DNA of 64,000 bases from Planctomycetaceae bacterium (lineage in GTDB: Bacteria > Planctomycetota > Planctomycetia > Planctomycetales > Planctomycetaceae). Made by a program: the position numbers and the translations under genes. The stretch is from the NCBI GenBank assembly GCA_021732845.1, contig JAKFUF010000049.1, forward strand, positions 62,001 through 126,000. Direction: 5' to 3'. Of this stretch, positions 1 through 64,000 are shown one piece after another; position 1 is the stretch's first letter; each line of letters opens with the position of its first letter. The notes below the pieces were generated by a model. The model searched no databases. It was not told the DNA's origin and worked only from the letters and a program-made list of their open reading frames with translations.

Positions 1-2
1 AT

Positions 3-1220
3 GTGGATCGATCGACATGGAGTACCGTGCCCCTGCGGCACAACGAGCGACACCCAAAGTTGCGAGTGAAGCTCAATGAAACCCGCAACCCGGTCGAGAT
101 CGACCTGTCGACCGAAAACTCCAACATTCGAGGGTTGCTGAAGCTGGATGGCGACGAACTGACGCTGTGTCTGGGCGCACCCAATGCTCCCCGGCCAAGT
201 GCCTTCAAATCCGGGGCGAATCTTTATCCGCAACTGGCGGTATACCGTCGAGCCAAGATGGAAGATGCACGGATCATTTCTCGCGTCGGGACGTTCAATG
301 CCTCAGTTCTGATCCTCAATGACGGCCGCGCCATCGCGGTGACACCCGAGACAAAGTTTGTGCGGCAGACCAAGGACGGCGAACAGGCGATGTCTGCCGA
401 AGATCTGCGCGACGACGACGTGGTGATCTTCGATTCCCATCAGCTTGCCGACCCGTTCGTCCGGCGAATCGTGGTCATGAAAGAGGCGGACCTCCCTGCC
501 AGCTCCAACAGCGAATTCTCCGCCGATCTGATCGACGCGCTGCGTGCCAAGGGCCTCGAATGGTGTGTCAGCCTGCTTCCCCGGTCTGACTCCCGCTCGG
601 ACCGCGCTGGAGGCGGTGCTGGGGCTTCCCGCATGAGTGGCGGCGGAGGGGTGTTCGTGGATGAACGGGGATATATCCTGGCACCGCTGGGCACGGTGGA
701 CGGTGGATCGTCCATCACCGTGTTGACTGGAAACACCAACGGAGGAGCCAATCCGTTCAGTGGATTCGGCAGTGGCGGCGGTGGCTTCAACAACCCGGTG
801 ACCTTTCTGGCCCGCGACCCGAAGCAAAATCTGGCCTTGTTGCAGGTCGGTTCCGGCGACCGACGCAGCGACCCTCGTCACGGCAGCGTCCGCTGGGCTG
901 AGAAGCCCGCAGCCGTGGGGGAAACAGTGCTTCCGGTTACCACCAACAACGGCCGCAGCGCTGCGGCAAGCCGAATCACCCCTCTAAAAGTCGTGGCCGT
1001 CGACCGCGAGGCGCTCGTCAACGGGGTGATGCTCCGAGGGCTGATCGAGCTGGAACCCAGTGCGGCACTCAGCGGCAGCCTGCTGCTCAACGCCAACAGC
1101 GAGGCGGTGGGACTCGTGATGAACGCGACCGACGGGAATCCGGCACCGATCTTCGCCGTGCCTGCCGCGGCCGCCGGCAAGTTCGTGCAGGAGGCCGTCC
1201 AGACCGCCAAGTCTGAATAG
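3..1220 (+). CDS. HtrA-like pseudoprotease with TIGR03067-like domain (5' partial)
   Basis: The reading frame is open to the left edge, so the N-terminus is probably missing; the GTG at 3 is only the first possible start in view. Residues about 20-83 resemble the lipocalin-like TIGR03067 domain of planctomycetes (LKLDGDELTLCLGAP, then RPSAF and VYRR). Residues about 213-375 follow an HtrA/trypsin-like fold: GGGVFVDERGYIL corresponds to the first strand and RDPKQNLALLQV (D272) to the strand with the catalytic Asp. The His expected in the NNHVV position is replaced by LAPLGTV, and the GNSGGP serine loop is replaced by AALSGSLLL, so the protein looks inactive as a protease. It is followed by a strong hairpin terminator. 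The fold assignment is moderately sure; the role is unknown. Confidence 0.7.
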   Translation: MDRSTWSTVPLRHNERHPKLRVKLNETRNPVEIDLSTENSNIRGLLKLDGDELTLCLGAPNAPRPSAFKSGANLYPQLAVYRRAKMEDARIISRVGTFNASVLILNDGRAIAVTPETKFVRQTKDGEQAMSAEDLRDDDVVIFDSHQLADPFVRRIVVMKEADLPASSNSEFSADLIDALRAKGLEWCVSLLPRSDSRSDRAGGGAGASRMSGGGGVFVDERGYILAPLGTVDGGSSITVLTGNTNGGANPFSGFGSGGGGFNNPVTFLARDPKQNLALLQVGSGDRRSDPRHGSVRWAEKPAAVGETVLPVTTNNGRSAAASRITPLKVVAVDREALVNGVMLRGLIELEPSAALSGSLLLNANSEAVGLVMNATDGNPAPIFAVPAAAAGKFVQEAVQTAKSE

Positions 1221-1242
1221 TTTCAACGCGTCGTGAATGACA

Positions 1243-1282
1243 AAATCCACGCGCCGCTTGCGGCGCGTGGATTTCCATTTTT
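1243..1282. terminator. Bidirectional intrinsic terminator
   Basis: Two perfect 15-base arms (1243-1257 AAATCCACGCGCCGC and 1260-1274) enclose a two-base loop and are followed by CCATTTTT on the + strand; on the - strand the stem is followed by TTTGTCATT. It lies between the convergent genes ending at 1220 (+) and 1348 (-) and can serve both. Confidence 0.85.
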
Positions 1283-1347
1283 AGTGGTTCGCAGTGACAA
1301 CCGGACGGATTCCATGGCCGCTGAACCGCTGCCTCCACCCACCGCAC

Positions 1348-2244
1348 TCAGTTGTTCGCGGCCGCTTCGACCGGTTTTGGGCCAAGCCGCTTCACTTCAC
1401 GAACGGTCCGCCCGTATGTCGTGGCGGTGATTTTCTTGCCATCCTTGGAACCACTGACGACCATTTCGAAGTCGGTCGTCACTTTTTCGTGCTGGCGAGG
1501 TGAGTTGGGAGCCTCGGGGTAAAGGCCCCAGACGTTGCTCTTCATCGTGCCCTTCTCCACCACGAACCCTTCGGGCGCGGGCACGGCCAGCTTGGACGCG
1601 GAGAATTCGGCCGTGACTTCGAGGCAGTCGGCCTCCCCGTATTTCTTCAATCCGACAAATTTGGCGGTGCCTTTCACGCCATCCATCTTGATCCCCACCC
1701 CTTCCGCGAACTTTTTCGCGGCCTCGGTGTTGATCTCCCAACTGTCGCCGGCGTTCTTCCGCTTGCGGGTGCCAAAGATCTCGTCTTCGGTGATCTGTGA
1801 CTCGCGCATGTCGAACAGTTCGCTCAGGATGGAGTGGCCGGCCTCGGTCAGGGGCTGGCCCTCGCTGCGGATGTCCGGGCCGATTTCACCGGCGGCGACC
1901 ACCAGCACATGTCCCGGCTGAAGCAATTCGGTTGTCTTGCCGTCGCGAACCTGGGAACACTTCTCGATCGTGTACTCTTCGGCAATCGCCTGCCCCTTGG
2001 CGTTCACCTTCAGCACTTCCACACTGGCGATCATCGTGGTGATGATCGAGGCGATTTCAGGCTTGACCGCTTCGCCATCGAGCGTGGCGGTCTCCTTCTG
2101 CTGCCGGGTGAAGATCACCTGTACACGGTAGTTTTGTCCCACCGTCGCCGGTCTCAACAGTCGGATTTCGTAATCTTTTCCCGCCGCCACCGTCGTCAAC
2201 AGCAGTGCCAGCAGCACCGCCGCCGTTCCTTGTCGTTGCAGCAC
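1348..2244 (-). CDS. Secreted protein of unknown function
   Basis: The 298-residue product begins with a clear signal peptide (MLQRQGTAAVLLALLLTTVA, cleavage likely near AAG at 20-22). The mature part is a soluble, beta-rich protein without membrane segments or a recognised catalytic motif; it contains a charged middle part and a Lys/Glu-rich C-terminus ending EAAANN. It looks like the many exported proteins of planctomycetes in which an initial RLLRPATVGQNYRV strand is followed by several antiparallel strands. It converges on the upstream neighbour and shares its terminator. I do not recognise the family and assign no function. Confidence 0.8.
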   Translation of the reverse strand: MLQRQGTAAVLLALLLTTVAAGKDYEIRLLRPATVGQNYRVQVIFTRQQKETATLDGEAVKPEIASIITTMIASVEVLKVNAKGQAIAEEYTIEKCSQVRDGKTTELLQPGHVLVVAAGEIGPDIRSEGQPLTEAGHSILSELFDMRESQITEDEIFGTRKRKNAGDSWEINTEAAKKFAEGVGIKMDGVKGTAKFVGLKKYGEADCLEVTAEFSASKLAVPAPEGFVVEKGTMKSNVWGLYPEAPNSPRQHEKVTTDFEMVVSGSKDGKKITATTYGRTVREVKRLGPKPVEAAANN

Positions 2245-3147
2245 AATCGCCCTCCCTGCCTTGGATATGCCCGCCTGAGCAGGCTGTGTTTTATTGCGAT
2301 GGGGAACGGTCCACCCGAGTCATCAGCCAATCCATTCAGCGTGGATTGACCATTGACCACTTGGAAGTCCGTGTTGCCACCCCATTTCAATCGCTGATCT
2401 CCGCGTCCTCGAATATCACGTCATCTGCCTGAAAATAGCCAAAAGTGGGCAGCCTGCGAAGATGAGTTTTCTTGTGCCGCCGCCTACGGCTTGCGCCGTG
2501 CCGCTAAAATGGGAGCGGCAAGGCGCGAGCACTCAGGTGAGCCACCGCGGGTCGATCCTCATTCACCGGACGGCTTGCGCCGTGCCGCTAAAATGGGAGC
2601 GGCAGGGCACGAGCACTCCGGTGAGCCACCGCAGGTCGATCCTCATTCACCGGACGGCTTGCGCCGTGCCGCTAAAATGGGAGCGGCAGGGCGCGAGCAC
2701 TCCGGTGAGCCACCGCAGGTCGATCCTCATTCACCGGACGGCTTGCGCCGTGCCGCTAAAATGGGAGCGACAGGGCGCGAGCACTCCGGTGAGTCTGCGC
2801 GGGCCGGGATCCTCACGGCGTCCGGCACGTAAATATTTGTGTTGAACATTGTTTTGACTTACATGTGTAGGTCCCCCCGATCACCCGATGTGTACTGGCG
2901 TGTAAATCAGATGAGGATCTCGAATTGGCCAGATGCCATTCGGAGACCATTCGGCCCGGTGATGGCCTGACTGGAATCAAGCGATTGTAGAGGTTTGGAA
3001 CCGGACGCTCATGCGCGCCAATGAGTTCCGGCTGATTTTTGGCAAACTGGCCCGCCACGGGTCAAGATTGCGTCACCTTGGTGCGAGAGGCCACTTCGGC
3101 TATTCTCAGCGAGGGCGAATTGCGTCTCACTGAGGATCCCCGCGTTC
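2245..3147. other. Non-coding spacer carrying an 84-bp tandem repeat
   Basis: About 900 bases lie between the start of the secreted protein and panB. The part 2487-2822 is a tandem repeat described separately. The rest (2245-2486 and 2823-3147) shows no convincing gene. Open frames through the repeat exist only because 84 is divisible by three. A GAGG at 3131-3134 precedes the upstream panB start. Confidence 0.7.
2487..2822 (+). repeat. Four-copy 84-bp tandem repeat with internal hairpin
   Basis: Units start at 2487, 2571, 2655 and 2739, exactly 84 bases apart; the last one diverges after about 2793. Each unit holds an imperfect palindrome: GCTTGCGCCGTGCCGCT pairs with AGCGGCAGGGCGCGAGC (15 of 17) around an AAAATGGG loop, and outside it TCACCGGA pairs with TCCGGTGA. 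Related single copies occur in the opposite orientation at 24937-25026 and 37826-37903, so this is a locally amplified member of a dispersed, REP-like family. Confidence 0.9.
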
Positions 3148-4032
3148 ATGCCGAAATCTTTGCCGGTTCGAAATTCCCGTGACACTCCGGAGACGGGAGC
3201 CGCTGGCGCGCCGGGCGGGCAGGCCGCCATCGCGCCGAGACAGACGCCGATGACGGTGCCCAGATTCGTGGCCGCCAAACAGGCGGGGCGGAAGTTGGCG
3301 ATGCTCACCGCCTACGATCATCTGTGGGCCGGTCTGCTGGATTCAACGGGTGTTGATGCCCTGTTGGTCGGTGACAGCATGGGCATGGTCGTGCAGGGGC
3401 GGACCACCACGCTGCCGGTGACATTGAGCCAGATCATCTATCATGCGGAAATGGTGGTTCGCGCGGTCAAACATGCCCTCGTGGTCGTTGACATGCCGTT
3501 CCTCTCGTTTCACGTCAGCCCGCGACAGGCTCTGGCGAACGCGGGGAAGATTCTGAAGCGGACCGGGGCGAGTGCCGTGAAGCTGGAAGGCGGAGTCAAT
3601 CAAGCGGAAACGATCCGCGCTTTGGCGGTCGCGGATGTGCCGGTCATGGCTCATGTGGGGCTCAAGCCGCAGTCGGTGCTCAAGCTGGGGGGTTATCGCA
3701 TCCAGCGGGATGAAGAACGGCTTATGGCCGATGCGCACGCGGCCGAGCAGGCCGGAGCGTTTGGGATTGTGTTGGAGTGCATTCCCCAGGAGATCGCCGC
3801 GCGGATCACCCGCGAACTGACGATCCCCACCATCGGAATCGGTGCGGGACCGCACTGCGATGGCCAGGTGCTCGTAACCCAGGACATGCTTGGGCTTACG
3901 GGTGGCGACATCCATCCGAAATTCGTCAAGGAGTATGTCAACCTGCGGGAGATCGTTGCCGGTGCTGTCCGGAACTATGCCGCGGAGGTGCGTGCCGGCG
4001 AATACCCAGACGCGGCCCACAGCACCACCTGA
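3148..4032 (+). CDS. panB: 3-methyl-2-oxobutanoate hydroxymethyltransferase
   Basis: PanB transfers a hydroxymethyl group from methylenetetrahydrofolate to alpha-ketoisovalerate to give ketopantoate, the first step of pantothenate and CoA synthesis, in the cytoplasm. The sequence shows the family blocks MLTAYDHLWAGLLD, LLVGDSMGMVVQG (metal-binding Asp), TLPVTLSQIIYH, VKLEGG and IPTIGIGAGPHCDGQVLV. The first 34 residues are Ala/Pro-rich and lie outside the family; MTVPRFVAAK at 3250 aligns with the usual N-terminus and gives a normal 260-residue enzyme, so 3250 is a good alternative start. No other pan gene is nearby. A hairpin follows the stop. Confidence 0.95.
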   Translation: MPKSLPVRNSRDTPETGAAGAPGGQAAIAPRQTPMTVPRFVAAKQAGRKLAMLTAYDHLWAGLLDSTGVDALLVGDSMGMVVQGRTTTLPVTLSQIIYHAEMVVRAVKHALVVVDMPFLSFHVSPRQALANAGKILKRTGASAVKLEGGVNQAETIRALAVADVPVMAHVGLKPQSVLKLGGYRIQRDEERLMADAHAAEQAGAFGIVLECIPQEIAARITRELTIPTIGIGAGPHCDGQVLVTQDMLGLTGGDIHPKFVKEYVNLREIVAGAVRNYAAEVRAGEYPDAAHSTT

Positions 4033-4052
4033 CCTGCCGCCAAAATTCAAAC

Positions 4053-4081
4053 GCCGCTGGAACGCAGTGCTTTCCAGCGGC
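4053..4081 (+). terminator. Hairpin after panB
   Basis: Perfect 10-base arms GCCGCTGGAA (4053-4062) and TTCCAGCGGC (4072-4081) with a 9-base loop start 20 bases after the panB stop. There is no clear T tract, so it may be a terminator without U run or only an mRNA 3' end. Confidence 0.55.
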
Positions 4082-4375
4082 ATGTTGAGCGTCACGGACC
4101 GTAACAGGTTTTTGGGGGGCGGTTCCGCTCGCCAGGGGTGTCGTTGCCCCCACGGAGTTTCGTGTTCTTTGTGCTACGCACCGTCAGGTTGTTTGCACGC
4201 CGCCACGATTTTTCCAGGACACGCTGGAAGATGCTGAACAACAGGTGATTATTCTTCCGGCAACGTTCTGGTCAAACCGCCCCAACGGGGCAGGATTCGA
4301 CAGCCCAGGGAGGCCGGCCAGTTTTCTGCCGCCTTAAGAACCGGTCCAAGAGATCGGGCTCTGTTTAGACGATGG
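4082..4375. other. Non-coding spacer with a dispersed motif
   Basis: No gene is seen between the panB hairpin and the small membrane protein. At 4157-4174 lies GTTTCGTGTTCTTTGTGC, a relative of the motif that forms the long palindrome at 6613-6700 and recurs at 46917-46943. Confidence 0.5.
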
Positions 4376-4645
4376 TCACTGTTTTCGCTTCTTTTCAGCA
4401 GCGGAGATGATGGCATTGGCCTCCGCCATGGTCAGCCTGCCGTCCGCCGTGGCTCGAGCCAGAAGAGGCTCCAAGTCCCGGTCATGGTGCACAAGCCGAC
4501 GGACCTCGGACTCCAAATCGGAATTCACCGGCAGATCGTTCACGGCATAGGCAATCAAGGTCAAACTCCCGACCGCCAACACGACCAAAACCGCCACGGT
4601 CACGGTCATCGCCAACGCGATTCTGATGAGCCACCGTTTCAGCAT
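4376..4645 (-). CDS. Small single-pass membrane protein
   Basis: Starting at the ATG at 4645 the product has 89 residues: a basic start (MLKRWLIRI), one strong membrane helix (about residues 8-30, ALAMTVTVAVLVVLAVGSL), and a charged exterior or cytoplasmic tail with acidic and basic stretches ending EKKRKQ. The tail LLARATADGRLTMAEANAI looks like a single EF-hand-like or short helical hairpin but has no full motif. An upstream in-frame start at 4693 would add 16 residues that lack hydrophobicity. The gene lies just downstream of pgm on the same strand and could be co-transcribed. Function unknown. Confidence 0.55.
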   Translation of the reverse strand: MLKRWLIRIALAMTVTVAVLVVLAVGSLTLIAYAVNDLPVNSDLESEVRRLVHHDRDLEPLLARATADGRLTMAEANAIISAAEKKRKQ

Positions 4646-4713
4646 GTTTGCCTTGCAGTTTGGTGGAAGCTTCGGAAGACATCCATCCGCCATTCGAACT
4701 GCCGAGTCCGGAC

Positions 4714-6360
4714 CTACGCCGAACCCAGCGAGACGTTCACAATCTCTTTGGCCTCGCTGACGATCGAAGCCAGATGCGCCTCGTCACGGAAGCTTTCCGC
4801 GTAGATCTTGTAGACGTTTTCAGTGCCTGAAGGGCGGGCGGCGAACCAGCCGTTGGCGGTGGTGACTTTCAGACCTCCAATGGCCGCGTTGTTTCCGGGT
4901 GCCCGCGTGAGCCGCGCGGTGATCGGTTCTCCGGCCAGAGTCGAGGCCTTCACGGCCTCGGGCGACAGCTTTTTCAGGGCGGACTTTTGTTCGGGCGTGG
5001 CTGCCTGATCGATGCGGGTATACAGCGGCATGCCGAATTTGGCGGCCAGTTCCTTGAAATGCAGACCCGGATCGCGGCCGGTTTTGGCCGTAATTTCCGC
5101 CGCCAGCAGGCACAGCAGCGGGCCATCTTTGTCGGTCGTCCAGACGGTTCCATCTTTCCGCAGGAAGCTCGCCCCAGCGCTCTCCTCACCGCCGAAGACG
5201 CAGGTCCCGTTGTACAACCCGTCGACGAACCACTTGAAACCGACCGGAACTTCATTGAGAGGGCGGTCCAACGAAGCCACGACCCGGTCGATCAGGCTGC
5301 TGCTGACCAGCGTCTTGCCCACTCCGGCGGTCTTGGACCAGCCTGGGCGATGGGTGAGCAGGTATTGAATCGCCACCGCCAGGTAGTGGTTGGGGTTCAG
5401 CAGCCCGGCTGAGGGGGTGACGATCCCGTGCCGGTCGGCGTCGGGGTCGCTGCCGAAGGCCACATCGAACTGGTCCTTGAGGCCCACGAGTTTGGCCATG
5501 GCGTAGGCACTGGAACAGTCCATGCGGATCTTGCCGTCGTGATCGACCGACATGAAGCTGAAGGTGGGGTCGACCGTGGGGTTCACGACCGACAAATTGA
5601 GCTTATAGGTCTCGGCGATGGAAGCCCAGCAATTCACCGAGGCTCCGCCCAATGGGTCGACACCGAGGCGGAGACCTGAGCCACGGATGGCGTCCATGTC
5701 GAGGACGGTTTTCAGGTCGTCGACGTAGGCCCGAATCAGGTCGGCTTCGCGTGTTGTCGCGGCCTTGCGGGCGGCTTCAATCGTGACGCGTTTCACTTCG
5801 CGTGACCCGGACCGGAGCAGCGCATTGGCGCGGTCCTGTATCCATTGTGTCGCGTCAGTGTCCGCCGGCCCGCCGTTGGGAGGATTGTATTTGAAGCCCC
5901 CATCCATCGGCGGATTGTGCGAAGGGGTGATGATGATTCCGTCCGCCAGACCCTCTGTCCGTCCGCGGTTGTAGCCGAGGATCGCGTGGGAGATGACAGG
6001 CGTCGGCACCGGGAGTGTGCCGGTCTGGAGGATGGTCTCGATGCCGTTGGCGGCCAAAACCTCCAAGGCGCTGGCCAAGGCATGTTCGGAGAGAGCGTGG
6101 GTGTCATGCCCGAGAAACAACGGCCCCTTGATGCCCTGGGCGGCCCGGTACTCGCAGATGGCCTGGGTGATCGCGAGGATGTGCGCGGCGGTGAAGGTCC
6201 CGTCCTGCGAAGTGCCCCGGTGACCGCTGGTGCCGAAACTGACCAGTTGCTGCGGGTTGCCCAGATCCGGCTGCCGGTTCTGATACTCCGCGACCAACTG
6301 GTTGACGTTAATGAGGATTTCCAGCGGTACCGGCTTGCCTGCCAGCGGATGGACTGCCAT
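4714..6360 (-). CDS. pgm: Phosphoglucomutase, alpha-D-glucose phosphate-specific
   Basis: Interconverts glucose 1-phosphate and glucose 6-phosphate in the cytoplasm, linking glycolysis with glycogen, trehalose and nucleotide-sugar synthesis. At 548 residues it matches the E. coli Pgm length (546). Visible motifs are FGTSGHRGT near residue 43, the phosphoserine loop [20 protein letters not shown] (residues about 146-165), the metal-binding [10 protein letters not shown], the sugar-binding [10 protein letters not shown], and the C-terminal phosphate-binding [14 protein letters not shown]. It is monocistronic or leads the small membrane protein downstream. Confidence 0.96.
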
Positions 6361-6612
6361 GGTCAGGTGACTTTCGGTTCAAAGGTCGCATGTCGACCGA
6401 GGGGAATCTCGAATTTCAGATTTAAAATTTCACAGCAAAATACTTTTTCCAGACACGCAAAGATAGGTCCAATTCTTGCAGTGCAAAGTCGTGCTGATAA
6501 GAAGTCAAAACTTTTGAAACCGAAGCTCCGGCTTTCGTGGAAACCTTGACTGGCAGGGTGGTCGACGACCGCGAAACAGCAATAACGCGACAGACACTTG
6601 CGATCTTAAAAA

Positions 6613-6700
6613 CAGTTTCGTGTTCTTCGTGCCTTTCGTGGTTCAAGAATTCTTTTCTTGAAAGAAAATAACCGCGAAAGGCACGAAGAACACGAAACTG
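6613..6700. repeat. Palindrome with 31-base arms
   Basis: Arms 6613-6643 and 6670-6700 are reverse complements with one mismatch in 31 bases and enclose a 26-base centre that itself contains CAAGAATTCTTTTCTTG. The arm carries GTTTCGTGTTCTTCGTGCC, also found singly at 46917-46943 and, diverged, at 4157-4174. It lies about 115 bases beyond the stop of the SMP-30 gene and could stop transcription from it. Confidence 0.85.
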
Positions 6701-6779
6701 TGGATGAGGATTGTCTGGTATCGTAAGCCAACAACAATTCGCGGCCCGACGTTGAATCACTTCACCAACGGACCGCGAA

Positions 6780-6808
6780 TTTGTCATTTGTCATTTGTCA
6801 TTTGTCAT
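6780..6808. repeat. Four tandem TTGTCAT heptanucleotides
   Basis: TTGTCAT is repeated four times directly next to the stop codon of the SMP-30 gene (6817). It is a short slippage-prone microsatellite outside the coding region. Confidence 0.8.
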
Positions 6809-6816
6809 TTGGACAT

Positions 6817-8334
6817 TCACTCCGTTTCCACTTTCTTCTCGGTCTCGGCCTTGGGGTCCGCACCGAACGAGGCCCGGAACGCCTTTTCGGCGGCAGCGGC
6901 GGTCTTGGCGCCGGCGTCGAGTTTCAGGAAGTAGTTTCCGCCTTCGGTCTCGAGGACCACGGCCAGCATTCGCCAGTTCGGCAGGGTCTTGGTCTGGCCG
7001 GCGACCGGCGGGCCGACGCTTTTGTTGTAGGTGCCGGAGACATCCACCAGCGTGTACCTTCCGTCTTTCGTCTTGCCGGTGAAGACCTTCGATTTCCGGC
7101 CTTCGGCAACGAACTGGCTGATCCACCGCGTGGTGTTGGCGGCCGCATCACCGCCGCCCATGGGGAAGAAGAACACGGTATATTCCCCGTCGATCTTTTC
7201 GTCGCCCTGGGGCGGCAGGGCGAACTCGGCGGCGCGGAAGCCGCGGGCTTCCTTCTGCTTCCAGGACTCGGGCACGGTCAACGTGATCTCCTTGGCCTTC
7301 ACTTCCCGGTTTTTTTCTGGTTCCTTGGCGTCTTTGTCCTCTTTCGCTTCGGCCGCGACTTCGGCCTTGGTTTCGACGGCGCCCGCTGCCAAAGCCGGCA
7401 GTTTGCCGGCTGGTTGCAGAGCGATGCCCGTGACCTGCATCGACAGTTTGTACAGGCTGGTCCGGGCGGTGATGTACAGCGTCTTGCCGTCGGTCCCGCC
7501 AAAGGCGCAGTTGGAGGGGACTTCTGGGACTTCAATCTTGCCGATGAGCGCGCCGGCGGGGTCGAGCACAATCAGCGACTTGTAGGTCGCATAAATGTTG
7601 CCATGCTGGTCGAGCGACATCCCGTCCGGCCCGCCGCCGTCAGCTTCGTCCGCCGTGAAGATCAGCTTGCCTTCGCCCAGCACCCCTGGCGACTTGATCT
7701 CGTAGGCGTACAGTTCCCGCTTGTTGGGTTCGGCGACCAGCAGCCGCTTGCCATCTGCCGTCACCAACACCCCGTTGGGTCGCTCCAGCGAGTCGATGAC
7801 CCGCGTCACGAGGCCAGACTCGGCGACGTAATAGACGCCCTGCACCGGCTGGGAGGGCGTGACATTCTGGCCGTAGATTGGATCGGTGAAATACAATCCG
7901 CCATGGGCGTCCAGCGCCAGATCGTTGGGTGTGTTGAACCGTTTGCCGTCAAACCGGTCCGCCACCAAGATCGGGCTGCCACCCGCGGCATCAACGCGCG
8001 AAATGCCTTGGGGAACGGTTCGGCACATATAGAGGCGTCCGGTGGCATCAAACATCAGCCCGTTGGACTTCCCCGATGGCTTGAGATACTCGCTCACGCC
8101 GCCGTCTGGCGTCACCTTCATGACCCGGTCGTTGGGAATGTCGCTGAACAGCAGGTAACCGGCGGGGCTCCAGGCCGGCCCCTCGGTGAATTTGCAGTCA
8201 CCGGCAACCTTGATCACCTTTGCGTCCGGAGCCACGAGCGACGCCAAGTCACCCGCCTGGACAAGCGTGGCCATCGCACTCACCAACAACGCAGCCGCGA
8301 CCAATCGACTGCGGCAATTTCTGCACGTCAACAT
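6817..8334 (-). CDS. Secreted SMP-30/gluconolactonase-like protein with C-terminal extra domain
   Basis: From the ATG at 8334 the product has 505 residues and opens with a signal peptide (RLVAAALLVSAMATLVQAG). Residues about 28-310 are a six-bladed propeller of the SMP-30/gluconolaconase/LRE family: FTEGPAWSPAGYLLFSD, NDLALDAHGGLYFTDP, RPNGVLVTADGKRLLVAEP and ADGGGPDGMSLDQHGNIY carry the expected metal-ligand positions (E, N, D). A Glu/Lys-rich linker (KEDKDAKEPEKN) leads to a separate domain of about 150 residues starting ITLTVPESWKQ. The first half probably hydrolyses a sugar lactone or similar ester outside the cytoplasm; the second half is of unknown role. A longer start at 8424 would place Cys-rich residues before the signal peptide and is unlikely. 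Confidence 0.85.
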   Translation of the reverse strand: MLTCRNCRSRLVAAALLVSAMATLVQAGDLASLVAPDAKVIKVAGDCKFTEGPAWSPAGYLLFSDIPNDRVMKVTPDGGVSEYLKPSGKSNGLMFDATGRLYMCRTVPQGISRVDAAGGSPILVADRFDGKRFNTPNDLALDAHGGLYFTDPIYGQNVTPSQPVQGVYYVAESGLVTRVIDSLERPNGVLVTADGKRLLVAEPNKRELYAYEIKSPGVLGEGKLIFTADEADGGGPDGMSLDQHGNIYATYKSLIVLDPAGALIGKIEVPEVPSNCAFGGTDGKTLYITARTSLYKLSMQVTGIALQPAGKLPALAAGAVETKAEVAAEAKEDKDAKEPEKNREVKAKEITLTVPESWKQKEARGFRAAEFALPPQGDEKIDGEYTVFFFPMGGGDAAANTTRWISQFVAEGRKSKVFTGKTKDGRYTLVDVSGTYNKSVGPPVAGQTKTLPNWRMLAVVLETEGGNYFLKLDAGAKTAAAAEKAFRASFGADPKAETEKKVETE

Positions 8335-8634
8335 GGCATTTTCCCTCAGCCCGTGATGGATGTCAGATTCGTGGGGTATTCTAGGCAAGCCGCAGCCGGA
8401 TTCGGAAGCATCGCACCCGCACAAGCCGTGCGACGCTCCATTTCCTTAAGGACGGTCCGAAATTGAGTAGATTCGGTTTGTTGCAATTCGCGGCAGGCTG
8501 TATACTTTGTGTAAGAATAGAGAACTCGCATTCGGAGCTGCCGAATGTCGCAACCCCTTGACAGCTTTGGTTGAGGCAAACTGTGATCAGCGGGAGAGAA
8601 TGATCGACTCTCTTCGCGTGCAGGCGGCAAGGCC
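8335..8634. promoter_or_regulatory. Divergent intergenic region
   Basis: This 300-base region separates the divergently transcribed SMP-30 and FHA-kinase genes and should hold both promoters. TTGACA at 8558-8563 followed 18 bases later by TGTGAT is a weak candidate for the + strand gene. No operator-like repeat was seen. Confidence 0.3.
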
Positions 8635-9921
8635 ATGAAACTGGTGTTGGAAATCGTCGAAGGACCGCATCGCGGTGCCCGCTTTGAGTTTGCGGAGCAT
8701 GACGTATTTCTTGTTGGCCGCGCTTCCGACGTCAACCTGGGCCTCACCCAGGACCCGCACTTCTCGCGCCGGCACTTCCTCCTCGAATTCAATCCTCCCA
8801 AGTGTCTCCTCCAGGATCTGGACAGCCTGAACGGAACATTTGTTAATGACAAAAAAGTGACTCGCTGCTACCTCGAAGACGGCGATGTCATCTCCGGCGG
8901 CAGGACCCGGATCCGCTTCTCTCGGGAACTTGAAGCGCACAGCGAAACCATCTGTGGCTCCTCCGCTGACATCGGGACCGATTTTGGCGACCTGCCGGTG
9001 GTGGTCGCCGAGCGTCCGCATTTCGACCCAGGACTCAACGCCCTCGACACACTGCCGGAGATGCCTTTCCTGCCGAGCTACGATGTGCTCCGGCTGCTTG
9101 GGCAAGGGTCGATGGGCATGGTGTATCTGGCCCGGCAACAGTCGACCGGGGCCCAATACGCCGTCAAGACAATCCTGCCAGAAGCCGCCCTGACGGAACG
9201 GGTGATGAACCTCTTCCTGCGGGAAGTGAGCATCCTGAGCCGCCTGCGTCACAAGCGAATCGTTCGCTTCCGCGACATGGGCATGTCGAACGGCATCTTT
9301 TTCTTCGTGATGGACTATGTCGAGACGATCAACGTCCGGCAGGTGCTCGCGCCGTTTAAGGAACGGGTCCGCATTCGGGCGATCGTGGCTCTCATCTGCC
9401 AAGTGCTGGAGGGCCTCGCCTACGCCCACGCCCGTGGTTTCGTCCACCGCGATTTGAAACCCGCTAACGTGCTGGTCGGCTGGCGTGGCACGAAACTGCG
9501 CGCCAAGCTGGCCGATTTCGGACTGGCCAAGAATTTTGAGAGTGCCGGATTTTCGGGCCTGACCTTCGATGGCGACCTGGTCGGCACCTGCGCCTTTATG
9601 CCACCGGAACAGGTCTCGAACTCCCGCGACGCCAAACCGACCAGCGACCTGTACGCCACGGCTGCCACGCTGTACTGGTTTCTGACGGGCGAGTTCCCAC
9701 ACGACTTCTCGCTCCGGAGCAACCCCCTGGCCGTAATCCTCGAACAGGACCCCGTCCCCATCGAAAAGCGGCTGCCAGGTTTTCCCGCCGACTTGGCGGC
9801 AATCATCAAACAAGGTCTCGCCCGCGAGCCGGCTGATCGCTTCCCCTCTGCCGACGAAATGCGTCTGGCGCTGTTGCCCTATTCGCAGCGCGAAGCCGCC
9901 GCGGTGCAGGACGACGACTGA
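8635..9921 (+). CDS. FHA domain-containing Ser/Thr protein kinase
   Basis: The 428-residue protein joins an N-terminal FHA domain (residues about 1-95: VGRASDVNLGL, FSRRHFLLEF, LQDLDSLNGTFVN) that should bind a phosphothreonine peptide to a Hanks-type kinase (about 148-425). Kinase landmarks are the glycine loop LGQGSMGMVYLAR, Lys178 in YAVK, HRDLKPANVLV (residues 271-281), DFG (294-296) and the CAFMPPEQV P+1 region. There is no membrane helix, so it is a cytoplasmic kinase, unlike PknB types with sensor tails. FHA-first order suggests that it docks onto phosphorylated partners or its own activation loop. It stands alone; a small hairpin follows the gene. Confidence 0.93.
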   Translation: MKLVLEIVEGPHRGARFEFAEHDVFLVGRASDVNLGLTQDPHFSRRHFLLEFNPPKCLLQDLDSLNGTFVNDKKVTRCYLEDGDVISGGRTRIRFSRELEAHSETICGSSADIGTDFGDLPVVVAERPHFDPGLNALDTLPEMPFLPSYDVLRLLGQGSMGMVYLARQQSTGAQYAVKTILPEAALTERVMNLFLREVSILSRLRHKRIVRFRDMGMSNGIFFFVMDYVETINVRQVLAPFKERVRIRAIVALICQVLEGLAYAHARGFVHRDLKPANVLVGWRGTKLRAKLADFGLAKNFESAGFSGLTFDGDLVGTCAFMPPEQVSNSRDAKPTSDLYATAATLYWFLTGEFPHDFSLRSNPLAVILEQDPVPIEKRLPGFPADLAAIIKQGLAREPADRFPSADEMRLALLPYSQREAAAVQDDD

Positions 9922-9943
9922 GCGCTGCGCTGATTTTCGATTT

Positions 9944-9961
9944 TCGAAGACGGATCTTCGA
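9944..9961 (+). terminator. Weak hairpin after the FHA-kinase gene
   Basis: TCGAAGA (9944-9950) and TCTTCGA (9955-9961) form a 7-bp stem with loop CGGA about 22 bases after the stop. No T tract follows, so it is only a candidate. Confidence 0.3.
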
Positions 9962-10143
9962 TTGCGGCGCGAAAGTTAGTAGCGGTCCCGATCTCACGAG
10001 CAGGGATCGTTTTAGTCGGTTTGACGACTATGCGGCGGTGCGTTCAGTTGTCATCCAATCAAGGATGCACCACGATACAGCCTCCCACCCGGCTGCCGGG
10101 CTGGGGGATGGACTGCAAGACACTTCGTGACCGGCATTTCTCC

Positions 10144-11361
<1,218 letters not shown>

Positions 11362-11451
11362 GAATGGCTGCCTACGCCCTGCATTGGCAGAAGGTTGAGG
11401 TTCGTGGCACCATGCTGGCAGGAGTACTGCAACCGCGATAGGTGAGAAGCG

Positions 11452-13203
11452 ATGGCAGACATCGTCGGAATTGATTTGGGAACCACCAACTCCCTGTGTG
11501 CGATTTTCCGGGATGGCCAGCCGGTCCTCATCCCCAACGCCCACGGAGAATTTCTAACCCCTTCCATTGTCGGGATCCTGGACGATGACCAGGTGCTGGT
11601 GGGGGCCGCGGCGCGGGAACTTCGCGTCACCCGTCCGGAACGCTGCCAATCGACGTTCAAGCGGCACATGGGGTCGGACCGCAAGTTGAAAATCGGTGAC
11701 AAGACCTTCACGGCCGTCGACCTGTCGAGCCTGGTGCTGCGGTCGCTCAAGGTGGACGCCGAGGCGTTTCTCGGCCGCCGCGTGAAGGAGGCCGTCATCA
11801 CCGTCCCGGCCTATTTCAATGACCTGCAGCGCAAGGCGACGCGCCGGGCGGGTGAACTCGCGGGGCTTCGCGTCCGCCGGATCATCAACGAGCCGACGGC
11901 GGCCGCGCTCACGTATGGATTTCACGACCGCAAGTCTGACAAGAAACTGTTCATTATCGACCTGGGTGGCGGCACATTCGACGTCACACTGCTCGAGGTG
12001 TTCGAGGGCAGCCTGGAGATCATTTCGACCGCTGGCGAGAGTTTTCTCGGTGGCGAGGATTTCACCGACCGACTGGCCGCCACGGTGTTGAAGGGACAGG
12101 GGTTGGAACTGGAGGCGGCGGAGATGAAATCGCCGTTGCTCGTGTCCCGCCTGCGGCAGGAGTGCGAGCTGGCCAAACGCCGATTGCTGGACGCAGAGGA
12201 AGCTGTGATCCGCCTGCCCAACAGCCGCGGGCTGATCGACGAAGGCGCAAAGACCGTAACATTGACTCGACAAGAATTCGCCACTGTGGTTCAGCCACTG
12301 CTGGACCGCGTGAAGGGTCCCATTGGCAAAACCCTGCGTGACGGGCGCTGTGAACCAGCCGACCTGGAGGACGTGATCCTTGTCGGCGGCGCGACACGCA
12401 TGCCGGCAATGCGGAAGTTCGTGGCGGACTATTTTCAGCGTGAGCCACTGTGCCGGTTCAACCCGGACGAAGTCGTGGCTCTTGGGGCGGCGGTCCAGGC
12501 GGCGTTGATCGCCGATGATGCCGCGGTCGAAGACATGGTGATGACGGATGTCTGCCCGTTTACCCTGGGTGTGGAGGTCGGAAAAGAGTTTGCCATGCGG
12601 CATATGGATGGATATTTCATGCCGATCATCCATCGCAACACGACCATTCCCGTGTCGTGTGAAAGGGATGTCGTTACCGTTTCGCAGAATCAGCAGGAAA
12701 TGACGATTCGCGTCTACCAGGGGGAGGGGCGGCGGGTCCAGGACAACCTGCTGCTGGGACAAGTGAAAGTGACCGGCATTCCGAATGGCCCCGCCGGCCA
12801 GCATGTTTCCATCCGTTTTACCTATGACGTCAATGGCATCCTGGAGGTCGAAGCCTTTCTGCCTCCAAACGGCAAGAAATTCACCACGGTGATCAAGAAC
12901 AACGCGCAGGATCTGACCGAAGACGAAGTCGAGGCAACGCTGGCCCGCATGCGGGAATTAAAGTTCTATCCCCGCGACGATGTGGTCAATCAGCGGCTGC
13001 TGCTCTTTGCCGAGAAGGCCGTGGGTGAGGTCAGCCAGTACGACCGCGAGTCGCTCGAAGAGGCGCTGGATCTGTTTGAAGTGTCGATGGCCTCCGGCGA
13101 CCGGGTTAGCTTTGCATCAGCCCGCGAAGGGTTGCTGATGGTCCTCGCCAGCCTGGGAGTGCATTATGACGGCGATGTCGGAGCCACGGACGCCGAAGGC
13201 TGA
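11452..13203 (+). CDS. hscC: Hsp70 chaperone of the HscC type
   Basis: The 583-residue protein has a complete Hsp70 ATPase domain ([69 protein letters not shown]) and a substrate domain much shorter than that of DnaK. Its details follow E. coli HscC (Hsc62): [80 protein letters not shown] and [13 protein letters not shown]. HscC in E. coli works with membrane J-proteins and was reported to affect sigma-70; neither a J-protein nor GrpE is encoded nearby. The C-terminus lacks the EEVD-like tail. Confidence 0.92.
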
Positions 13204-13305
13204 CCTGGCCGGTCCTGCTGGCGGTCATTTGTCTCGGTCCCTGCCATCCGCAATAATTCACCTGGCTCCATCAGAAAACCACATCCACAAAGCGTCCGAG
13301 GATTC

Positions 13306-13956
13306 ATGTCTGTCCTGTCCCCCGCCGACCTGCTGACGCAGCTTCAATGGCGGTATGCGACCAAGAAATTCGACACCGAACGGAAGATTTCTGCGGAACA
13401 CTGGCGGGCGCTGGAAGAGGCCTTGGTGCTGACACCCAGTTCCTTCGGCCTGCAGCCGTGGCGATTCGTGGTAGTGACCGATCCAGAGGTCAAGACGCGG
13501 CTCAAAGCCGTCTCCTGGAACCAGGATCAGCCGGTCGGTTGCTCGCATTACGTTGTGTTCGCGCTCCGCGATCAGTTGTCACCTGCAGACATCGAGCACT
13601 ATCTCGACCGGATTGTCGAGGTCCGCGGCGTGGAGAAGGACAAGCTGGCGGGCTTCCGCAAGATGATGCTGGGCACCCGTGAGCAGATGCTGGCCACCGG
13701 CGTGCTGAACGAGTGGGCCACACGGCAGGTATATATCGCCCTGGGCAATTTCATGACCGCCGCGGCGGTGCTGGGGATCGACGCCTGCCCGATGGAGGGG
13801 ATCGAACCGGCCAAGTATGACGAAATTTTGGGGCTGAAGAGCCAGGGCTTTGCCACGGTGGTTGCCTGCGCCGCCGGCTATCGTGCGGTCGACGACAAGA
13901 CGGCGGCCGTGGCTAAGGTCCGGTTTCCGGTCGACGAAGTGGTGCGGCACATCTGA
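13306..13956 (+). CDS. NAD(P)H-dependent oxidoreductase, nitroreductase family
   Basis: The 216-residue protein is an FMN-dependent nitroreductase of the NfsB type. RYATKKFDTERKIS holds the basic FMN-phosphate-binding residues, PSSFGLQPWRFVVVTD the FMN ribityl loop, and EGIEPAKYDEILGLK the C-terminal signature. It reduces nitroaromatics or quinones with NAD(P)H in the cytoplasm; the natural substrate is unknown. GAGG at 13297-13300 is a plausible ribosome-binding site. Its TGA overlaps the ATG of the next gene (TGATG type), so the two are translationally coupled. Confidence 0.9.
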   Translation: MSVLSPADLLTQLQWRYATKKFDTERKISAEHWRALEEALVLTPSSFGLQPWRFVVVTDPEVKTRLKAVSWNQDQPVGCSHYVVFALRDQLSPADIEHYLDRIVEVRGVEKDKLAGFRKMMLGTREQMLATGVLNEWATRQVYIALGNFMTAAAVLGIDACPMEGIEPAKYDEILGLKSQGFATVVACAAGYRAVDDKTAAVAKVRFPVDEVVRHI

Positions 13957-14714
13957 TGACTGCCGCGCCCGAAATTGTTGAGCCTCAAGCTGCGCCCGTA
14001 TGCCGATTGATCGTCGATTCGCCGGCCTCTGGGGCCTGGAACATGGCTGTCGAGGAAGTCCTGCTGGAAGCCGCGTTGCAGGGAACCTGCTCGGTCCGCT
14101 GCTACCAATGGTCCGCAGCCACCCTTTCCCTGGGATATTTTCAGCCTGCCGCCGAGGCCAAAAGCCCCCAGTGGACGGGAACGCCAGCGGTCCGCCGGCT
14201 GTCCGGCGGCGGTGCCATCCTGCATGACCGCGAACTGACCTATTCGTTCGCCCTGCCAGCCGGGCATCCGCTCGCGCGCAATCCGCGGGACCTGTATGAA
14301 ATTGTGCATCAGCAGGTGATTGAACTGCTCGCGGAACACGGCGTAACCGTGGCTCCGCGCGGCGAAACGAAATCGGAACTCAAAGCAGAATTCTTGTGTT
14401 TCGCCCGCGGCGATGACTTTGATCTGGTGCATTCCGGCTTCAAAGTCCTGGGCAGCGCGCAGCGGCGGCGGCAAGGCACGGTCTTGCAGCACGGCAGCCT
14501 GGTACTGCATCGGTCCCCACGGGCTCCCATGTTTCCCGGCCTGTGCGACCTGGCGCAGGTCACGCTCAATGCCGACGCCCTGGCCATGCCTCTGGCCCTG
14601 CGGATCGGCCAGTCATTGCTCGGCCCCATTGAAGCCGGCTCCCTGACCGCGGCAGAGCGTATTCGAGCCGAGGCGTTGGTCCACGAACGCTATTCACATT
14701 TGGAGTGGAAGTAG
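13956..14714 (+). CDS. Octanoyl/lipoate transferase family protein, LipM-like
   Basis: The 252-residue protein is a biotin/lipoate A/B ligase-fold enzyme: NMAVEEVLLEAAL, the lipoate-binding VRRLSGGGAILHDRELTYS (residues 79-97), the lysine in GFKVLGSAQRRRQG (Lys163) and LQHGSLVL. Cys148 in the ELKAEFLCFA segment sits where LipM of Bacillus has its acyl-carrying Cys, so octanoyl-ACP:GcvH transfer is more likely than ATP-dependent lipoate ligation. It is 25-30 residues shorter than typical LplA and lacks the C-terminal LplA domain. It overlaps the nitroreductase gene by one base. Confidence 0.82.
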   Translation: MTAAPEIVEPQAAPVCRLIVDSPASGAWNMAVEEVLLEAALQGTCSVRCYQWSAATLSLGYFQPAAEAKSPQWTGTPAVRRLSGGGAILHDRELTYSFALPAGHPLARNPRDLYEIVHQQVIELLAEHGVTVAPRGETKSELKAEFLCFARGDDFDLVHSGFKVLGSAQRRRQGTVLQHGSLVLHRSPRAPMFPGLCDLAQVTLNADALAMPLALRIGQSLLGPIEAGSLTAAERIRAEALVHERYSHLEWK

Positions 14715-14830
14715 ATTGACGAGGTCTCAATCCAATCCGCGGATCATCTCAGATTTGGCCAGTTGCATTGGCGCGACGCACTCGGACGGGAGATGATAGA
14801 AAACGGGGTCCGACCGGAACATCGAACACC

Positions 14831-15691
14831 ATGAATTCCAACTGGCAGACACTTCACACCCTGCATCCGCGCACATGGCACGACAACCGCTTCGTGTACC
14901 CGGTGCTGTCGCGCCGCAGCCAGGGGATTTCAATCGGGATCAATCTCAACCCCGACAAGGTCTGCAACTTCGACTGCATCTACTGCCAGGTCGATCGCCG
15001 CAGTGAGGCGGAGACGCGGTTTGTCGGCATCGAACAACTGCTGGCCGAAGTCGATGACATGTTGGAGCGGGTGACCTCGGGGACGCTGTTCGAGGAGGAT
15101 GGTTTTCGCGACGTGCCGCCGGAAAAACGCCGATTGAATGACCTGGCGTTTTCGGGTGATGGCGAACCGACAACTTATCGCAATTTCGATGAGATCGTGT
15201 CGGCGGTGGCGGACTTGAAGCGCCGGCGCGGCCTGACTGCCGTGAAGATGGTGTTGATCACCAACGCGAGCATGCTGCACCGGCCGGTGGTGCAGCGCGG
15301 ATTGTCGATTCTGGATGCGAACCAGGGCGAAATCTGGGCGAAACTGGAGGCCGGCACCGACGGCTATTATCAACTTGTGGAGCGCACCAAGATCCCGTTT
15401 CGACAGATTCTTGACAACATTACCACGGCATCACAAACGCGGCTCCTCGTCATTCAAAGTCTCTTCATGCGGATTCATGGTGAAGCCCCGCCCGCGGAAG
15501 AAATCTCGGCGTTTTGTGCCCGATTGGATGAAATTCTGCAAAGCGGAGGTCGGCTGTCGAAGGTGCAGGTTTATACCGTCGCCCGCACCCCCACCGAGAG
15601 TTTTGTGACCTCGCTCACCCTGGCCGAGTTGCAGGCCATCGCCGACGAAATCACGACGACAACGGGCATTCCGGCGGATGTGTTTCCTTAA
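14831..15691 (+). CDS. Radical SAM protein, COG0731 (TYW1-like) family
   Basis: From the ATG at 14831 the product has 286 residues. VCNFDCIYC gives the radical SAM cluster cysteines Cys45, Cys49 and Cys52 in CxxxCxxC spacing, preceded by LSRRSQGISIGINLNP, typical of the COG0731 group related to the wyosine enzyme TYW1. LAFSGDGEPTTYRNF corresponds to the SAM-binding GGE-like motif and KLEAGTDGYYQLV is also conserved in that group. Bacterial members have no settled substrate; tRNA or nucleotide chemistry is an inference from TYW1 only. An upstream in-frame start at 14768 is less likely. The DUF434 gene follows after 23 bases. Confidence 0.85.
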   Translation: MNSNWQTLHTLHPRTWHDNRFVYPVLSRRSQGISIGINLNPDKVCNFDCIYCQVDRRSEAETRFVGIEQLLAEVDDMLERVTSGTLFEEDGFRDVPPEKRRLNDLAFSGDGEPTTYRNFDEIVSAVADLKRRRGLTAVKMVLITNASMLHRPVVQRGLSILDANQGEIWAKLEAGTDGYYQLVERTKIPFRQILDNITTASQTRLLVIQSLFMRIHGEAPPAEEISAFCARLDEILQSGGRLSKVQVYTVARTPTESFVTSLTLAELQAIADEITTTTGIPADVFP

Positions 15692-15714
15692 CTGTACCAG
15701 CCAAAGAAACCACC

Positions 15715-16470
15715 TTGCCAGACTCCCGAGAGCATCGCGGACCGCACCCTGACGACGAGCGGCTGTTTGCCGCCGAACATGTGCCACTGCTTCGCGAGGC
15801 GGTCACGCATCTGTCGTGGCTGCTGAGCCACCGCTACGCGTGGAAGTCGGCCCTCAAGCTGGTGGGCGACCGGTTTGCGCTGACAGAGCGGCAACGGACC
15901 GCTGTGCTTCGTTCCGCTTGTGCGGACCAGTCACTCGAGCGGCGGAACACCGTCGAAGTGAGTTCAGCGGCCCTTCGCGGCCAGCCGCTCGCCATCGACG
16001 GCTTCAACCTGCTCACGACGATTGAGGCGGCGCTGTCACAGGGGGTGATTCTCATCGGCCGCGACGGTTGCTTTCGCGATATGGCCAGCATGCACGGCAG
16101 CTATCGCCGCGTGGCTGAAACTGTCCGTGCGTTGGAGCTGATTGCAGATTCCGTGGGACAGCTTGGTGCCGAGTCCTGCGTCTGGCTGCTCGACAGTCCC
16201 GTGTCCAACAGCGGCCGGTTGAAAGGGATGATCCAGGATGTCGCGGCCACGCGCGGATGGGCCACCACTGTGCAGATCGTTCCCGATCCCGATCCGCTGC
16301 TGGCAGCGTCATCCGACATTGTCGTGTCCGCCGACAGCCAGATCCTTGACCAATGTGGCCGCTGGTTCAATCTCGCGGCATGGGTGATTGAAGACGAGGT
16401 CAATGATGCCTGGAGCATTGATCTGCGGGACGGAGCGGGACCAAACGTCCTCACTCAGCCGATTCCTTAA
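15715..16470 (+). CDS. DUF434 family protein (COG2454-like)
   Basis: With a TTG start at 15715 the product has 251 residues. The N-terminal part (HLSWLLSHRYAWKSALKLVGDRFALTERQ) is the DUF434 segment and the C-terminal part (about 85-240; LAIDGFNLLTTIEAAL, GRDGCFRDMASMHGSYR, CVWLLDSPVSNSG) looks like a PIN/NYN-type Rossmann-like domain: several acidic residues (D95, D117, D183) could bind metal. The family is known mainly from archaea and scattered bacteria and has no established function. Close spacing behind the COG0731 radical SAM gene suggests an operon. Nuclease-like activity is inference only. Confidence 0.78.
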   Translation: MPDSREHRGPHPDDERLFAAEHVPLLREAVTHLSWLLSHRYAWKSALKLVGDRFALTERQRTAVLRSACADQSLERRNTVEVSSAALRGQPLAIDGFNLLTTIEAALSQGVILIGRDGCFRDMASMHGSYRRVAETVRALELIADSVGQLGAESCVWLLDSPVSNSGRLKGMIQDVAATRGWATTVQIVPDPDPLLAASSDIVVSADSQILDQCGRWFNLAAWVIEDEVNDAWSIDLRDGAGPNVLTQPIP

Positions 16471-17143
16471 ACCGGTAGCCGATGCCCCGGACAGTTTCGA
16501 CGAGGTCACCCTTCTCGCCGAGTTTCTGCCGCAGCGACTTCACATGGACATCGATCGTCCGCTCGAGGACGAGCGTGTCATCGCCCATGCAGGATTCCAT
16601 CAGTTCGTGGCGGCTGAAGGCGCGGCCGGGCTGGCGGATCAGGGTCCACAGCAGCTTGAATTCAGTTGGCGTCAGCTTGAGTTCCTCGGCACCAACAGAG
16701 ACTTTGTGCTGCGGGCGGTCGATTTCGACACCGTGGCAGGTCACAACGTCAGATTCGGACTCCACGAGTTGCTTGCGACGGACCAGCGCCTTGATCCGCT
16801 GCATCAGTGGCTTGAGTTTGAACGGCTTGGTGACGTAGTCATCGGCCCCCATCTGGAAACCCACCACCTCGTCGACCTCCTCGCCGCGGGCTGTCAGCAT
16901 CAGAATCGGGATTTCCTTCGTCCGCGGACTGCTGCGGAGTTGGCGGCAGACTTCCAGGCCTTCGATGACGGGCAGCATCAAATCCAGCAGCACCAGATCG
17001 GGCAGCAGGGACATCGCCCGCCGCAAGCCGTCCTGTCCGTCCGTGGCACTGGCGACGATGTACCCCTCCTTTTGCAGGTTGTAGGTCAGCACCTCAACGA
17101 GCGACCGCTCGTCTTCGATGATCAGAATCGTCTGTTGAGACAT
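16451..17143 (-). CDS. phoB: Response regulator of the PhoB type
   Basis: The 230-residue product has a receiver domain (ILIIEDERS; phospho-acceptor Asp54 in LVLLDLMLP; Lys in YVTKPFKL) and an OmpR/PhoB winged helix (LKLTPTEFKLLWTLI, GRAFSRHELM, RTIDVHVKSLRQKLG, VRGIGYRFKE). PhoB activates the pho regulon when phosphate is low, and its position at the end of pst-phoU supports that role. It is separated from phoU by 485 bases with a repeat, so it may have its own promoter. The histidine kinase PhoR is not in the window. The 3' end overlaps the convergent DUF434 gene by 20 bases. A longer frame to 17338 has no similarity before MSQQTILI. Confidence 0.92.
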   Translation of the reverse strand: MSQQTILIIEDERSLVEVLTYNLQKEGYIVASATDGQDGLRRAMSLLPDLVLLDLMLPVIEGLEVCRQLRSSPRTKEIPILMLTARGEEVDEVVGFQMGADDYVTKPFKLKPLMQRIKALVRRKQLVESESDVVTCHGVEIDRPQHKVSVGAEELKLTPTEFKLLWTLIRQPGRAFSRHELMESCMGDDTLVLERTIDVHVKSLRQKLGEKGDLVETVRGIGYRFKESAE

Positions 17144-17628
17144 GGGAGGGGAATGCTGCGAGAAATGAGTGAATCGGAGGCCGGGTTGGGGGAATGAATC
17201 AATGCCCAATGTCCCAATGACCAGTGCGGTGCGACGGAAAATAATTCTGCATGGGCCGTAAGGACCGGACAAAGAATAAAAGCACACTTCAAGGTGCTGA
17301 CCAAAGGCCGGCCTTAGACAACGACAAGGGGGAACCACGCATTTTTACGAATAAGTCGAATGTCACGAATGACAACGAGCAGGATTCCATCGCCAGCGAA
17401 ACCATGCCGGTTGATGATTCGTGGAATTCGTAAAATTCGTGCAAAGTATTGGTTCATTTATGACCGTACGATTCCCGCACCGTTTTGCAGACCTCTTGAC
17501 TTCACCAACAACGTCATTCGTTATCCCTGATTGCGTTCGCTGTTGGATTGGGACAAATGTCACAGTTATTGTTGCTGCGATCCTGAAACGTGACCGACCA
17601 TTTGGTCATTATTTCATTGGTCATTGAG
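17144..17628. other. Spacer between phoU and phoB with dispersed element
   Basis: No gene is seen. The middle (17306-17441) is a copy of the ACCACGAAT inverted-repeat element described separately. The rest includes an AT-richer stretch near 17560-17630 with ATTTGGTCATTATTTCATTGG, close to the end of phoU. Confidence 0.5.
17306..17441. repeat. Dispersed inverted-repeat element, copy 1
   Basis: Shares the block TTAGACAACG..AAGG..GAACCACG, ACGAATAAGTCGAATGTCACG and the centre GATTCCATC with copies at 49580-49710 and 51810-51922. Its right end (ATTCGTGGAATTCGTAAAA) is an imperfect inverted match to its left end. Confidence 0.75.
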
Positions 17629-18306
17629 TCATTCCTTACCCGGTCTCCACTTTTCCGCCCCGTGGCGGACAATCTCCCCTTCGACCAGATACACCACGTC
17701 CTCGGCGATGTTGGTGGCATGGTCGGCCACGCGTTCCACATGGCGTGAGGCGGAAAAGAGCTGCATCGCCTGGTCGATCAGTTCCGGCTTCTCCTGCATC
17801 AGGACCAAAAGTTCATCGATAATCTCGCGGTTCAGGCTGTCGACAATGTCGTCCTGGCCACAGACACTGCGGGCCAGGCGGCTGTCGAGGTTCACGAACG
17901 CATCAATCGAAAGCCGCAGCATGTCGAGCGCCACATGGGACATGTGGCTCAGCTTCTCCGGAATCTGCACCTTCGGACCGCCGACCAAGCCCATGGCCCG
18001 CTCGGCAATGTTGACGCCCAGGTCGGCCACCCGCTCCAGTTCCCAGGCGATCTTGAGGACTGTCGTGACGCGCCGCAGATCCTGAGCCACCGGTTGGTGC
18101 AGGGCCAGAATCTTGAGGCACTCCTCTTCAATCCGCACATCCCACTTGTCGATCTCATCGTCGCGCTTCAGGAGTTCGTTGGACAGTTCGATGTCCGGGG
18201 AACTCAGATCCTGAACCGCCTTGTGGACCACATCCTCCACCATCGCGCACATCGACATGATGTACCTGTGCAGGACTTCCAAATCGCGCGTCAGATGAAC
18301 AGACAT
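17629..18306 (-). CDS. phoU: Phosphate transport system regulator PhoU
   Basis: The 225-residue protein is made of two PhoU repeats of three helices each; the acidic metal-binding signatures ELERVADLGVNIAERA and RHVERVADHATNIAEDVVY are clear. PhoU binds the PstB/PhoR side of the phosphate sensor and keeps the pho response off under phosphate plenty. The ATG at 18306 is five bases after the pstB stop; a TTG at 18315 overlapping that stop is the alternative start. It is the last gene of the pst run. Confidence 0.95.
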   Translation of the reverse strand: MSVHLTRDLEVLHRYIMSMCAMVEDVVHKAVQDLSSPDIELSNELLKRDDEIDKWDVRIEEECLKILALHQPVAQDLRRVTTVLKIAWELERVADLGVNIAERAMGLVGGPKVQIPEKLSHMSHVALDMLRLSIDAFVNLDSRLARSVCGQDDIVDSLNREIIDELLVLMQEKPELIDQAMQLFSASRHVERVADHATNIAEDVVYLVEGEIVRHGAEKWRPGKE

Positions 18307-18311
18307 GTGAA

Positions 18312-19154
18312 TCAACCAAACCGGCCGGTGATGTAGTCCTCGGTCTGCTTCTCTTTGGGCTTCAGAAACAGCGTTGAAGTCTCGCCCATCTCCACCAGTT
18401 TCCCCTGGTAGAAAAACGCCGTGTAGTCGCTCACGCGGGCTGCCTGCTGCATGTTGTGCGTGACGATGACAATCGTGTAGTTTTCTTTCAGCTCCGAGAC
18501 CAGGTCTTCAATCCGCGAGGTGGAGGACGGGTCGAGTGCTGAAGCCGGTTCGTCCATCAACAGCACTTCGGGGCTGGTGGCGAGGGCTCGTGCGATGCAC
18601 AACCGCTGCTGCTGCCCGCCGGAGAGGTTCAAGGCTGAATCGTTGAGACGGTTGCGCACCTCATCCCACAAGGCAGACTTTTTCAGCGAATCCTCGACGA
18701 TGCCATCCAGAATGGAGCGTTTGTTCGTGCCGGCAATCCGCGGCCCATAAGCCACGTTTTCGTAGATCGACTTGGGAAACGGATTCGATTTTTGAAACAC
18801 CATCCCCACGCGTTTTCGCAGGGCAACCACATCGATTTCCGGGTCGTAAACATCGACGCCATCCAGCAAGACCTGCCCGGTCAGCCGCCGGACTTCGATC
18901 AGGTCGTTCATCCGGTTCAACGTACGCAGAAACGTGCTTTTGCCACAGCCCGATGGCCCGATCAAAGCGGTCACATGACGCGCCCGGATCGGCAGGCAGA
19001 TGTCAAACAGGGCCTGGCTTGAGCCGTAGAAAAAATTGAGGTTCTTCGATTCGATTTTGGGCAGTTCATCATCCGCACCCGTGCCGGCAGCACTGCCGGG
19101 ACGTGGCGGCCCTTTGCTGGCGGCCAGATGGGAGAGTGAGGGTGGAATAACCAT
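18312..19154 (-). CDS. pstB: Phosphate ABC transporter ATP-binding protein
   Basis: The 280-residue ATPase of the Pst importer shows Walker [10 protein letters not shown], the Q-loop [20 protein letters not shown] typical of PstB, the signature [15 protein letters not shown], Walker [13 protein letters not shown] and the switch His in [13 protein letters not shown]. About 30 N-terminal residues (Pro/Gly-rich) precede the domain. It is 12 bases downstream of pstA and runs into phoU, so it belongs to the pst operon. Confidence 0.97.
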
Positions 19155-19166
19155 GCTGAGAAATTC

Positions 19167-20636
19167 CTACCAGCGCGACTGCCGCTGGAACCGGCTGCGG
19201 ATAAAAATGGCGATGCCATTCAGCGCCAGCAGCATCGCCAACAGGACCAGGATGCCCGCGGCAGAAAGTGATACGGAAAACGTGGGATCGGCTTGCCGAA
19301 TCCACTGATAAATAACGAGCGGCAACGCCGTGAAGGACGAAAACGGGACATGGGCCAGATCGCCTGGCGACTGAAACACCTGGCCGACACTACGAATGTC
19401 GCCCGGTGTCTCCTGCAAAAATGTGGGCACGCCAATGATGATCAGCGGAGCCGTTTCGCCAATCGCTCGCGAGATCGCCAGAATCACGCCGGTGGAAATT
19501 CCCGGCACGGCTGCTGGCAGCACCTGATGCCAGATCGTCTGCCAGCGCGTGGCTCCCAGCGCATACGACCCATGGCGGATCGACGGAGGCACCGCCCGCA
19601 ATGCTTCCTGGGTGGCAATGATAACCACCGGCAACACCAGCAGGCTTAATGTCAAAGCGCCGCTCAGGACCGAGGCTCCGAGAGGCAGAGGAATCGCCAA
19701 GCCCAGAACCTTCCACGTCCCTGGCTCCTTGAACATCCCAAACATCCGCACAAACACTGTCAACCCGAGGATGCCGTAGACGATCGATGGCACACCCGCG
19801 AGATTGGCGAGGTTCAACTGGATAAAGCGGGTCGTCCAGTTGGCCGTCGCGTACTCTTCAAGGTATAAGGCCGCGCCGATGCCAATCGGAATCGAAATCA
19901 CCACCGTGAACAGAATCACCCAGAACGTGCCCCAGAAGCCGGCCAGCAAGCCGGCCTGACCAGGATAGGTTGAGTCCGAATTGCTCAAGAACCCCCAGAC
20001 CGTCTGACGGGGGGGAGTGGCGACGCCTTCCAGTTCCGCGCTGGTCTCGGCCGCTGGAGCCTGTTCCTCAACCAGTTCGCACTCGACCTCTCCCGTGAGC
20101 GACAAGCGACCCTGATTCAGGACTGGCGTTCCTTTGAGTTGCCACACGCCATTCTCGCTGGGCAAAGTTGTTGCGTCGGGGACGGTGACCACCAGATCTC
20201 CGAGTCTGACCTCGAGAGGCGATGGCTGGCTGGGTCGAACCGCAAGACCAGTCAGGGTGACCCGCGCGGGCGGGATCTCTTCCACCGGTCGGCGGATTTT
20301 TTTGACTTTGGTGGCCGCAAATTCCAAGCGGCCAGTCTTGGAGACAGTCAATTGTCCCGTGAGTTTGACAAACCCCTTGAGATGCTCCTGGCTCTGTTCA
20401 CCGACGACAAGAATTGGGCTGGCGTTGGCGACTTGAACTCCGACAGGCCCCTGAAAATAGCCACTGGCCCGCCAGATCAGGATCCCGATCAGGAACAACA
20501 ACACCAGCAGACCGACCCAGGTGGACGAGCCACAGGCCAATTCAAACACGACCCCAATCGCCCGGCGTGTGAAGGGCGTGTTGGAGTTCGCGGGAGTACC
20601 TGCGGCTTTGGCAGGAGCGGGGGCCACGTGGCTCAA
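19167..20636 (-). CDS. pstA: Phosphate ABC transporter permease PstA with extra extracytoplasmic domain
   Basis: The C-terminal 280 residues are a normal PstA permease (GFWGTFWVILFTVVISIPIG, EEYA.., and the EAA loop ALRAVPPSIRHGSYALGATR, with six helices). At 489 residues it is about 200 longer than usual: after the first helix (WVGLLVLLFLIGILIWRAS) about 150 residues form a beta-rich segment (residues about 55-200: LVVGEQSQEHLKGFVKLTG, RVTLTGLAVR) that should sit outside the membrane. Its ATG overlaps the pstC stop by four bases. Transport role is sure; the extra domain is unexplained. Confidence 0.94.
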   Translation of the reverse strand: MSHVAPAPAKAAGTPANSNTPFTRRAIGVVFELACGSSTWVGLLVLLFLIGILIWRASGYFQGPVGVQVANASPILVVGEQSQEHLKGFVKLTGQLTVSKTGRLEFAATKVKKIRRPVEEIPPARVTLTGLAVRPSQPSPLEVRLGDLVVTVPDATTLPSENGVWQLKGTPVLNQGRLSLTGEVECELVEEQAPAAETSAELEGVATPPRQTVWGFLSNSDSTYPGQAGLLAGFWGTFWVILFTVVISIPIGIGAALYLEEYATANWTTRFIQLNLANLAGVPSIVYGILGLTVFVRMFGMFKEPGTWKVLGLAIPLPLGASVLSGALTLSLLVLPVVIIATQEALRAVPPSIRHGSYALGATRWQTIWHQVLPAAVPGISTGVILAISRAIGETAPLIIIGVPTFLQETPGDIRSVGQVFQSPGDLAHVPFSSFTALPLVIYQWIRQADPTFSVSLSAAGILVLLAMLLALNGIAIFIRSRFQRQSRW

Positions 20637-21643
20637 TGGTAGACCTCCCGGAACCGGCGCAGAATCAACTGAGCCACGACATTGGTCGCGAGAGTGATCA
20701 AAAACAGCGAGGCCGCCACAGCGTACAGGCTGTAATCCTGAACGGTACCGACGGAGGTCTCACCGCCAGTGATGTCGACAATGAAGGCCGTCATCGTCTC
20801 GGTGGTTTCCAGCGGATTGAAGGAGCCCGTGGCATTCTGCCCCACGGCGATCGTGACCGCCATCGTTTCACCCACCGCCCGCGAGAGGGCGAGGAGGCAT
20901 GAGGCCAGAATTCCCGAGAGCGCGGCCGGCAGGACGACGCGGACGGAAACGTCGAACTTGGTCGACCCGAGGGCATATGCCGCCTCGCGCAGGCCACGCG
21001 GGACCGACCGGAGCACGTCTTCGCTGAGCGACGAGACCATCGGCAGAATCATGATCCCCACGGTGATTCCACCGGCAAGCGCGTTGAACGTGTCGACATG
21101 AAACCCAAGCAACCCTTGGAACACGGGCTTCAAGACGAATGGCGTGAGAAACAGCAGGGCAAAGTAACCGTAAACCACTGTCGGAATACCGGCCAGCATT
21201 TCGAGCGTAGGCTTCACGAAACCGCGGAAACGGGGAGAGGCGTACTCACTGAGATAAACCGCGCTGGCCAATCCCAGCGGCAGTCCGATCAGCGAGGCGA
21301 TGCCCGCCACCATGAAGGTGCCGATTACCAGCGGCCGAATGCCGAAATGCTGCTGCTCGGGCGCATTGGACGGAGTCCACTCGGGAGCCGTGAGGAACTC
21401 GGTCACCGTGACGTGCGGGCGGCCCTCTGGCTCAACCCGGAAGAACTGAATCGTCTGCCAGGTGAGGATGCAGATGATGCTGACTGTCGTCAGCACCGAC
21501 AGCAGGGCGCAGCCGAACAACGCCAGTCGGATCGCTTCTTCCCAGGCTCTGCCCCAGGAAAAGACGCGCCGCAGTGAGGGTTGTTTCGAGTTTTCAGCGA
21601 GAGGCACTTTTGGCACAAACCACCCTTCGGTGCGTTCAACCAA
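20633..21643 (-). CDS. pstC: Phosphate ABC transporter permease PstC
   Basis: The 336-residue permease has the PstC features LGLASAVYLSEYASPRFRG, LEMLAGIPTVVYGYFALLF, the EAA loop EDVLRSVPRGLREAAYALG and LSRAVGETMAVTIAVGQNA, with six or seven membrane helices and a short loop (about residues 70-100) between the first two. With PstA it forms the membrane channel of the high-affinity phosphate importer. It follows pstS after 27 bases and overlaps pstA by four. Confidence 0.96.
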   Translation of the reverse strand: MVERTEGWFVPKVPLAENSKQPSLRRVFSWGRAWEEAIRLALFGCALLSVLTTVSIICILTWQTIQFFRVEPEGRPHVTVTEFLTAPEWTPSNAPEQQHFGIRPLVIGTFMVAGIASLIGLPLGLASAVYLSEYASPRFRGFVKPTLEMLAGIPTVVYGYFALLFLTPFVLKPVFQGLLGFHVDTFNALAGGITVGIMILPMVSSLSEDVLRSVPRGLREAAYALGSTKFDVSVRVVLPAALSGILASCLLALSRAVGETMAVTIAVGQNATGSFNPLETTETMTAFIVDITGGETSVGTVQDYSLYAVAASLFLITLATNVVAQLILRRFREVYH

Positions 21644-21670
21644 TCAATCCGCACCGGGTGAAACGCGTGT

Positions 21671-22603
21671 CTATTTGCCTTCCAGGGCTTTCAGCGATTC
21701 CTTCTTGACCTTCTCGTCCACTTCCACAAATCCGACATCGGAAACGAGTTCCTGCCCGTCGACCAGATAGTATTTCAGAAACGCGGCAACTTCTGGCCTG
21801 GCGAGCGCCTTCTTCGACACATACAGGAACAACGGTCGCGAAAGCGGAGTGTAACTGCCGTCTTCAATCGTCTCCGGCAGCGGCTTGACGAATTTCCCCT
21901 TGCCACCGGCCGGAGCGATGGCCACGGCCTTGACCGTGTCTGCGTTCTCCACATAGTAGGCGTAGCCGAGGTAACCCAGCGCGTACTGGTCTTCGGCAAC
22001 ACCTTTGACCAGCAGGTTGTCATCGGAACTCTTCGTGTAGTCGGTGCGGCTGGACTTCGCCGTCCCCACAATCACTTCCGTAAAGTAATCGAACGTCCCC
22101 GAATCTGCATCCGCTCCATAGAGGCGAATTGCCTGGTCCGGCCATTTCGGATCCAAGTCTTTCCACGTTTTGACCTTGGAATCGGGTGACCACAGTTTCT
22201 TGAGCTGCTCCACCGTCAACTGCGAGCAGAATTTATTCTTCTTGCTCACGATCACTGACAGGCCATCCACGGCGATGGTGAGCTTCACATATTCGATGTT
22301 GTTCTTCTTGCACTCCGCGATCTCTTTCTCGGATATCGGCCGTGAGGCATCATTGATGTCGATTTCGCCGACCACGAACTTCTTGAATCCACCGCCGGTC
22401 CCCGACACGGCGATTTGGATTTTCACATCCTTGTGTTTCTCGCGAAATTTCTCAGCCACGACCTTCGTGACAGGGAACACTGTGCTCGAACCATCGACCA
22501 CGATCGTGCCCTTGAGGTCGGCGGCACCGGCCGAGAGGCAGCCGCCAAGCAGCACGCCACACACCACGAGCAGGGATGACGAGATTGGTCGCGAGAAGGA
22601 CAC
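21671..22603 (-). CDS. pstS: Phosphate-binding protein PstS
   Basis: The product (310 residues from a GTG at 22603) has a signal peptide with a lipobox-like LLGGC and then the PstS fold: IVVDGSSTVFPVTKVVAE contains the phosphate-binding SST loop, followed by VSGTGGGFKKFVVGEIDINDASRP and RLYGADADSGTFDYFTE. It delivers phosphate to PstCAB. The frame continues open to an ATG at 22819, but the added residues lack similarity and would bury the signal peptide, so the GTG was preferred. Pho-box-like repeats lie 66-106 bases upstream of it. Confidence 0.93.
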   Translation of the reverse strand: MSFSRPISSSLLVVCGVLLGGCLSAGAADLKGTIVVDGSSTVFPVTKVVAEKFREKHKDVKIQIAVSGTGGGFKKFVVGEIDINDASRPISEKEIAECKKNNIEYVKLTIAVDGLSVIVSKKNKFCSQLTVEQLKKLWSPDSKVKTWKDLDPKWPDQAIRLYGADADSGTFDYFTEVIVGTAKSSRTDYTKSSDDNLLVKGVAEDQYALGYLGYAYYVENADTVKAVAIAPAGGKGKFVKPLPETIEDGSYTPLSRPLFLYVSKKALARPEVAAFLKYYLVDGQELVSDVGFVEVDEKVKKESLKALEGK

Positions 22604-22668
22604 GCGGGGACTCCGTGAGATCGAGCGTTTTCTTGTCAGTTCGAGTTGGATGCATGCTAGTGTCGAAT

Positions 22669-22709
22669 TGTGAAGATTGCCACGCCGGAGATGTGAAGAT
22701 TGGATGAAG
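22669..22709 (-). promoter_or_regulatory. Pho-box-like direct repeats upstream of pstS
   Basis: Read on the - strand: CTTCATC, CAAT, CTTCACA (22709-22692) is a 7-4-7 direct repeat like the E. coli Pho box (two CTGTCAT-type heptamers 11 bases apart); a further CTTCACA preceded by CAAT lies at 22675-22669. They sit at the expected distance in front of pstS. The match to the consensus is partial. Confidence 0.5.
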
Positions 22710-22815
22710 ATGCGCAGCCCGCAAGCGAGGAAGTCCGACAGCGGATGGAGAAGGTGGCTCAAGCCGCCCATCCGCGCCAGGGGTTCCGCAGCGAGCAATA
22801 ACTGACCAAACTTCT

Positions 22816-23706
22816 TCACCGCAGCAGGACCGCCACGCTGGTCTCGGCATCTATGCGGGAGAAGGTATGCAGCACAATCACTTTTCCAGCGTAACCTGCG
22901 CGAATCTCGTGCTTCTGCGTGCCGAAGAAGTCGACGACGGTTCCCAGCAGCGCCCCGGTTTCGACATCGTCACCCAAGGCCACTGTCGGCTCAAAGAAGC
23001 CCTCCACCGGCGACGGATGATTGATCTGCATGTGGCCCGCACCGGGCCGGTTGTCTTCCACTACGATCTGGTCCAGCGAAGTGATGTGTTCCACGGGAGC
23101 AATCATCTGCAGCGAAGCCAGAATATTTTTGCACCCATGCACGTAAGCGGTGATGCCGGCGGGATTGCACGCGGCCCCGCCTTCGTATTCACAGTAGATG
23201 GCAGGGATGTTGGCATCGCGGGCGACCGACAGCGACCGCCCATTGAAGGAGGGATCGGTCCCCCACACGATCGGCAGCCCAAAGACCCGCGCCATCTGTC
23301 GCTGCGCGGCCAGCACCAACGGATCGGCGTGCAAAATGTACCCCGCCAAGGGCAAAACTTTGAGCCGCGTCCCTCCAGTGTGCAGATCGATGTAATGCGT
23401 GGCTTTCCGGATCAGTTGCGACAGTTCGAACGCCACCTGTTCCGTGATCGAACCGTCGGCCCTGCCGGGGCACGTTCGGGCCAGATCGAGCCCGTCGTCT
23501 CCGGTCCGATGTCCGCGCCGAAACGCGCCAACATTTACGACAGGCACCAGCGTGACCGATCCCCGCATCAGTGCCGTCGGCAGCTCTTCCGCCAGGCGGC
23601 GAATCGCCGCCATCGGTTCGAACTCGTCACCATGAACGCCACCGGTAATCAACAGCCGCGGTCCCGGTTGGGTCGCAGTGATAGTCCGGGATTCAAACAG
23701 TGCCAT
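22816..23706 (-). CDS. Succinylglutamate desuccinylase/aspartoacylase family zinc hydrolase
   Basis: From the ATG at 23706 the product has 296 residues. It is an M14-like deacylase: GGVHGDEFEP gives the first zinc ligands (His, Glu), VPVVNVGAFRRGHR the substrate-binding loop, and YIDLHTGG the third ligand (His). The C-terminal part (about 220-296; DDVETGALLGTVVDFFG, AGYAGKVIVL) is the small beta domain of the AstE/ASPA group. It probably removes an acyl group from an N-acyl amino acid or related compound in the cytoplasm; the substrate cannot be told. It precedes pstS on the same strand by 210 bases but is likely a separate unit because Pho-like sites lie between. Confidence 0.85.
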   Translation of the reverse strand: MALFESRTITATQPGPRLLITGGVHGDEFEPMAAIRRLAEELPTALMRGSVTLVPVVNVGAFRRGHRTGDDGLDLARTCPGRADGSITEQVAFELSQLIRKATHYIDLHTGGTRLKVLPLAGYILHADPLVLAAQRQMARVFGLPIVWGTDPSFNGRSLSVARDANIPAIYCEYEGGAACNPAGITAYVHGCKNILASLQMIAPVEHITSLDQIVVEDNRPGAGHMQINHPSPVEGFFEPTVALGDDVETGALLGTVVDFFGTQKHEIRAGYAGKVIVLHTFSRIDAETSVAVLLR

Positions 23707-23857
23707 GAACAGGGTCCATCTGAGGGAAAGTGCCACGTCTTCCGGTGGCCGTTGGCACAATCGCAAGGCGATTGGCGGATTGCAATGGTTCCGGAACGGC
23801 TAGGTCCATCGGTGGCTCGATTCCGCGCGGGGGGTGGTCCGTCACACTCGCGGCCCT

Positions 23858-24781
23858 TTACGCCCGGCGCAGAGTAAACACCGTGATTTCCGGGCGGACG
23901 TTGAATCGGACGCGGATGGAGTAACCGAGGCCACGGTTGATGTAGAGACGGCGGCCGTTGGACAGGTCAAAGGCACCACTCGTGTAACGCTTGTTTTTGA
24001 CTGGGATTCGTGGCGGAGAAAGAAACGGTGCCTTGCATTGGCCGCCATGGGTGTGGCCCGAGAGGATCCAGCCACGGTAGCCGGACCAGATCGGCAAATC
24101 GACCACATCCGGGTTGTGGCACAACACCAGCGTTGGTTCTGTCGACGAAGGCAACTCGGTCATCAACCGCGGGTCGAACAACGGCCCCCAGTAATCCTCA
24201 AAGCCGATGATCCGCAGACCAGCCACGGTGATGGCAGCGTTGCGGAGCATGCGGCAACCGCAGTCTGTCAGGACCGCCGAAACGGCCATCGACGATTCCA
24301 GACTGGACCAGCCAGGTCCATAATCGTGGTTCCCCAAAATCCCCACGGTCGCCAAACTGGCCGGTTTCAATTCGGAGTAGACCCGGCGGGCCATTTCCAG
24401 CGGCGGGGTGCCATCGGCGTTGCTTGTTACAAAGTCGCCAGTCAGCACCAACAAATCGGGTTCCCATTGGGCGACAGTCTTGAACGCCGAGATGACGTAC
24501 TGTTCGTCAACAATTGGCCCAACATGCAGATCACTGATTTGAATCAGCCGCTTCCCGTCCAACTCGGCGCCAAGCCCCGCAATTGGCAGATCGTGCTCCA
24601 CAAATTCCAGCCAGTGTGGCTCGACCCCAATCGCGTAACCGGCCAGCCCAACGCCCATGACAAGCCCTCCAGCAGTGGCTCGCCGCAGCCACTGCCGCCG
24701 CGTCAGCCCAGGTCTCGCCGCCGGCGTTTCCGCGGAGCCGTTCTGATCGCTCGGCGGTGAATTGAAGTGAGTGAATTTCAT
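23858..24781 (-). CDS. Tat-exported metallophosphoesterase (YkuE-like)
   Basis: Starting at the ATG at 24781 the product has 307 residues and an N-terminal twin-arginine signal (LTRRQWLRRATAGGLVMG). The calcineurin-like metal sites are all present: SDLHVG, LTGDFVTS, GNHDYG, LCHNPDV and GHTHGGQ. The family hydrolyses phosphoesters, and YkuE-type members act on lipid-linked or nucleotide substrates outside the cytoplasm; which one applies here is unknown. A longer frame to 24928 adds a second Ala/Thr-rich stretch that would precede the Tat signal and is not expected. Only a diverged palindrome repeat lies upstream. Confidence 0.9.
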   Translation of the reverse strand: MKFTHFNSPPSDQNGSAETPAARPGLTRRQWLRRATAGGLVMGVGLAGYAIGVEPHWLEFVEHDLPIAGLGAELDGKRLIQISDLHVGPIVDEQYVISAFKTVAQWEPDLLVLTGDFVTSNADGTPPLEMARRVYSELKPASLATVGILGNHDYGPGWSSLESSMAVSAVLTDCGCRMLRNAAITVAGLRIIGFEDYWGPLFDPRLMTELPSSTEPTLVLCHNPDVVDLPIWSGYRGWILSGHTHGGQCKAPFLSPPRIPVKNKRYTSGAFDLSNGRRLYINRGLGYSIRVRFNVRPEITVFTLRRA

Positions 24782-24936
24782 GCCAAGGTATGCCGAGGTA
24801 CTAGAAACAGAAACAGCATCGTTGATGGTTGAGGCTGTTGCGGCTCGCGCTTCACTCGCAATCGCCACACCCGTTGTCGAAACCGCCGCCATAGTGTGTC
24901 GCTCTGCAATTGTAGCGGCACAGCGCAAACCGTCCG

Positions 24937-25026
24937 ATGAATGAGGATCGACCCGCGTGGCTCACCGGAGGGCTCGCGCCGGCTCGCGCCCTGCCGCTTT
25001 CATTTTGGCGGTACGGCGCAAGCCGG
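24937..25026 (-). repeat. Dispersed REP-like hairpin, copy 2
   Basis: Reverse-complement match to the 84-bp unit at 2487: AATGAGGATCGACC, GTGGCTCACCGGA, GCTCGCGCCCTGCCGCT, ATTTTGGCGGTACGGCGCAA. GGCTCGCGCC is duplicated inside this copy and the right outer arm has decayed. Confidence 0.8.
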
Positions 25027-25080
25027 CGAGCACCCTTCCGCGAGAATTGCCTTTGGGTTGGCAACCGAGCCTCAAGAAAG

Positions 25081-25116
25081 GAACCGGGCCGCTGGACAAG
25101 TCCAGCGGCCCGGTTC
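25081..25116 (-). terminator. Intrinsic terminator of the surface-protein gene
   Basis: Perfect 17-base arms GAACCGGGCCGCTGGAC (25081-25097) and its complement (25100-25116) with loop AA; on the - strand the stem is followed by CTTTCTTGAGG. It starts about 30 bases after the stop of the gene at 25147. Confidence 0.85.
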
Positions 25117-25146
25117 GAGCAATCGATATGGGCAACGGCAACGCGA

Positions 25147-28100
25147 TCAGATCAGTCCGGCGAAGGCCGCATCCGTCCAGCGGGTGTTGTTGGACCACTG
25201 GATGAGGTGGTTGTTCGAGGACAGCGTTCCGACCAGGTTGCCCCAACCGGTGGCGACGACCTGCGTCGGCGACAGGAAGCGGCCGGCGGCGGAGGCTCCG
25301 AACTCGTTGGTGAACAGCAGTCCGTCTGGCGTCACGGTGATCGTGGTGGCCTGGTTCACGTTGATGACCCAGTTGGTCGCCAGCGTGGGGAACACCGGGG
25401 CCGGTCCTGGAGGAGCGGGAGGAGCGGGAGGAGCCACCACGCCGGCCCGCGTCCAGGTGGTGTTGTTGGCCCAGTTGATCGTGTTGGCACTGGAAAGGTT
25501 GCCAACCAGCCCGCCCCAGGTGTCGGCGATGATCTGAGTACCGTTGAGGACACGTCCCTGGGCCGACTGGCCGAACTCATTGCGGAAGGTGAGCTGCGAA
25601 CCATTCTGCGTGATGCTGGTCTGCTGGCCGTTGATGAGCCACGTTCCGCTGAGGTTCCCCGTGAAACTGTTGTCGACGGGCGGAGCCACCGGCGCGCCGG
25701 TCACATTGATGGTCAGCACATCGGTGTCGGACTGCGGTCCGCCGCCAACCGCGGACTGGTCGTTGGTGGTGATGGTGAGCGTCGTGGCTCCGGCAAAATT
25801 CGCCGGCGCGACGAAGACCGCCCCGGCCAGCGCCGCATTGATGTTGGACTGGGCCCCGGTGAAGGTCATGGTGGCGTCGGCCGTGCCGTCGCCCACGACA
25901 AACGTCAGGCCGGCAGTGCCGCTCAGCGAGACGGTGCCGTTGGCGGCGGTCAGCGTCACCATGATCGGAGCATTCCCCGCATCGGCGTCGGAGACCGCGA
26001 TCAGGTTGCCCGGCACGGCCGGCCGGCTCCAACTGGTGTTATTGGCCCAGTTGATGACAGAGCCGGCGGCGGTTCCCCCCACGACATTACCGATCAGTCC
26101 GCCCCAGCCATCGGCGATGATCTGGCTATCGTTGAGAATCCTGCCTTGGACGGACTGGCCGAATTCGTTGGTGAGGATCAGGCTGCTGCCATTGGCGGTG
26201 ATCCGGGTTGTCTGTCCGGCGATGCTCCAGTTGCCGGCCAGCGTGCTGGTGCCGGCCAGGAAGGTCAGCGGCTGACCCGCCACGACGGTCTGGGTGGCGG
26301 GCAGCGTGTTGACCGGCGCGATGTTGCCGGGTGTCACGCTGATGTTGACGATGTCAGTGTCGGCCTTGGCGCTGCCGCCGGTATTGCCCTGATCGTTGGT
26401 GATCAGCGTGATCTGCGCCTGGCCACTGAAGCCGTCGGTGGGGGTGAAGCTCAGGCCGTTGAGCGCGGTGTTGATGTCGGCAATTGTCCCCGTGAACGTC
26501 ATGCTGACATCGTTGTTGCCGTCACCCGAGGTGAAGGTCAATCCGGCGTTTCCAGCCAGGCTGATCCGTCCGTTGGTCGCGAACAGCGTCACCTGGACGG
26601 GATTCACTCCGGCATCCACATCCGAGATCGACAGCGCATTGGCGTTCGCAGTGGAGAACACGATGGGAATGCCGGCGAAGGCGGCCTGGGCCAAGGGCAC
26701 GGTGTTGATCGGCGCGTCATTCACACCGGTGACGAAGATGTTCGCCGTGTCGTCATCCATCAGCTGGCCGCCAATCCCCGAGTTCCCCTGGTCGTTGGTG
26801 ACGATCCGCAGGGTCGCGGTGCCGTTGAACAGTGCCGTCGGCGTGAATACCAGACCGCTGAGCGCGGCGTTGATGGCGGCAATGGTTCCCGTGAATGTCT
26901 TGGTGGCGTTGGGCGTCAGGGCGGCCCCCACCGAGAAGGTCAGGCCGGCACCAGTACTGAGCACAAAGGTGCCGTTGGTCGCGGTGAGCGTGACCATCAC
27001 CGGGTTGTTGCCGGCGTCCGGATCGGAGATTGACAGGTTCGTGATCGTGACGGACGAACCTTCGGCGACCTGGGGCACGGCCCCGACGTTGTTGACCGGC
27101 GGATCATTGAAGGGATCCTGATTCTCGAAGCTCCCCATGTCGACACCCCCGACGTTCCGGGGAAAGCCGGTGCCGCGCTGGTCCAGCGTCAGTGTCGCAC
27201 CGCCGACCGGGTTGACCGCCAAGGCCAGCCTCGCGGTGTTGATGGCGGGACTGCCGACCAGCAGCGCGTGGGTGGCGGTCAGGCCGCCATTGTTTGCCAA
27301 GGCACCCAGTACGGGATCGATGAGTGCCGCAGCCGTGCCGATGAAGTTACCGTTGGCATCGGCAGTATAGTTGCCATTCACGTCGACGGGCGCGGAGGCC
27401 GTCAGGATCGTACCCGCATTGCTGCCGATCAGGCTGCTGCGGAGTGTCAGCGTGCCCAGGAATCGCAGATCTGGATTTGTGGTGGCGGTGTTCGTGGCGA
27501 CAATTGAGTTGCGGATGGTGATCGCGGCATTCCCGGCCTGGTACAAGCCGCCGCCGCTGGCCGCATCGTTGAGGGCGATTGTCGTGTTGGTGACGGTCAT
27601 CGGGCTGGTGTTGATCCAGATCGCGCCGCCGTTGCCGAACTGCGAAGTGTTGCCGGACAGCGTGCTGTTGGTGATGATCACCTGGCCAGAGTCCGCCGCG
27701 ATCGCCCCGCCGTCCGCGCCTAGGCCGAAAGTGTTGTTGCCGGACAGCGTACTCGACGTGATCGTGAGATTGCCGGCATTCACGGCAACGGCGCCGCCGG
27801 AAGAGTTTGTTCCGAACGTGAAGTTGTTGGAGAGTGTCGAGTTGGTGATGACGACGTTGCCCGTGACAGCCGCGATCGCCCCGCCCGCGGCATTCATCCC
27901 ACCCGTGCTGTTTCCGGTAATCGTGCCGTTGGTGATGGTCAGCGTGCCAGTCAGCGAGGAGAGGATCGCACCGCCGGAGGCATTGTCCGCGGTGACGGTG
28001 CCGTTCCTCAGGGTCATGCCGTTGAGGGTGACGTTGGTGGTCGTGGCGAGGATGTTGAAGATTCGTGAATTGAAATTGCCGCTCACGACGGGCGTGGTGG

Positions 28101-29619
28101 TCAGGCTGCCGATCGTGACCGCCTCACTGATGACGATTTCATCCAGCCGCAGCGTCTGCGTCACACCGTTGAGGGCGTTGGCAAAAGTGATTGATTCTGT
28201 TCCCAGGAAGCCGTTGGAAAGATAGACGGCCTCGCGGAGTGACAGGTCGCCCACGGTATAGACACCGTCGTTCTCGTCGGACGAGTTGTCCACCAGCAGC
28301 GGATTGCCGCTGAAGGCCTGCAGTTCATAGGCGCCGATGTCGACGTTGGCGCCATTCAGCCGGAAGAAGCGGCCCGAACCGCGCTGGTCGCCCGTCAGGG
28401 CAGCGGCGGCGGCATTGCTCCCGGCGTTGATGGCCCGGCTGCCCGAGAGCAGCGAGTGGGTCATGGTCAGGCCGCCGTAATTACCAAGCGCGCCCAGCAT
28501 GGGATTGATCAAGCCCGCGACAGTGCCGCCGATGAGGTTGCCCTGCGCATCGGCGGTCTGGGCCTCCACCAGGGCCGTGTTCGCGCCAGTCCCAATCAGG
28601 TTGTTCATAAACGTGCCGGCGGCCGGGGCGGCCGCGACGGTCACATCCTGGGCCATGGCGGCCGCGGCAGTATTGCCGGCGACGATGGTGTTCCGCATGG
28701 CCAGCGCCGCCGTCCCGGCGACGCCGCCGCCGGTGCCGCCGGCGGTGTTCAGCGTGAACGTGTCATTGAGGAACGTGGCCGAGTTGTTGGTGTAAAACAG
28801 GCCGCCGCCATCACCCGTGGCCATGTTGCCGGTGAAGGTGCTGTTCGTGACGGTGAACGTCCCCACGGTCACGGCAACGGCACCGCCGCGCCCGCCCGCC
28901 ATGTTGCCGTCGAAGGTGCTGCCGCTGATCGTCAGCGGTCCGCCACCCGACAAGACCGCCCCGCCGTCGCTGGTCGCGGTGTTCCGGGAGAAGGTGCTGT
29001 TGGTGATCGACACGCTGGCGGCCGTCGTGGTGGCGATCGCGCCGCCCGTGGACACGGCACCGGTCACCCGGTTGTTGATAAACTGCGAAGAGTCGATGGC
29101 CAGCGCGCCGCTCGAAGAAAACAGGATGGCGCCGCCGGCACTGCTCCCGGAGGTGACCAATCCGTTCTGCAGCGTCAGCCGGCTGACAGACAGCGGGGCG
29201 GTGCCGGTGACATTGAAGATGCGGGACAGGCCGCCGGCATCAACGGTGATCAGTCCCGGCCCGCTCGTGGGGCCGTTGATCATCAGCGGATTCGTGACCG
29301 TGAGCTGGCCCAGGGTCAGGTTGATCGTTCCTGTCAGGCCCGCCGCGAAGGTGATTGTGTCGGGGTTCGGTCCGTTGACGGACGTGCCGGTGTCGGTCGT
29401 GCCGCCGTTGTTGGCGACATTGATCGCCTCCCGCAGGGTCACCTGGTTGTCGCCGGCTGTCGTGTTGTCAGCCAGCGTGGTGACCGTGATGTTGGCGAGC
29501 AACGCGCGGCTTTCCAGTGACTCAATGCGGGTCCGCAGCCGCGGCGCTCCGCGCCGCCGCGCCGTGACCGTGCGGACTTCCCACCAAGATCCGAGTTTCC
29601 GCCAGTTCCAGAGCACCAT
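25147..29619 (-). CDS. Giant beta-helix surface protein with cadherin-like and NEFG modules
   Basis: From the ATG at 29619 the protein has 1490 residues. IESLESRALLANIT (32-45) resembles the planctomycete LEPR-XLL export motif. Then follow a CSLREA-type start (VTTLADNT..QVTLREAINVAN), right-handed beta-helix repeats rich in GGAI and N-S-T ladders, a choice-of-anchor Q stretch (LGALGNYGGLTMTHSLL), a second LREA start (DLSLREAVYLSN) with more helix and another Q stretch, and from NDPPVNNVGAVPQVAEGSS on several cadherin/VCBS-like repeats (ISDPDAGNNPVMVTLTA). Three modules of about 70 residues carry NEFGxSaxGR and W-xNNT-xW; the first splits a cadherin-like repeat. It probably works at the cell surface in adhesion or matrix. 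Upstream open residues (to 29907) are unlikely coding. Confidence 0.88.
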   Translation of the reverse strand: MVLWNWRKLGSWWEVRTVTARRRGAPRLRTRIESLESRALLANITVTTLADNTTAGDNQVTLREAINVANNGGTTDTGTSVNGPNPDTITFAAGLTGTINLTLGQLTVTNPLMINGPTSGPGLITVDAGGLSRIFNVTGTAPLSVSRLTLQNGLVTSGSSAGGAILFSSSGALAIDSSQFINNRVTGAVSTGGAIATTTAASVSITNSTFSRNTATSDGGAVLSGGGPLTISGSTFDGNMAGGRGGAVAVTVGTFTVTNSTFTGNMATGDGGGLFYTNNSATFLNDTFTLNTAGGTGGGVAGTAALAMRNTIVAGNTAAAAMAQDVTVAAAPAAGTFMNNLIGTGANTALVEAQTADAQGNLIGGTVAGLINPMLGALGNYGGLTMTHSLLSGSRAINAGSNAAAAALTGDQRGSGRFFRLNGANVDIGAYELQAFSGNPLLVDNSSDENDGVYTVGDLSLREAVYLSNGFLGTESITFANALNGVTQTLRLDEIVISEAVTIGSLTTTPVVSGNFNSRIFNILATTTNVTLNGMTLRNGTVTADNASGGAILSSLTGTLTITNGTITGNSTGGMNAAGGAIAAVTGNVVITNSTLSNNFTFGTNSSGGAVAVNAGNLTITSSTLSGNNTFGLGADGGAIAADSGQVIITNSTLSGNTSQFGNGGAIWINTSPMTVTNTTIALNDAASGGGLYQAGNAAITIRNSIVATNTATTNPDLRFLGTLTLRSSLIGSNAGTILTASAPVDVNGNYTADANGNFIGTAAALIDPVLGALANNGGLTATHALLVGSPAINTARLALAVNPVGGATLTLDQRGTGFPRNVGGVDMGSFENQDPFNDPPVNNVGAVPQVAEGSSVTITNLSISDPDAGNNPVMVTLTATNGTFVLSTGAGLTFSVGAALTPNATKTFTGTIAAINAALSGLVFTPTALFNGTATLRIVTNDQGNSGIGGQLMDDDTANIFVTGVNDAPINTVPLAQAAFAGIPIVFSTANANALSISDVDAGVNPVQVTLFATNGRISLAGNAGLTFTSGDGNNDVSMTFTGTIADINTALNGLSFTPTDGFSGQAQITLITNDQGNTGGSAKADTDIVNISVTPGNIAPVNTLPATQTVVAGQPLTFLAGTSTLAGNWSIAGQTTRITANGSSLILTNEFGQSVQGRILNDSQIIADGWGGLIGNVVGGTAAGSVINWANNTSWSRPAVPGNLIAVSDADAGNAPIMVTLTAANGTVSLSGTAGLTFVVGDGTADATMTFTGAQSNINAALAGAVFVAPANFAGATTLTITTNDQSAVGGGPQSDTDVLTINVTGAPVAPPVDNSFTGNLSGTWLINGQQTSITQNGSQLTFRNEFGQSAQGRVLNGTQIIADTWGGLVGNLSSANTINWANNTTWTRAGVVAPPAPPAPPGPAPVFPTLATNWVINVNQATTITVTPDGLLFTNEFGASAAGRFLSPTQVVATGWGNLVGTLSSNNHLIQWSNNTRWTDAAFAGLI

Positions 29620-29946
29620 GAAAGCCTCGCCGCCGAATATCGTGAACCAGGGATGAGAGAGACCAGGGACCGCAGTGATGACTGACCAGGGACCGCCTGA
29701 TGAAATGTGTGAATTCGACGATAGCTTGCCGAGATATCCATCGGCAAGAGGATGTTTGGAGAAAAATGCCCCGGCGCATTGACCTGGTGCCGCGCGGATG
29801 ATCTCGCCCACATTCGCGGGGAGAAAAGAATCCTGCCCCGTCCTGCGAGTTCTGGCCCCGCCCGCAACCGGGCCATCCGTCACGCGATTCGCCGGCGGCC
29901 ACGGCACGGCACGTGGCGCAGGTCACCGCGCTGAGCGAGCCAAATG
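29620..29946. other. Upstream region of the surface-protein gene
   Basis: This 327-base region lies between the start chosen for the surface protein and the end of prs. The frame stays open to 29907, but the residues have no similarity or signal peptide. No repeat or hairpin was recognised. Confidence 0.4.
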
Positions 29947-30894
29947 TCAGTCGAACAGGTAGCTCACCGACTCGTTGCGGTGAATCCGCTTGATCGCCTC
30001 GCCCAGCAGGGGGGCGACGCTCACCACCTTGAGGTTGGGAAAGGTCTGCTTCTCGGTCAGTGGGATGCTGTTGGTGACCACCACCTCGTGAATTGGCGCC
30101 TCGCGCAGCAACGCGGTGGCCTTGCCGCAGAACACCGCATGCGTGGCTCCCACGAAGATCTTGGACGCACCGTGTTCATGCACGATATTGACCGCCCCGA
30201 CGATCGATCCGGCGGTGCTGATCATGTCGTCGAACAGCAGGGCGATCTTGCCATCGATCGGTCCGCCGATGAGATTGGCCTGTTTTGTTTCGGTCGCGCT
30301 CGAGCGGCGCTTGTCCACGATGCACAGCGAGCCCCCCAGATGCTCCTGGTGCTGGACCGAGCGTTTGATGCTGCCCTCGTCGGGGCTGACAACGACAATC
30401 TGGTCCTGCGGCAGCCGCAGGGAACGAAAATAGTCATCGATGATCGGCGCGGCGTACAGATGGTCCACCGGCACATCGAAAAACCCCTGGATCTGCGCGG
30501 CATGCAGGTCCATCGCCAGCACGCGGTCGGCCCCCGCCTTGGTGATCAGGTTGGCCACGAGTTTGGCGGTGATCGGCACGCGGCCGGAGTCTTTGCGGTC
30601 CTGCCGGGCGTAGCCGAAGTAGGGGATGACCGCCGTGATCCGCGCGGCGCTGGCCCGCTTGCAGGCGTCGATCAGCACCAACAGTTCCATCAGGTTCTCA
30701 TTGACCGGCGGGCTGGTCGGCTGAAACAGATAGACATCCATGCCGCGGATGTTCTGATCGATCTTGAGGCCGATCTCGCCATCTGGAAAATTCCAAATGG
30801 CCACCTTGCCCATGCCGATCCCCAGATAGTCCGCCACCTCGGCGGCGAGTTTGGGGTGCGCGCGTCCGCTGATGATCGTCAGGTGTCCGTGCAT
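29947..30894 (-). CDS. prs: Ribose-phosphate pyrophosphokinase
   Basis: Makes PRPP from ribose 5-phosphate and ATP for purine, pyrimidine, His, Trp and NAD synthesis. The 315-residue length is that of the class I enzyme. Motifs: NFPDGEIGLKI, the ATP-binding flexible stretch YFGYARQDRKD, the metal-binding DLHAAQIQGFFDVPVDHLYA, VVSPDEGSIKR and the PRPP loop LFDDMISTAGSIVGA (Ser where the E. coli enzyme has Asp). It stands alone between the surface protein and the DUF486 gene. Confidence 0.97.
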   Translation of the reverse strand: MHGHLTIISGRAHPKLAAEVADYLGIGMGKVAIWNFPDGEIGLKIDQNIRGMDVYLFQPTSPPVNENLMELLVLIDACKRASAARITAVIPYFGYARQDRKDSGRVPITAKLVANLITKAGADRVLAMDLHAAQIQGFFDVPVDHLYAAPIIDDYFRSLRLPQDQIVVVSPDEGSIKRSVQHQEHLGGSLCIVDKRRSSATETKQANLIGGPIDGKIALLFDDMISTAGSIVGAVNIVHEHGASKIFVGATHAVFCGKATALLREAPIHEVVVTNSIPLTEKQTFPNLKVVSVAPLLGEAIKRIHRNESVSYLFD

Positions 30895-31011
30895 CGCCCC
30901 TGTCTCCCACCAACCCGGTCACGATTTTGTGTCACCGTAAACCAGCCACGTCCCCCGCACAAGTCCGGCATTATTTTTGTGGGCGAGTCTCGCGTGCCGT
31001 GGCTGCGGCTG

Positions 31012-31356
31012 TCACGTGCGAAAGATGAAATAGACCGCGCCGCACATGCACAGGCCGGCCCAGACGAAGTTCAGCGAGATTGGCTTCTGCATGTAGTAGA
31101 CCGAAAAGGGAACGAAGACCCCCAAAGTGATGATCTCCTGCAGGATCTTGAGCTGGCCCAGCTCAAACTTGTGCGCATTCCCGTAGCGGTTTGCCGGAAC
31201 CTGCAGGACATATTCGAAAAAGGCAATCAGCCAGCTCACGACCACGGCGACGTACCAGGGCTTCTCGGCGAGATCCTTCAAGTGGCCGTACCAGGCAAAG
31301 GTCATGAAAATGTTTGACAGGATCAACAGCCCTGTGACAACCAGGATCGGCGGCAT
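31012..31356 (-). CDS. DUF486 family small membrane protein
   Basis: From the ATG at 31356 (MPPILVVTGL) the protein has 114 residues, the usual length of the family. Four hydrophobic helices are visible (VVTGLLILSNIFMTFAWYG; WYVAVVVSWLIAFFEYVL; IITLGVFVPFSVYYM; LNFVWAGLCMCGAVYFIF). The conserved NIFMTFAWYGHLK and FEYVLQVPANR are diagnostic. It is related in fold to small multidrug/EamA-type carriers, but no substrate is known. An in-frame start at 31389 would add 11 residues. Confidence 0.85.
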   Translation of the reverse strand: MPPILVVTGLLILSNIFMTFAWYGHLKDLAEKPWYVAVVVSWLIAFFEYVLQVPANRYGNAHKFELGQLKILQEIITLGVFVPFSVYYMQKPISLNFVWAGLCMCGAVYFIFRT

Positions 31357-31553
31357 CGGAGGCGTTCCACGAGGAGTGACGAAATCCATTTCCGCGGCAG
31401 TATAGCGGCGGTACCGGTTCTCGGCAGCGTGCCGGAACGCGGAAGCAGTCGCCTCAAATCTGCAACCGTGCGGTCAACGGCAGCTCGGCACGCTGGTTGC
31501 TAGAATTGCGGCACACCGTCGTTCGCAGCTCTTTGTTACAAACTGGCCCCACG

Positions 31554-32474
31554 ATGTCCGAGAGTTCTTTTGCCGCCCAGCCGTACGCCGGGATCGCCAC
31601 GTTCGGCCGGCAGCCACACACCCGCGAGTTGAATGGGGCCGATGTCGCCATCCTGGGAGTGCCGTACGACAGCAGCACCTCCTACCGGTCGGGCTGCCGC
31701 TTCGGACCGCGGGCCATTCGCGAACAGTCATTGCTGTTATGGGGTTACAACAACGCCCAGAAAGTTTCTCCGTTTCAGACACTGAAGGTGATCGACTACG
31801 GAGACGTGGATGTCGTGCCGCCGGACATCGTCGCGACGCACAAGGCGATCCAGGATGTGGCAGCGCGGATCGTAAACGCGGGCGTCACTCTGTTGACTTT
31901 GGGCGGCGACCACTCCATCAGCCTGCCGCTTTTGCGGGCGCAGGCGGCCCTCCACGGACCGGTGGCTCTCGTGCACTTTGACGCCCACCCCGACACCTGG
32001 GACTGCGAGTACGCGGGACAGCCGTTCAGCCACGGCACACCATTTCGGCGGGCGATTGACGAAGGACTGGTCGACACCTCGGCCTACGTGCAGATCGGCA
32101 TTCGCGGACCGACCGCCGGTCCGCAGGACTACGCCGATGCCCTGCAACTGGGGGCGCGGATGATCACGCTCGACGACGCCGTCGAACGCGGTCTGCCTGC
32201 CGTGCTGTCTGAAGTGGGCAGCGTCTGCGCAGGGAAGAAGGTCTATGTGACCATCGACATTGATGCCGTGGACCCGGCCTTTGCTCCGGGGACAGGCACG
32301 CCGGAAGTCGGAGGATTCACGAGCCACCAGATGCTGAAGCTGGTTCGCGGCCTCAAGGGGTTGAACATCATCGGGGCCGACCTGGTGGAGGTCTCCCCGC
32401 CGTTCGACCACAGCGGCATTACGTCGATCCTCGCCGCCAACCTCGGCTTTGAGTTGCTGTCGCTGTGGGCGTGA
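31554..32474 (+). CDS. speB: Agmatinase (arginase/agmatinase family)
   Basis: From the ATG at 31554 the product has 306 residues. The binuclear manganese site is complete: GGDHSISLP, HFDAHPDTWD, DIDAVDPAFAPGTGTPE. RSGCRFGPRAIREQS is the N-terminal signature shared with agmatinases, and no arginase-specific region is evident, so hydrolysis of agmatine to putrescine and urea is the most likely reaction; guanidinobutyrase is an alternative. It is a single gene with argC convergent on it downstream. Confidence 0.9.
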   Translation: MSESSFAAQPYAGIATFGRQPHTRELNGADVAILGVPYDSSTSYRSGCRFGPRAIREQSLLLWGYNNAQKVSPFQTLKVIDYGDVDVVPPDIVATHKAIQDVAARIVNAGVTLLTLGGDHSISLPLLRAQAALHGPVALVHFDAHPDTWDCEYAGQPFSHGTPFRRAIDEGLVDTSAYVQIGIRGPTAGPQDYADALQLGARMITLDDAVERGLPAVLSEVGSVCAGKKVYVTIDIDAVDPAFAPGTGTPEVGGFTSHQMLKLVRGLKGLNIIGADLVEVSPPFDHSGITSILAANLGFELLSLWA

Positions 32475-32801
32475 GGTGGTCCGACGCCACCTGAATCGCT
32501 CCGGATTACGACTGAAATCATTTCAAATTTCAGATTTCACAGTCTTTGAGACCGTATCGAACGGCTGGCTGGGGGTGAAATCTTTGAACTCAACGCTCGC
32601 AACGAACCTTCTGTAAGAATATGTGAACAGAAGGAAACGAAGGTAACGAAGCTCAAGGGTTACGGTTTTCGAGTGTGCGTACGAGTCCCTGGAGATACCG
32701 CCCCGCTTCGCGACGCGGGTTATGGGGTCGATCTCGGTTTGATTCGTGCCATTCGTCCAAAGGTCGTCCAATCCATCAGAACCTGCGTGGTGTGACCACG
32801 C
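32475..32801. other. Spacer between speB and argC
   Basis: No gene is seen between the converging speB and argC genes. It includes the dispersed TTTCACAGTCT element at 32518-32571 and a purine-rich GAAGGAAACGAAGGTAACGA block at 32630-32650, but no hairpin with a T tract. Confidence 0.5.
32518..32571 (+). repeat. Dispersed TTTCACAGTCT element, copy 1
   Basis: AAATTTCAGATTTCACAGTC followed by TTTGAGACCGTATCGAA matches 60319-60354 (AAATTTCAAATTTCACAGTC, TGTGCGACCATATCGAA) with few changes; a shorter relative lies near 6411-6435. It sits between speB and argC. Confidence 0.65.
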
Positions 32802-33815
32802 CTATAGCAGTCCCATCGTTTCGGGGAAGCCACACATCAAGTTGAAGTTCTGCACAGCGACTCCAGCGGCACCCTTCAGCAGGTTGTCGAGGCACGAAAT
32901 CACAATCGCCCGACCGCGGTCAACCCGAACGGTGATGTCGCAGAAGTTGGTGTTCGCCGAGTCTTTGGTCGATGGCAGGTGATCGACCACCCGCATGAAC
33001 GGCTTGCCGGCGTAGAACTCGCGAAACACCGACAGGAGTTCGGCCTGGGTCGCTGCGCGCTTCAGTGGGGCGTAGATCGTGGCGATGATGCCCCGGTCCA
33101 TCGGAATCAGGTGCGGCGTGAAGATGACCTCGACCGACTGATTGGAGAATGTCGACAGGACCTGTTCAATCTCGGGCTGGTGGCGGTGCTTGCCGCCGAC
33201 GGAGTAGGCGGCGACGCCCTCATTGCATTCGGCGAACAGCGTCCCCAGCTTGGGAGCCCGGCCAGCACCCGAGACGCCGCTTTTCGCGTCGATGATGATC
33301 TCCTGAGGCTTAATGCAATCCGCGGCAAGCAGCGGAGCCAGGCCAAGAATCGAAGCACTGGTGTAGCAGCCGGGGTTGGCGATCAGCGCCTGGCTGGGAA
33401 TTTTGTCCGCCCACAGTTCCGGCAGCCCGTAGACGGTGTGGCTCAGCCGGGACGGATCCAGATGTTCGTGTCCGTACCATTTGGCGTAGACCGCCGCGTC
33501 GTTGAGGCGGTAGTCGGCACTCAGGTCGACAATCCGGCACCCTCCGGCCAGGAGCGCGGGGACCACTTCCATGCTGGCGACATGCGGCAGACAGCAGAAG
33601 ACAAACTTCGCCCGCTCGCTGATCTGCGCTGGCGTCAGGTCTTCGCAGTTGAGCTTGATCCGTCCATACAGGCTCTGGTGAATGGTGTGGAGCGGCGGAT
33701 TGCCCTCCTGCCGCGTCGTGCAGGCCACGACCCGCGTCTCGGGGTGCCGCAGGAGAATCTTGATCAGCTCCAGCGACGTGTAGCCGGTGGCTCCGAGAAT
33801 GGCGATGTCAATCAT
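32802..33815 (-). CDS. argC: N-acetyl-gamma-glutamyl-phosphate reductase
   Basis: Third step of arginine synthesis: NADPH-dependent reduction of N-acetylglutamyl phosphate to the semialdehyde. From the ATG at 33815 the enzyme has 337 residues. The Rossmann start [22 protein letters not shown], the catalytic Cys in [21 protein letters not shown], and the HRHQPEIEQ and [12 protein letters not shown] blocks are all present. A longer frame to 33911 adds no similarity. No other arg gene is adjacent. Confidence 0.96.
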
Positions 33816-34005
33816 GGACTCAGGCTTGGACAGGATTTTGGATGATGCAGGTGGACACGAATTGCGTGGCAGGGTTCGGCCAGTTTTTTCGTGCCATTGA
33901 AGGTGCGACATTCATTGAATTTGACCGCCGATCGCTCCATCATAACCCTCGGTTAAGAACCAGCGTTTCCAGCGGCCTCATTCCCTTCGCCCTGAGTAAC
34001 TTACC

Positions 34006-35727
34006 ATGCGAAGCGGCGTGCGGTCGACAGTCGTGATCCTGATCATCGCGGCGTTCTATCTGGCCTGGCGGCCGCCGCATTGCATCGTGTGGGATGACAC
34101 GTCGTGGGCGTCGTTCAACCGGTATTCGAACGGCAACCACAATTCGTTTCAGAACCCGCAATTCTTTTCTGATCTCGTCCGTGAATCGTTCGGCCAGATC
34201 CAAATCGATGGCTACCGACCGTTCAACGCCATCATCCGTGGCTGCGGGTCGGCCTGGTTCGCGGACACGACTGCCAACCCCTGGCCGTTTTTTTTGTTGA
34301 CGGGTCTCCTGCTGGGACTGCTGGCCGTTCTTGCCTTCCGCGTCGCGCGGGGCTTCACGCAGACGAGCCGGGCGGCGGCTTTGGCGGCGTTCCTGTTCCT
34401 GGCGTCGACACCGATGCTCACCGGTTCACTCGTGGTGTTCGCGGGCATTCAGGCGTTTGTGCCGATCTTGATCTGCTCTGCGTGGCTCACTTACCAGCGT
34501 TCCCTGATTTCATCCCGGCCGTGGCTGTGGCGCGGACTGCTGTTGCTGATTCTCTTTCTGAGCCCCTGGTTCCGCGAGTTCACCGGCGTGATGCCGGTCC
34601 TGATAATCGTCCGCGAGCTGCAGCGCACGCGCCGGCCGACTCCGGCAATGCTGCTGGCGGGCGTGGCGTTCCTCCAGGCCTTGTTTCCCACGGCGCTGGT
34701 GCATCTGTTGTTCTTCAAGAATCTGCCGGTCGTCCCCGTTCATCGCCTGGGAAACCTCGCCGCCACGTTAAACCACGGCGGCCCCGCGCACTCGTGGAAG
34801 GAGGCTCTCAAGCAGCTTCACTGGCGAATCTGGCTCGACCTGCCAAGCATCCTGCCTCCCACTCTGTTTCTGCTGGCATTGTTGGGGTTCGTCTTGTGCC
34901 TGCGCCGCCGGGCGGAGCTGCCGGCACGGTTCTGGAAAGATCTGGCATTTCTCGGCTTCTTCTTCCTGACGACATTTCTGCCCTTCCTGAAGCTGTTCAA
35001 TGAACAGGTCCACCTCGCCTATTGCCTCCTGCCGCTGTCCATGCTTTTGATGATGCTCGTTGAGCAGGCGTGGAGCTTCGCGTCTGGCCGGGGTTGGCGC
35101 ACGGTGCTGGCGGTGGCCATGACCGTTGTGCTGACGGACCATGCTGCGAATTTTTATGCCGTGCGGGGAGCGACCGACACCATCTATGCCTCGATTCACC
35201 GTTTGGCGGACTGGTTTCAAACACAGACTGCCGCCGGAACGGTGGTGATCTGCAATGCCCACCATATTGAGGACGTGCGGTATTTCAGCCACGGACACAT
35301 TGACCTGTTGGCGACCGCCCCGGGGGTGATCGACCGCAGCCGCTGGGTTCACACACCAGAATTGCTTCGCGCCGCATTGAAGACCCGGCCGGGACGTGTT
35401 GTCTATCTACTCGATGCGCGGCTTCCGGTGTCGCGCGGGCAGCGCGGTGCCGACCGGGCCCATTACATTCTGGCAGAACGTCTGCTCCCGGTCGGAGAGC
35501 CAATTCCCTTGGAAGGCCTCCGGTTTGCATATCCGATTTTTGATCCGCTGCGGCTGCTCACACCACTGAAGACGATGAACTGGCCTGGCCCGCCAGACTT
35601 GGAGTTTGACTTCTACCGCGGTCCCGCACTATCTGGCCGCTGGATGGTCCGCGAAGTCGCCCTGGACTATGTGTTGGTCAAGTCGGAAGGGAGCCGACTG
35701 GATGTGGAGAACTCGCGGGATGATTGA
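34006..35727 (+). CDS. GT-C-like integral membrane protein
   Basis: The 573-residue protein has about ten membrane helices in residues 1-400 and a soluble C-terminal domain of about 170 residues. After the first helix comes an extracytoplasmic loop with an acidic pair (CIVWDDTSWASF), the place where GT-C glycosyltransferases carry their catalytic Asp; the later loop RPFNAIIRGCGSAWF resembles the same class. This makes a lipid-linked sugar transferase or a similar large membrane enzyme likely, but no exact family was recognised. It is a single gene starting at ATG 34006 and not linked to the LPS genes at 40-44 kb. Confidence 0.8.
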   Translation: MRSGVRSTVVILIIAAFYLAWRPPHCIVWDDTSWASFNRYSNGNHNSFQNPQFFSDLVRESFGQIQIDGYRPFNAIIRGCGSAWFADTTANPWPFFLLTGLLLGLLAVLAFRVARGFTQTSRAAALAAFLFLASTPMLTGSLVVFAGIQAFVPILICSAWLTYQRSLISSRPWLWRGLLLLILFLSPWFREFTGVMPVLIIVRELQRTRRPTPAMLLAGVAFLQALFPTALVHLLFFKNLPVVPVHRLGNLAATLNHGGPAHSWKEALKQLHWRIWLDLPSILPPTLFLLALLGFVLCLRRRAELPARFWKDLAFLGFFFLTTFLPFLKLFNEQVHLAYCLLPLSMLLMMLVEQAWSFASGRGWRTVLAVAMTVVLTDHAANFYAVRGATDTIYASIHRLADWFQTQTAAGTVVICNAHHIEDVRYFSHGHIDLLATAPGVIDRSRWVHTPELLRAALKTRPGRVVYLLDARLPVSRGQRGADRAHYILAERLLPVGEPIPLEGLRFAYPIFDPLRLLTPLKTMNWPGPPDLEFDFYRGPALSGRWMVREVALDYVLVKSEGSRLDVENSRDD

Positions 35728-35847
35728 CTTCGTTACAGGATGTCGGTTTCTGTAAGGACCTCAAACTGTTTGCGGAAACTCCGGCTTTAAGGCTCAAGCA
35801 ACAGCAGCGCCGGCTTTTGTCGGAGACATCAAATTTGCGATTTGCAA

Positions 35848-37365
35848 TTAACTTTGTTCCGACACGTCATGATTAAGATTCACGGCCACCTCCGCAAGCC
35901 CGCTCGCCACTTCGTCCGCCGACGTGAACCGCTGAGATGGCTCCTTTTGCAGACAGCGCACGACGATCGCATCCAACTCGGGAGAAATGTCGCCGCGCCA
36001 CTTTGATGGTGGCTCCGCATTTGATCGAGACAGCACGCGGGCCAGAGTGTCCGGCAGGTCGCGGCCCTGCATTGGCGGACGGCCGGTCAGCAGGGCATAC
36101 AACAGGCCGCCGAGACCGTAGACATCCGCCTGTGCCGTCAACGGGCCGAACTCGTCTGAAATCTGCTCGGGACACAAAAATCCCGCGGTGCCGCCTCGTG
36201 GAACATCTTCGGGGTCGGTCGTGAAGCGTGCCAGTCCGAAGTCGCACAGCACCAGGTGGCCGTCCTCCCGGCGCAGGACGTTTGCCGGCTTCAGATCGCC
36301 GTGGATCACGCCTTGACGATTGGCCTGGGCCACGGTTTCAGCCACGCAGGCAACGGCTTCGACACATGTGAGGGCTGTCGGCAATCCATGCGACCATGTG
36401 GCGAGGTTTGAGCCACGGATGTAGTCGGTGACGAGAAACAACGCCCCACGGGGCGTGGTTCCCCAACCACGGATTCGCAGGATATGCGGGTGTTTCAGGT
36501 GGCTCAGAATCTCATATTCTCGCAGCAGCGCGGCACGGGCACGCTCATCGCCGCAGCAGTCGCGGCGGAGGAATTTGACGGCGACCTCTTCCTGTGAAAG
36601 GCGGTCGATCGCCCGATAGACCTTGCTGAACGCACCGGCACCCACGAACTGACGCAGCAGATACTGGTCATAGGTGGTGGTCCCTTGCAGATGTGGTGTG
36701 GGTCGAGAGGCAGTTTCAGCGTGGCGGAGCACGCGCCGATCAAGAATTGCCGGGGTCGAGATGGCATCGTCATCCTGCGGCAATTCGTGATGAATTCGCT
36801 CCAAGGCCCGCCGGACGGTGCGTTCGTTGAGCTTCAACGACGCCGCGATCGTCGCCACGCTTTCGCCCTGCAGTGTCCGCACCAGCACCTCGCGCGCTGT
36901 CGCGTCCAGGCGTGCCAACAGCCGTTCCACTTCGTCCACAAGCACGGCCCCATCTTCAGGTGTGGGACCACCGCTGGCGACAAACTCCATCCAACCTGAC
37001 CCGTCCTGCTGCTCGTGCTCAGGAGACCGCGCATCGGCTGTGTGCCGCCGTGCCTGGCGCGCGAGCTTGCGCAGGGTGATGGTCGTCAGTAGCGGCCACA
37101 GATCGTCGTGGACATCCGGTGTGGCTCGGCCGTTCTGAACCGAAACGAAGAAGCTGCGGTAGGCCGAAAGGACAATGTCTTCCGGATCCAGCCGCCGCGC
37201 CAATTTGCGCGATAACCGTGTCCGCACCAGTGCCAGCAGCCGAGCTTGGTAACGGAGAAACAGCAGCCCCGCTGCAGCCTGATCTCCTCGCTTCCAGGCT
37301 TCGAGCAACGCCGAATTCGACTCATCGTGACCTGATGCTCGCTGGTTTGACTCGCCGTGGGCCAT
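35848..37365 (-). CDS. ECF sigma factor-like/Ser-Thr protein kinase fusion
   Basis: The 505-residue protein has an ECF-type sigma factor at its N-terminus: region 2 (about 20-110; LLFLRYQARLLALVRTRLS, RLDPEDIVLSAYRSFF) and region 4 (about 145-195; LDATAREVLVRTLQGESVAT, LNERTVRRALERIHHEL). It is followed by a Hanks-type kinase (about 232-495): FVGAGAFSKVYRA, Lys264 in VAVKFL, the catalytic loop VIHGDLKPANVL (HGD at 355-357 instead of HRD), CDFGLARF (DFG at 375-377) and GGTAGFLCPEQIS. Planctomycetes are known for sigma-kinase fusions in which phosphorylation may control the sigma part. There is no membrane helix and no anti-sigma gene nearby. The lone ATG at 37365 was taken as start. Confidence 0.92.
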   Translation of the reverse strand: MAHGESNQRASGHDESNSALLEAWKRGDQAAAGLLFLRYQARLLALVRTRLSRKLARRLDPEDIVLSAYRSFFVSVQNGRATPDVHDDLWPLLTTITLRKLARQARRHTADARSPEHEQQDGSGWMEFVASGGPTPEDGAVLVDEVERLLARLDATAREVLVRTLQGESVATIAASLKLNERTVRRALERIHHELPQDDDAISTPAILDRRVLRHAETASRPTPHLQGTTTYDQYLLRQFVGAGAFSKVYRAIDRLSQEEVAVKFLRRDCCGDERARAALLREYEILSHLKHPHILRIRGWGTTPRGALFLVTDYIRGSNLATWSHGLPTALTCVEAVACVAETVAQANRQGVIHGDLKPANVLRREDGHLVLCDFGLARFTTDPEDVPRGGTAGFLCPEQISDEFGPLTAQADVYGLGGLLYALLTGRPPMQGRDLPDTLARVLSRSNAEPPSKWRGDISPELDAIVVRCLQKEPSQRFTSADEVASGLAEVAVNLNHDVSEQS

Positions 37366-37512
37366 GGTTTCTGCATGCTGGCATCCCCGCTTTCAAAAAT
37401 CGAGGGAATTCCCGATTTTTCACGCCCGCCAATGACCAGCCAGCGGCATTCCCTCTTCAGCGGGATTCATGGCGAATCGCGAGTCACAGTTTTGAGACTG
37501 AGGGAGATAGAA

Positions 37513-37785
37513 ATGGCCATGGTCGTGACCGAGCCGTGCTTCGGCTGCAGATACACAGATTGTGTGGTCGTGTGCCCTTGTGATTCCTTTCACGAGGGCG
37601 AGCAGATGCTGTACATCGACCCGGATTCATGCATCGACTGCGAGGCGTGCATTCCCGAATGCCCGACGGAGGCGATCTGCCATGAGGACAATGTGCCCAC
37701 GGAATGGCGTGACTACATCGCCCTCAATCGTGACCTTGCGCCGCTCTGTCCGAGCATTACGGAGAAGAGGACCCCGCTGTGTTAG
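37513..37785 (+). CDS. fdxA: 7Fe ferredoxin
   Basis: From the ATG at 37513, six bases after AGGGAG, the product has 90 residues. It matches the Azotobacter FdI/FdxA type: CFGCRYTDCVVVCP for one cluster and CIDCEACIPECP for the second, followed by the family tail NVPTEWRDYIALNRDLA and SITEKRTPL. It is a soluble electron carrier with one 3Fe-4S and one 4Fe-4S cluster. It is a single gene; a REP-like hairpin follows the stop. Longer open frame upstream has no similarity. Confidence 0.94.
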   Translation: MAMVVTEPCFGCRYTDCVVVCPCDSFHEGEQMLYIDPDSCIDCEACIPECPTEAICHEDNVPTEWRDYIALNRDLAPLCPSITEKRTPLC

Positions 37786-37825
37786 ACGGCTCAAGCATGA
37801 TCCCAGCTTCAAAATCGGCAGGCCC

Positions 37826-37903
37826 CGTGGTGGCTCACCGGATGGCGAGCCCGCTCGCGCTCTTCTGCTTCCATTTGAGCGGCACGGCGCAAGCCATCCG
37901 GTG
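37826..37903 (-). repeat. Dispersed REP-like hairpin, copy 3
   Basis: Reverse-complement relative of the 84-bp unit at 2487. Its outer arms TCACCGGATGGC and GCCATCCGGTGA pair perfectly over 12 bases; inside are GCTCGCGC and GAGCGGCACGGCGCAAG. It begins about 40 bases after the fdxA stop and can act as the 3' hairpin of that mRNA. Confidence 0.8.
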
Positions 37904-38043
37904 ATACGCTGCGATAAGCCGGTTGTTTCCATTTGTCGATCGGCGTGGCGGGAGACGTAAAACGAAGATTTCAGCAACGGATAGAGCGACGGCCGCAGGG
38001 ATTGCTGCGGTCGTTGAGGAGATGGCAGACGCTGCGGCGAAAG

Positions 38044-38505
38044 TCACCTGGCTGCGTTGATGACCACTAAAACCTCCGGTGTGAGGCTGCGGCAGATTTG
38101 CGGCAAGATGGCAAGCCTGAGACGCTGAAGAAAGCCTGCCCCAGCAGCTCCGCTGAACTCGAAAAGCGGATGCCCAGCCAAACTGGAGGGCCAGATGATG
38201 CGGCTGGCAAAGTCCGCCGCGCCGTACAGTTCGCAACAGACGCTTGTTCCAAGAATTGCCGACAGGCCTTCCAGCACATCGTTGAATCCGTCGGCATAGG
38301 CCGACGCCTCGAACCAGTTCCCGTCGCGGCAAATACAGGCGAGGAACCAGTCGTCGATGAAAGGCCCATTGTCGGTGGTGAACTCGCCGATGACGGCGAC
38401 CTCCGCCACTGGCACGGAGAAGGAACCGAAGTGGCTGGAAACATAGGAGATGATGTGGCCATCAAGGCTCAGAATGCCGGACTGATGTGCGTTGTCCTTC
38501 GGCAT
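38044..38505 (-). CDS. Hypothetical protein
   Basis: The 153-residue frame (MPKDNAHQSGILSLDGHIIS) looks coding: a balanced composition with paired strands (GSFSVPVAEVAVIGEFTTDN, DDWFLACICRDGNWFEASAY) and little Arg/Pro excess, unlike the reverse frame. The N-terminal half could be an antiparallel sheet with an aromatic pattern (WF, FLA); it has two Cys close together (CIC at 58-60, CC at 89-90) and no signal peptide or membrane helix. I do not recognise the family. Confidence 0.55.
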   Translation of the reverse strand: MPKDNAHQSGILSLDGHIISYVSSHFGSFSVPVAEVAVIGEFTTDNGPFIDDWFLACICRDGNWFEASAYADGFNDVLEGLSAILGTSVCCELYGAADFASRIIWPSSLAGHPLFEFSGAAGAGFLQRLRLAILPQICRSLTPEVLVVINAAR

Positions 38506-38594
38506 GACGTCTCCGTGGGCGCCCTGGACGACGCAAGCTACCTGCGAGTTGCAATTGCCCTGTTATCGCGTGGGTTGGGGGCGTGACGAGTCAG

Positions 38595-39215
38595 TCACGT
38601 CTTGAACTGCCGGTCACCCGCGTCGCCCAGCCCGGGCACGATGAAGCTGCGGTTGTTCAGATCCGGATCCACCGCGCACGTGAAGATGGCCACGTCTGGA
38701 TGTTCGGCCTGGACGGCGCGGATGCCGGGTTGGGCGGCGATGACCGACAGGATTTTGATCTGACGGATGCCACGGGCTTTCAGCACCGTGACCGCAGCGC
38801 GGGCTGAGCCACCGGTGGCGAGCATGGGGTCGAGGATCAGCGCCACTTCCACTGGAGGTGCCTCGGGAATACGGCAGTAGTATTCGACCGGTGTGGCACG
38901 CTCTTCATCGCGGTAGATTCCCAGATGCCACACGACGGCATCGGGGATCAAATCCAGCACCGGGTCGACCATTCCCAACCCGGCGCGCATGATGGGAACC
39001 AATCCGATCCTGTCAGCAAGCTGCGAACCGGTCACCGTCGTCAGCGGCGTGTGGACTTCCACCGCCGCCGACCGCAAATCACGCGTGGCTTCGTAGGCCA
39101 GGCAACCCGCCAGCCGTTGGATGAGTCGCCGAAATTCAGCCGGCTCGGTGGCGGTCGTCCGCAACGCCGACAGATGGTGCCGGACGACCGCATGCTGAAT
39201 TTCCAAGAGGCTCAT
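38595..39215 (-). CDS. upp: Uracil phosphoribosyltransferase
   Basis: Converts uracil and PRPP to UMP in pyrimidine salvage. The 206-residue length fits the family (E. coli 208). The PRPP-binding motif LILDPMLATGGSARAAV and the uracil-binding C-terminal YIVPGLGDAGDR-like stretch (here SFIVPGLGDAGDRQF) are present, as is IGLVPIMRAGLGMVDP. It follows the orphan sugar-binding protein gene after 18 bases, so the two may be co-transcribed; no uracil permease is nearby. Confidence 0.96.
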   Translation of the reverse strand: MSLLEIQHAVVRHHLSALRTTATEPAEFRRLIQRLAGCLAYEATRDLRSAAVEVHTPLTTVTGSQLADRIGLVPIMRAGLGMVDPVLDLIPDAVVWHLGIYRDEERATPVEYYCRIPEAPPVEVALILDPMLATGGSARAAVTVLKARGIRQIKILSVIAAQPGIRAVQAEHPDVAIFTCAVDPDLNNRSFIVPGLGDAGDRQFKT

Positions 39216-39233
39216 GACCTGCTGTCTTTCGCG

Positions 39234-40274
39234 TTATTCGCCGAACTTTTCCGGGTCGAGCAGTTTCTTCATCTCGGGCGTGTCGAGGTTCTCTGGAGTG
39301 GCGAGGTATTCACCGGTGGGGATCCGCTTCTCGACCGGCTTTCCCTCCAGGTGCTGCATCATCGCCATCACCGACTTGTAGCCCATCGTCACGGGATCCT
39401 GCAGCACGATGCCATGCATCTTGCCGTCGCGCATCGCCTGCACCAATTCCTCGCTGGGGTCAAACCCGACGAATTTCACGTTCTTGTCCAGTTGGAGGTT
39501 TTCCAGGGCACCCAACATCCCGCGGCCATTGGGTTCGCAGACGGCGAAGCAACCGGTCACATCCTTTTGGAACTTGCCGAACAACTGTTCGCATTTGGCC
39601 AGCGAGGATTCCGGCGTGGTGCCCGAATACTGGTCCTCGGAGAGGATCTTGATCTCGGGAAATTCTGCCTTCAGTGTCTCCAGAAATCCCTCTTCGCGCT
39701 GGGCGGTGCTTTCGCTGCCGGGGTTATACCGCAGCAGGATCACATTTCCCTTGCCGTCCATCGTCTTGCCCAGTTGCTGCGCGGCCAGTTTGCCTCCGTG
39801 AAAATTGTCGGTCGCCACATAGCTGACGATGTTGGATTCGTCGTCCAGTCCGCTGTCAAAGATCACCGTCGGGATGCCGGCCTGCTTGGCTTCGACCACA
39901 AATGGCACCAATGCCTGCGAGTCCAGCGGAGCCAGGCAGATTCCGTCGACTTTCTTGGTGATGAAATTCTGCACGACGGTAATCTGGCCGTCCTTGTCAT
40001 CCTCTTTTTGTGGACCTTTCCACATGATTTCGACGTTGCCCAGTTCCGCGGCCGCCTTCTCCGCGCCGGCATGGACCGATTTCCAGAAGACGTGCGTCGT
40101 GCCTTTGGGAATCACGGCGAGGGTGTACTTGTCCTTCTTGGCAGGTGTTGCCGCTGCTCCCGTGGGAGTCGAGCCCGTGGCTCCGCCAGAGCCCATGCCG
40201 GTCGGCGCGGCGGGCGAGCAGCCGGCGGCACACAGCAACACACCCCAACACAGCATCAGGCTTCGATGTGACAT
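39234..40274 (-). CDS. Sugar-type ABC transporter substrate-binding lipoprotein
   Basis: From the ATG at 40274 the protein has 346 residues and begins with a lipoprotein signal (MLCWGVLLCAAGCS) and a Gly/Thr/Ala-rich linker (residues about 19-45). The rest is a periplasmic-binding-protein-like I (RbsB/XylF) fold: YTLAVIPKGTTHVFWKSVH, DGICLAPLDSQALVPFVVEA, SYVATDNFHGGKLAAQQLG and GFDPSEELVQAMRDG. It should bind a monosaccharide or similar small molecule for an ABC importer or a sensor. No permease or ATPase lies within reach, so its partner is elsewhere. A longer frame to 40385 is unlikely. Confidence 0.88.
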   Translation of the reverse strand: MSHRSLMLCWGVLLCAAGCSPAAPTGMGSGGATGSTPTGAAATPAKKDKYTLAVIPKGTTHVFWKSVHAGAEKAAAELGNVEIMWKGPQKEDDKDGQITVVQNFITKKVDGICLAPLDSQALVPFVVEAKQAGIPTVIFDSGLDDESNIVSYVATDNFHGGKLAAQQLGKTMDGKGNVILLRYNPGSESTAQREEGFLETLKAEFPEIKILSEDQYSGTTPESSLAKCEQLFGKFQKDVTGCFAVCEPNGRGMLGALENLQLDKNVKFVGFDPSEELVQAMRDGKMHGIVLQDPVTMGYKSVMAMMQHLEGKPVEKRIPTGEYLATPENLDTPEMKKLLDPEKFGE

Positions 40275-40502
40275 CAGCTTCCCCGCAGACTTGTTTGAGG
40301 ATCCCGCATGATTCCAGGACGCCGGCAGTGGATCTGAAGGAGCGCCAGCGAACAGATCCACGATAGGTGTGCTGGAATCAAGCAATTAAACCGGTGGCGA
40401 CTGTGGGGCCATGCTAACACGGGCGCCGGACGCATCCAAGCGGTCGCCAACAGCGGTCGATGATGCCCGCGCGACCCCTCTTGGGCTGCGTTGCATCGGC
40501 GG

Positions 40503-41585
40503 TCAGCCCGCGCGGAGGAGCGGCGTCGCCAAGAGATGGCGGACGGTGGCATGCACCTGATCCACCGAGAGGTCCCGCATGCAGCGGTGATGCTTGAGCG
40601 GGCAGGTCCGCAGCTGGCAGGGACCGCAGTCGACGGGGATCTGCAGGTGGACGCCGCCGGAATACGTCTCGCTCCAGGCGATGTGCGTGGGGCCAAACAG
40701 CGTCACCACGGGCACACCAAACGGGGCCGCGAAATGCCGCGGACCGCTGTCGGTCGTTACCAGGAGCGCCGCATGCCGGACGGCTGCCTTCGTCAGGCCC
40801 AAGGAGGGCACGGCATTGGCCAGACTGCAGATCGAAAACCGCCGATCACCGCCAACCTTCTCCTGTGCCAGCCGCACGATTTCGCGGGCGTCGTTTCGCT
40901 CGGAGGGGCCGCACAGCACCAGCACACGCTCGCCTTCGCGGGCGAATTTCGCAGCGAGTTCGGCAAAGGACGAGACTGGCCAGTGTTTGGCGGCACCGAA
41001 GGCACCGCCGGGGTTCAATGCGACATAACGCGGAAATTCCGTCGTTTCCAGACCCATGAGACTCGCGGGCTGCGTCCTCCAGAAGGCAGCAAGTTGCTGC
41101 TCGTCCGTGGTGGTCGTCGCCAACTCCATCTGCCGCGTGACGGTGAAACCCAGATGATTGGCCAGCAGCGCATAGTCATCCATCACCGGATGCGGCGTGG
41201 CTTGGCTCGCGCCCGGCACCCGGTCCGTGAGCAGCCAGCCACGGGCCGAGCGATCCAGCCCGATGCGGCGCCTTGCACCCGAGAGCCACGCCCACCAGGC
41301 GCTGCGGAAGGAATTCGGCAGCAGGATGGCCATGTCGAACTTCTGCTGCCGCAACGCATTGGCGAATGCCCAGCCCTTGAGACCATTTTTGCCACGGGGA
41401 TCGTGGGCCAGCGTGGCATCGACCAGCGGCAACCCCGCCAGCGTGTCCCGCACATACGGCCGCAGCACCGCCGTGATTTTCGCCTCCGGAAACCCGTCCC
41501 GCACCGCCCGCAGCGTTGGCGTCGCCATCACGACGTCACCGACCCAGTTTGGACAGAAAATGGCGATGTGCATGGAAGATTTCAA
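40503..41585 (-). CDS. waaF: Lipopolysaccharide heptosyltransferase II
   Basis: A GT-B glycosyltransferase (family GT9) of 360 residues that adds the second heptose to the LPS inner core from ADP-heptose at the inner membrane. MHIAIFCPNWVGDVVMATPT is the GT9 N-terminus; RIGLDRSARGWLLTD and the C-terminal donor-binding stretch TKAAVRHAALLVTTDSGPRH and VVTLFGPTH are diagnostic; HHRCMRDL is typical of the C-terminus. The ATG at 41573 (MHIAIF) is an equally likely start. It lies 2 kb downstream of hldE, which makes its substrate precursor, both on the - strand. Confidence 0.93.
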   Translation of the reverse strand: MKSSMHIAIFCPNWVGDVVMATPTLRAVRDGFPEAKITAVLRPYVRDTLAGLPLVDATLAHDPRGKNGLKGWAFANALRQQKFDMAILLPNSFRSAWWAWLSGARRRIGLDRSARGWLLTDRVPGASQATPHPVMDDYALLANHLGFTVTRQMELATTTTDEQQLAAFWRTQPASLMGLETTEFPRYVALNPGGAFGAAKHWPVSSFAELAAKFAREGERVLVLCGPSERNDAREIVRLAQEKVGGDRRFSICSLANAVPSLGLTKAAVRHAALLVTTDSGPRHFAAPFGVPVVTLFGPTHIAWSETYSGGVHLQIPVDCGPCQLRTCPLKHHRCMRDLSVDQVHATVRHLLATPLLRAG

Positions 41586-41634
41586 TTAGAAGCAGGCCGT
41601 CCCAGACGCGCACCACTCACCCTTCGGCCAGTCG

Positions 41635-42225
41635 CTACTTTGGGTTGGACGATTCCAGTAACTCAGATGCCGAGAGGGACCTGAAACTGTCGCCCCAAAT
41701 GCCGATTTGCAGCTTGTTGCCAGTCGTGATCGAATCTGCAGATCGGAATTGAACGTCGTTGCCCTGAAGTCCAATCGCGACCTGTTTTCGATTCGGCCTG
41801 ACGACGATCGCCGATTTGGTATGGAGCGTGATGTCGCCGACAACGATTTTGAGCGTTGCCCGACCGTCAAAGGATTTCACCGAGAAGCTGGCTTTGGTCC
41901 TGCGGTCGTCCTTCTCCGGCTTGTCCCACACCTTCACCGCCACTTCCGTCGAAATCCGCGGCGCTTCGTCCTCGTCATCCTGAACTTCCAGTTCCCGCCC
42001 TCGCAGGCGAAGGTCTGTTCGCCGTCCGGCGCTGTCCAGAAGAGAGGCGGAGTCTGTGAGCAGCACGATGTCGCCGAAGGCCACCTTCACCCGTGGTTTT
42101 CCGTCGAGATCGCCAGCGGAAAAGGTGATCATCGTCGGCTGCTGTTCAATCTCCTCTGACTGTGCCGACTGGCAACAGAGCCCGAGAACGAGGAGTGCGA
42201 TCGATAGTCGTGCGCCGCGAGACAT
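41635..42225 (-). CDS. Secreted protein with internal duplication
   Basis: The 196-residue protein starts with a signal peptide (LSIALLVLGLCCQSAQSEE). The mature part has two similar segments of about 50 residues: ITFSAGDLDGKPRVKVAFGD (32-51) and ASFSVKSFDGRATLKIVVGD (112-131), each followed by a strand-rich region (SASLLDSAGRRTDLRLRGRE; SAIVVRPNRKQVAIGLQGND). This indicates an ancient duplication of a beta-sandwich-like unit separated by an acidic linker (DDEDEAPR). No catalytic motif is visible and the family was not recognised. It sits between hldE and waaF on the same strand. Confidence 0.75.
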   Translation of the reverse strand: MSRGARLSIALLVLGLCCQSAQSEEIEQQPTMITFSAGDLDGKPRVKVAFGDIVLLTDSASLLDSAGRRTDLRLRGRELEVQDDEDEAPRISTEVAVKVWDKPEKDDRRTKASFSVKSFDGRATLKIVVGDITLHTKSAIVVRPNRKQVAIGLQGNDVQFRSADSITTGNKLQIGIWGDSFRSLSASELLESSNPK

Positions 42226-42382
42226 AGGGCACCCTCAGGAGGACAGGGATCTGAAATCTCAGAATGGAGGAGTCTCAGAGCGTTGAGGAGGAGTGAATGA
42301 TTTAGCGGACAACTTAACTCTGCGCCTTCGCGTGATTCCCTTCAACCCGACAGCCACCCAGGTACATTTCGCTGCACACACC

Positions 42383-43939
42383 CTACTCCAAGACGCCCGC
42401 CGATTTTGGCGCGAGTGACATGTGTGGTGCCGGAATCGGGGTGCGATTCGCTTTTTGTTCTCGCAGTGCCGCGACGATCCTGGTCGTCGATACACCTGGG
42501 ATCTCTCCCAGCGGCTTCACGGTCCCGCCATAGCTTTCGACGATCTCCCAACCCACGATCTCATCGTGGGCATAGGTGCCACCTTTCACCAACACATCTG
42601 GTTTCAGGCGGTTTAGCAGATTGTGTGGTGTGGCGTCGTCGAAGACGGTCACGTAGTTCACCGCTTCCAGTGCGGCGAGCATCGTGGCTCGGTGCTCCTC
42701 GCTGAACAGCGGTCGGTCCGGAGCCTTATTGAGACGCCGAACGCTGTCGTCGCTGTTAATCGCCACCACGAGGCAGTCGCCCTCGCGGGCGGCCTGACTC
42801 AAATAGGTCACATGCCCGACATGCAGCAGGTCGAAGCAGCCGTTGGTCAGCACGATTTTTTGGCCGAGCCGCCGCCGTGCGGCGACGTGCATCTCCAGTT
42901 CATCCAGCGAACAGATCTTGGCCGGCATTGAGCCGACATTGGCCAGCAGATCAGCCAGCATTTCGTCGCGGCGGATCGGCACAACACCCACGCGTTCGAC
43001 TTCCAGCCCGCCGGCGACATTCGCCAGCCGCGCGATGTCGGCGGGAGGGATGCCCGCGGCCCAGCCAACACCGATCATCGCCAGCACCATGTCGCCCGCC
43101 CCGGTGATGTCGTACACCTGCCGCTTCCGAGTTGGCAGATGCTGTGGCTCGGCCCCGGCCGTCGCCAGCACAATGCCATCGCTGTCCAGCGTGACAAAGG
43201 CGTGGGTCAGACCCAGCATGTCGCACAGCTCGTTGCCCGAGGCGCAGGCATCGGCGATGGTCTTGATCTCCCGACCGGTCGCCAGCTTCGTCTCCAGGCG
43301 GTTGGGGGTGACGGCCGTCGAACCGTGGTAAAGGCTGTAGTCTGACCCGGGGCGTGGATCGACCAGCACCGGTACACCGGCCTCACGGGCCGCGAGGATG
43401 ATCGGCCGCAGGGTCAACGGCGTGCAGACCCCCTTGCCATAGTCAGAGACCAGAATGGCCTGATAGTCATGAATCGTGGGAACGATCATGTCCACCATCT
43501 GTCGGGCAAGCTCCGCGCTCAACGGATGGCGCTGCTCACGGTCGACCCGCAGCATCTGGTGGGGATGGCGGTTCTGCGCGCGGCCCAGATAGCGTTCCTT
43601 GACGGTCGTCGGACGGTCGGGATCGGTGAAGACCGCCGAACAGTCGACGCCAGCGGCGTCCAAAGCTCGTCGCATCCGGATGGCGTCGGCGTCGGAGCCC
43701 ACGAGCGTGGCCAGGGTGACTTCGGCTTCGAGTCCACGGACCATGTTGGCCACATTGGCCGCGCCGCCCAGCCGCTCTTCATCGTGATCGGCCCGGAGCA
43801 GGATGACCGGGGCTTCCTGGCTGACACGCTCGGCATCACCCCAGATATACCGATCCAGGATCGCATCACCGATGACCAAAATCCGGGGATTTCCCAGATT
43901 TTCGAGACGTTCGAGGAGTTGATACGACATGTTCGCCAT
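42383..43939 (-). CDS. hldE: Bifunctional heptose 7-phosphate kinase/heptose 1-phosphate adenylyltransferase
   Basis: HldE makes ADP-D-glycero-beta-D-manno-heptose for the LPS inner core. Residues about 1-325 are a PfkB-type sugar kinase (RILVIGDAILDRYIWGD, EERLGGAANVANMVRG, VYDITGAGDMVLAMIGVG), residues about 355-490 a nucleotidyltransferase of the HIGH class (KIVLTNGCFDLLHVGHVTYL, INSDDSVRRL, VKGGTYAHDEIVG). Length 518 compares with 477 in E. coli; the excess is a C-terminal tail. waaF uses the product. MSYQLLERL at 43930 is an alternative start. Confidence 0.96.
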   Translation of the reverse strand: MANMSYQLLERLENLGNPRILVIGDAILDRYIWGDAERVSQEAPVILLRADHDEERLGGAANVANMVRGLEAEVTLATLVGSDADAIRMRRALDAAGVDCSAVFTDPDRPTTVKERYLGRAQNRHPHQMLRVDREQRHPLSAELARQMVDMIVPTIHDYQAILVSDYGKGVCTPLTLRPIILAAREAGVPVLVDPRPGSDYSLYHGSTAVTPNRLETKLATGREIKTIADACASGNELCDMLGLTHAFVTLDSDGIVLATAGAEPQHLPTRKRQVYDITGAGDMVLAMIGVGWAAGIPPADIARLANVAGGLEVERVGVVPIRRDEMLADLLANVGSMPAKICSLDELEMHVAARRRLGQKIVLTNGCFDLLHVGHVTYLSQAAREGDCLVVAINSDDSVRRLNKAPDRPLFSEEHRATMLAALEAVNYVTVFDDATPHNLLNRLKPDVLVKGGTYAHDEIVGWEIVESYGGTVKPLGEIPGVSTTRIVAALREQKANRTPIPAPHMSLAPKSAGVLE

Positions 43940-44232
43940 CCCTTGCGCTGCACGGCCGCGCGGGCCGCACCCAATTCCGCCGTGCCATCCAGGCGCAGCG
44001 GTCCCCGCTTGTGGGGCGGCGGATTCTCCGGCGATCGGGCCAGCGCGTCAAGGCGAACCCGCCACTTGGTGCCGCGCGGACACGGTCCCGGTGGCTTATA
44101 CCTTTACTCATATTGGGAGCCGTGATTTTGACACGGGCCAATCAAGAAAGGGCGTGGCCGCGAAAGCAGATCTGTCGCGGCCACGCCAAGTTGTAATGTC
44201 AATTCTTCGGAGGGTGCTCACCCACGGTAGAA
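43940..44232. other. Spacer between the secreted NlpC-like gene and hldE
   Basis: No gene is seen; the main feature is the hairpin at 44151-44187. Confidence 0.5.
44151..44187 (-). terminator. Intrinsic terminator of the gene ending at 44233
   Basis: Arms GGCGTGGCCGCGA (44151-44163) and TCGCGGCCACGCC (44175-44187) pair perfectly over 13 bases around an 11-base loop. On the - strand the stem is followed by CTTTCTTGATTG, and the hairpin begins about 45 bases after the stop codon. Confidence 0.8.
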
Positions 44233-45582
44233 CTACGGCGTGGTCACCATCGTGTTTCCGCCGCCGGTGGTTCCACCGGAATCTGTGGCTCCGGCACAAG
44301 CTTGCCCACCTGTCGAGGCCGCACTGCCGGTCGAGCCGATGTTGACGATCACCACCACGGTCACGTTGACGGCACCTTGGGCGGCCTTTCCGTGGCACCG
44401 CCTGCCCCCAGACTCCTCGGAATCATCGTTCGTTCCAGTGTCCGAATCGGAATCAGAGCCCGTTCCAGTCCCCGGGGTGTTGGGGTCCGAAGTGCCGTCG
44501 GCCCGCTGGGCGCGATACACCTGAATGGAGCCCGAAGTGAGTGTTGACAGATCCATCTCGAAGGAAGACACGGTGCGGTCGCCATTGAAGTTTTGCTGCA
44601 GAATCGACCCTTTACCCGCGGTCATCGTGTAGGAAATTGCCGTGTGGTTGGGGGCACCCATGGAAATCCGCATCGTCGATGTCACAAATATCGCGGAGGT
44701 GAACTGAATGATGTCGCCAGGCTGCATGTCCGCGATGTCGACGGGCGTGCCCCAGACATAGCCATCGTTGGGTTTGGCATCCGTCGCCTTGAGGGCTTCG
44801 ACTGCCAGGGCCGCGCACTCGCCATCGCCCACCTGCTGGCCGATTTTCTCCACGGCGAACGCCAGAATCGCCTTGTTGAGCGATGGAACCGTCGTACCTG
44901 TCGTGGAAGTTGTTGCCGTTGTGGTCGCTGCGGTCGAAGTGCCCCCTGTCGCGCCCAGACTGTTTGCCACCGAAGAACCGAGCAGGGCACTGCTCGTGCC
45001 CATGCCGGCCAGCGTTCCGCCCCCGCGCTGAACCATCTGACTGCCGGCCTGGACGGAACAGTCCTTTGACTTGCGACGCCGCGAGCCAGGCTGCAGCCGG
45101 CCGTTGGCAGCGGCTTTCAGGCCGACAGTTTCGCTGATGGCAGTGATGCGGGCGAACAATTTCTTGTCGGCGGTCACCAGCGTGATGCGGGCGGTGCGGG
45201 TTCTGGGTGTCTTCTTATAGTCCACGCAAACCAGCCCGTCATCGGCCTGAGCCTCCTTCAGGCGAGCCAGATCCTCCGGCAGGAACGGGGCCAGGGCGGG
45301 CGGTGTCGCCGTGAGCACGTGCAGTTTGAAGCCCGCGGTTTCCAGCACCGTTTCGATTTCGTCGCGCAATGCTGTCGTCGACTGCTTGACATCGGACTCC
45401 GCTTCGCTGCCCGGATCCACCCGGACCAGCAGGGCCAGCGTGTGCAGTTTCTCCTGCGAGGCCGCATCGCCTGCCGCCTTGAGCGCGGCCAGGAACGGCT
45501 TGTTGTCGGCGGCGGTTGCCGCCGACACTCCAAGGAGTACGATCGACGCTACAACGAGACAACACTTCCGCCAGCCCGACAT
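44233..45582 (-). CDS. Secreted protein with NlpC/CHAP-like C-terminal region
   Basis: From the ATG at 45582 the product has 449 residues and a signal peptide (CCLVVASIVLLGVSAATAAD). The first part (about 25-165) is helical-to-beta and unfamiliar. A Thr/Ser/Gly-rich linker (residues about 195-232) leads to a domain (about 235-360) with VGDGECAALAVEAL (Cys256), WGTPVDIADMQPGDIIQF, PNHTAIS (His313) and LQQNFNG (Asn331), the order of residues seen in NlpC/P60 and CHAP cysteine peptidases. The tail is low complexity (GTGSDSDSDTGTNDDSEESG) and ends with a Gly/Thr-rich segment. Peptidase activity is inferred only. A strong terminator follows the gene. Confidence 0.78.
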   Translation of the reverse strand: MSGWRKCCLVVASIVLLGVSAATAADNKPFLAALKAAGDAASQEKLHTLALLVRVDPGSEAESDVKQSTTALRDEIETVLETAGFKLHVLTATPPALAPFLPEDLARLKEAQADDGLVCVDYKKTPRTRTARITLVTADKKLFARITAISETVGLKAAANGRLQPGSRRRKSKDCSVQAGSQMVQRGGGTLAGMGTSSALLGSSVANSLGATGGTSTAATTTATTSTTGTTVPSLNKAILAFAVEKIGQQVGDGECAALAVEALKATDAKPNDGYVWGTPVDIADMQPGDIIQFTSAIFVTSTMRISMGAPNHTAISYTMTAGKGSILQQNFNGDRTVSSFEMDLSTLTSGSIQVYRAQRADGTSDPNTPGTGTGSDSDSDTGTNDDSEESGGRRCHGKAAQGAVNVTVVVIVNIGSTGSAASTGGQACAGATDSGGTTGGGNTMVTTP

Positions 45583-45882
45583 GGAAAACCCTCGACGAAC
45601 GCGATTTGAAGGGAGATTTCGAAACGGTGTCACTCTGGGAAACCCCGTTGGCGCGGCATCCGACCAAAGTTTTTCGCAACAATCGCGATCGTACAAACTT
45701 GCCACAAATCCTCAATGGCACTACGCTGCCCGCGAGGGCTGGCCAGTTTGCAAAAATCAGCCGGAACGCGTTAGCGTCCGGTTCCCGAGTTTGCGCGATC
45801 GCTGCTCTTTCGTTCGGTCAGAACCGGGGCCTAACCGCCTCCGGCTGATTCAGGCACAAACGGATTTGTCTGGAGCAAAAAC
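45583..45882. promoter_or_regulatory. Divergent region with inverted repeat
   Basis: This 300-base region separates the secreted NlpC-like gene and the GlmU-like gene. Two 29-base blocks, 45756-45784 (AATCAGCCGGAACGCG...) and 45823-45851, are inverted copies of each other with about 80 percent identity; the first also contains the small hairpin CCGG-A-ACGC/GCGTCCGG. The blocks lie close upstream of the start at 45883 and could fold in its 5' leader. Confidence 0.55.
45756..45851. repeat. 29-base imperfect inverted repeat
   Basis: Left arm 45756-45784 and right arm 45823-45851 both read AATCAGCCGGA ... CCGGTT when turned the same way, with changes concentrated in the centre. The core CCGGAACGCGTTAGCGTCCGG is a self-complementary unit of the kind found many times in planctomycete genomes. 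Confidence 0.7.
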
Positions 45883-46860
45883 ATGCAGGGAACGGTCGCC
45901 GTCATTCTGGCAGCGGGAAAAAGCACACGGATGAAGTCGGCCCTGCCCAAGGTGCTGCATCCGGTGAGTGGGCGGCCCTTGATTGAATATGTGCTCGATT
46001 CCGTACGGGCGGCGGGAGTCAAGCGGATCATCGTGATCGTGGGCCACGGAGCCGACCAGGTCCGTGCCGCTTTGGCGACGCACAGAGATGTCGAATTCGC
46101 CGTGCAGGCCGAGCAAAAGGGGACCGGGCATGCGGTCATGATGTGCCAGGAGTTGCTGGCCGACCATCGCGGAGTCTCCCTGGTGCTGATGGGTGATGCA
46201 CCTCTCGTGCGGGCAGAGTCGCTGGCCGGCCTGCTGGAAGACCAGGCTGGAAGTGGCACCACCCCGTCGGCCGCCTGCGTCGTGGGCACGGCGGAGACCG
46301 CGGCGAACTTCGGCTTCGGGCGGATCGTCCGCACGGTTCAGGGCGAATTCCAGCGCATCGTGGAACAGAAGGACGCCACGCCCGAAGTAGCTGCCATCCG
46401 CGAAATCAACGTCGGCTGCTACGCCTTCGAATCGCAGGCCCTGTTTGCCGCGCTCAATGAGATCAAGCCCGCCAACAAGCAGGGCGAATACTATCTGACA
46501 GATGTCTGCGAGGTGTTGCTGCGTAAGGGCCGCCGCGTCATCGCCGCCCGGCGGCTCGATATTATCGAAGCCCTGGGGGTCAACACCCGCGCCCAACTGG
46601 CGGAGGTCCACCAGGTACTTCAGCAGCGGTTTTGTGCGCAGTTGATGGCCGAGGGTGTCACCATCGTCAACCCCGTGCAGGTCGCGCTCGACCCGCGGTC
46701 GAAAATCGGTGCGGACACCGTGATTCATCCGTTTACCACGCTCACCGGCCCCTGCGTGATCGGCCAGAACTGCACCATCGGCCCCCATGCCTGCCTCGAT
46801 CATGCCACGCTGCCTGATGGTGGAATCGTTCGGCCGTTTGAAGTTCTGCGCGGGGGCTGA
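45883..46860 (+). CDS. GlmU-like nucleotidyltransferase, shortened
   Basis: The 325-residue protein has the pyrophosphorylase half of GlmU: VILAAGKSTRMKSALPKVLH (residues about 5-24), QAEQKGTGHAVMM, VLMGDAPLV and INVGCYAFE. It should make a UDP-sugar, most simply UDP-N-acetylglucosamine. Only about three hexapeptide turns (IGADTVIHPFTTL, CVIGQNCTIGPHACL) remain of the left-handed helix that in full GlmU (about 456 residues) carries the acetyltransferase site, and the acetyltransferase residues are absent. The acetyl step must therefore come from another protein. Start ATG 45883. Confidence 0.88.
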   Translation: MQGTVAVILAAGKSTRMKSALPKVLHPVSGRPLIEYVLDSVRAAGVKRIIVIVGHGADQVRAALATHRDVEFAVQAEQKGTGHAVMMCQELLADHRGVSLVLMGDAPLVRAESLAGLLEDQAGSGTTPSAACVVGTAETAANFGFGRIVRTVQGEFQRIVEQKDATPEVAAIREINVGCYAFESQALFAALNEIKPANKQGEYYLTDVCEVLLRKGRRVIAARRLDIIEALGVNTRAQLAEVHQVLQQRFCAQLMAEGVTIVNPVQVALDPRSKIGADTVIHPFTTLTGPCVIGQNCTIGPHACLDHATLPDGGIVRPFEVLRGG

Positions 46861-47006
46861 GCCACGCTGCGGCTCCGACGTTGCTTGAGTCAGAGTCATA
46901 TCGGTCGTCCACGCGCGGTTTCGTGTTCTTCGTGCCTTTCGTGTCAATTCCACCATTTCCCTGGAGATGGCGGAGTTGGGTGGGCGTCGCCAGGCTGACG
47001 CTCCTT
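46861..47006. other. Short spacer with dispersed TTTCGTG motif
   Basis: GGTTTCGTGTTCTTCGTGCC and the following TTTCGTG at 46917-46943 match the arm of the palindrome at 6613-6643. It lies between the converging GlmU-like and imuB genes. Confidence 0.6.
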
Positions 47007-48635
47007 TCAAAACCAGCCGTGCAGAAACCATGCCCCCGAGTCCAGCCGGCGGAACACCCACCAGTGTTCGCCCCGGTCGGTCTCAAGGCGGTAGTAGTCG
47101 CGGCGGACATCCTGCGTCCGCCACCAGCCGGTTTCGATTCGCTCCGGCCCCCAAATCCGCGTGACCGCCTGGGACTGGCCGTGCCAGATGACCCGGAGAA
47201 GACGGTTCTCCGGCATGATCGACAGCACATCCAGCCGCTGTGGCTTAAGCAATAATCGACAGGGGCGATGACGGGCGCGCAGCCGTTCCATTGGTCCGGG
47301 CACCTCCCTTAAGGTGCTTGTACTTGCACTCGCAGCCCCAGCCGAAGCCGCCGCCGCCAGGCAGGGCTCCAGGCGGAACGAGCGTTCGGGCAGCGGGTCG
47401 GGCAGATCCACCGAGCGGAGCACAGCCTGCTCGCCCAGCCGGCTGCACAACCGTTCCAAGAGCCCCTCCACCGCCCGCCCCGACTGTTCCTCCTCGTCGT
47501 CAAACAGGGACCGCGACCGTTCGGCCAGCCAGCCCACCCGCTCGACCTCCAGCGTCATCTTTAGAATGCCAGCAGCCCAGTCGTGCCTTTCACACCGCAG
47601 CGAAAACAGTTGCCGCAGGTGCTTCTCATCGCCTGTCGGCCGGGACAGGCGCAGCACAATCGGCTCGATCGGCCGCTCTCCGGTAAACTCGCAGCGCAGG
47701 TCCAGCAGCCCCGCCCGCCGGACAGCCAGCGTTTCCAACAGAGAGTCCAGCAACTGGCGAAAGACCTCATCCAGCCCCCGCTGACTGGCGAGGGGGTATT
47801 CCGTGGTCCAGGCGCGGGAAAGCGGTTCGACGAATTTTTCCGCGGCAAATGTTTCCGGGCGGGTTCCCAGCGCCTCGTCCAGCCGCCGGAGCAGTTCCTT
47901 GCCAAACCGCGAGGGCAGGGAGATGCGGGGCAGCCGCTGCAGATCGCCGATGGTCAGGACCTGCAGTTGCCGCAGGGCCTCGCAAATTTCCGGCGCGATG
48001 CGCAGTGCGGCCACTGGCAGACCCTGCAGTGCCCCCTGCTGCTGGCCAGCGGGCACCGAGACCATACCGTTTCCATGATGCGCCAGGGCCCAGGCCGCCC
48101 CCACGGTTTCAGCGACGGCGGACTGCGCCTCGTACCCCTGCCGGGCGAAGTCTTTCATCAGGTCCTGCAGGAGTTTCCGCTCGCCGCCATGCAGATGTTC
48201 GCAGCCGGCAATGTCCAGGAAGATGGCTTCTGGTGGGTTCTGGCCGCTGTCTTCGACACCCGTCAGCGGCGCGTAGCGCTGGCAGGCTTGAGCCACGGCA
48301 TGCAGGGCCTGACGGTCGGCCTCGGGATCGGAGCGCCGCCAGATGGCTGGCGCAGGTGCCGGGGGCGAAGGCATGCCACCGGTCCGCTGCGGTGCGCCAG
48401 TGCCCGTTGGCCGTGGTGCGCCAGTGCCCGTTGGCCACAGTGCCAACGCTTCGGCGAGGGGCCAGCCGGGGCGGACCCCCATCCGGGCCGCCTCCCGCGA
48501 GCAGGCGATCACCCGCAGCCCGGCCCGGGCGCGTTCGGCGAACACCACCAGCGGCCGGCCCTTAGTCTCCGGCTGAGCGAGCCACAGTCTTTGAATGGGC
48601 CAGTTCGGAAACCAGACGCACAACACCCGCCGCAT
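47007..48635 (-). CDS. imuB: DNA polymerase Y-family protein ImuB
   Basis: The 542-residue protein has the ImuB order: N-terminal Y-family-like palm/finger (LCVWFPNWPIQRLWLAQP, VVFAERARAGLRVIACSREA), thumb with HhH (ITIGDLQRLPRISLPSRFG) and little finger. The catalytic acidic triad of active Y polymerases is not kept (AIFLDIAGCEHLHGG), so it is the inactive scaffold that recruits ImuA and an error-prone polymerase. A Gly/Thr/Pro-rich insert (residues about 69-92) is a repeat-derived addition. Its start lies inside imuA (74-base overlap). No dnaE2 is nearby. Confidence 0.9.
   Translation of the reverse strand: MRRVLCVWFPNWPIQRLWLAQPETKGRPLVVFAERARAGLRVIACSREAARMGVRPGWPLAEALALWPTGTGAPRPTGTGAPQRTGGMPSPPAPAPAIWRRSDPEADRQALHAVAQACQRYAPLTGVEDSGQNPPEAIFLDIAGCEHLHGGERKLLQDLMKDFARQGYEAQSAVAETVGAAWALAHHGNGMVSVPAGQQQGALQGLPVAALRIAPEICEALRQLQVLTIGDLQRLPRISLPSRFGKELLRRLDEALGTRPETFAAEKFVEPLSRAWTTEYPLASQRGLDEVFRQLLDSLLETLAVRRAGLLDLRCEFTGERPIEPIVLRLSRPTGDEKHLRQLFSLRCERHDWAAGILKMTLEVERVGWLAERSRSLFDDEEEQSGRAVEGLLERLCSRLGEQAVLRSVDLPDPLPERSFRLEPCLAAAASAGAASASTSTLREVPGPMERLRARHRPCRLLLKPQRLDVLSIMPENRLLRVIWHGQSQAVTRIWGPERIETGWWRTQDVRRDYYRLETDRGEHWWVFRRLDSGAWFLHGWF
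48340..48450. repeat. Short tandem repeat inside imuB
   Basis: GGTGCGCCAGTGCCCGTTGG occurs twice in tandem (near 48390 and 48414) with a third partial copy (GGTGCGCCAGTGCC). In the - strand frame it encodes PTGTGAP-type repeats and keeps the imuB frame open. Confidence 0.75.
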
Positions 48636-49329
48636 GATCGATCTCCAGCAACAGCGCGCCTTCGCTTCTTCCTCCCCGGCTGCGCAGGATTTTTAAATGA
48701 ACCCGCCGTCCTTGAACCGCATTCTTTTCCGGCTGGCCGTCACGCATGGCACGGGACGGGGCAGTGCCCGCCGGCGATGTCTGCCCTTCAACTTTGAACC
48801 GCACCGCCGCCCACGAGGGCTCGCGTTCCGTGGCCAGCGGCCGCAGCAGCAGACCCACGGTGCCGCCCTCTTCCGCGGAGAGCTGCAGCCGCCGAAATTC
48901 GTTGCTGGTCAGACCGTCAAACTCGCACAGCAGCACGCTCACGCCCCGGCAGCGGAGCGCCTGTTCGCACGCCCAGAACAGATCCTTGCGGTTCTGCGGA
49001 CGCAGCAAAATCAGCCGTTCCAGCGTCATCCCCCAACCGACGAGCGAACCGGCAAAAAAATCGCCAGCCCCATCGCAGACCACCAGCTTTCCGCCACCCT
49101 TCAGTGCCTCGCGGGCCACCAGCAACGCCAGCATCTCGCACCCGCTGCCCCGCCCGGAAGACAGCCACTCCACAAGCAGCCCCCCGGAACCGTGGCTCAA
49201 CGGGCAAAGCGCCGCCAACCCTGGTATGCTGGAGAACAGGCCATGGGCCACCGGCTCACACGCCGCCGGCTTCACCCCCCGCAGCAACTGCGACTGCAAA
49301 GAGCGAATGATCTCCTGACGTGTGTCCAT
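48562..49329 (-). CDS. imuA: ImuA (RecA-like SOS mutagenesis protein)
   Basis: The 255-residue protein keeps a RecA-like core without a full Walker A (GSGGLLVEWLSSGRGSGCEM, ARE..KGGGKLVVCDG, LERLILLRPQNRKDLFWACE), which is typical of ImuA, partner of ImuB in translesion mutagenesis. The C-terminal 60 residues are rich in Arg and Lys and overlap imuB by 74 bases. A promoter (TTGCAA-16-TATAAA on the - strand) is seen directly upstream. Confidence 0.85.
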   Translation of the reverse strand: MDTRQEIIRSLQSQLLRGVKPAACEPVAHGLFSSIPGLAALCPLSHGSGGLLVEWLSSGRGSGCEMLALLVAREALKGGGKLVVCDGAGDFFAGSLVGWGMTLERLILLRPQNRKDLFWACEQALRCRGVSVLLCEFDGLTSNEFRRLQLSAEEGGTVGLLLRPLATEREPSWAAVRFKVEGQTSPAGTAPSRAMRDGQPEKNAVQGRRVHLKILRSRGGRSEGALLLEIDHAAGVVRLVSELAHSKTVARSAGD

Positions 49330-49361
49330 GACCTGCCGTTGCCGAGCGATTAATACGGACG

Positions 49362-49407
49362 TACACTGTTCATTGGGGATTTATAACGGCCCTTTTCGCA
49401 ATTGCAA
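49362..49407 (-). promoter_or_regulatory. imuA promoter with possible operator
   Basis: On the - strand TTGCAA (49407-49402), 16 bases, then TATAAA (49385-49380) is a sigma-70 type promoter for imuA at 49329. Just downstream, over the likely transcription start, lies GAACAGTGTAC (about 49375-49365), a near-palindrome that could be a LexA-like operator; SOS control of imuA-imuB is the rule in other bacteria, but this site does not fit a known LexA consensus exactly. Confidence 0.5.
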
Positions 49408-50123
49408 GGGGAATTCTTTGTGTAAGCCTGCACACGAAGAGCCTGGGATCCCAATGGCAGCTTGGAAGGACGGATCTCAACCGCGGAGGACGCAGAGTTC
49501 CGCAGAGTCGTTTGCCACGCGTCAGAGCGGACACCACGCCTGAAGCGGATGACCGGGCCGCACGCTTGGGACCGGAGAAAGAAAGCCGATCTTAGGCAAC
49601 GAGAAAGGGAACCACGAATTTTCACGAATAAGACGAATCTCACGAATGACAACGAGGTGGATTCCATCACCCGCGATGCCAAACCGGTCGACCATTCGTG
49701 ATATTAGTCATATTTTTGGTTAACATTATGACATTCGTCTCACACGCGGTTTTGTCGTATCAGCCGACGTGACCAACACCTTCATCGGTCGTCCTTGATG
49801 GCGTTCGTTGCCGGATATAGACAGAACTTTCACAGAGCTGCACGTTGATCCACCACGCTGCGTCCAGAACGGACTTCTGGCGGGCCTTGGCGCGGGCTGG
49901 CCAAGAGCCATGGCAGTGTCCCGCTTCGACTGTGGCCCTGGCACCGCGCGTTCGTCAAGTCAATCGTCACCAGGACCACGAGCGTCTCTATCAAGGTCAG
50001 TCCAGAACGCTCTCTGGTCATCTTTTGGATCCTTGGCGCAGTTGTGGGCAGAAGTGTCTTGCCTTGATCACAGAGCGGAAATGCGGGGGCTTTTGTCTAG
50101 AGATTAACTCCAGCGGACGTGGT
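49408..50123. other. Non-coding spacer with dispersed element
   Basis: About 700 bases with only an ACCACGAAT inverted-repeat copy (49580-49710). No frame here has a plausible gene; the short ones are Arg- and Pro-rich. Confidence 0.5.
49580..49710. repeat. Dispersed inverted-repeat element, copy 2
   Basis: Matches copy 1 (17306-17441) over CTTAGGCAACGAGAAAGGGA, ACGAATAAGACGAATCTCACG and GGATTCCATC; it ends in CGACCATTCGTG, as copy 3 does. The right terminal repeat is lost. Confidence 0.75.
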
Positions 50124-50420
50124 GGACGCTGACAGCGCACCGGTCGGCTCAGGCCGACGCTGCGTGATACTTGGACGCTGACAGCGCACCGGGTCGGCTC
50201 AGGCCGACGCTGCGTGATACTTGGACGCCGACAGCGCACCGGGTCGGCTCAAGCCGACGCTACGTGATACTTGGACGCTGACAGCGCACCGGTCGGCTCA
50301 GGCCGACGCTGCGTGATGCTTGGACGCTGACAGTGCACCGGGTCGGCTAAAGCCGACGCTACGTGATACTTGGACGCTGACAGCGCACCAGTCGGCTCAA
50401 GCCGATGCTGCGTGATACTT
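50124..50420 (-). repeat. Six-copy palindrome array upstream of marR
   Basis: Units of 49-50 bases begin at 50124, 50173, 50223, 50273, 50322 and 50372. Each has the palindromic core GTCGGCT-CA/AA-GCCGAC followed by GCTACGTGATACTTGGACG. The core is the reverse complement of that in the array at 53362-54110. The last unit ends inside the -35 box of the marR promoter. Confidence 0.92.
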
Positions 50421-50447
50421 GACACGACAATGAATTACGTGTAAACT
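50419..50447 (+). promoter_or_regulatory. marR promoter
   Basis: TTGACA (50419-50424), 17 bases, TAAACT (50442-50447) is a near-perfect sigma-70 promoter 35 bases before the marR start. ACACGACA at 50422-50429 is the same half-site as in the pirin promoter, and AATTACGTG/AATTGCGTG (50433 and 50448) form a direct repeat over the -10 box. The -35 box is made in part by the last array unit. Confidence 0.7.
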
Positions 50448-50481
50448 AATTGCGTGGAAAGAAATTTGAAGAGAGGGCAAC

Positions 50482-50961
50482 ATGGCAGCGAAGCCACTGC
50501 AGCAGGAAATCAAAAAGAAGCAGCCGTTTGAATGGCCGGAGCAGGAGGCGATTTTGAACATCCTGCGAACCGGCGACCAGTTCCAGAACCGGTTCGGCCG
50601 CCTGTTTCGACAGTATGGGCTGACGTCGTCGCAGTACAACGTCCTGCGGATCCTGCGTGGCGAGGGCCGGCCGATGCCCTGCCTGGAAATCGCCGAGCGG
50701 ATGATTCAGGTCGTGCCAGCGATTACTGGATTGATTGACCGCCTCGAGCTGCAGGAACTCGTGGCTCGAAACCGGGCGACCGACGACCGTCGCGTTGTGT
50801 ACATCGAATTGACTCCCAAAGCCGTGAGAGTGTTGGGGGATCTGGATGGACCGGTGCAAGATTTGAATCGCACATTGATCGGACACCTCACTGCCAGAGA
50901 GTTGAAAGAACTGAGCCACCTGTTGGAAAAGGCGCGGCAGGGAATGCCAGAAGAGACTTGA
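50482..50961 (+). CDS. MarR family transcriptional regulator
   Basis: The 159-residue protein has the MarR winged helix (about 40-125): LTSSQYNVLRILRGEG, PCLEIAERMIQVVPAITGLIDRLE (recognition helix) and LVARNRATDDRRVVYIELTPKA (wing, conserved DxR). GAGAGGG lies four bases before the ATG at 50482, an unusually clear ribosome-binding site for this window. It lies 94 bases upstream of the pirin gene on the same strand and is the likely repressor of it. Confidence 0.93.
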   Translation: MAAKPLQQEIKKKQPFEWPEQEAILNILRTGDQFQNRFGRLFRQYGLTSSQYNVLRILRGEGRPMPCLEIAERMIQVVPAITGLIDRLELQELVARNRATDDRRVVYIELTPKAVRVLGDLDGPVQDLNRTLIGHLTARELKELSHLLEKARQGMPEET

Positions 50962-50995
50962 GGATGACCGGGACGATTCTTTTTTGCATTTTTGT

Positions 50996-51020
50996 TGTCG
51001 TGTCAACTATTCACACGACA
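50996..51020. promoter_or_regulatory. Candidate operator in the pirin promoter
   Basis: TGTCGTGT (50996-51003), 9 bases, ACACGACA (51013-51020): a perfect 8-base inverted repeat 35 bases before the pirin start, overlapping a weak TTGCAT-18-TATTCA promoter. The same 8-mer ACACGACA stands at 50422-50429 in the marR promoter, so it is a good MarR-protein site. Confidence 0.6.
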
Positions 51021-51054
51021 TGTTTTAGGGTCAAGAGACTTACAAGGAGTGATC

Positions 51055-51753
51055 ATGATTCAAATCCGGAAAGCCGCCGACCGGGGACATGCCAACCATG
51101 GCTGGCTGAACACCTATCACACGTTTTCCTTCTCGACCTACCAGGATCCGGAGCATGTTCGGTTCCGCGCGTTGCGGGTCATGAATGAAGACTGGGTTGC
51201 CCCCGGTCAGGGTTTCGGCACGCATCCACATGCCGACATGGAAATCGTCACTTACGTGCTGGAGGGTGCGTTGGAGCACAAGGACTCGATGGGCAACGGC
51301 GAAGTGCTGCGGCCCGGCGAGTTCCAGCGGATGTCCGCGGGAACGGGGATCACCCACAGTGAATTCAATCCGTCGCCCACGGAGCCGGTGCATCTGTATC
51401 AGATCTGGCTGTACCCCGAGAAACGGGGGATCACACCCAGCTACGAACAGCAACGATTTCCGGAAGCAGAACGGCACAACCGGCTGCGACTTGTCGCCTC
51501 ACCGGATGCCGCGGAAAGTTCGTTGACCATTCACCAGGACGCCCGCATTTTTCTGTCGCAACTCGATAAGGGCCAGCAGGTCCAGCACTCGCTGGCCAGC
51601 GGCCGTCACGCGTGGCTGCAGGTATTACGTGGAAGCGTCGCGCTAAACGGCCAGCTTCTGGACACCAGCGACGGCGCGGCCATCCGTGAGGAATCCACGT
51701 TGAACATTCAAGCCACGGCGAATGCCGAGGTGATGTTGTTCGACCTGGCGTGA
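51055..51753 (+). CDS. Pirin family protein (YhhW-like)
   Basis: From the ATG at 51055, preceded by AAGGAG, the product has 232 residues, the size of E. coli YhhW. It is a bicupin: RKAADRGHANHGWLNTYHTF, then the metal-binding GFGTHPHADMEIVTYVLEG and ITHSEFNPS (His59, His61, His103 and Glu105 region) in the first cupin; the second is degenerate. YhhW has quercetin 2,3-dioxygenase activity in vitro; physiological role unknown, possibly in oxidative or aromatic stress. MarR plus operator point to induction by a small molecule. Confidence 0.92.
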   Translation: MIQIRKAADRGHANHGWLNTYHTFSFSTYQDPEHVRFRALRVMNEDWVAPGQGFGTHPHADMEIVTYVLEGALEHKDSMGNGEVLRPGEFQRMSAGTGITHSEFNPSPTEPVHLYQIWLYPEKRGITPSYEQQRFPEAERHNRLRLVASPDAAESSLTIHQDARIFLSQLDKGQQVQHSLASGRHAWLQVLRGSVALNGQLLDTSDGAAIREESTLNIQATANAEVMLFDLA

Positions 51754-51809
51754 GGCAGGGCGTGCAGAGGTCCTGTGGACGGCGGTCCACCGTAGACCAC
51801 GTGAAAGAG

Positions 51810-51922
51810 AACCACGAATTTTCACGAATTCCACGAATAAAAAATGCATGGATTGCATCAATCGCGATGCAAAACAGTCGACCATTCGTGAAGATTCGCA
51901 GAATTCGAGATCATTCGTGGTT
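51810..51922. repeat. Dispersed inverted-repeat element, copy 3, with intact ends
   Basis: Bounded by AACCACGAAT (51810-51819) and its exact inverse ATTCGTGGTT (51913-51922), 113 bases long, with the shared centre GGATTGCATCAATCGCGATG and CGACCATTCGTG. Compare copies at 17306 and 49580. No coding capacity, as in a MITE. Confidence 0.8.
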
Positions 51923-51994
51923 CCCTTAAAACCGCCGACTCACGAAACGCATTGTCGCGCCGGTCGAGGTGACAAACAGTCTCAGTCAATGGGC

Positions 51995-53143
51995 CTAACC
52001 TGCCGCTCTGGCGGCGATCAGGCTGTCCAACTCTTCTTTGAGTTTCCCGAGAATCACATCGTACGGGAACGCACCCAGTTCAATGCCGCCACGCTTCAGG
52101 TTCACGAAGTTTGGCGCGCACCACAGGCCGAGGTCGGCGTCGTCGGTTTCGCCCGGTCCATTCACGCGGCAGCCCATCACGGCGATGGTGATCGCATGGT
52201 TCTTCGCGTACGAGGTCATCTCCTTGACGTTTTGGGCCAGCTCGATGAACGCCTCATTCTCAACTCGGGAACAGCTCGGGCAACTGATGATGTTCATCGC
52301 GTCGAGATTGAACCGCACAACGCTGCGGACACGGCCGGCGGCAATGTCATCAATGATTTGCCGCCCGGCGACGATCTCCTCGCTCTTTTTGGAATTTGGC
52401 ACCGTCAGCGAAACGCGGATGGTATCGCCGATCCCTTTGCTGATGAGCTGTTCGAAGGCGATGCGGGTTTTGATGATGCCATCCGGCGGCAGCCCCGCTT
52501 CGGTCACGCCGAGATGCAGCGGCACGTCTGGACGCTGGCTGGCAAACCGCCCGTTGACTTCGATCACCTTTTGCGGGTCCGAATCCTTGAGGGAAACGCA
52601 GTAGCGGGTGAAGCCGATGGAGTCCAGCAGTTCGCAGTGCTCAAGGGCGCTGGCGATCATCGGAGAGATGGAGTCTTCGGGATCGAATTTCGAGGCGGCG
52701 GCGGGATCGACTGAGCCGCAGTTGACGCCGACCCGCATGGCACAGTCATGCCTGGTGGCGATCTCGGCCAGATACTTGACCTTGTCCTGCCACGGTTTTT
52801 CGCGCTCGTGATGGTACAGGTGGCCGGGGTTGTAGCGCAGCTTGTTGACATGCGGCGCGACGAGTTCCGCCATCCGGTAGTTTTCCTGCAGGTCGACCAC
52901 GAGGTTGGCCGGAGTCTGGGCGCGGATGGCGACCAGTGCATCGGCGTCCTTACGGCTGTCGACAGCGATGCGGACGACGTTGGCACCGGCGGCATGCAGG
53001 TCATTGGTCTGGCCGACGGTGGCGGCCACATCCTGCGTATGCGTGGCACACATGCTCTGGACGGCGATCGGGTTTCCGGCACCAATGGTCACGGTGCCAA
53101 TCCGCACCGCACGGGTCGGGTTACGCGGCAGACTCACTCGCAT
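51995..53143 (-). CDS. ispG: (E)-4-hydroxy-3-methylbut-2-enyl-diphosphate synthase
   Basis: Penultimate step of the MEP isoprenoid pathway. From the ATG at 53143 the 4Fe-4S enzyme has 382 residues. [19 protein letters not shown] and [17 protein letters not shown] belong to the TIM-barrel half; [10 protein letters not shown] and the later [11 protein letters not shown] supply the three cluster cysteines and the conserved Glu. Its direct-type two-domain length (without the large insert of plants and some bacteria) is usual. It stands alone; the palindrome array lies directly upstream. Confidence 0.97.
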
Positions 53144-53361
53144 CTCCTGATAGCAAAACGGGCTCCGAACCCTCCTCAACGCCGGGATCGCAGCGGACTA
53201 CGCTGAGACCCGGCTTCGCGGAGCATTTTTAACGCGCCAAATGACCTTGCGTGATTCCGGGACACCGCCAGTGGATCTGCAGTGAGCGCCAGCGAGCGCG
53301 ATGGTCGCCGAAGGTTCAATGACCACATTTTTGTCGATTCATCGTCGAATGGCAACAGAGG
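53144..53361. other. Upstream region of ispG
   Basis: About 220 bases without gene or clear promoter. GATTCCGGGACACCGCCAG with GTGGATCTGCAGTGAGCGCC at 53254-53293 resembles GATTCCAGGACGCCGGCAG and GTGGATCTGAAGGAGCGCCA near 40311-40350, upstream of the sugar-binding-protein gene, so it is another dispersed short repeat. Confidence 0.5.
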
Positions 53362-54110
53362 CCCCGTAGCGTCGGCTTCAGCCGACACGGGCAACAGTGC
53401 GCGTGCCCCCCGTAGCGTCGGCTTTAGCCGACACGGGCTACAGTGCGCGTGGCTCCCGTAGCGTCGGCTTTAGCCGACACGGGCTACAGTGCGCGTGGCT
53501 CCCGTAGCGTCGGCTTCAGCCGACACGGGCAACAGTGCGCGTGGCTCCCACAGCGGAATCAACTGAGTCACTGGTTTGAGCGAAAGCGTTCGGTCACTCC
53601 CGTAGCGTCGGCTTCAGCCGACACGGGCAACAGTCCGCGTGGCCCACAGCGGAATCAACTGACTCCCTTGTTTGAACGAAAGCGTTCGGTCACTCCCGTA
53701 GCGTCGGCTTCAGCCGACACGGGCAACAGTCCGCGTGGCTCCCACAGCGGAATCAACTGACTCCCTTGTTTGAGCGAAAGCGTTCGGTCACTCCCGTAGC
53801 GTCGGCTTCAGCCGACACGGGCAACAGTCCGCGTGGCCCACAGCGGAATCAACTGACTCCCTTGTTTGAGCGAAAGCGTTCGGTCACTCCCGTAGCGTCG
53901 GCTTCAGCCGACACGGGCAACAGTGCGCGTGGCTCCCACAGCGGAATCAACTGACTCCCTTGTTTGAACGAAAGCGTTCGGTCACTCCCGTAGCGTCGGC
54001 TTCAGCCGACATGGGCAACAGTGCGCGTGGCCTCCTCAGCGGAATCAACTGAGTCACTGGTTTGAGCGAAAGCGGTCGGTCACTCCGGTCGGCTTCAGCC
54101 GACGCTACGA
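53362..54110 (+). repeat. Palindrome array between ispG and purB
   Basis: Four units of 46 bases (core starts 53366, 53412, 53458, 53504) are followed by five composite units alternating 98, 96, 98, 96 and 98 bases (53504 to 53990) in which the palindrome is joined to a second block, ACAGCGGAATCAACTGACTC ... GAGCGAAAGCGTTCGGTCACT. Each palindrome reads CCCGT-AGC-GTCGGCT-TC-AGCCGAC-ACGGG. The last element (54089-54108) is turned round: GTCGGCTTCAGCCGACGCTACG, 2 bases before the purB stop. Confidence 0.93.
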
Positions 54111-55547
54111 TCAAAAAATCACGTCTTCCGCCGTCTGCTTGATGGCAGCCTGGAACCGGGCGCGAATCGGCTCGATGACCTCGGCGACGAAGTCATCCAC
54201 TTGTTCCGGAGCCCGGCCGATGTATTTTCGGGCGTCCAGCCCAGCCTTCAAATCGACCTTGTTAAAGAGCGCATCGCGGGAAAGGCGTTCGATCAGGTCG
54301 TTCCGGCCGCCCTGTTCCTTGACCTGCCGCGCCGCGTCCTGGCTGTGATCGCGGATCGCCTCGTGCAGTTGCTGCCGGTCTCCGCCGGCTTCGACTCCGG
54401 CCATCAGAATCTCCTCCGTGACCATGAACGGCAGTTCGGCATTGAGCCGGCTGGCGATGACTTTGGGATAAACCACCAGGCCATTGGTGATGTTCTGGTA
54501 GAGGATCAGGATGGCGTCGGTTCCCATGAAGGCCTGTGGAATGGTGAGCCTGCGGTTCGCGCTGTCGTCCAAGGTTCGTTCCATCCACTGGACCGCTGCC
54601 GTCTGTTCGCCATTCTGGGCAATGTTGGCAACGAACCGGGCCAGGCCGCACATCCGTTCCGAGCGCATCGGATTCCGCTTGTAAGCCATCGCCGAGGAGC
54701 CGACCTGGTGCGCTTCGAATGGCTCTTCAATTTCCTTGAAGCTCTGGAGCAGCCGCAGGTCGCTGCCGGCCTTGTGGGCGGAGGTGGCAATGCCGCAGAG
54801 GACCGACAGAATCTGCGCGTCGACCTTGCGGGAATAGGTTTGCCCCGTGACTGGAGCCACGTTTTCAAACCCCATCTTTTGGGCGACCATTTTGTCCAAT
54901 TGCCGCACCTTGGCGTGGTCACCCTTGAACAGTTGCAGGAAGGTGGCCTGCGTGCCCGTGGTCCCCTTGGCCCCGCGAAACCGCAGCGACGCGATGCGGG
55001 ACTCCAGTTCTTCCAGGTCCATCACCAGGTCGTAGCACCACAACGTCGCCCGTTTGCCGACGGTGGTGGGCTGGGCGGGCTGCAGGTGCGTGTACCCCAG
55101 GCACGGCAGATCGCGATACTCCACGGCGAACTGTGCCAGCCGGTCGATCACCCCCACCAGTTTGTCCCGCAATATCTTCAGACTCTGCCGCATCAAGATC
55201 AGGTCGGTGTTGTCGGTCACATAGCAGCTCGTGGCTCCCAGGTGAATGATGCCCACCGCGGCCGGGCACAGGTCGCCGTAGGCGGCGATATGGGCCATGA
55301 CATCGTGCCGCTTGATCCGCTCGTAGCGGTTGGCAGCATCAAAATCGATGTTGTCGATTTCCCCGCGCAGTTCAGCGATCTGTTCATCGCTGATGGCCAG
55401 CCCGAGTTCCTGCTGGCTTTCGGCCAGGGCGACCCACAACCGCCGCCAGGTGGAATGAATTCGCTGGGGGGACCAAAGCTGCGCCATGTCGCGGGACGCG
55501 TACCGGGAAATCAGCGGGTTCTGATAGATGTCGTGGGTCTTGGACAT
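54111..55547 (-). CDS. purB: Adenylosuccinate lyase
   Basis: Cleaves SAICAR and adenylosuccinate, releasing fumarate, in purine synthesis. The product has 478 residues from [11 protein letters not shown] at 55547 (a start at 55577 is possible). The superfamily signature [17 protein letters not shown] with catalytic Ser, the active-site His region [13 protein letters not shown], and [15 protein letters not shown] and [11 protein letters not shown] are clear. It belongs to the longer PurB type (vertebrate-like, with [15 protein letters not shown]). The turned-round palindrome next to the stop may end its mRNA. Confidence 0.96.
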
Positions 55548-55721
55548 GAGCATTTCCAACGCGTCCGGCGCGTTCAACCAGAAAAACGTGGCTTGGGGGA
55601 GGGAGAAGAATGGCTGCTCGATTCCACGGCGGGCGGCAAGCCGATATTATGCCGCGCAGTCATAGCGCATCGGCGCGGCGTGTTCAATCCAAAATCCTAC
55701 TGGCCCCAGGCAAAAACCACC

Positions 55722-56774
55722 ATGACACCGCTCCAATCTCTCGTCGCATCGGGAACGAAGCTCTGGCTGGACAGCATCGATCCGGATCTGGTCCTCAAGA
55801 ACCGCGCCCTCGGCGCGACCGGCGCCACCTCCAATCCCATCATCGTTTCCGACCTGATCAAGACCGGGCGGTTCGACGACCAACTGGTCAAACTGATGGA
55901 ACAGGGGCTCGACGACTCTGCCGTGGCCTGGCAGATGACCGACACGCTGGTCAAGAACGCCCAGGAAGTGTTTGTCGGCGTCAATGCCGACACCAAGGGC
56001 AACGACGGTTATGTGAGCTTCGAGCTTGATCCGCTCCTCGAAGATCACGCCTGCCCGCTGTCGACTGCCGAACGCGCCGCCAAATACGTCGAACTCGGCA
56101 AGAAATGGTCAGCCGGACACACCAACCGGATGATCAAGGTCCCCGCCACACCCGCCGGCCTGGCAGCCCTGGAAGACTTGTGCGCCGCCGGAATCACGCT
56201 GAACGTCACGCTGATCTTCTCGCAGCGTCAGTATCACGCTGCCCGCGAAGCGGTGTGGCGCGGTGCCCAGCGCCGGGCCTCGACCGACACGCTCAAGTCC
56301 GTGTTCAGCATTTTCGTGAGCCGCATCGACGTCTACACGAAGTCCAAGGTTCCGCAGCTTTCTCCCGCCGCCCAGGGCCTGGTCGGCATCGTCAACGTCA
56401 AGCGGCTGTGGGCCGAGAACGACAAGTTCTGGACCGACAAGAAGCTGCCCCGCAAGCAGGAAATCATCTTCGCCAGCACGGGAACCAAGGACCCGAAGGA
56501 AGACCCGGCGAAGTATGTCCGCGCCCTGGCCGGATCCGACATCCAGACCAACCCGCCCGCCACGAACGACGCCGTCCAGGCGATCACCGGGCTGACCTTT
56601 GACCGCCAGGTCGACAAGATGCCATCCGCTGAAATCCTGGCCGAAATCGACAAGGAAGTCGACTTCGTGAAGATGGAAGAAGTCCTGATGACCGAAGGCC
56701 TGAGCAAGTTCGCCGAACCGCAAAAAGCGCTGCTGGCGCTGATCGCCACCAAGCGGGCGAGCCTCGGCAAGTAG
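55722..56774 (+). CDS. tal: Transaldolase
   Basis: Transfers a dihydroxyacetone unit between sugar phosphates in the pentose phosphate pathway. From the ATG at 55722 ([20 protein letters not shown]) the protein has 350 residues; the Schiff-base Lys is in [11 protein letters not shown], with [13 protein letters not shown] and [15 protein letters not shown] at the expected places, and [20 protein letters not shown] later. This is the larger TalA/TalB-related planctomycete form. The open frame upstream of 55722 runs antisense to purB and is not coding. Divergent from purB with 174 bases between them. Confidence 0.93.
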
Positions 56775-56950
56775 TTTTTGGAAGCGGATGGTGGCACAGG
56801 ATGACTGTGCCGCCATTCGAAAGCGGTAGGACGAGCATCACAGCCCGTTCGCGTTTTTGGACGGTTTTCCAACCACCGATTTCCGGGGGGTGGGACACCG
56901 TCCTACGTTTTATCAATAGCGATGTTCTTCATCTCAGCAATGAAGTCACC

Positions 56951-57877
56951 ATGGCCCAGCGCCCACCTGTCAGCGGGAGACCACCAACCACAGACAACAA
57001 GCCCCATAAAGTGGTGAAGGTCAAGCGGGTCAAGTCCCGCCACGAAGAAGCCGAACGCTGGGCGCGGCTGTGTTCGCGCCTCAAAACACCGGCGGACCAG
57101 CTCGATGTCGATTATTCCGGGCCGATCCGGCTGAACCTGGAGGTGCTGGAGTGTCCGCTGCTCGATGGATTGTGGGAGGCGCGCGTCGCCGTCGATGAGC
57201 AGGCGGTCGAGATTGATGGGCAGTGGGAGTGCGTCTGCTGGAACAGCAACCGACACTCGGACTACCTCGAACTCCAGTTGACCGCCGGCGATCTTGTGCT
57301 GGAGCGGCAGATTTTCCTCTCGGCCAGTGACGATTTTGCCATGCTGGCCACCAAGGTCCGCGGCGCGACTGGCAAGCGGGTCGATCTGCTGCAACGCGTG
57401 GAGTTGGCCCGGAATCTGCGCGTGAATGCCGACAAGGCGACGCGAGAACTGCGGGTGGTGGCAAAAATGCATAAACCCCAGTTGGCGCGCGTCTTTGCCG
57501 TTGGGCTGCCGCAGGACCGGATTGACAGCACTGCCGGCAGTTTTGCCAGTGTCGACGGCGGACTGGAGTGGCACCAGGCCGGCAGCGGCGGTGCTCTGTA
57601 TTCGCCGCTGTTGATCGACTGGTCGCCTGAACGCCGCAAGCTGCCCGCCGAGTGGCGGACGCTGACCGTCAGTGAAGACGGTCAGGCGCTTCGCACGGAC
57701 GAAGCATCTGGTCATCGGCTGCGGATCGGGAATCACCAGGTGCTGCTGTATTCTTCCATGAAGGCCCATGAAACGGCGCGTTCCGTCCTGGGTTACAACA
57801 CGCGTTTCGAAACTCTCGTCGGCTTGTTTGCCAGCGGCAGCGGAGAAGTCTCGCAGTTGCTGGCCATTGAACAGTGA
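56951..57877 (+). CDS. Conserved hypothetical protein
   Basis: From the ATG at 56951 the product has 308 residues. A basic N-terminal tail (KPHKVVKVKRVKSRHEEAER) precedes an alternating strand pattern (LDVDYSGPIRLNLEVLECPL, WECVCWNSNRHSDYLELQLT, GDLVLERQIFLSASDDFAML) and ends in HETARSVLGYNTRFETLVGLFA. No signal peptide or membrane helix is present. The WECVCWNSNRHSDYLELQ block looks like a heparinase-II-III-like beta domain, but the remaining motifs are missing. Not recognised; probable planctomycete-specific family. It ends 8 bases from the convergent gene at 57885. Confidence 0.7.
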   Translation: MAQRPPVSGRPPTTDNKPHKVVKVKRVKSRHEEAERWARLCSRLKTPADQLDVDYSGPIRLNLEVLECPLLDGLWEARVAVDEQAVEIDGQWECVCWNSNRHSDYLELQLTAGDLVLERQIFLSASDDFAMLATKVRGATGKRVDLLQRVELARNLRVNADKATRELRVVAKMHKPQLARVFAVGLPQDRIDSTAGSFASVDGGLEWHQAGSGGALYSPLLIDWSPERRKLPAEWRTLTVSEDGQALRTDEASGHRLRIGNHQVLLYSSMKAHETARSVLGYNTRFETLVGLFASGSGEVSQLLAIEQ

Positions 57878-57884
57878 TTCACGC

Positions 57885-58373
57885 TCAGGGCGTGCCACCG
57901 CCCGCGGTCGACTCGCCCGGTCTCCAAATGGTCGAGTTGTCCGTGGACACCGGTGCCGTCGGTTCCGGCGGAGTGAACTGGACTTGGGCACCAGCAAGCA
58001 GCAGCAGGAACAGCAACAACACGCCGAATCCGAAGAAGCCGACCGAGCTGAGCAGTTCGACGCCAGACACATCTCCGCCACCGCCCTTGCGGCGTGGGGT
58101 CACCCCTTCAAAGGAGAATGTGACGCCGTCGGTTCCTTCGGGAATTGCAGGTTCGGGCATCCCCCAGATTGCGGGTGTGGCCGGTGCGGGGGGCACGGGC
58201 TCTGACGGCGTGGCGGGACGATGAGCCACGGTGGCCTTCAGGCGGTGCAGTCGAGTCTGCCGAGCCCAGGCGCGGCTTGAGGCACTCACCGCGCGACGGT
58301 TGCGGCACGCCCATGTCGACACGCGCACGGCTCTGTGGCGGACAGGGGTGGGTGAAAGAGTGATGGGTGTCAT
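57885..58373 (-). CDS. Possible membrane-anchored small protein
   Basis: The frame from the ATG at 58373 encodes 162 residues: a basic, low-complexity N-terminal half, an Ala/Pro-rich linker (PSEPVPPAPATPAIWGMPEP), and a strong membrane helix (about residues 104-130: SSVGFFGFGVLLLFLLLLAG) with a short Pro/Thr-rich tail (FTPPEPTAPVSTDNSTIW). The helix favours this strand over the reverse frame, but the N-terminal Arg-rich half is doubtful and a later start (IWGMPEP...) is possible. No function known. Confidence 0.4.
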   Translation of the reverse strand: MTPITLSPTPVRHRAVRVSTWACRNRRAVSASSRAWARQTRLHRLKATVAHRPATPSEPVPPAPATPAIWGMPEPAIPEGTDGVTFSFEGVTPRRKGGGGDVSGVELLSSVGFFGFGVLLLFLLLLAGAQVQFTPPEPTAPVSTDNSTIWRPGESTAGGGTP

Positions 58374-58822
58374 GGGACGATTCTCGTCATGGACGCGGTC
58401 AGCGTGAATTGTGCCTTTCAGTCTCGCCGCCAACGTTTCAGATGGCTTACGGGGAGGTACTGAAGCAAATCCGAGGCCATTGCCAACCAACAACGACCGG
58501 GATGACATAAATGCCCATCTGGCACAGCATTGACCTGGTGAATGGCATCTTGCCCGAAGATTGCCGCAAGCCAACGTTCACAATTTGAAACGGCAGGTGT
58601 GGCAAGAGATAAACATCCGCGGCGCGGATGATGTGGAAGCAATGCGCAGGAAGCCCTGCTCGATGTTCGAAGTTTCTGAAGGCGTTCCCGAGATTTATTT
58701 CAGGTTCCAAATTTCACAAACAACTCGGCAAGTCTCAAATTGACTGCAACTGACAACTCAACATTGACAAGATCCTGTGATGACACAAAAGCCTGTGGCT
58801 TTCCCTCCGGGGCGTCTGGCGT
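58374..58822. other. Spacer without recognised features
   Basis: About 450 bases. An AGGTTCCAAATTTCACAAAC stretch near 58700 is a weak relative of the TTTCACAGT family. No gene, promoter or terminator could be supported. Confidence 0.45.
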
Positions 58823-60175
58823 TCAATGTTCCATGGCCGCTTCGTCATTCACCGCCTTCACGATGGCTTCGGCCAGCAGCTTGTTGCCAAACGCGTTGAG
58901 GTGGCAGCAGGAATCACGGTAGGCGGCCCACTCGGTGTCGTGGAAGAGTTGGGTGAGATCGTGAAAGCGGACTTGATGTTTCCGCCGCAGTTCGGCACCC
59001 GCCGCGCGGAGCAGGGGATAGGCTTGTTCCACATGTGGCTTGGCTGTGTGACTTTCATCGAACGCGATCTGGCGTTCACCCTCTTCAATCGGCTTGCTGC
59101 CGGGCAGGTACTGGTTGGGCTGCAGGAAGTGGAAATATTGAATTCCCGCACCTTCGGCAAGCTGATGCATTTGGAGGGATGACCGCCGCCAGAGAGCCAC
59201 GCAGTGTTCGTGGAGTTCCGCATCGTTGGCGAACTTCTGTTGCGGCCCGGTTGAGGCCAGGTCCGTGGTGCTCGAGATCTTGGCGTTCAGGGCGGCATAG
59301 TTGCGAGTCGCCTCTTGTTGGAAGTGATTGTGCCCGCGCTGCCAGACGAGCAGCGCCGTGGGCGACCAGCGGAGCGGCGCCCGGGCAAAGCACCGCGCCC
59401 ACCACTGCGAGCCATCCCGCAGCAGCACTACCCGGCCGACCAGCCGCAGCGTCTCCAGATCGCTCGCCCGCGAGACCCGCATGTGCCACTCCCTGGGGTA
59501 GGCGGGAAACACGCGATTGGGAACATTCGCCGTGGCGGTCAATGCCACCTCGTTGTAGCCATCAAGATTCAGCAGCAGATCAAACTCCGCCCCCAGCGAC
59601 AACAGGAAGTTCAACTGCATCAACTGCTGGGGCTGCTTGTAGCTCGCCAAGGCCAGCGGAACGAGCACCACCTTTCGGCCGTGGAAGCGCGGCGACTCTT
59701 CGAGCAAGGTGCGCAGGTGGACTCCAGTCTCCGCCTCAAGGAACTCGGCGACCGAGCCACCGGTCAATCCCACCAGCACCACGCCGGGCTCGCGGTGACG
59801 AACTGGAGAATGCTGTGAGACAAAGCCAAATTCCGAAGTGCCAAAATTTGGATCCTTCGCGGTCCGCGGGCGGCGGGCAAATCCGATGTACGGGTGGGGG
59901 ATGTCATTCGGCAATGGATTGCTGTCCTCCGCCACCGAATCAATCCCCATTCCGATGATGGCATTTGAATTCGCCTGCCGATCGAGATGATATTGCACCG
60001 ACTCGACCGTGCCATAGATCCAGGCCAGGATGACCAGGCTGACGAACTCGATCGTTCCCCAGGCAAGCAGGCCCGCCAGCACCGAGAACAGCAGCCGCTT
60101 CCACCGGGGCAGTGGTCGTCTGCGGCGGCCAGCTTTGACGGGCGGACTTGGGGGAGCGGGAGTTTGCGTCGACAT
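58823..60175 (-). CDS. Membrane-anchored SGNH/GDSL-type hydrolase
   Basis: From the ATG at 60175 the protein has 450 residues (MVTAIPL at 60217 is a longer option). A basic, Pro-rich tail (PPVKAGRRRRPLPRWKR) is followed by one membrane helix (about 28-52). The outer part carries the SGNH blocks: GLTGGSVAEF (Ser141), NLDGYNEVAL (Asn207) and YRDSCCHLNAFGN (Asp421, His425). It is probably an extracytoplasmic esterase, possibly acting on cell-envelope polysaccharides or lipids, as other membrane-tethered SGNH enzymes do. Alone on the - strand; the TTTCACAGT inverted pair lies upstream. Confidence 0.8.
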   Translation of the reverse strand: MSTQTPAPPSPPVKAGRRRRPLPRWKRLLFSVLAGLLAWGTIEFVSLVILAWIYGTVESVQYHLDRQANSNAIIGMGIDSVAEDSNPLPNDIPHPYIGFARRPRTAKDPNFGTSEFGFVSQHSPVRHREPGVVLVGLTGGSVAEFLEAETGVHLRTLLEESPRFHGRKVVLVPLALASYKQPQQLMQLNFLLSLGAEFDLLLNLDGYNEVALTATANVPNRVFPAYPREWHMRVSRASDLETLRLVGRVVLLRDGSQWWARCFARAPLRWSPTALLVWQRGHNHFQQEATRNYAALNAKISSTTDLASTGPQQKFANDAELHEHCVALWRRSSLQMHQLAEGAGIQYFHFLQPNQYLPGSKPIEEGERQIAFDESHTAKPHVEQAYPLLRAAGAELRRKHQVRFHDLTQLFHDTEWAAYRDSCCHLNAFGNKLLAEAIVKAVNDEAAMEH

Positions 60176-60309
60176 CGTGTAGACCGGTTGAGCCACCAGG
60201 GGAATTGCAGTGACCATCGTAAGTCGGTCACGGCTGCTACCAAAGGGATTGGAGGTCGAATTCTTGTGGCTAATTACAATTGTGAAATGTCGGACAAAAT
60301 TTGATTTCA

Positions 60310-60449
60310 AATCTCAAATTTCAAATTTCACAGTCTGTGCGACCATATCGAATCACCAGCAACGCCTCCACCGTGAAGTGCGCAACTCTGGCCCGGAAGG
60401 CCTGATGTCGCGAAATGGTATTTTACTGTGAAATTTGAAATCTGAAATT
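60310..60449. repeat. TTTCACAGT inverted pair
   Basis: Left arm 60310-60334 (AATCTCAAATTTCAAATTTCACAGT) and right arm 60425-60449 are reverse complements over 25 bases with two changes, 90 bases apart. The left side goes on into TGTGCGACCATATCGAATC as at 32540-32572. Confidence 0.7.
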
Positions 60450-60490
60450 GCGTTGAACCGAGCAATTGGACTTTTGTCGGACGCATCAAG

Positions 60491-63169
60491 TTAAGGTTGT
60501 GCGGCACCATCGCCGGCCAGTCCATCTTCATGGAGTGCGGCACGCACCAGTTGATTCAGCCGCAGCGCCACTTGAACTTCCTCTTCGTCCAGGTCCATAT
60601 GCACCAGATCGCCCAGCGTCTGCTTTCCGTGCAGAGAGGCGACGTTGTCGGCAACGCGGGTGATCTCGCGCGGCGTCAGGTCCGAAAACGCCAGCCGCAG
60701 TTCCGGCAGCGATTTTAAGAATGTCTCCTCGTCCCAGCCGCCAAACTGGGTGTCCAGTGACTGCAGGATCTCGGTCACATGCCACGCCACTTCGCGGGCG
60801 GTGGCAAGCAGGCCGCGAACAATGCCACAGCTCCTGCGCGGATCGACGAGAGAACCACTCAGATATCCGCTGGTCAGAGCCACGAGTTCGGTGGCCGACA
60901 GCACGCCCTCACCGTAGAGGAGTCCGGCCGCGGCCCCCACGATCGGTGCCTGCGCCTTGTCCGGCGGATGGGCGATGATCGACCGCAGCGCCTGGGTGAA
61001 CAGGACAGGATCAAGCCGGGGCTCTTCCAAAGGATCTGAAACCATTGTCTCTGATCCCGTCTCAGTTTGAGCGCCTGGTTTGGGACCAGGAACTCGCGAC
61101 CGCTGCCCAGCCAGCACCTCCCGCAAGGCGCGCAGCGCGTTGATGACGGGGTTGATCATTTCATCCGGACAGATCACGGTCTCCGCCGCCAACCGACAGG
61201 CCCGTTGATAGGCCGCCGCGGTCAGGTGCGGGATGGCCGTCAGGTTCGTGGCTTCCAACGGCTCCCGCGAGTGCTGCAACAGTTCCAACTGCGTGAGTCC
61301 ATCCACCACGGTGGGCAGGAGCGGATCTTCGGCAATCTGTTGATCGATCAGTTGGACAAGGACGGGCGTCTGCGCATGCAGGCCCAGCCGGCAGGCCCGG
61401 ATCAGCATCTGCACGGCGGCGGCGGTGTTGCGCTGCGTGCCATCGGTCTGCATCTCCGCGATCTGTTCCTGCAGCTTCGTCATCGCCGCTTCAAGGATCG
61501 TGGCTCCGTAGACAGAGGCTTCAATCAACTGGCTCTCAGTGTTCGGCGACCAGGCAACCTGCCAATGCTCCTGCATCAGTTCCAGGCCGATTCCGTTCAC
61601 GAAGTCTGGTCCGCCCAGAAACTCGGCAAACGGCGCATTGAGCAGGTTGAGCCGATGGAACAGCCGGCTGGTTTCGCGGTGCTGTGGCTTGCGGTACAAG
61701 TCCAGCACCACCTCCCGCGACAGAATGCTGTCCAGCGACAACTTCAGCCGCCGCGCCTGGTCGCGAAAGTCGTCGACGATCGGCGGGACGCCGGTGCCCG
61801 GCGGCAACTGGCCAACGCGGTCGCCCGCCAGAACCTGGGTGACCAGGTTCATAAGGACGCGGCCCTCGCCGTCCATCTGCCCTTTGATGAAGCAACTGCG
61901 GACTCCATCCAGAACATCCTCCCGTTGCGGCCAATCGTGCCCGCGCAGTTCGGCGAGCTGCCGCGCCATTTGTGCGGCGGCGATGGCGTCTGGCGTGGAG
62001 ATGGCCGTGGGCAGGTTTCGCTCGCGGGTCAGCCGGCCAATCTCGACGAGAATCTCGATGGCTGTCGTGGTGCGTGCCGCATCGCGCGAGTGGTGCGTGG
62101 CATCGGCCGCCATGGTCGCGAGCCACATTCGGTCGTAAAAGGCGGGGCTGGGCATTCCGGCCCCATAGCCCGCCAGGGCGTCGAGCTGGTTGAAGCTGTA
62201 GCGCATGAGCCACGTGCCAGTTTCGTGCTCGTCAAACCGCACTGGCTTGGGCCGGCGGGTGTCGCGAGCCACGAGCCCCGGAAGGGCCACGGTATGGAAG
62301 CCACCGGTGACCACGAGGATCGGGCCAGTTTTGCCCGCCTGACGATTCTTTGCCAATTCGTCCCGAATCGCCGCCGCCATGCATGCTTCGCGGGCGTTTG
62401 TCCCATCCACCTCCAACTGCCGTGGCTCATAGGCCAGCCGCGACATGGTGCAGTACGCCGCCACGCGGCGCATGAACCCCGTGGTGTCGTCGGCGTCCCA
62501 GTGGGCTTCAAACAGATGGTCCCACAGTTCGTCGAAATTTCGGCAGCCCATCCGCCGGGCCAGCTCGCGCGTGTAGGTGCTGTGTTCCAGATGCGGATCG
62601 GAGGCCAGCGATTCCATGCGAATCACGGGAATCTTCTTGTTCGCGGGCTGCGGCTGCTGATTTTCCTCGTCGAGTTCCGGCGGGTCATCGTCTCCGCGCG
62701 ATGCGAGAATCTTCTCGGGAAACTCCAGATCAATGAACCGGATGTTGGCACCGACGGCGTGGCCAGTCCGGAGGGCGACCAGTTCCGGCGAGTAGTCACA
62801 AAAGGGATAGAACCCCGCGAACCGGTCGGGGCTCGATGGCGGACCGGAAGGCTTGTCTTGTGCCAGCGGGTCGACTTTCCGCAGACGCTTCTGCCGGTCG
62901 ACAAAGTTCACATAGACCGCGATCGGCGGGCGGCACCGTTCGTCTGCCAGGAAGCCAGTGAGCGTCGAGAACGACTCGGGTCCTTCGATCAGCACCGAGG
63001 CGGGCCGATGCGTTTGAATCCAGCGCTGCACATGGGCCGCGCATGCGGGCGAGTGGTGGCGGATGGGAAAATAGGTGACCGCGGCCGATTCCAGGAGCGG
63101 CAGCAGATGCTCGACAGCGGCCCGCGGATCGTGCGCGTGTTCAGTGTCCGAGGATGCCACGGCCGTCAT
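60491..63169 (-). CDS. DUF5682 family protein (YehM-like)
   Basis: The 892-residue protein belongs to DUF5682, whose best known member is E. coli YehM. YFPIRHHSPACAAHVQRW (residues 33-50) and ASVLIEGPESFSTL are the family start; a second conserved block is VVTGGFHTVALPGL (285-298 region). His-rich GxxH-like blocks recall TraB/Tiki/EreA-type hydrolase folds, an inference that needs a structure model. The C-terminal half is long and helical (LTQLELLQHSREPLEA, LALRLNQLVRAAL) and carries no motif. It starts 29 bases inside the MoxR gene, so the two are co-translated. YehL/M/P/Q-type loci pair a MoxR ATPase with VWA and SWIM proteins; those partners are not in this window. Confidence 0.88.
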   Translation of the reverse strand: MTAVASSDTEHAHDPRAAVEHLLPLLESAAVTYFPIRHHSPACAAHVQRWIQTHRPASVLIEGPESFSTLTGFLADERCRPPIAVYVNFVDRQKRLRKVDPLAQDKPSGPPSSPDRFAGFYPFCDYSPELVALRTGHAVGANIRFIDLEFPEKILASRGDDDPPELDEENQQPQPANKKIPVIRMESLASDPHLEHSTYTRELARRMGCRNFDELWDHLFEAHWDADDTTGFMRRVAAYCTMSRLAYEPRQLEVDGTNAREACMAAAIRDELAKNRQAGKTGPILVVTGGFHTVALPGLVARDTRRPKPVRFDEHETGTWLMRYSFNQLDALAGYGAGMPSPAFYDRMWLATMAADATHHSRDAARTTTAIEILVEIGRLTRERNLPTAISTPDAIAAAQMARQLAELRGHDWPQREDVLDGVRSCFIKGQMDGEGRVLMNLVTQVLAGDRVGQLPPGTGVPPIVDDFRDQARRLKLSLDSILSREVVLDLYRKPQHRETSRLFHRLNLLNAPFAEFLGGPDFVNGIGLELMQEHWQVAWSPNTESQLIEASVYGATILEAAMTKLQEQIAEMQTDGTQRNTAAAVQMLIRACRLGLHAQTPVLVQLIDQQIAEDPLLPTVVDGLTQLELLQHSREPLEATNLTAIPHLTAAAYQRACRLAAETVICPDEMINPVINALRALREVLAGQRSRVPGPKPGAQTETGSETMVSDPLEEPRLDPVLFTQALRSIIAHPPDKAQAPIVGAAAGLLYGEGVLSATELVALTSGYLSGSLVDPRRSCGIVRGLLATAREVAWHVTEILQSLDTQFGGWDEETFLKSLPELRLAFSDLTPREITRVADNVASLHGKQTLGDLVHMDLDEEEVQVALRLNQLVRAALHEDGLAGDGAAQP

Positions 63170-63998
63170 AGAAGGATTTCCAGTGCTCGTTGCGATGCGC
63201 GCGGCTCTTCACAATCAAGTCGAAATATTGTCGCACCTTTTTCGTGTCATCCTCCGAATCCTTCAGGACGGTGCCGACCAACTGGCGGCTCAGATGGGCT
63301 CCGGTCACCTGCCCGTTGCCATAGTAGTACGCCTCAAGCCCCGCGCAAAAGGCGACTGAAACAGCCTCCGCGGTGCTGAGCACCGCGCCCGGACGCTCAA
63401 CAGCCGCACCCTCCTCCGTGCGGCCTTTTCGCAGGTCGGAAAAGGTGGTGACCAGGACATCCACCACTTCGCTGGTCAGCGCTGCCGCCGCCCCCGCCCG
63501 CGACAGCAGCTCGCCCGCCTGTTCCATCACGATCTCCAGCTCAAACGCCTTGTCGGCGATGGGATGGACGGTCTCAAAGTTGAACCGGCGTTTGAGCGCG
63601 GCAGACATCTCGTGGACGCCACGGTCGCGGGTGTTGGCCGTGGCAATCACGTTGAACCCCGGCTTGGCGAAGATCGTCGCCGCCGCTCCGTGCAGTTCAG
63701 GCAGATGCAGCACCTTGTCCGAAAGCACGCTGATCATCGTGTCCTGAATTTCCGGCGGGCAGCGGGTGATTTCTTCAAACCGCACAATCTGCCCGGCAGA
63801 CAGCCCCCGATAGAGCGGGGCCGCCACCAGTGCCTTGAGGGTCGGGCCTTCCGACAGCAGCAGCGCGTAGTTCCAGGAATACTTGATCTGGTCCTCGGTC
63901 GTCCCCGCCGTCCCCTGAATCGTGAGCATGCTGGTCCCCGAGACCGCCGCCGCCAGCAGTTCAGACAGCATCGACTTCGCCGTTCCCGGTTCCCCCAC
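63141..63998 (-). CDS. MoxR family AAA ATPase (YehL-like), 5' partial
   Basis: The N-terminus is beyond the right edge: the first visible residues GEPGTAKSML are the Walker A loop, and only a GTG immediately before it fits the frame. Further motifs are IVRFEEITRCPPEIQDTMIS (Walker B region), NVIATANTRDRGVHEMSAAL (sensor 1) and LKRRFNFETVHPIADKAFEL (sensor 2 side). MoxR ATPases remodel or load metal into partner proteins, usually with a VWA protein. The C-terminal part (about 200-285) is the lid extended as in YehL. It precedes and overlaps the DUF5682 gene by 29 bases. Confidence 0.9.
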   Translation of the reverse strand: MGEPGTAKSMLSELLAAAVSGTSMLTIQGTAGTTEDQIKYSWNYALLLSEGPTLKALVAAPLYRGLSAGQIVRFEEITRCPPEIQDTMISVLSDKVLHLPELHGAAATIFAKPGFNVIATANTRDRGVHEMSAALKRRFNFETVHPIADKAFELEIVMEQAGELLSRAGAAAALTSEVVDVLVTTFSDLRKGRTEEGAAVERPGAVLSTAEAVSVAFCAGLEAYYYGNGQVTGAHLSRQLVGTVLKDSEDDTKKVRQYFDLIVKSRAHRNEHWKSFYDGRGILGH

Positions 63999-64000
63999 CA

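Follow-up and report, generated by a model that had tools for sequence, protein, structure and literature searches.

A DUF5682 protein with a predicted TraB/ChaN/Ere-type domain and a YehL-type MoxR ATPase form half of a YehLMPQ-like set in a planctomycete genome

Related systems

In E. coli, the yehL-yehM-yehP-yehQ genes, with yehI upstream, encode a MoxR-type AAA_5 ATPase, a DUF5682 protein, a VWA_CoxE protein and a SWIM protein, respectively, and yehI encodes a DUF4132 protein. YehL is treated as a recognised MoxR subfamily in the available text of two reports (PMC3893208, PMC11432383). Operons of the yehLMPQ type are found in many bacterial phyla. We found no tested role for them in the literature searched; two expression or mutation papers, in the parts available, feature yehM in gene lists, not in tests. 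A MoxR ATPase is likewise associated with a VWA partner in RavA-ViaA and NorQ-NorD, and such pairs remodel clients, as described for NorQD in the accessible part of PMC13036017. MoxR and VWA proteins are also combined in MoxR-vWA-beta-propeller conflict systems.

A second group of relatives is the TraB/PrgY, Tiki, ChaN and erythromycin esterase (Ere) superfamily. The TraB/Tiki/Ere/ChaN fold includes the haem-binding ChaN. In hydrolytic members, the active-site residues are a His, a Glu, a basic residue and a second His, as described in the available portions of PMC7979712 and PMC6254334.

The locus described here is located in a 64,000-nucleotide stretch of a Planctomycetaceae draft genome (the window) and is the yehL-yehM half of a YehLMPQ set. 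The families are the same as in E. coli. In contrast to the E. coli set, only the yehL- and yehM-type genes are adjacent, the yehP- and yehQ-type genes and two DUF4132 genes map to other contigs, a second yehL-yehM-type pair is present, and the SWIM pattern is absent. DUF5682 shares with TraB, Tiki, ChaN and Ere proteins a predicted fold and a His-Glu-Arg-His set at equivalent alignment positions, but differs from them by a lid-like domain, a helical region, a constant ATPase-VWA partnership and a first motif that reads PIRH. Relative to RavA-ViaA and NorQ-NorD, the set has a third core subunit, with a predicted TraB-like fold. Unlike the beta-propeller conflict systems, the locus shows no propeller gene, its DUF5682 and VWA proteins have no PADLOC match, and the family is near-universal in E. 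coli; the MoxR protein scored 23 bits against bpMoxR, under the cut-off of 27.

Genes of the locus and their partners

The DUF5682 (YehM-type) gene spans positions 60491-63169 on the minus strand and encodes, in an intact frame, a protein of 892 residues (Pfam PF18934, E 6.5e-107). It overlaps by 29 bases (63141-63169) the gene for a YehL-type MoxR AAA+ ATPase, also on the minus strand, of which the window holds the C-terminal part (63141-64000). As the initial annotation had stated, this gene is cut by the right edge; it runs on to position 64400 in window numbering (63141-64400; L004:6142-7401, minus), with its start past the edge. The complete protein, of 419 residues in an intact frame, matches Pfam AAA_5 (E 6.5e-35) and, on the window's own contig (C5), the YehL-type family profile (E 1.1e-176). 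The pair had been read as half of a YehLMPQ-like locus with the pairing of E. coli yehL-yehM, a reading borne out by the adjacency of DUF5682 and a YehL-type MoxR of the same families.

As these are minus-strand genes, upstream means to the right in window coordinates, a point that the initial annotation did not make. When the profiles of the set were applied to ORFs of at least 90 residues in the 11.9 kb extending to the contig end, the MoxR and DUF5682 genes were the sole matches. The VWA and SWIM genes that the annotation had expected just right of the window, within 10 kb, are therefore not there, yet both are present in the genome on another contig. Neither the 1163-residue protein encoded upstream nor the protein encoded downstream at 58823-60214 has a Pfam match at 0.01.

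In a genome-wide profile search, the YehP-type VWA gene was found at C98:8185-9306 (E 2.9e-160; Pfam VWA_CoxE, E 1.7e-49), outside the C5 operon. It is intact, features a DxSGS motif and is the sole good match, a second one on contig C100 being weak (E 0.025). In the VWA tree, it nests among the VWAs of full-operon relatives with a support of 100/100. The same search revealed a SWIM-family member (E 5.1e-133), not on the contig of the MoxR-DUF5682 pair, which has neither a Pfam SWIM match at 0.01 nor a CxC..CxH zinc-ligand pattern. The pattern is also missing from the SWIM-family proteins of five sister loci with full operons; a family member is present, but the label SWIM is doubtful for this genome.

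The association of DUF5682 with MoxR exceeds chance. Among 40 other planctomycete loci, 34 have a YehL-type MoxR gene on the same strand within 9 kb of DUF5682, as do 73 of 80 loci in a named genome collection, and VWA is near or fused to DUF5682 at 39 of those 40 planctomycete loci (fused in 5). Across 195 planctomycete genomes, DUF5682, YehL-type MoxR and YehP-type VWA were found in the same 22. The Fisher p for DUF5682 against VWA is 1.6e-29; these genomes are related by descent, co-occurrence is favoured by VWA and MoxR profiles that were built from linked genes, and scoring covered part of each genome's candidates. Of the four families put forward earlier for a co-occurrence test in planctomycetes, these three share their genomes; SWIM-family matches were found in at least 8 of the 195 genomes, a lower bound because short variants were missed, for instance in G137 (L045). 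DUF4132, present in 16 of the 195 genomes, only 9 of which are among the 22, was rejected as a core member. All eight genomes that gave a SWIM-family match also have DUF4132, which therefore seems to be an accessory to the SWIM-family protein.

Predicted fold and conserved residues of DUF5682

Residues about 28-340 of DUF5682 (62150-63088, minus strand) are predicted by modelling, VIA and hhalign to adopt the TraB/ChaN/Ere fold. The model of the whole protein has a pLDDT of 88.2 and a pTM of 0.84. Its Foldseek rows in the PDB were mainly helical proteins, not significant, whereas VIA ranked TraB chains first (Z 10.5-10.6). Because the N-domain signal in the PDB was seen in VIA alone, residues 1-362 were modelled separately (pLDDT 86.5, pTM 0.88). 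VIA, which re-aligned Foldseek's own candidates only, then placed TraB, ChaN or Ere-type proteins in all nine best rows (Z 11.0 to 6.5; next 4.5), with TraB family protein at Z 11.0, ChaN at 9.2 and EreC at 7.1; 8bqs_DQ, 8b6h and 7w5z_E carry the molecule name 'TraB family protein'. The comparison with TraB/Tiki proposed in the initial annotation accordingly yielded a predicted fold shared with TraB, ChaN and Ere-type proteins. With Foldseek, neither model had a match at E <= 0.001, the best being an unrelated designed protein (0.0061) for the whole model and a TraB chain (0.037) for the N-domain. In the viral structure library, the whole model had no match at E <= 0.001, and a marseillevirus 'TraB family protein' ranked 16 (probability 0.84).

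Profile comparisons suggest that DUF5682 is homologous to TraB, a member of the TraB/Tiki/Ere/ChaN superfamily. One hhalign run gave 94% (E 1.4e-7, for a single comparison) and a further one 81.9% (E 1.1e-5), against 0.1% for the VWA and 0.2% for the SWIM-family controls; with a less diverse DUF5682 set, the values were 17.5% and 60.5%. No homology to four Ere proteins was detected (0.8% and 0.6%). PDB sequence searches returned no match for the N-domain alone, two chance matches at E 1.7 for A6, and five at E 0.065 or worse for A4, and NCBIfam matches were all far under their cut-offs.

Conservation was counted in 123 DUF5682 ORFs of at least 480 residues (119 distinct), 122 of which cover His38, Glu62 and Arg260. 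All three residues are invariant. His38, in the first histidine motif PIRHHSP (Arg37-His38, 63056-63061), aligns with the invariant TraB His50 (L200); Glu62, the predicted catalytic glutamate (62984-62986), with the invariant TraB Glu74; and the basic residue Arg260 (62390-62392) with the invariant TraB Arg222. His292 in the second motif, GGFHT (62294-62296), is found in 123 of 123 ORFs and aligns with the invariant TraB His246. All four sites are on the minus strand, and the spacing from His to Glu is 24 in both families. By alignment, DUF5682 therefore appears to contain the active-site His, Glu, basic residue and His of the superfamily. RHHSP is located at residues 37-41, where it had been annotated, and GGFHT at 289-293 instead of near 299. 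Position 35, which corresponds to the Gly of the GxxH form, is Pro in 94, Gly in 23 and Ala in 5 of the 122 ORFs; three residues before the first His, Pro is found in the window protein, Gly in TraB and Glu in EreC. Both motifs had been likened to metal sites of the TraB/Tiki/EreA class. The class is supported, as the predicted fold and the places of both histidine motifs are equivalent, but the metal does not follow: among enzymes of this fold, Ere and RRSP are said to work without a metal and Tiki to require one (PMC7979712 and PMC6254334, accessible text).

The N-domain is followed by an AAA+ lid-like helical domain at residues about 359-450 (61820-62095, minus strand), delineated by hhalign, Pfam and VIA. 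Residues about 366-433 may resemble the AAA+ lid of the partner ATPase, each line of evidence being weak by itself. In hhalign, the segment matched the partner MoxR family's lid at 89.9% (E 1.7e-6, 66 columns; controls 0.1-1.5%). Pfam AAA_lid_2 was found in 6 of 37 members at E <= 1 (best 0.007). Dynein chain 9dj7_A aligned with residues 360-449 (Z 6.1, rmsd 3.0, 89 aligned); helical regions can score this high through a shared arrangement. For this segment, the top row in the PDB was the unrelated NarX (E 0.4). At the C-terminus, residues about 556-882 (60524-61504, minus strand) form an all-helical, HEAT-like region in the model secondary structure; most VIA rows over 505-871 are proteins with helical repeats (Z 6-8.6), and among repeats such values may reflect a common arrangement only.

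Possible modes of action

The best reading, which we hold to be reasonably probable, is that a MoxR-VWA machine acts on or through DUF5682 as a TraB-fold hydrolase. Of the three proteins in this machine, DUF5682 would do the work, as a peptidase- or esterase-like hydrolase of the TraB/Tiki/Ere fold to which a helical scaffold and an orphan AAA+ lid-like domain are joined. ATP would drive the remodelling of DUF5682 or its client by a ring of YehL-type MoxR together with a YehP-type VWA adaptor, and this may switch the hydrolase on or feed it; the SWIM-family and DUF4132 proteins would be accessory, probably for recruitment. As the ancestral operon seems to have been broken up in this genome, the VWA would act in trans. 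More tentatively, DUF5682 could sit on the MoxR ring via an acquired lid like that of its MoxR partner, and ATP-driven movement, relayed by the VWA, could open or close the TraB-like active site. No machine of this type was found in the literature searched; if real, such a bacterial machine would be present in almost every E. coli strain. The predicted fold, the four-residue active-site prediction and the likely docking domain make a protein of 'function unknown' testable, and would extend the known clients or subunits of MoxR-VWA machines by a class of hydrolases.

It is unlikely that DUF5682 is, instead of a hydrolase, a ChaN-like client that binds a cofactor or haem, with MoxR-VWA inserting the metal or cofactor in the way that NorQD acts on nitric oxide reductase. 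ChaN ranks second among the fold families, VWA_CoxE is matched by both YehP and the C98 protein, and the available texts describe metal insertion driven by NorQD (PMC13036017) and the metal dependence of Tiki (PMC6254334), but the residues kept in DUF5682 are those described for hydrolytic members. One laboratory-evolution study, as far as its text was available, includes yehM among genes mutated under copper (PMC12409786); the link consists of a gene list, and according to the same paper yehM had not been connected with metal tolerance earlier.

It is less probable still that the set serves antiviral defence or conflict in the manner of the MoxR-VWA systems described in PMC7159879, DUF5682 being the effector, and the conflict role raised in the initial annotation found no support. 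The MoxR-VWA pairing, the patchy distribution in planctomycetes (22/195) and the two copies on separate contigs in some genomes (e.g., G195, G315, G317 and G336) would fit such a system. However, 5284 of 5426 complete E. coli genomes have a yehM match (at >=80% of its length in 5166), which argues against a mobile defence system, and such matches are rare in plasmid (36/72,556) and phage (1/50,697) records; among viral contigs, 30 pattern matches included no confirmed relative. DUF5682, VWA and the SWIM-family protein have no PADLOC match at 0.01; MoxR had a weak partial match to REase_II (E 0.0085), as did the two DUF4132 proteins to HEAT-ARM_XIII (E 2.2e-4 and 8.4e-4). The main text of PMC7159879, as available, does not mention YehL, YehM, YehQ, DUF4132 or SWIM, nor EreA, TIKI or TraB as whole words.

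Decay of the pair after a break-up of the operon, which the non-adjacent VWA and SWIM-family genes and the missing zinc-ligand pattern might suggest, is very improbable, because the DUF5682 and MoxR frames are intact, DUF5682 retains its invariant residues, the unlinked VWA is intact with its DxSGS motif, and the five sister loci that lack the zinc pattern have full operons.

Gene pair in the window and its partners elsewhere in the genome

The DUF5682 (YehM-type) gene (60491-63169, minus strand; 892 aa, PF18934 E 6.5e-107) and the end of the MoxR (YehL-type) ATPase gene (63141-64400, minus strand; 419 aa in full, extending 400 bases beyond the right edge of the window) overlap by 29 bases, in agreement with the initial annotation, which had described an overlapping pair truncated by the edge. 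With both genes read from the minus strand, upstream lies to the right of the window. VWA and SWIM partners had been suggested as possibly lying just there, but a search with profiles of E. coli and planctomycete sequences revealed no VWA, SWIM-family or DUF4132 genes in the 11.9 kb separating the right edge from the contig end.

Two minus-strand neighbours have no Pfam match at 0.01: a 463-aa protein (58823-60214), which occupies the position of the VWA gene in relatives, and a 1163-aa protein upstream of MoxR (7684-11175 of L004, the window locus with its right flank). The Walker B motif of typical MoxR proteins is Asp-Glu. In YehL-type ATPases, the group of the window MoxR, the expected Walker B position holds a Glu-Glu motif resembling RFEEITR in 111/112 ORFs of at least 330 aa, the sole exception, at the edge of locus L095, being a separate MoxR.

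The genome is a draft (262 contigs, 95.7% complete, 1.5% contamination), of which the window covers C5:62001-126000. A profile search identified one good YehP-type VWA match, on contig C98 (8185-9306, E 2.9e-160; the second match reaches only E 0.025), and two DUF4132 genes, on C30 and C58. A SWIM-family protein lies directly behind the VWA gene (C98:5831-8254, E 5.1e-133), with a 4-base overlap between the called genes. The C98 VWA protein falls in a six-row clade with those of L079, L111, L112, L123 and L131 (support 100/100), five loci that feature the gene order I-L-M-P-Q. In a DUF5682 tree obtained by a quick method only, the window protein forms a seven-row clade with the same five loci and L080 (SH-aLRT 100). 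Since both proteins group with these loci, the second half of the window's own operon appears to have been displaced to C98; alternatively, C98 may be a mis-binned contig.

Contig C8 carries a second MoxR-DUF5682 pair, also devoid of VWA. Its DUF5682 belongs to another clade, in which L095, L041, L036 and L040 all have VWA directly behind DUF5682. As the C8 pair has no VWA of its own, we infer that the single C98 VWA may serve both the C5 (window) and C8 pairs. The C8 DUF5682 gene contains 4.1 copies, with 99% matches, of a unit whose length of 87 bases is divisible by three (9780-10134 of L005, the C8 locus). The CxC..CxH pattern is present in 73 of 87 SWIM-family ORFs of at least 450 aa (some loci counted twice), and is missing from all those of the window's clade (5816-8173 of L106, the C98 locus, and L079, L111, L112, L123 and L131). 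A protein on C1 reached with the DUF4132 profile (L109:7686-9146) features a WGR domain and, further on, a weak leucine-rich-repeat match.

Composition of the set

Among 195 planctomycete genomes, DUF5682, YehL-type MoxR (E <= 1e-60) and VWA (E <= 1e-20) are each present in 22, the present genome included, and comparison of the sets by script showed that all three consist of the same 22 genomes (DUF5682 versus VWA, Fisher p 1.6e-29 for 195 genomes sharing descent). Within each genome, a subset of the first-look candidates was scored, and the profiles for VWA and MoxR were derived from DUF5682-linked genes; the unlinked VWA of the present genome was nonetheless retained. SWIM-family proteins were found in at least 8 genomes, all inside the 22, and DUF4132 in 16, of which 9 are inside the 22; all 8 SWIM-family genomes are among these 9. 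Given these distributions, MoxR-DUF5682-VWA is read as the core, and SWIM-family and DUF4132 proteins as an add-on.

Neighbourhoods were defined as same-strand genes within 9 kb, some loci being cut by contig ends. At 42 planctomycete loci, two of them from the present genome, DUF5682 is flanked by MoxR in 36, by VWA (near or fused) in 39, by SWIM-family genes in 24 and by DUF4132 in 7; VWA is absent only from the two own loci and L080. In five loci (L035, L042, L043, L096 and L097), DUF5682 and VWA are fused in one frame (1177-1274 aa). A second set holds the best 80 of 190 relatives, drawn from named genomes of many phyla; here the corresponding counts are 73, 72, 71 and 66, and 59 loci feature all four partners. 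The two sets share four loci with identical proteins (L079/L110, L080/L113, L081/L126 and L082/L141).

Early surveys reportedly noted SWIM genes beside MoxR and VWA genes. The term DUF5682 was not found in the searched literature, outside which most subscription papers fall. None of the titles and abstract starts among the matches listed on yehL/M/P/Q, MoxR-SWIM-VWA, DUF4132/WGR, TraB/TIKI/PrgY/GumN and erythromycin esterase assigns to DUF5682 the fold or mechanism proposed below.

Predicted fold and conserved residues of DUF5682

Models were obtained for the whole protein (pLDDT 88.2, pTM 0.84; 55 sequences) and for residues 1-362 alone (pLDDT 86.5, pTM 0.88; 52 sequences). Foldseek returned no match at E <= 0.001 for DUF5682 models; the first three rows for the N-domain are Tetrahymena respiratory-complex chains (E 0.037-0.085) with the PDB name TraB family protein, a subunit also named in a figure legend of the structure paper (PMC10060162). 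VIA-align, run on 241 of Foldseek's own candidates, aligned the N-domain with the Tetrahymena chain over 207 residues (Z 11.0, rmsd 4.1). ChaN (Z 9.2), EreC (Z 7.1 and 6.5) and the bacterial entries 3b55, 2rad and 2qgm (Z 6.6-6.9) followed, the last of which we take to belong to the Ere family. Entry 3b55 (BcR135) is an Ere-family protein (PMC6254334), and 2rad is, by its title, the same target. Taken alone, a VIA Z below 8 may reflect a shared arrangement; in this case, all nine top rows (Z 11.0 to 6.5) fall in a single superfamily, and the next row is unrelated (Z 4.5). The predicted model thus favours the TraB/Tiki-class fold proposed in the initial annotation.

In hhalign, the values of which are single comparisons, 30 diverse DUF5682 proteins matched four bacterial TraB-type proteins at 94.0% (E 1.4e-7, 231 columns) and eight members of Pfam TraB_PrgY_gumN at 81.9% (E 1.1e-5). 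A narrower N-domain set scored 17.5% (E 0.0014) and 60.5% (E 8.4e-5) against TraB. Controls gave 0.1% for VWA, 0.2% for SWIM-family proteins and 0.1% for the narrow set versus VWA. Four Ere proteins showed no link (0.8% and 0.6%), so the predicted DUF5682-Ere relationship derives from structure only.

In the 94.0% alignment, His38, Glu62, Arg260 and His292 correspond to His50, Glu74, Arg222 and His246 of the TraB-type reference L200, which are invariant in eight TraB proteins, and Glu follows His at a spacing of 24 in both families. The same roles are attributed to H50, E78, R261 and H289 in EreC, and to 2His/2Glu plus a basic residue in RRSP (PMC7979712, PMC6254334). All four residues are kept in 122/122 covering sequences among 123 DUF5682 ORFs of at least 480 aa, 119 of them distinct; the remaining ORF, L091, begins behind the first three residues at a contig end. 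By alignment, His38 and His292 put the two His motifs of the initial annotation at places equivalent to those of TraB.

Lid-like domain and possible role

Unexpectedly, DUF5682 residues 309-432 gave a match to the MoxR profile (24.6%, E 8e-4). The alignment of residues 340-455 alone (37 sequences) with the MoxR lid region (15 sequences) covers 66 columns, roughly residues 366-433 of the window protein, at 89.9% (E 1.7e-6); controls gave 0.1-1.5%. Six of 37 members match Pfam AAA_lid_2 at E <= 1, with 0.007 as the best value; no family except DUF5682 itself is matched by more. A PDB search with the segment placed the unrelated NarX first (E 0.4), followed by MCM7 rows among others (E 0.5-1.8), and residues 360-449 of the full model aligned with a dynein chain (Z 6.1, rmsd 3.0, 89 residues). 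The parts matched in MCM7 and dynein are probably AAA lids. These lines, each weak alone, agree in suggesting an AAA+ lid-like domain at about residues 366-433, which might dock on the MoxR ring.

Related MoxR-VWA sets had also been linked to biological conflict in the initial annotation. A mobile defence system is disfavoured because yehM is nearly universal in E. coli (5284/5426 complete genomes; 5166 at 80% or more of its length), relatives of the window DUF5682 are rare in plasmid records (36/72,556, several of chromosome size) and phage records (1/50,697, an unannotated 14-kb fecal record), and PADLOC returned no match for DUF5682, VWA or the SWIM-family protein; other conflict roles are still compatible with these data. 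The phage record, MT835988.1 (fecal 'Bacteriophage sp.'), has a partial DUF5682 match at 11349-12752 (26.4% identity, 60% of the query) and may be bacterial DNA. MoxR-VWA pairs are described as remodelling or maturing clients (PMC13036017, PMC3893208), and the most likely machine is a MoxR-VWA pair that would act on or through the putative TraB-fold hydrolase. In E. coli, yehM appears as a list entry among genes mutated under copper (PMC12409786) and among biofilm-related transcripts (PMC12114223).
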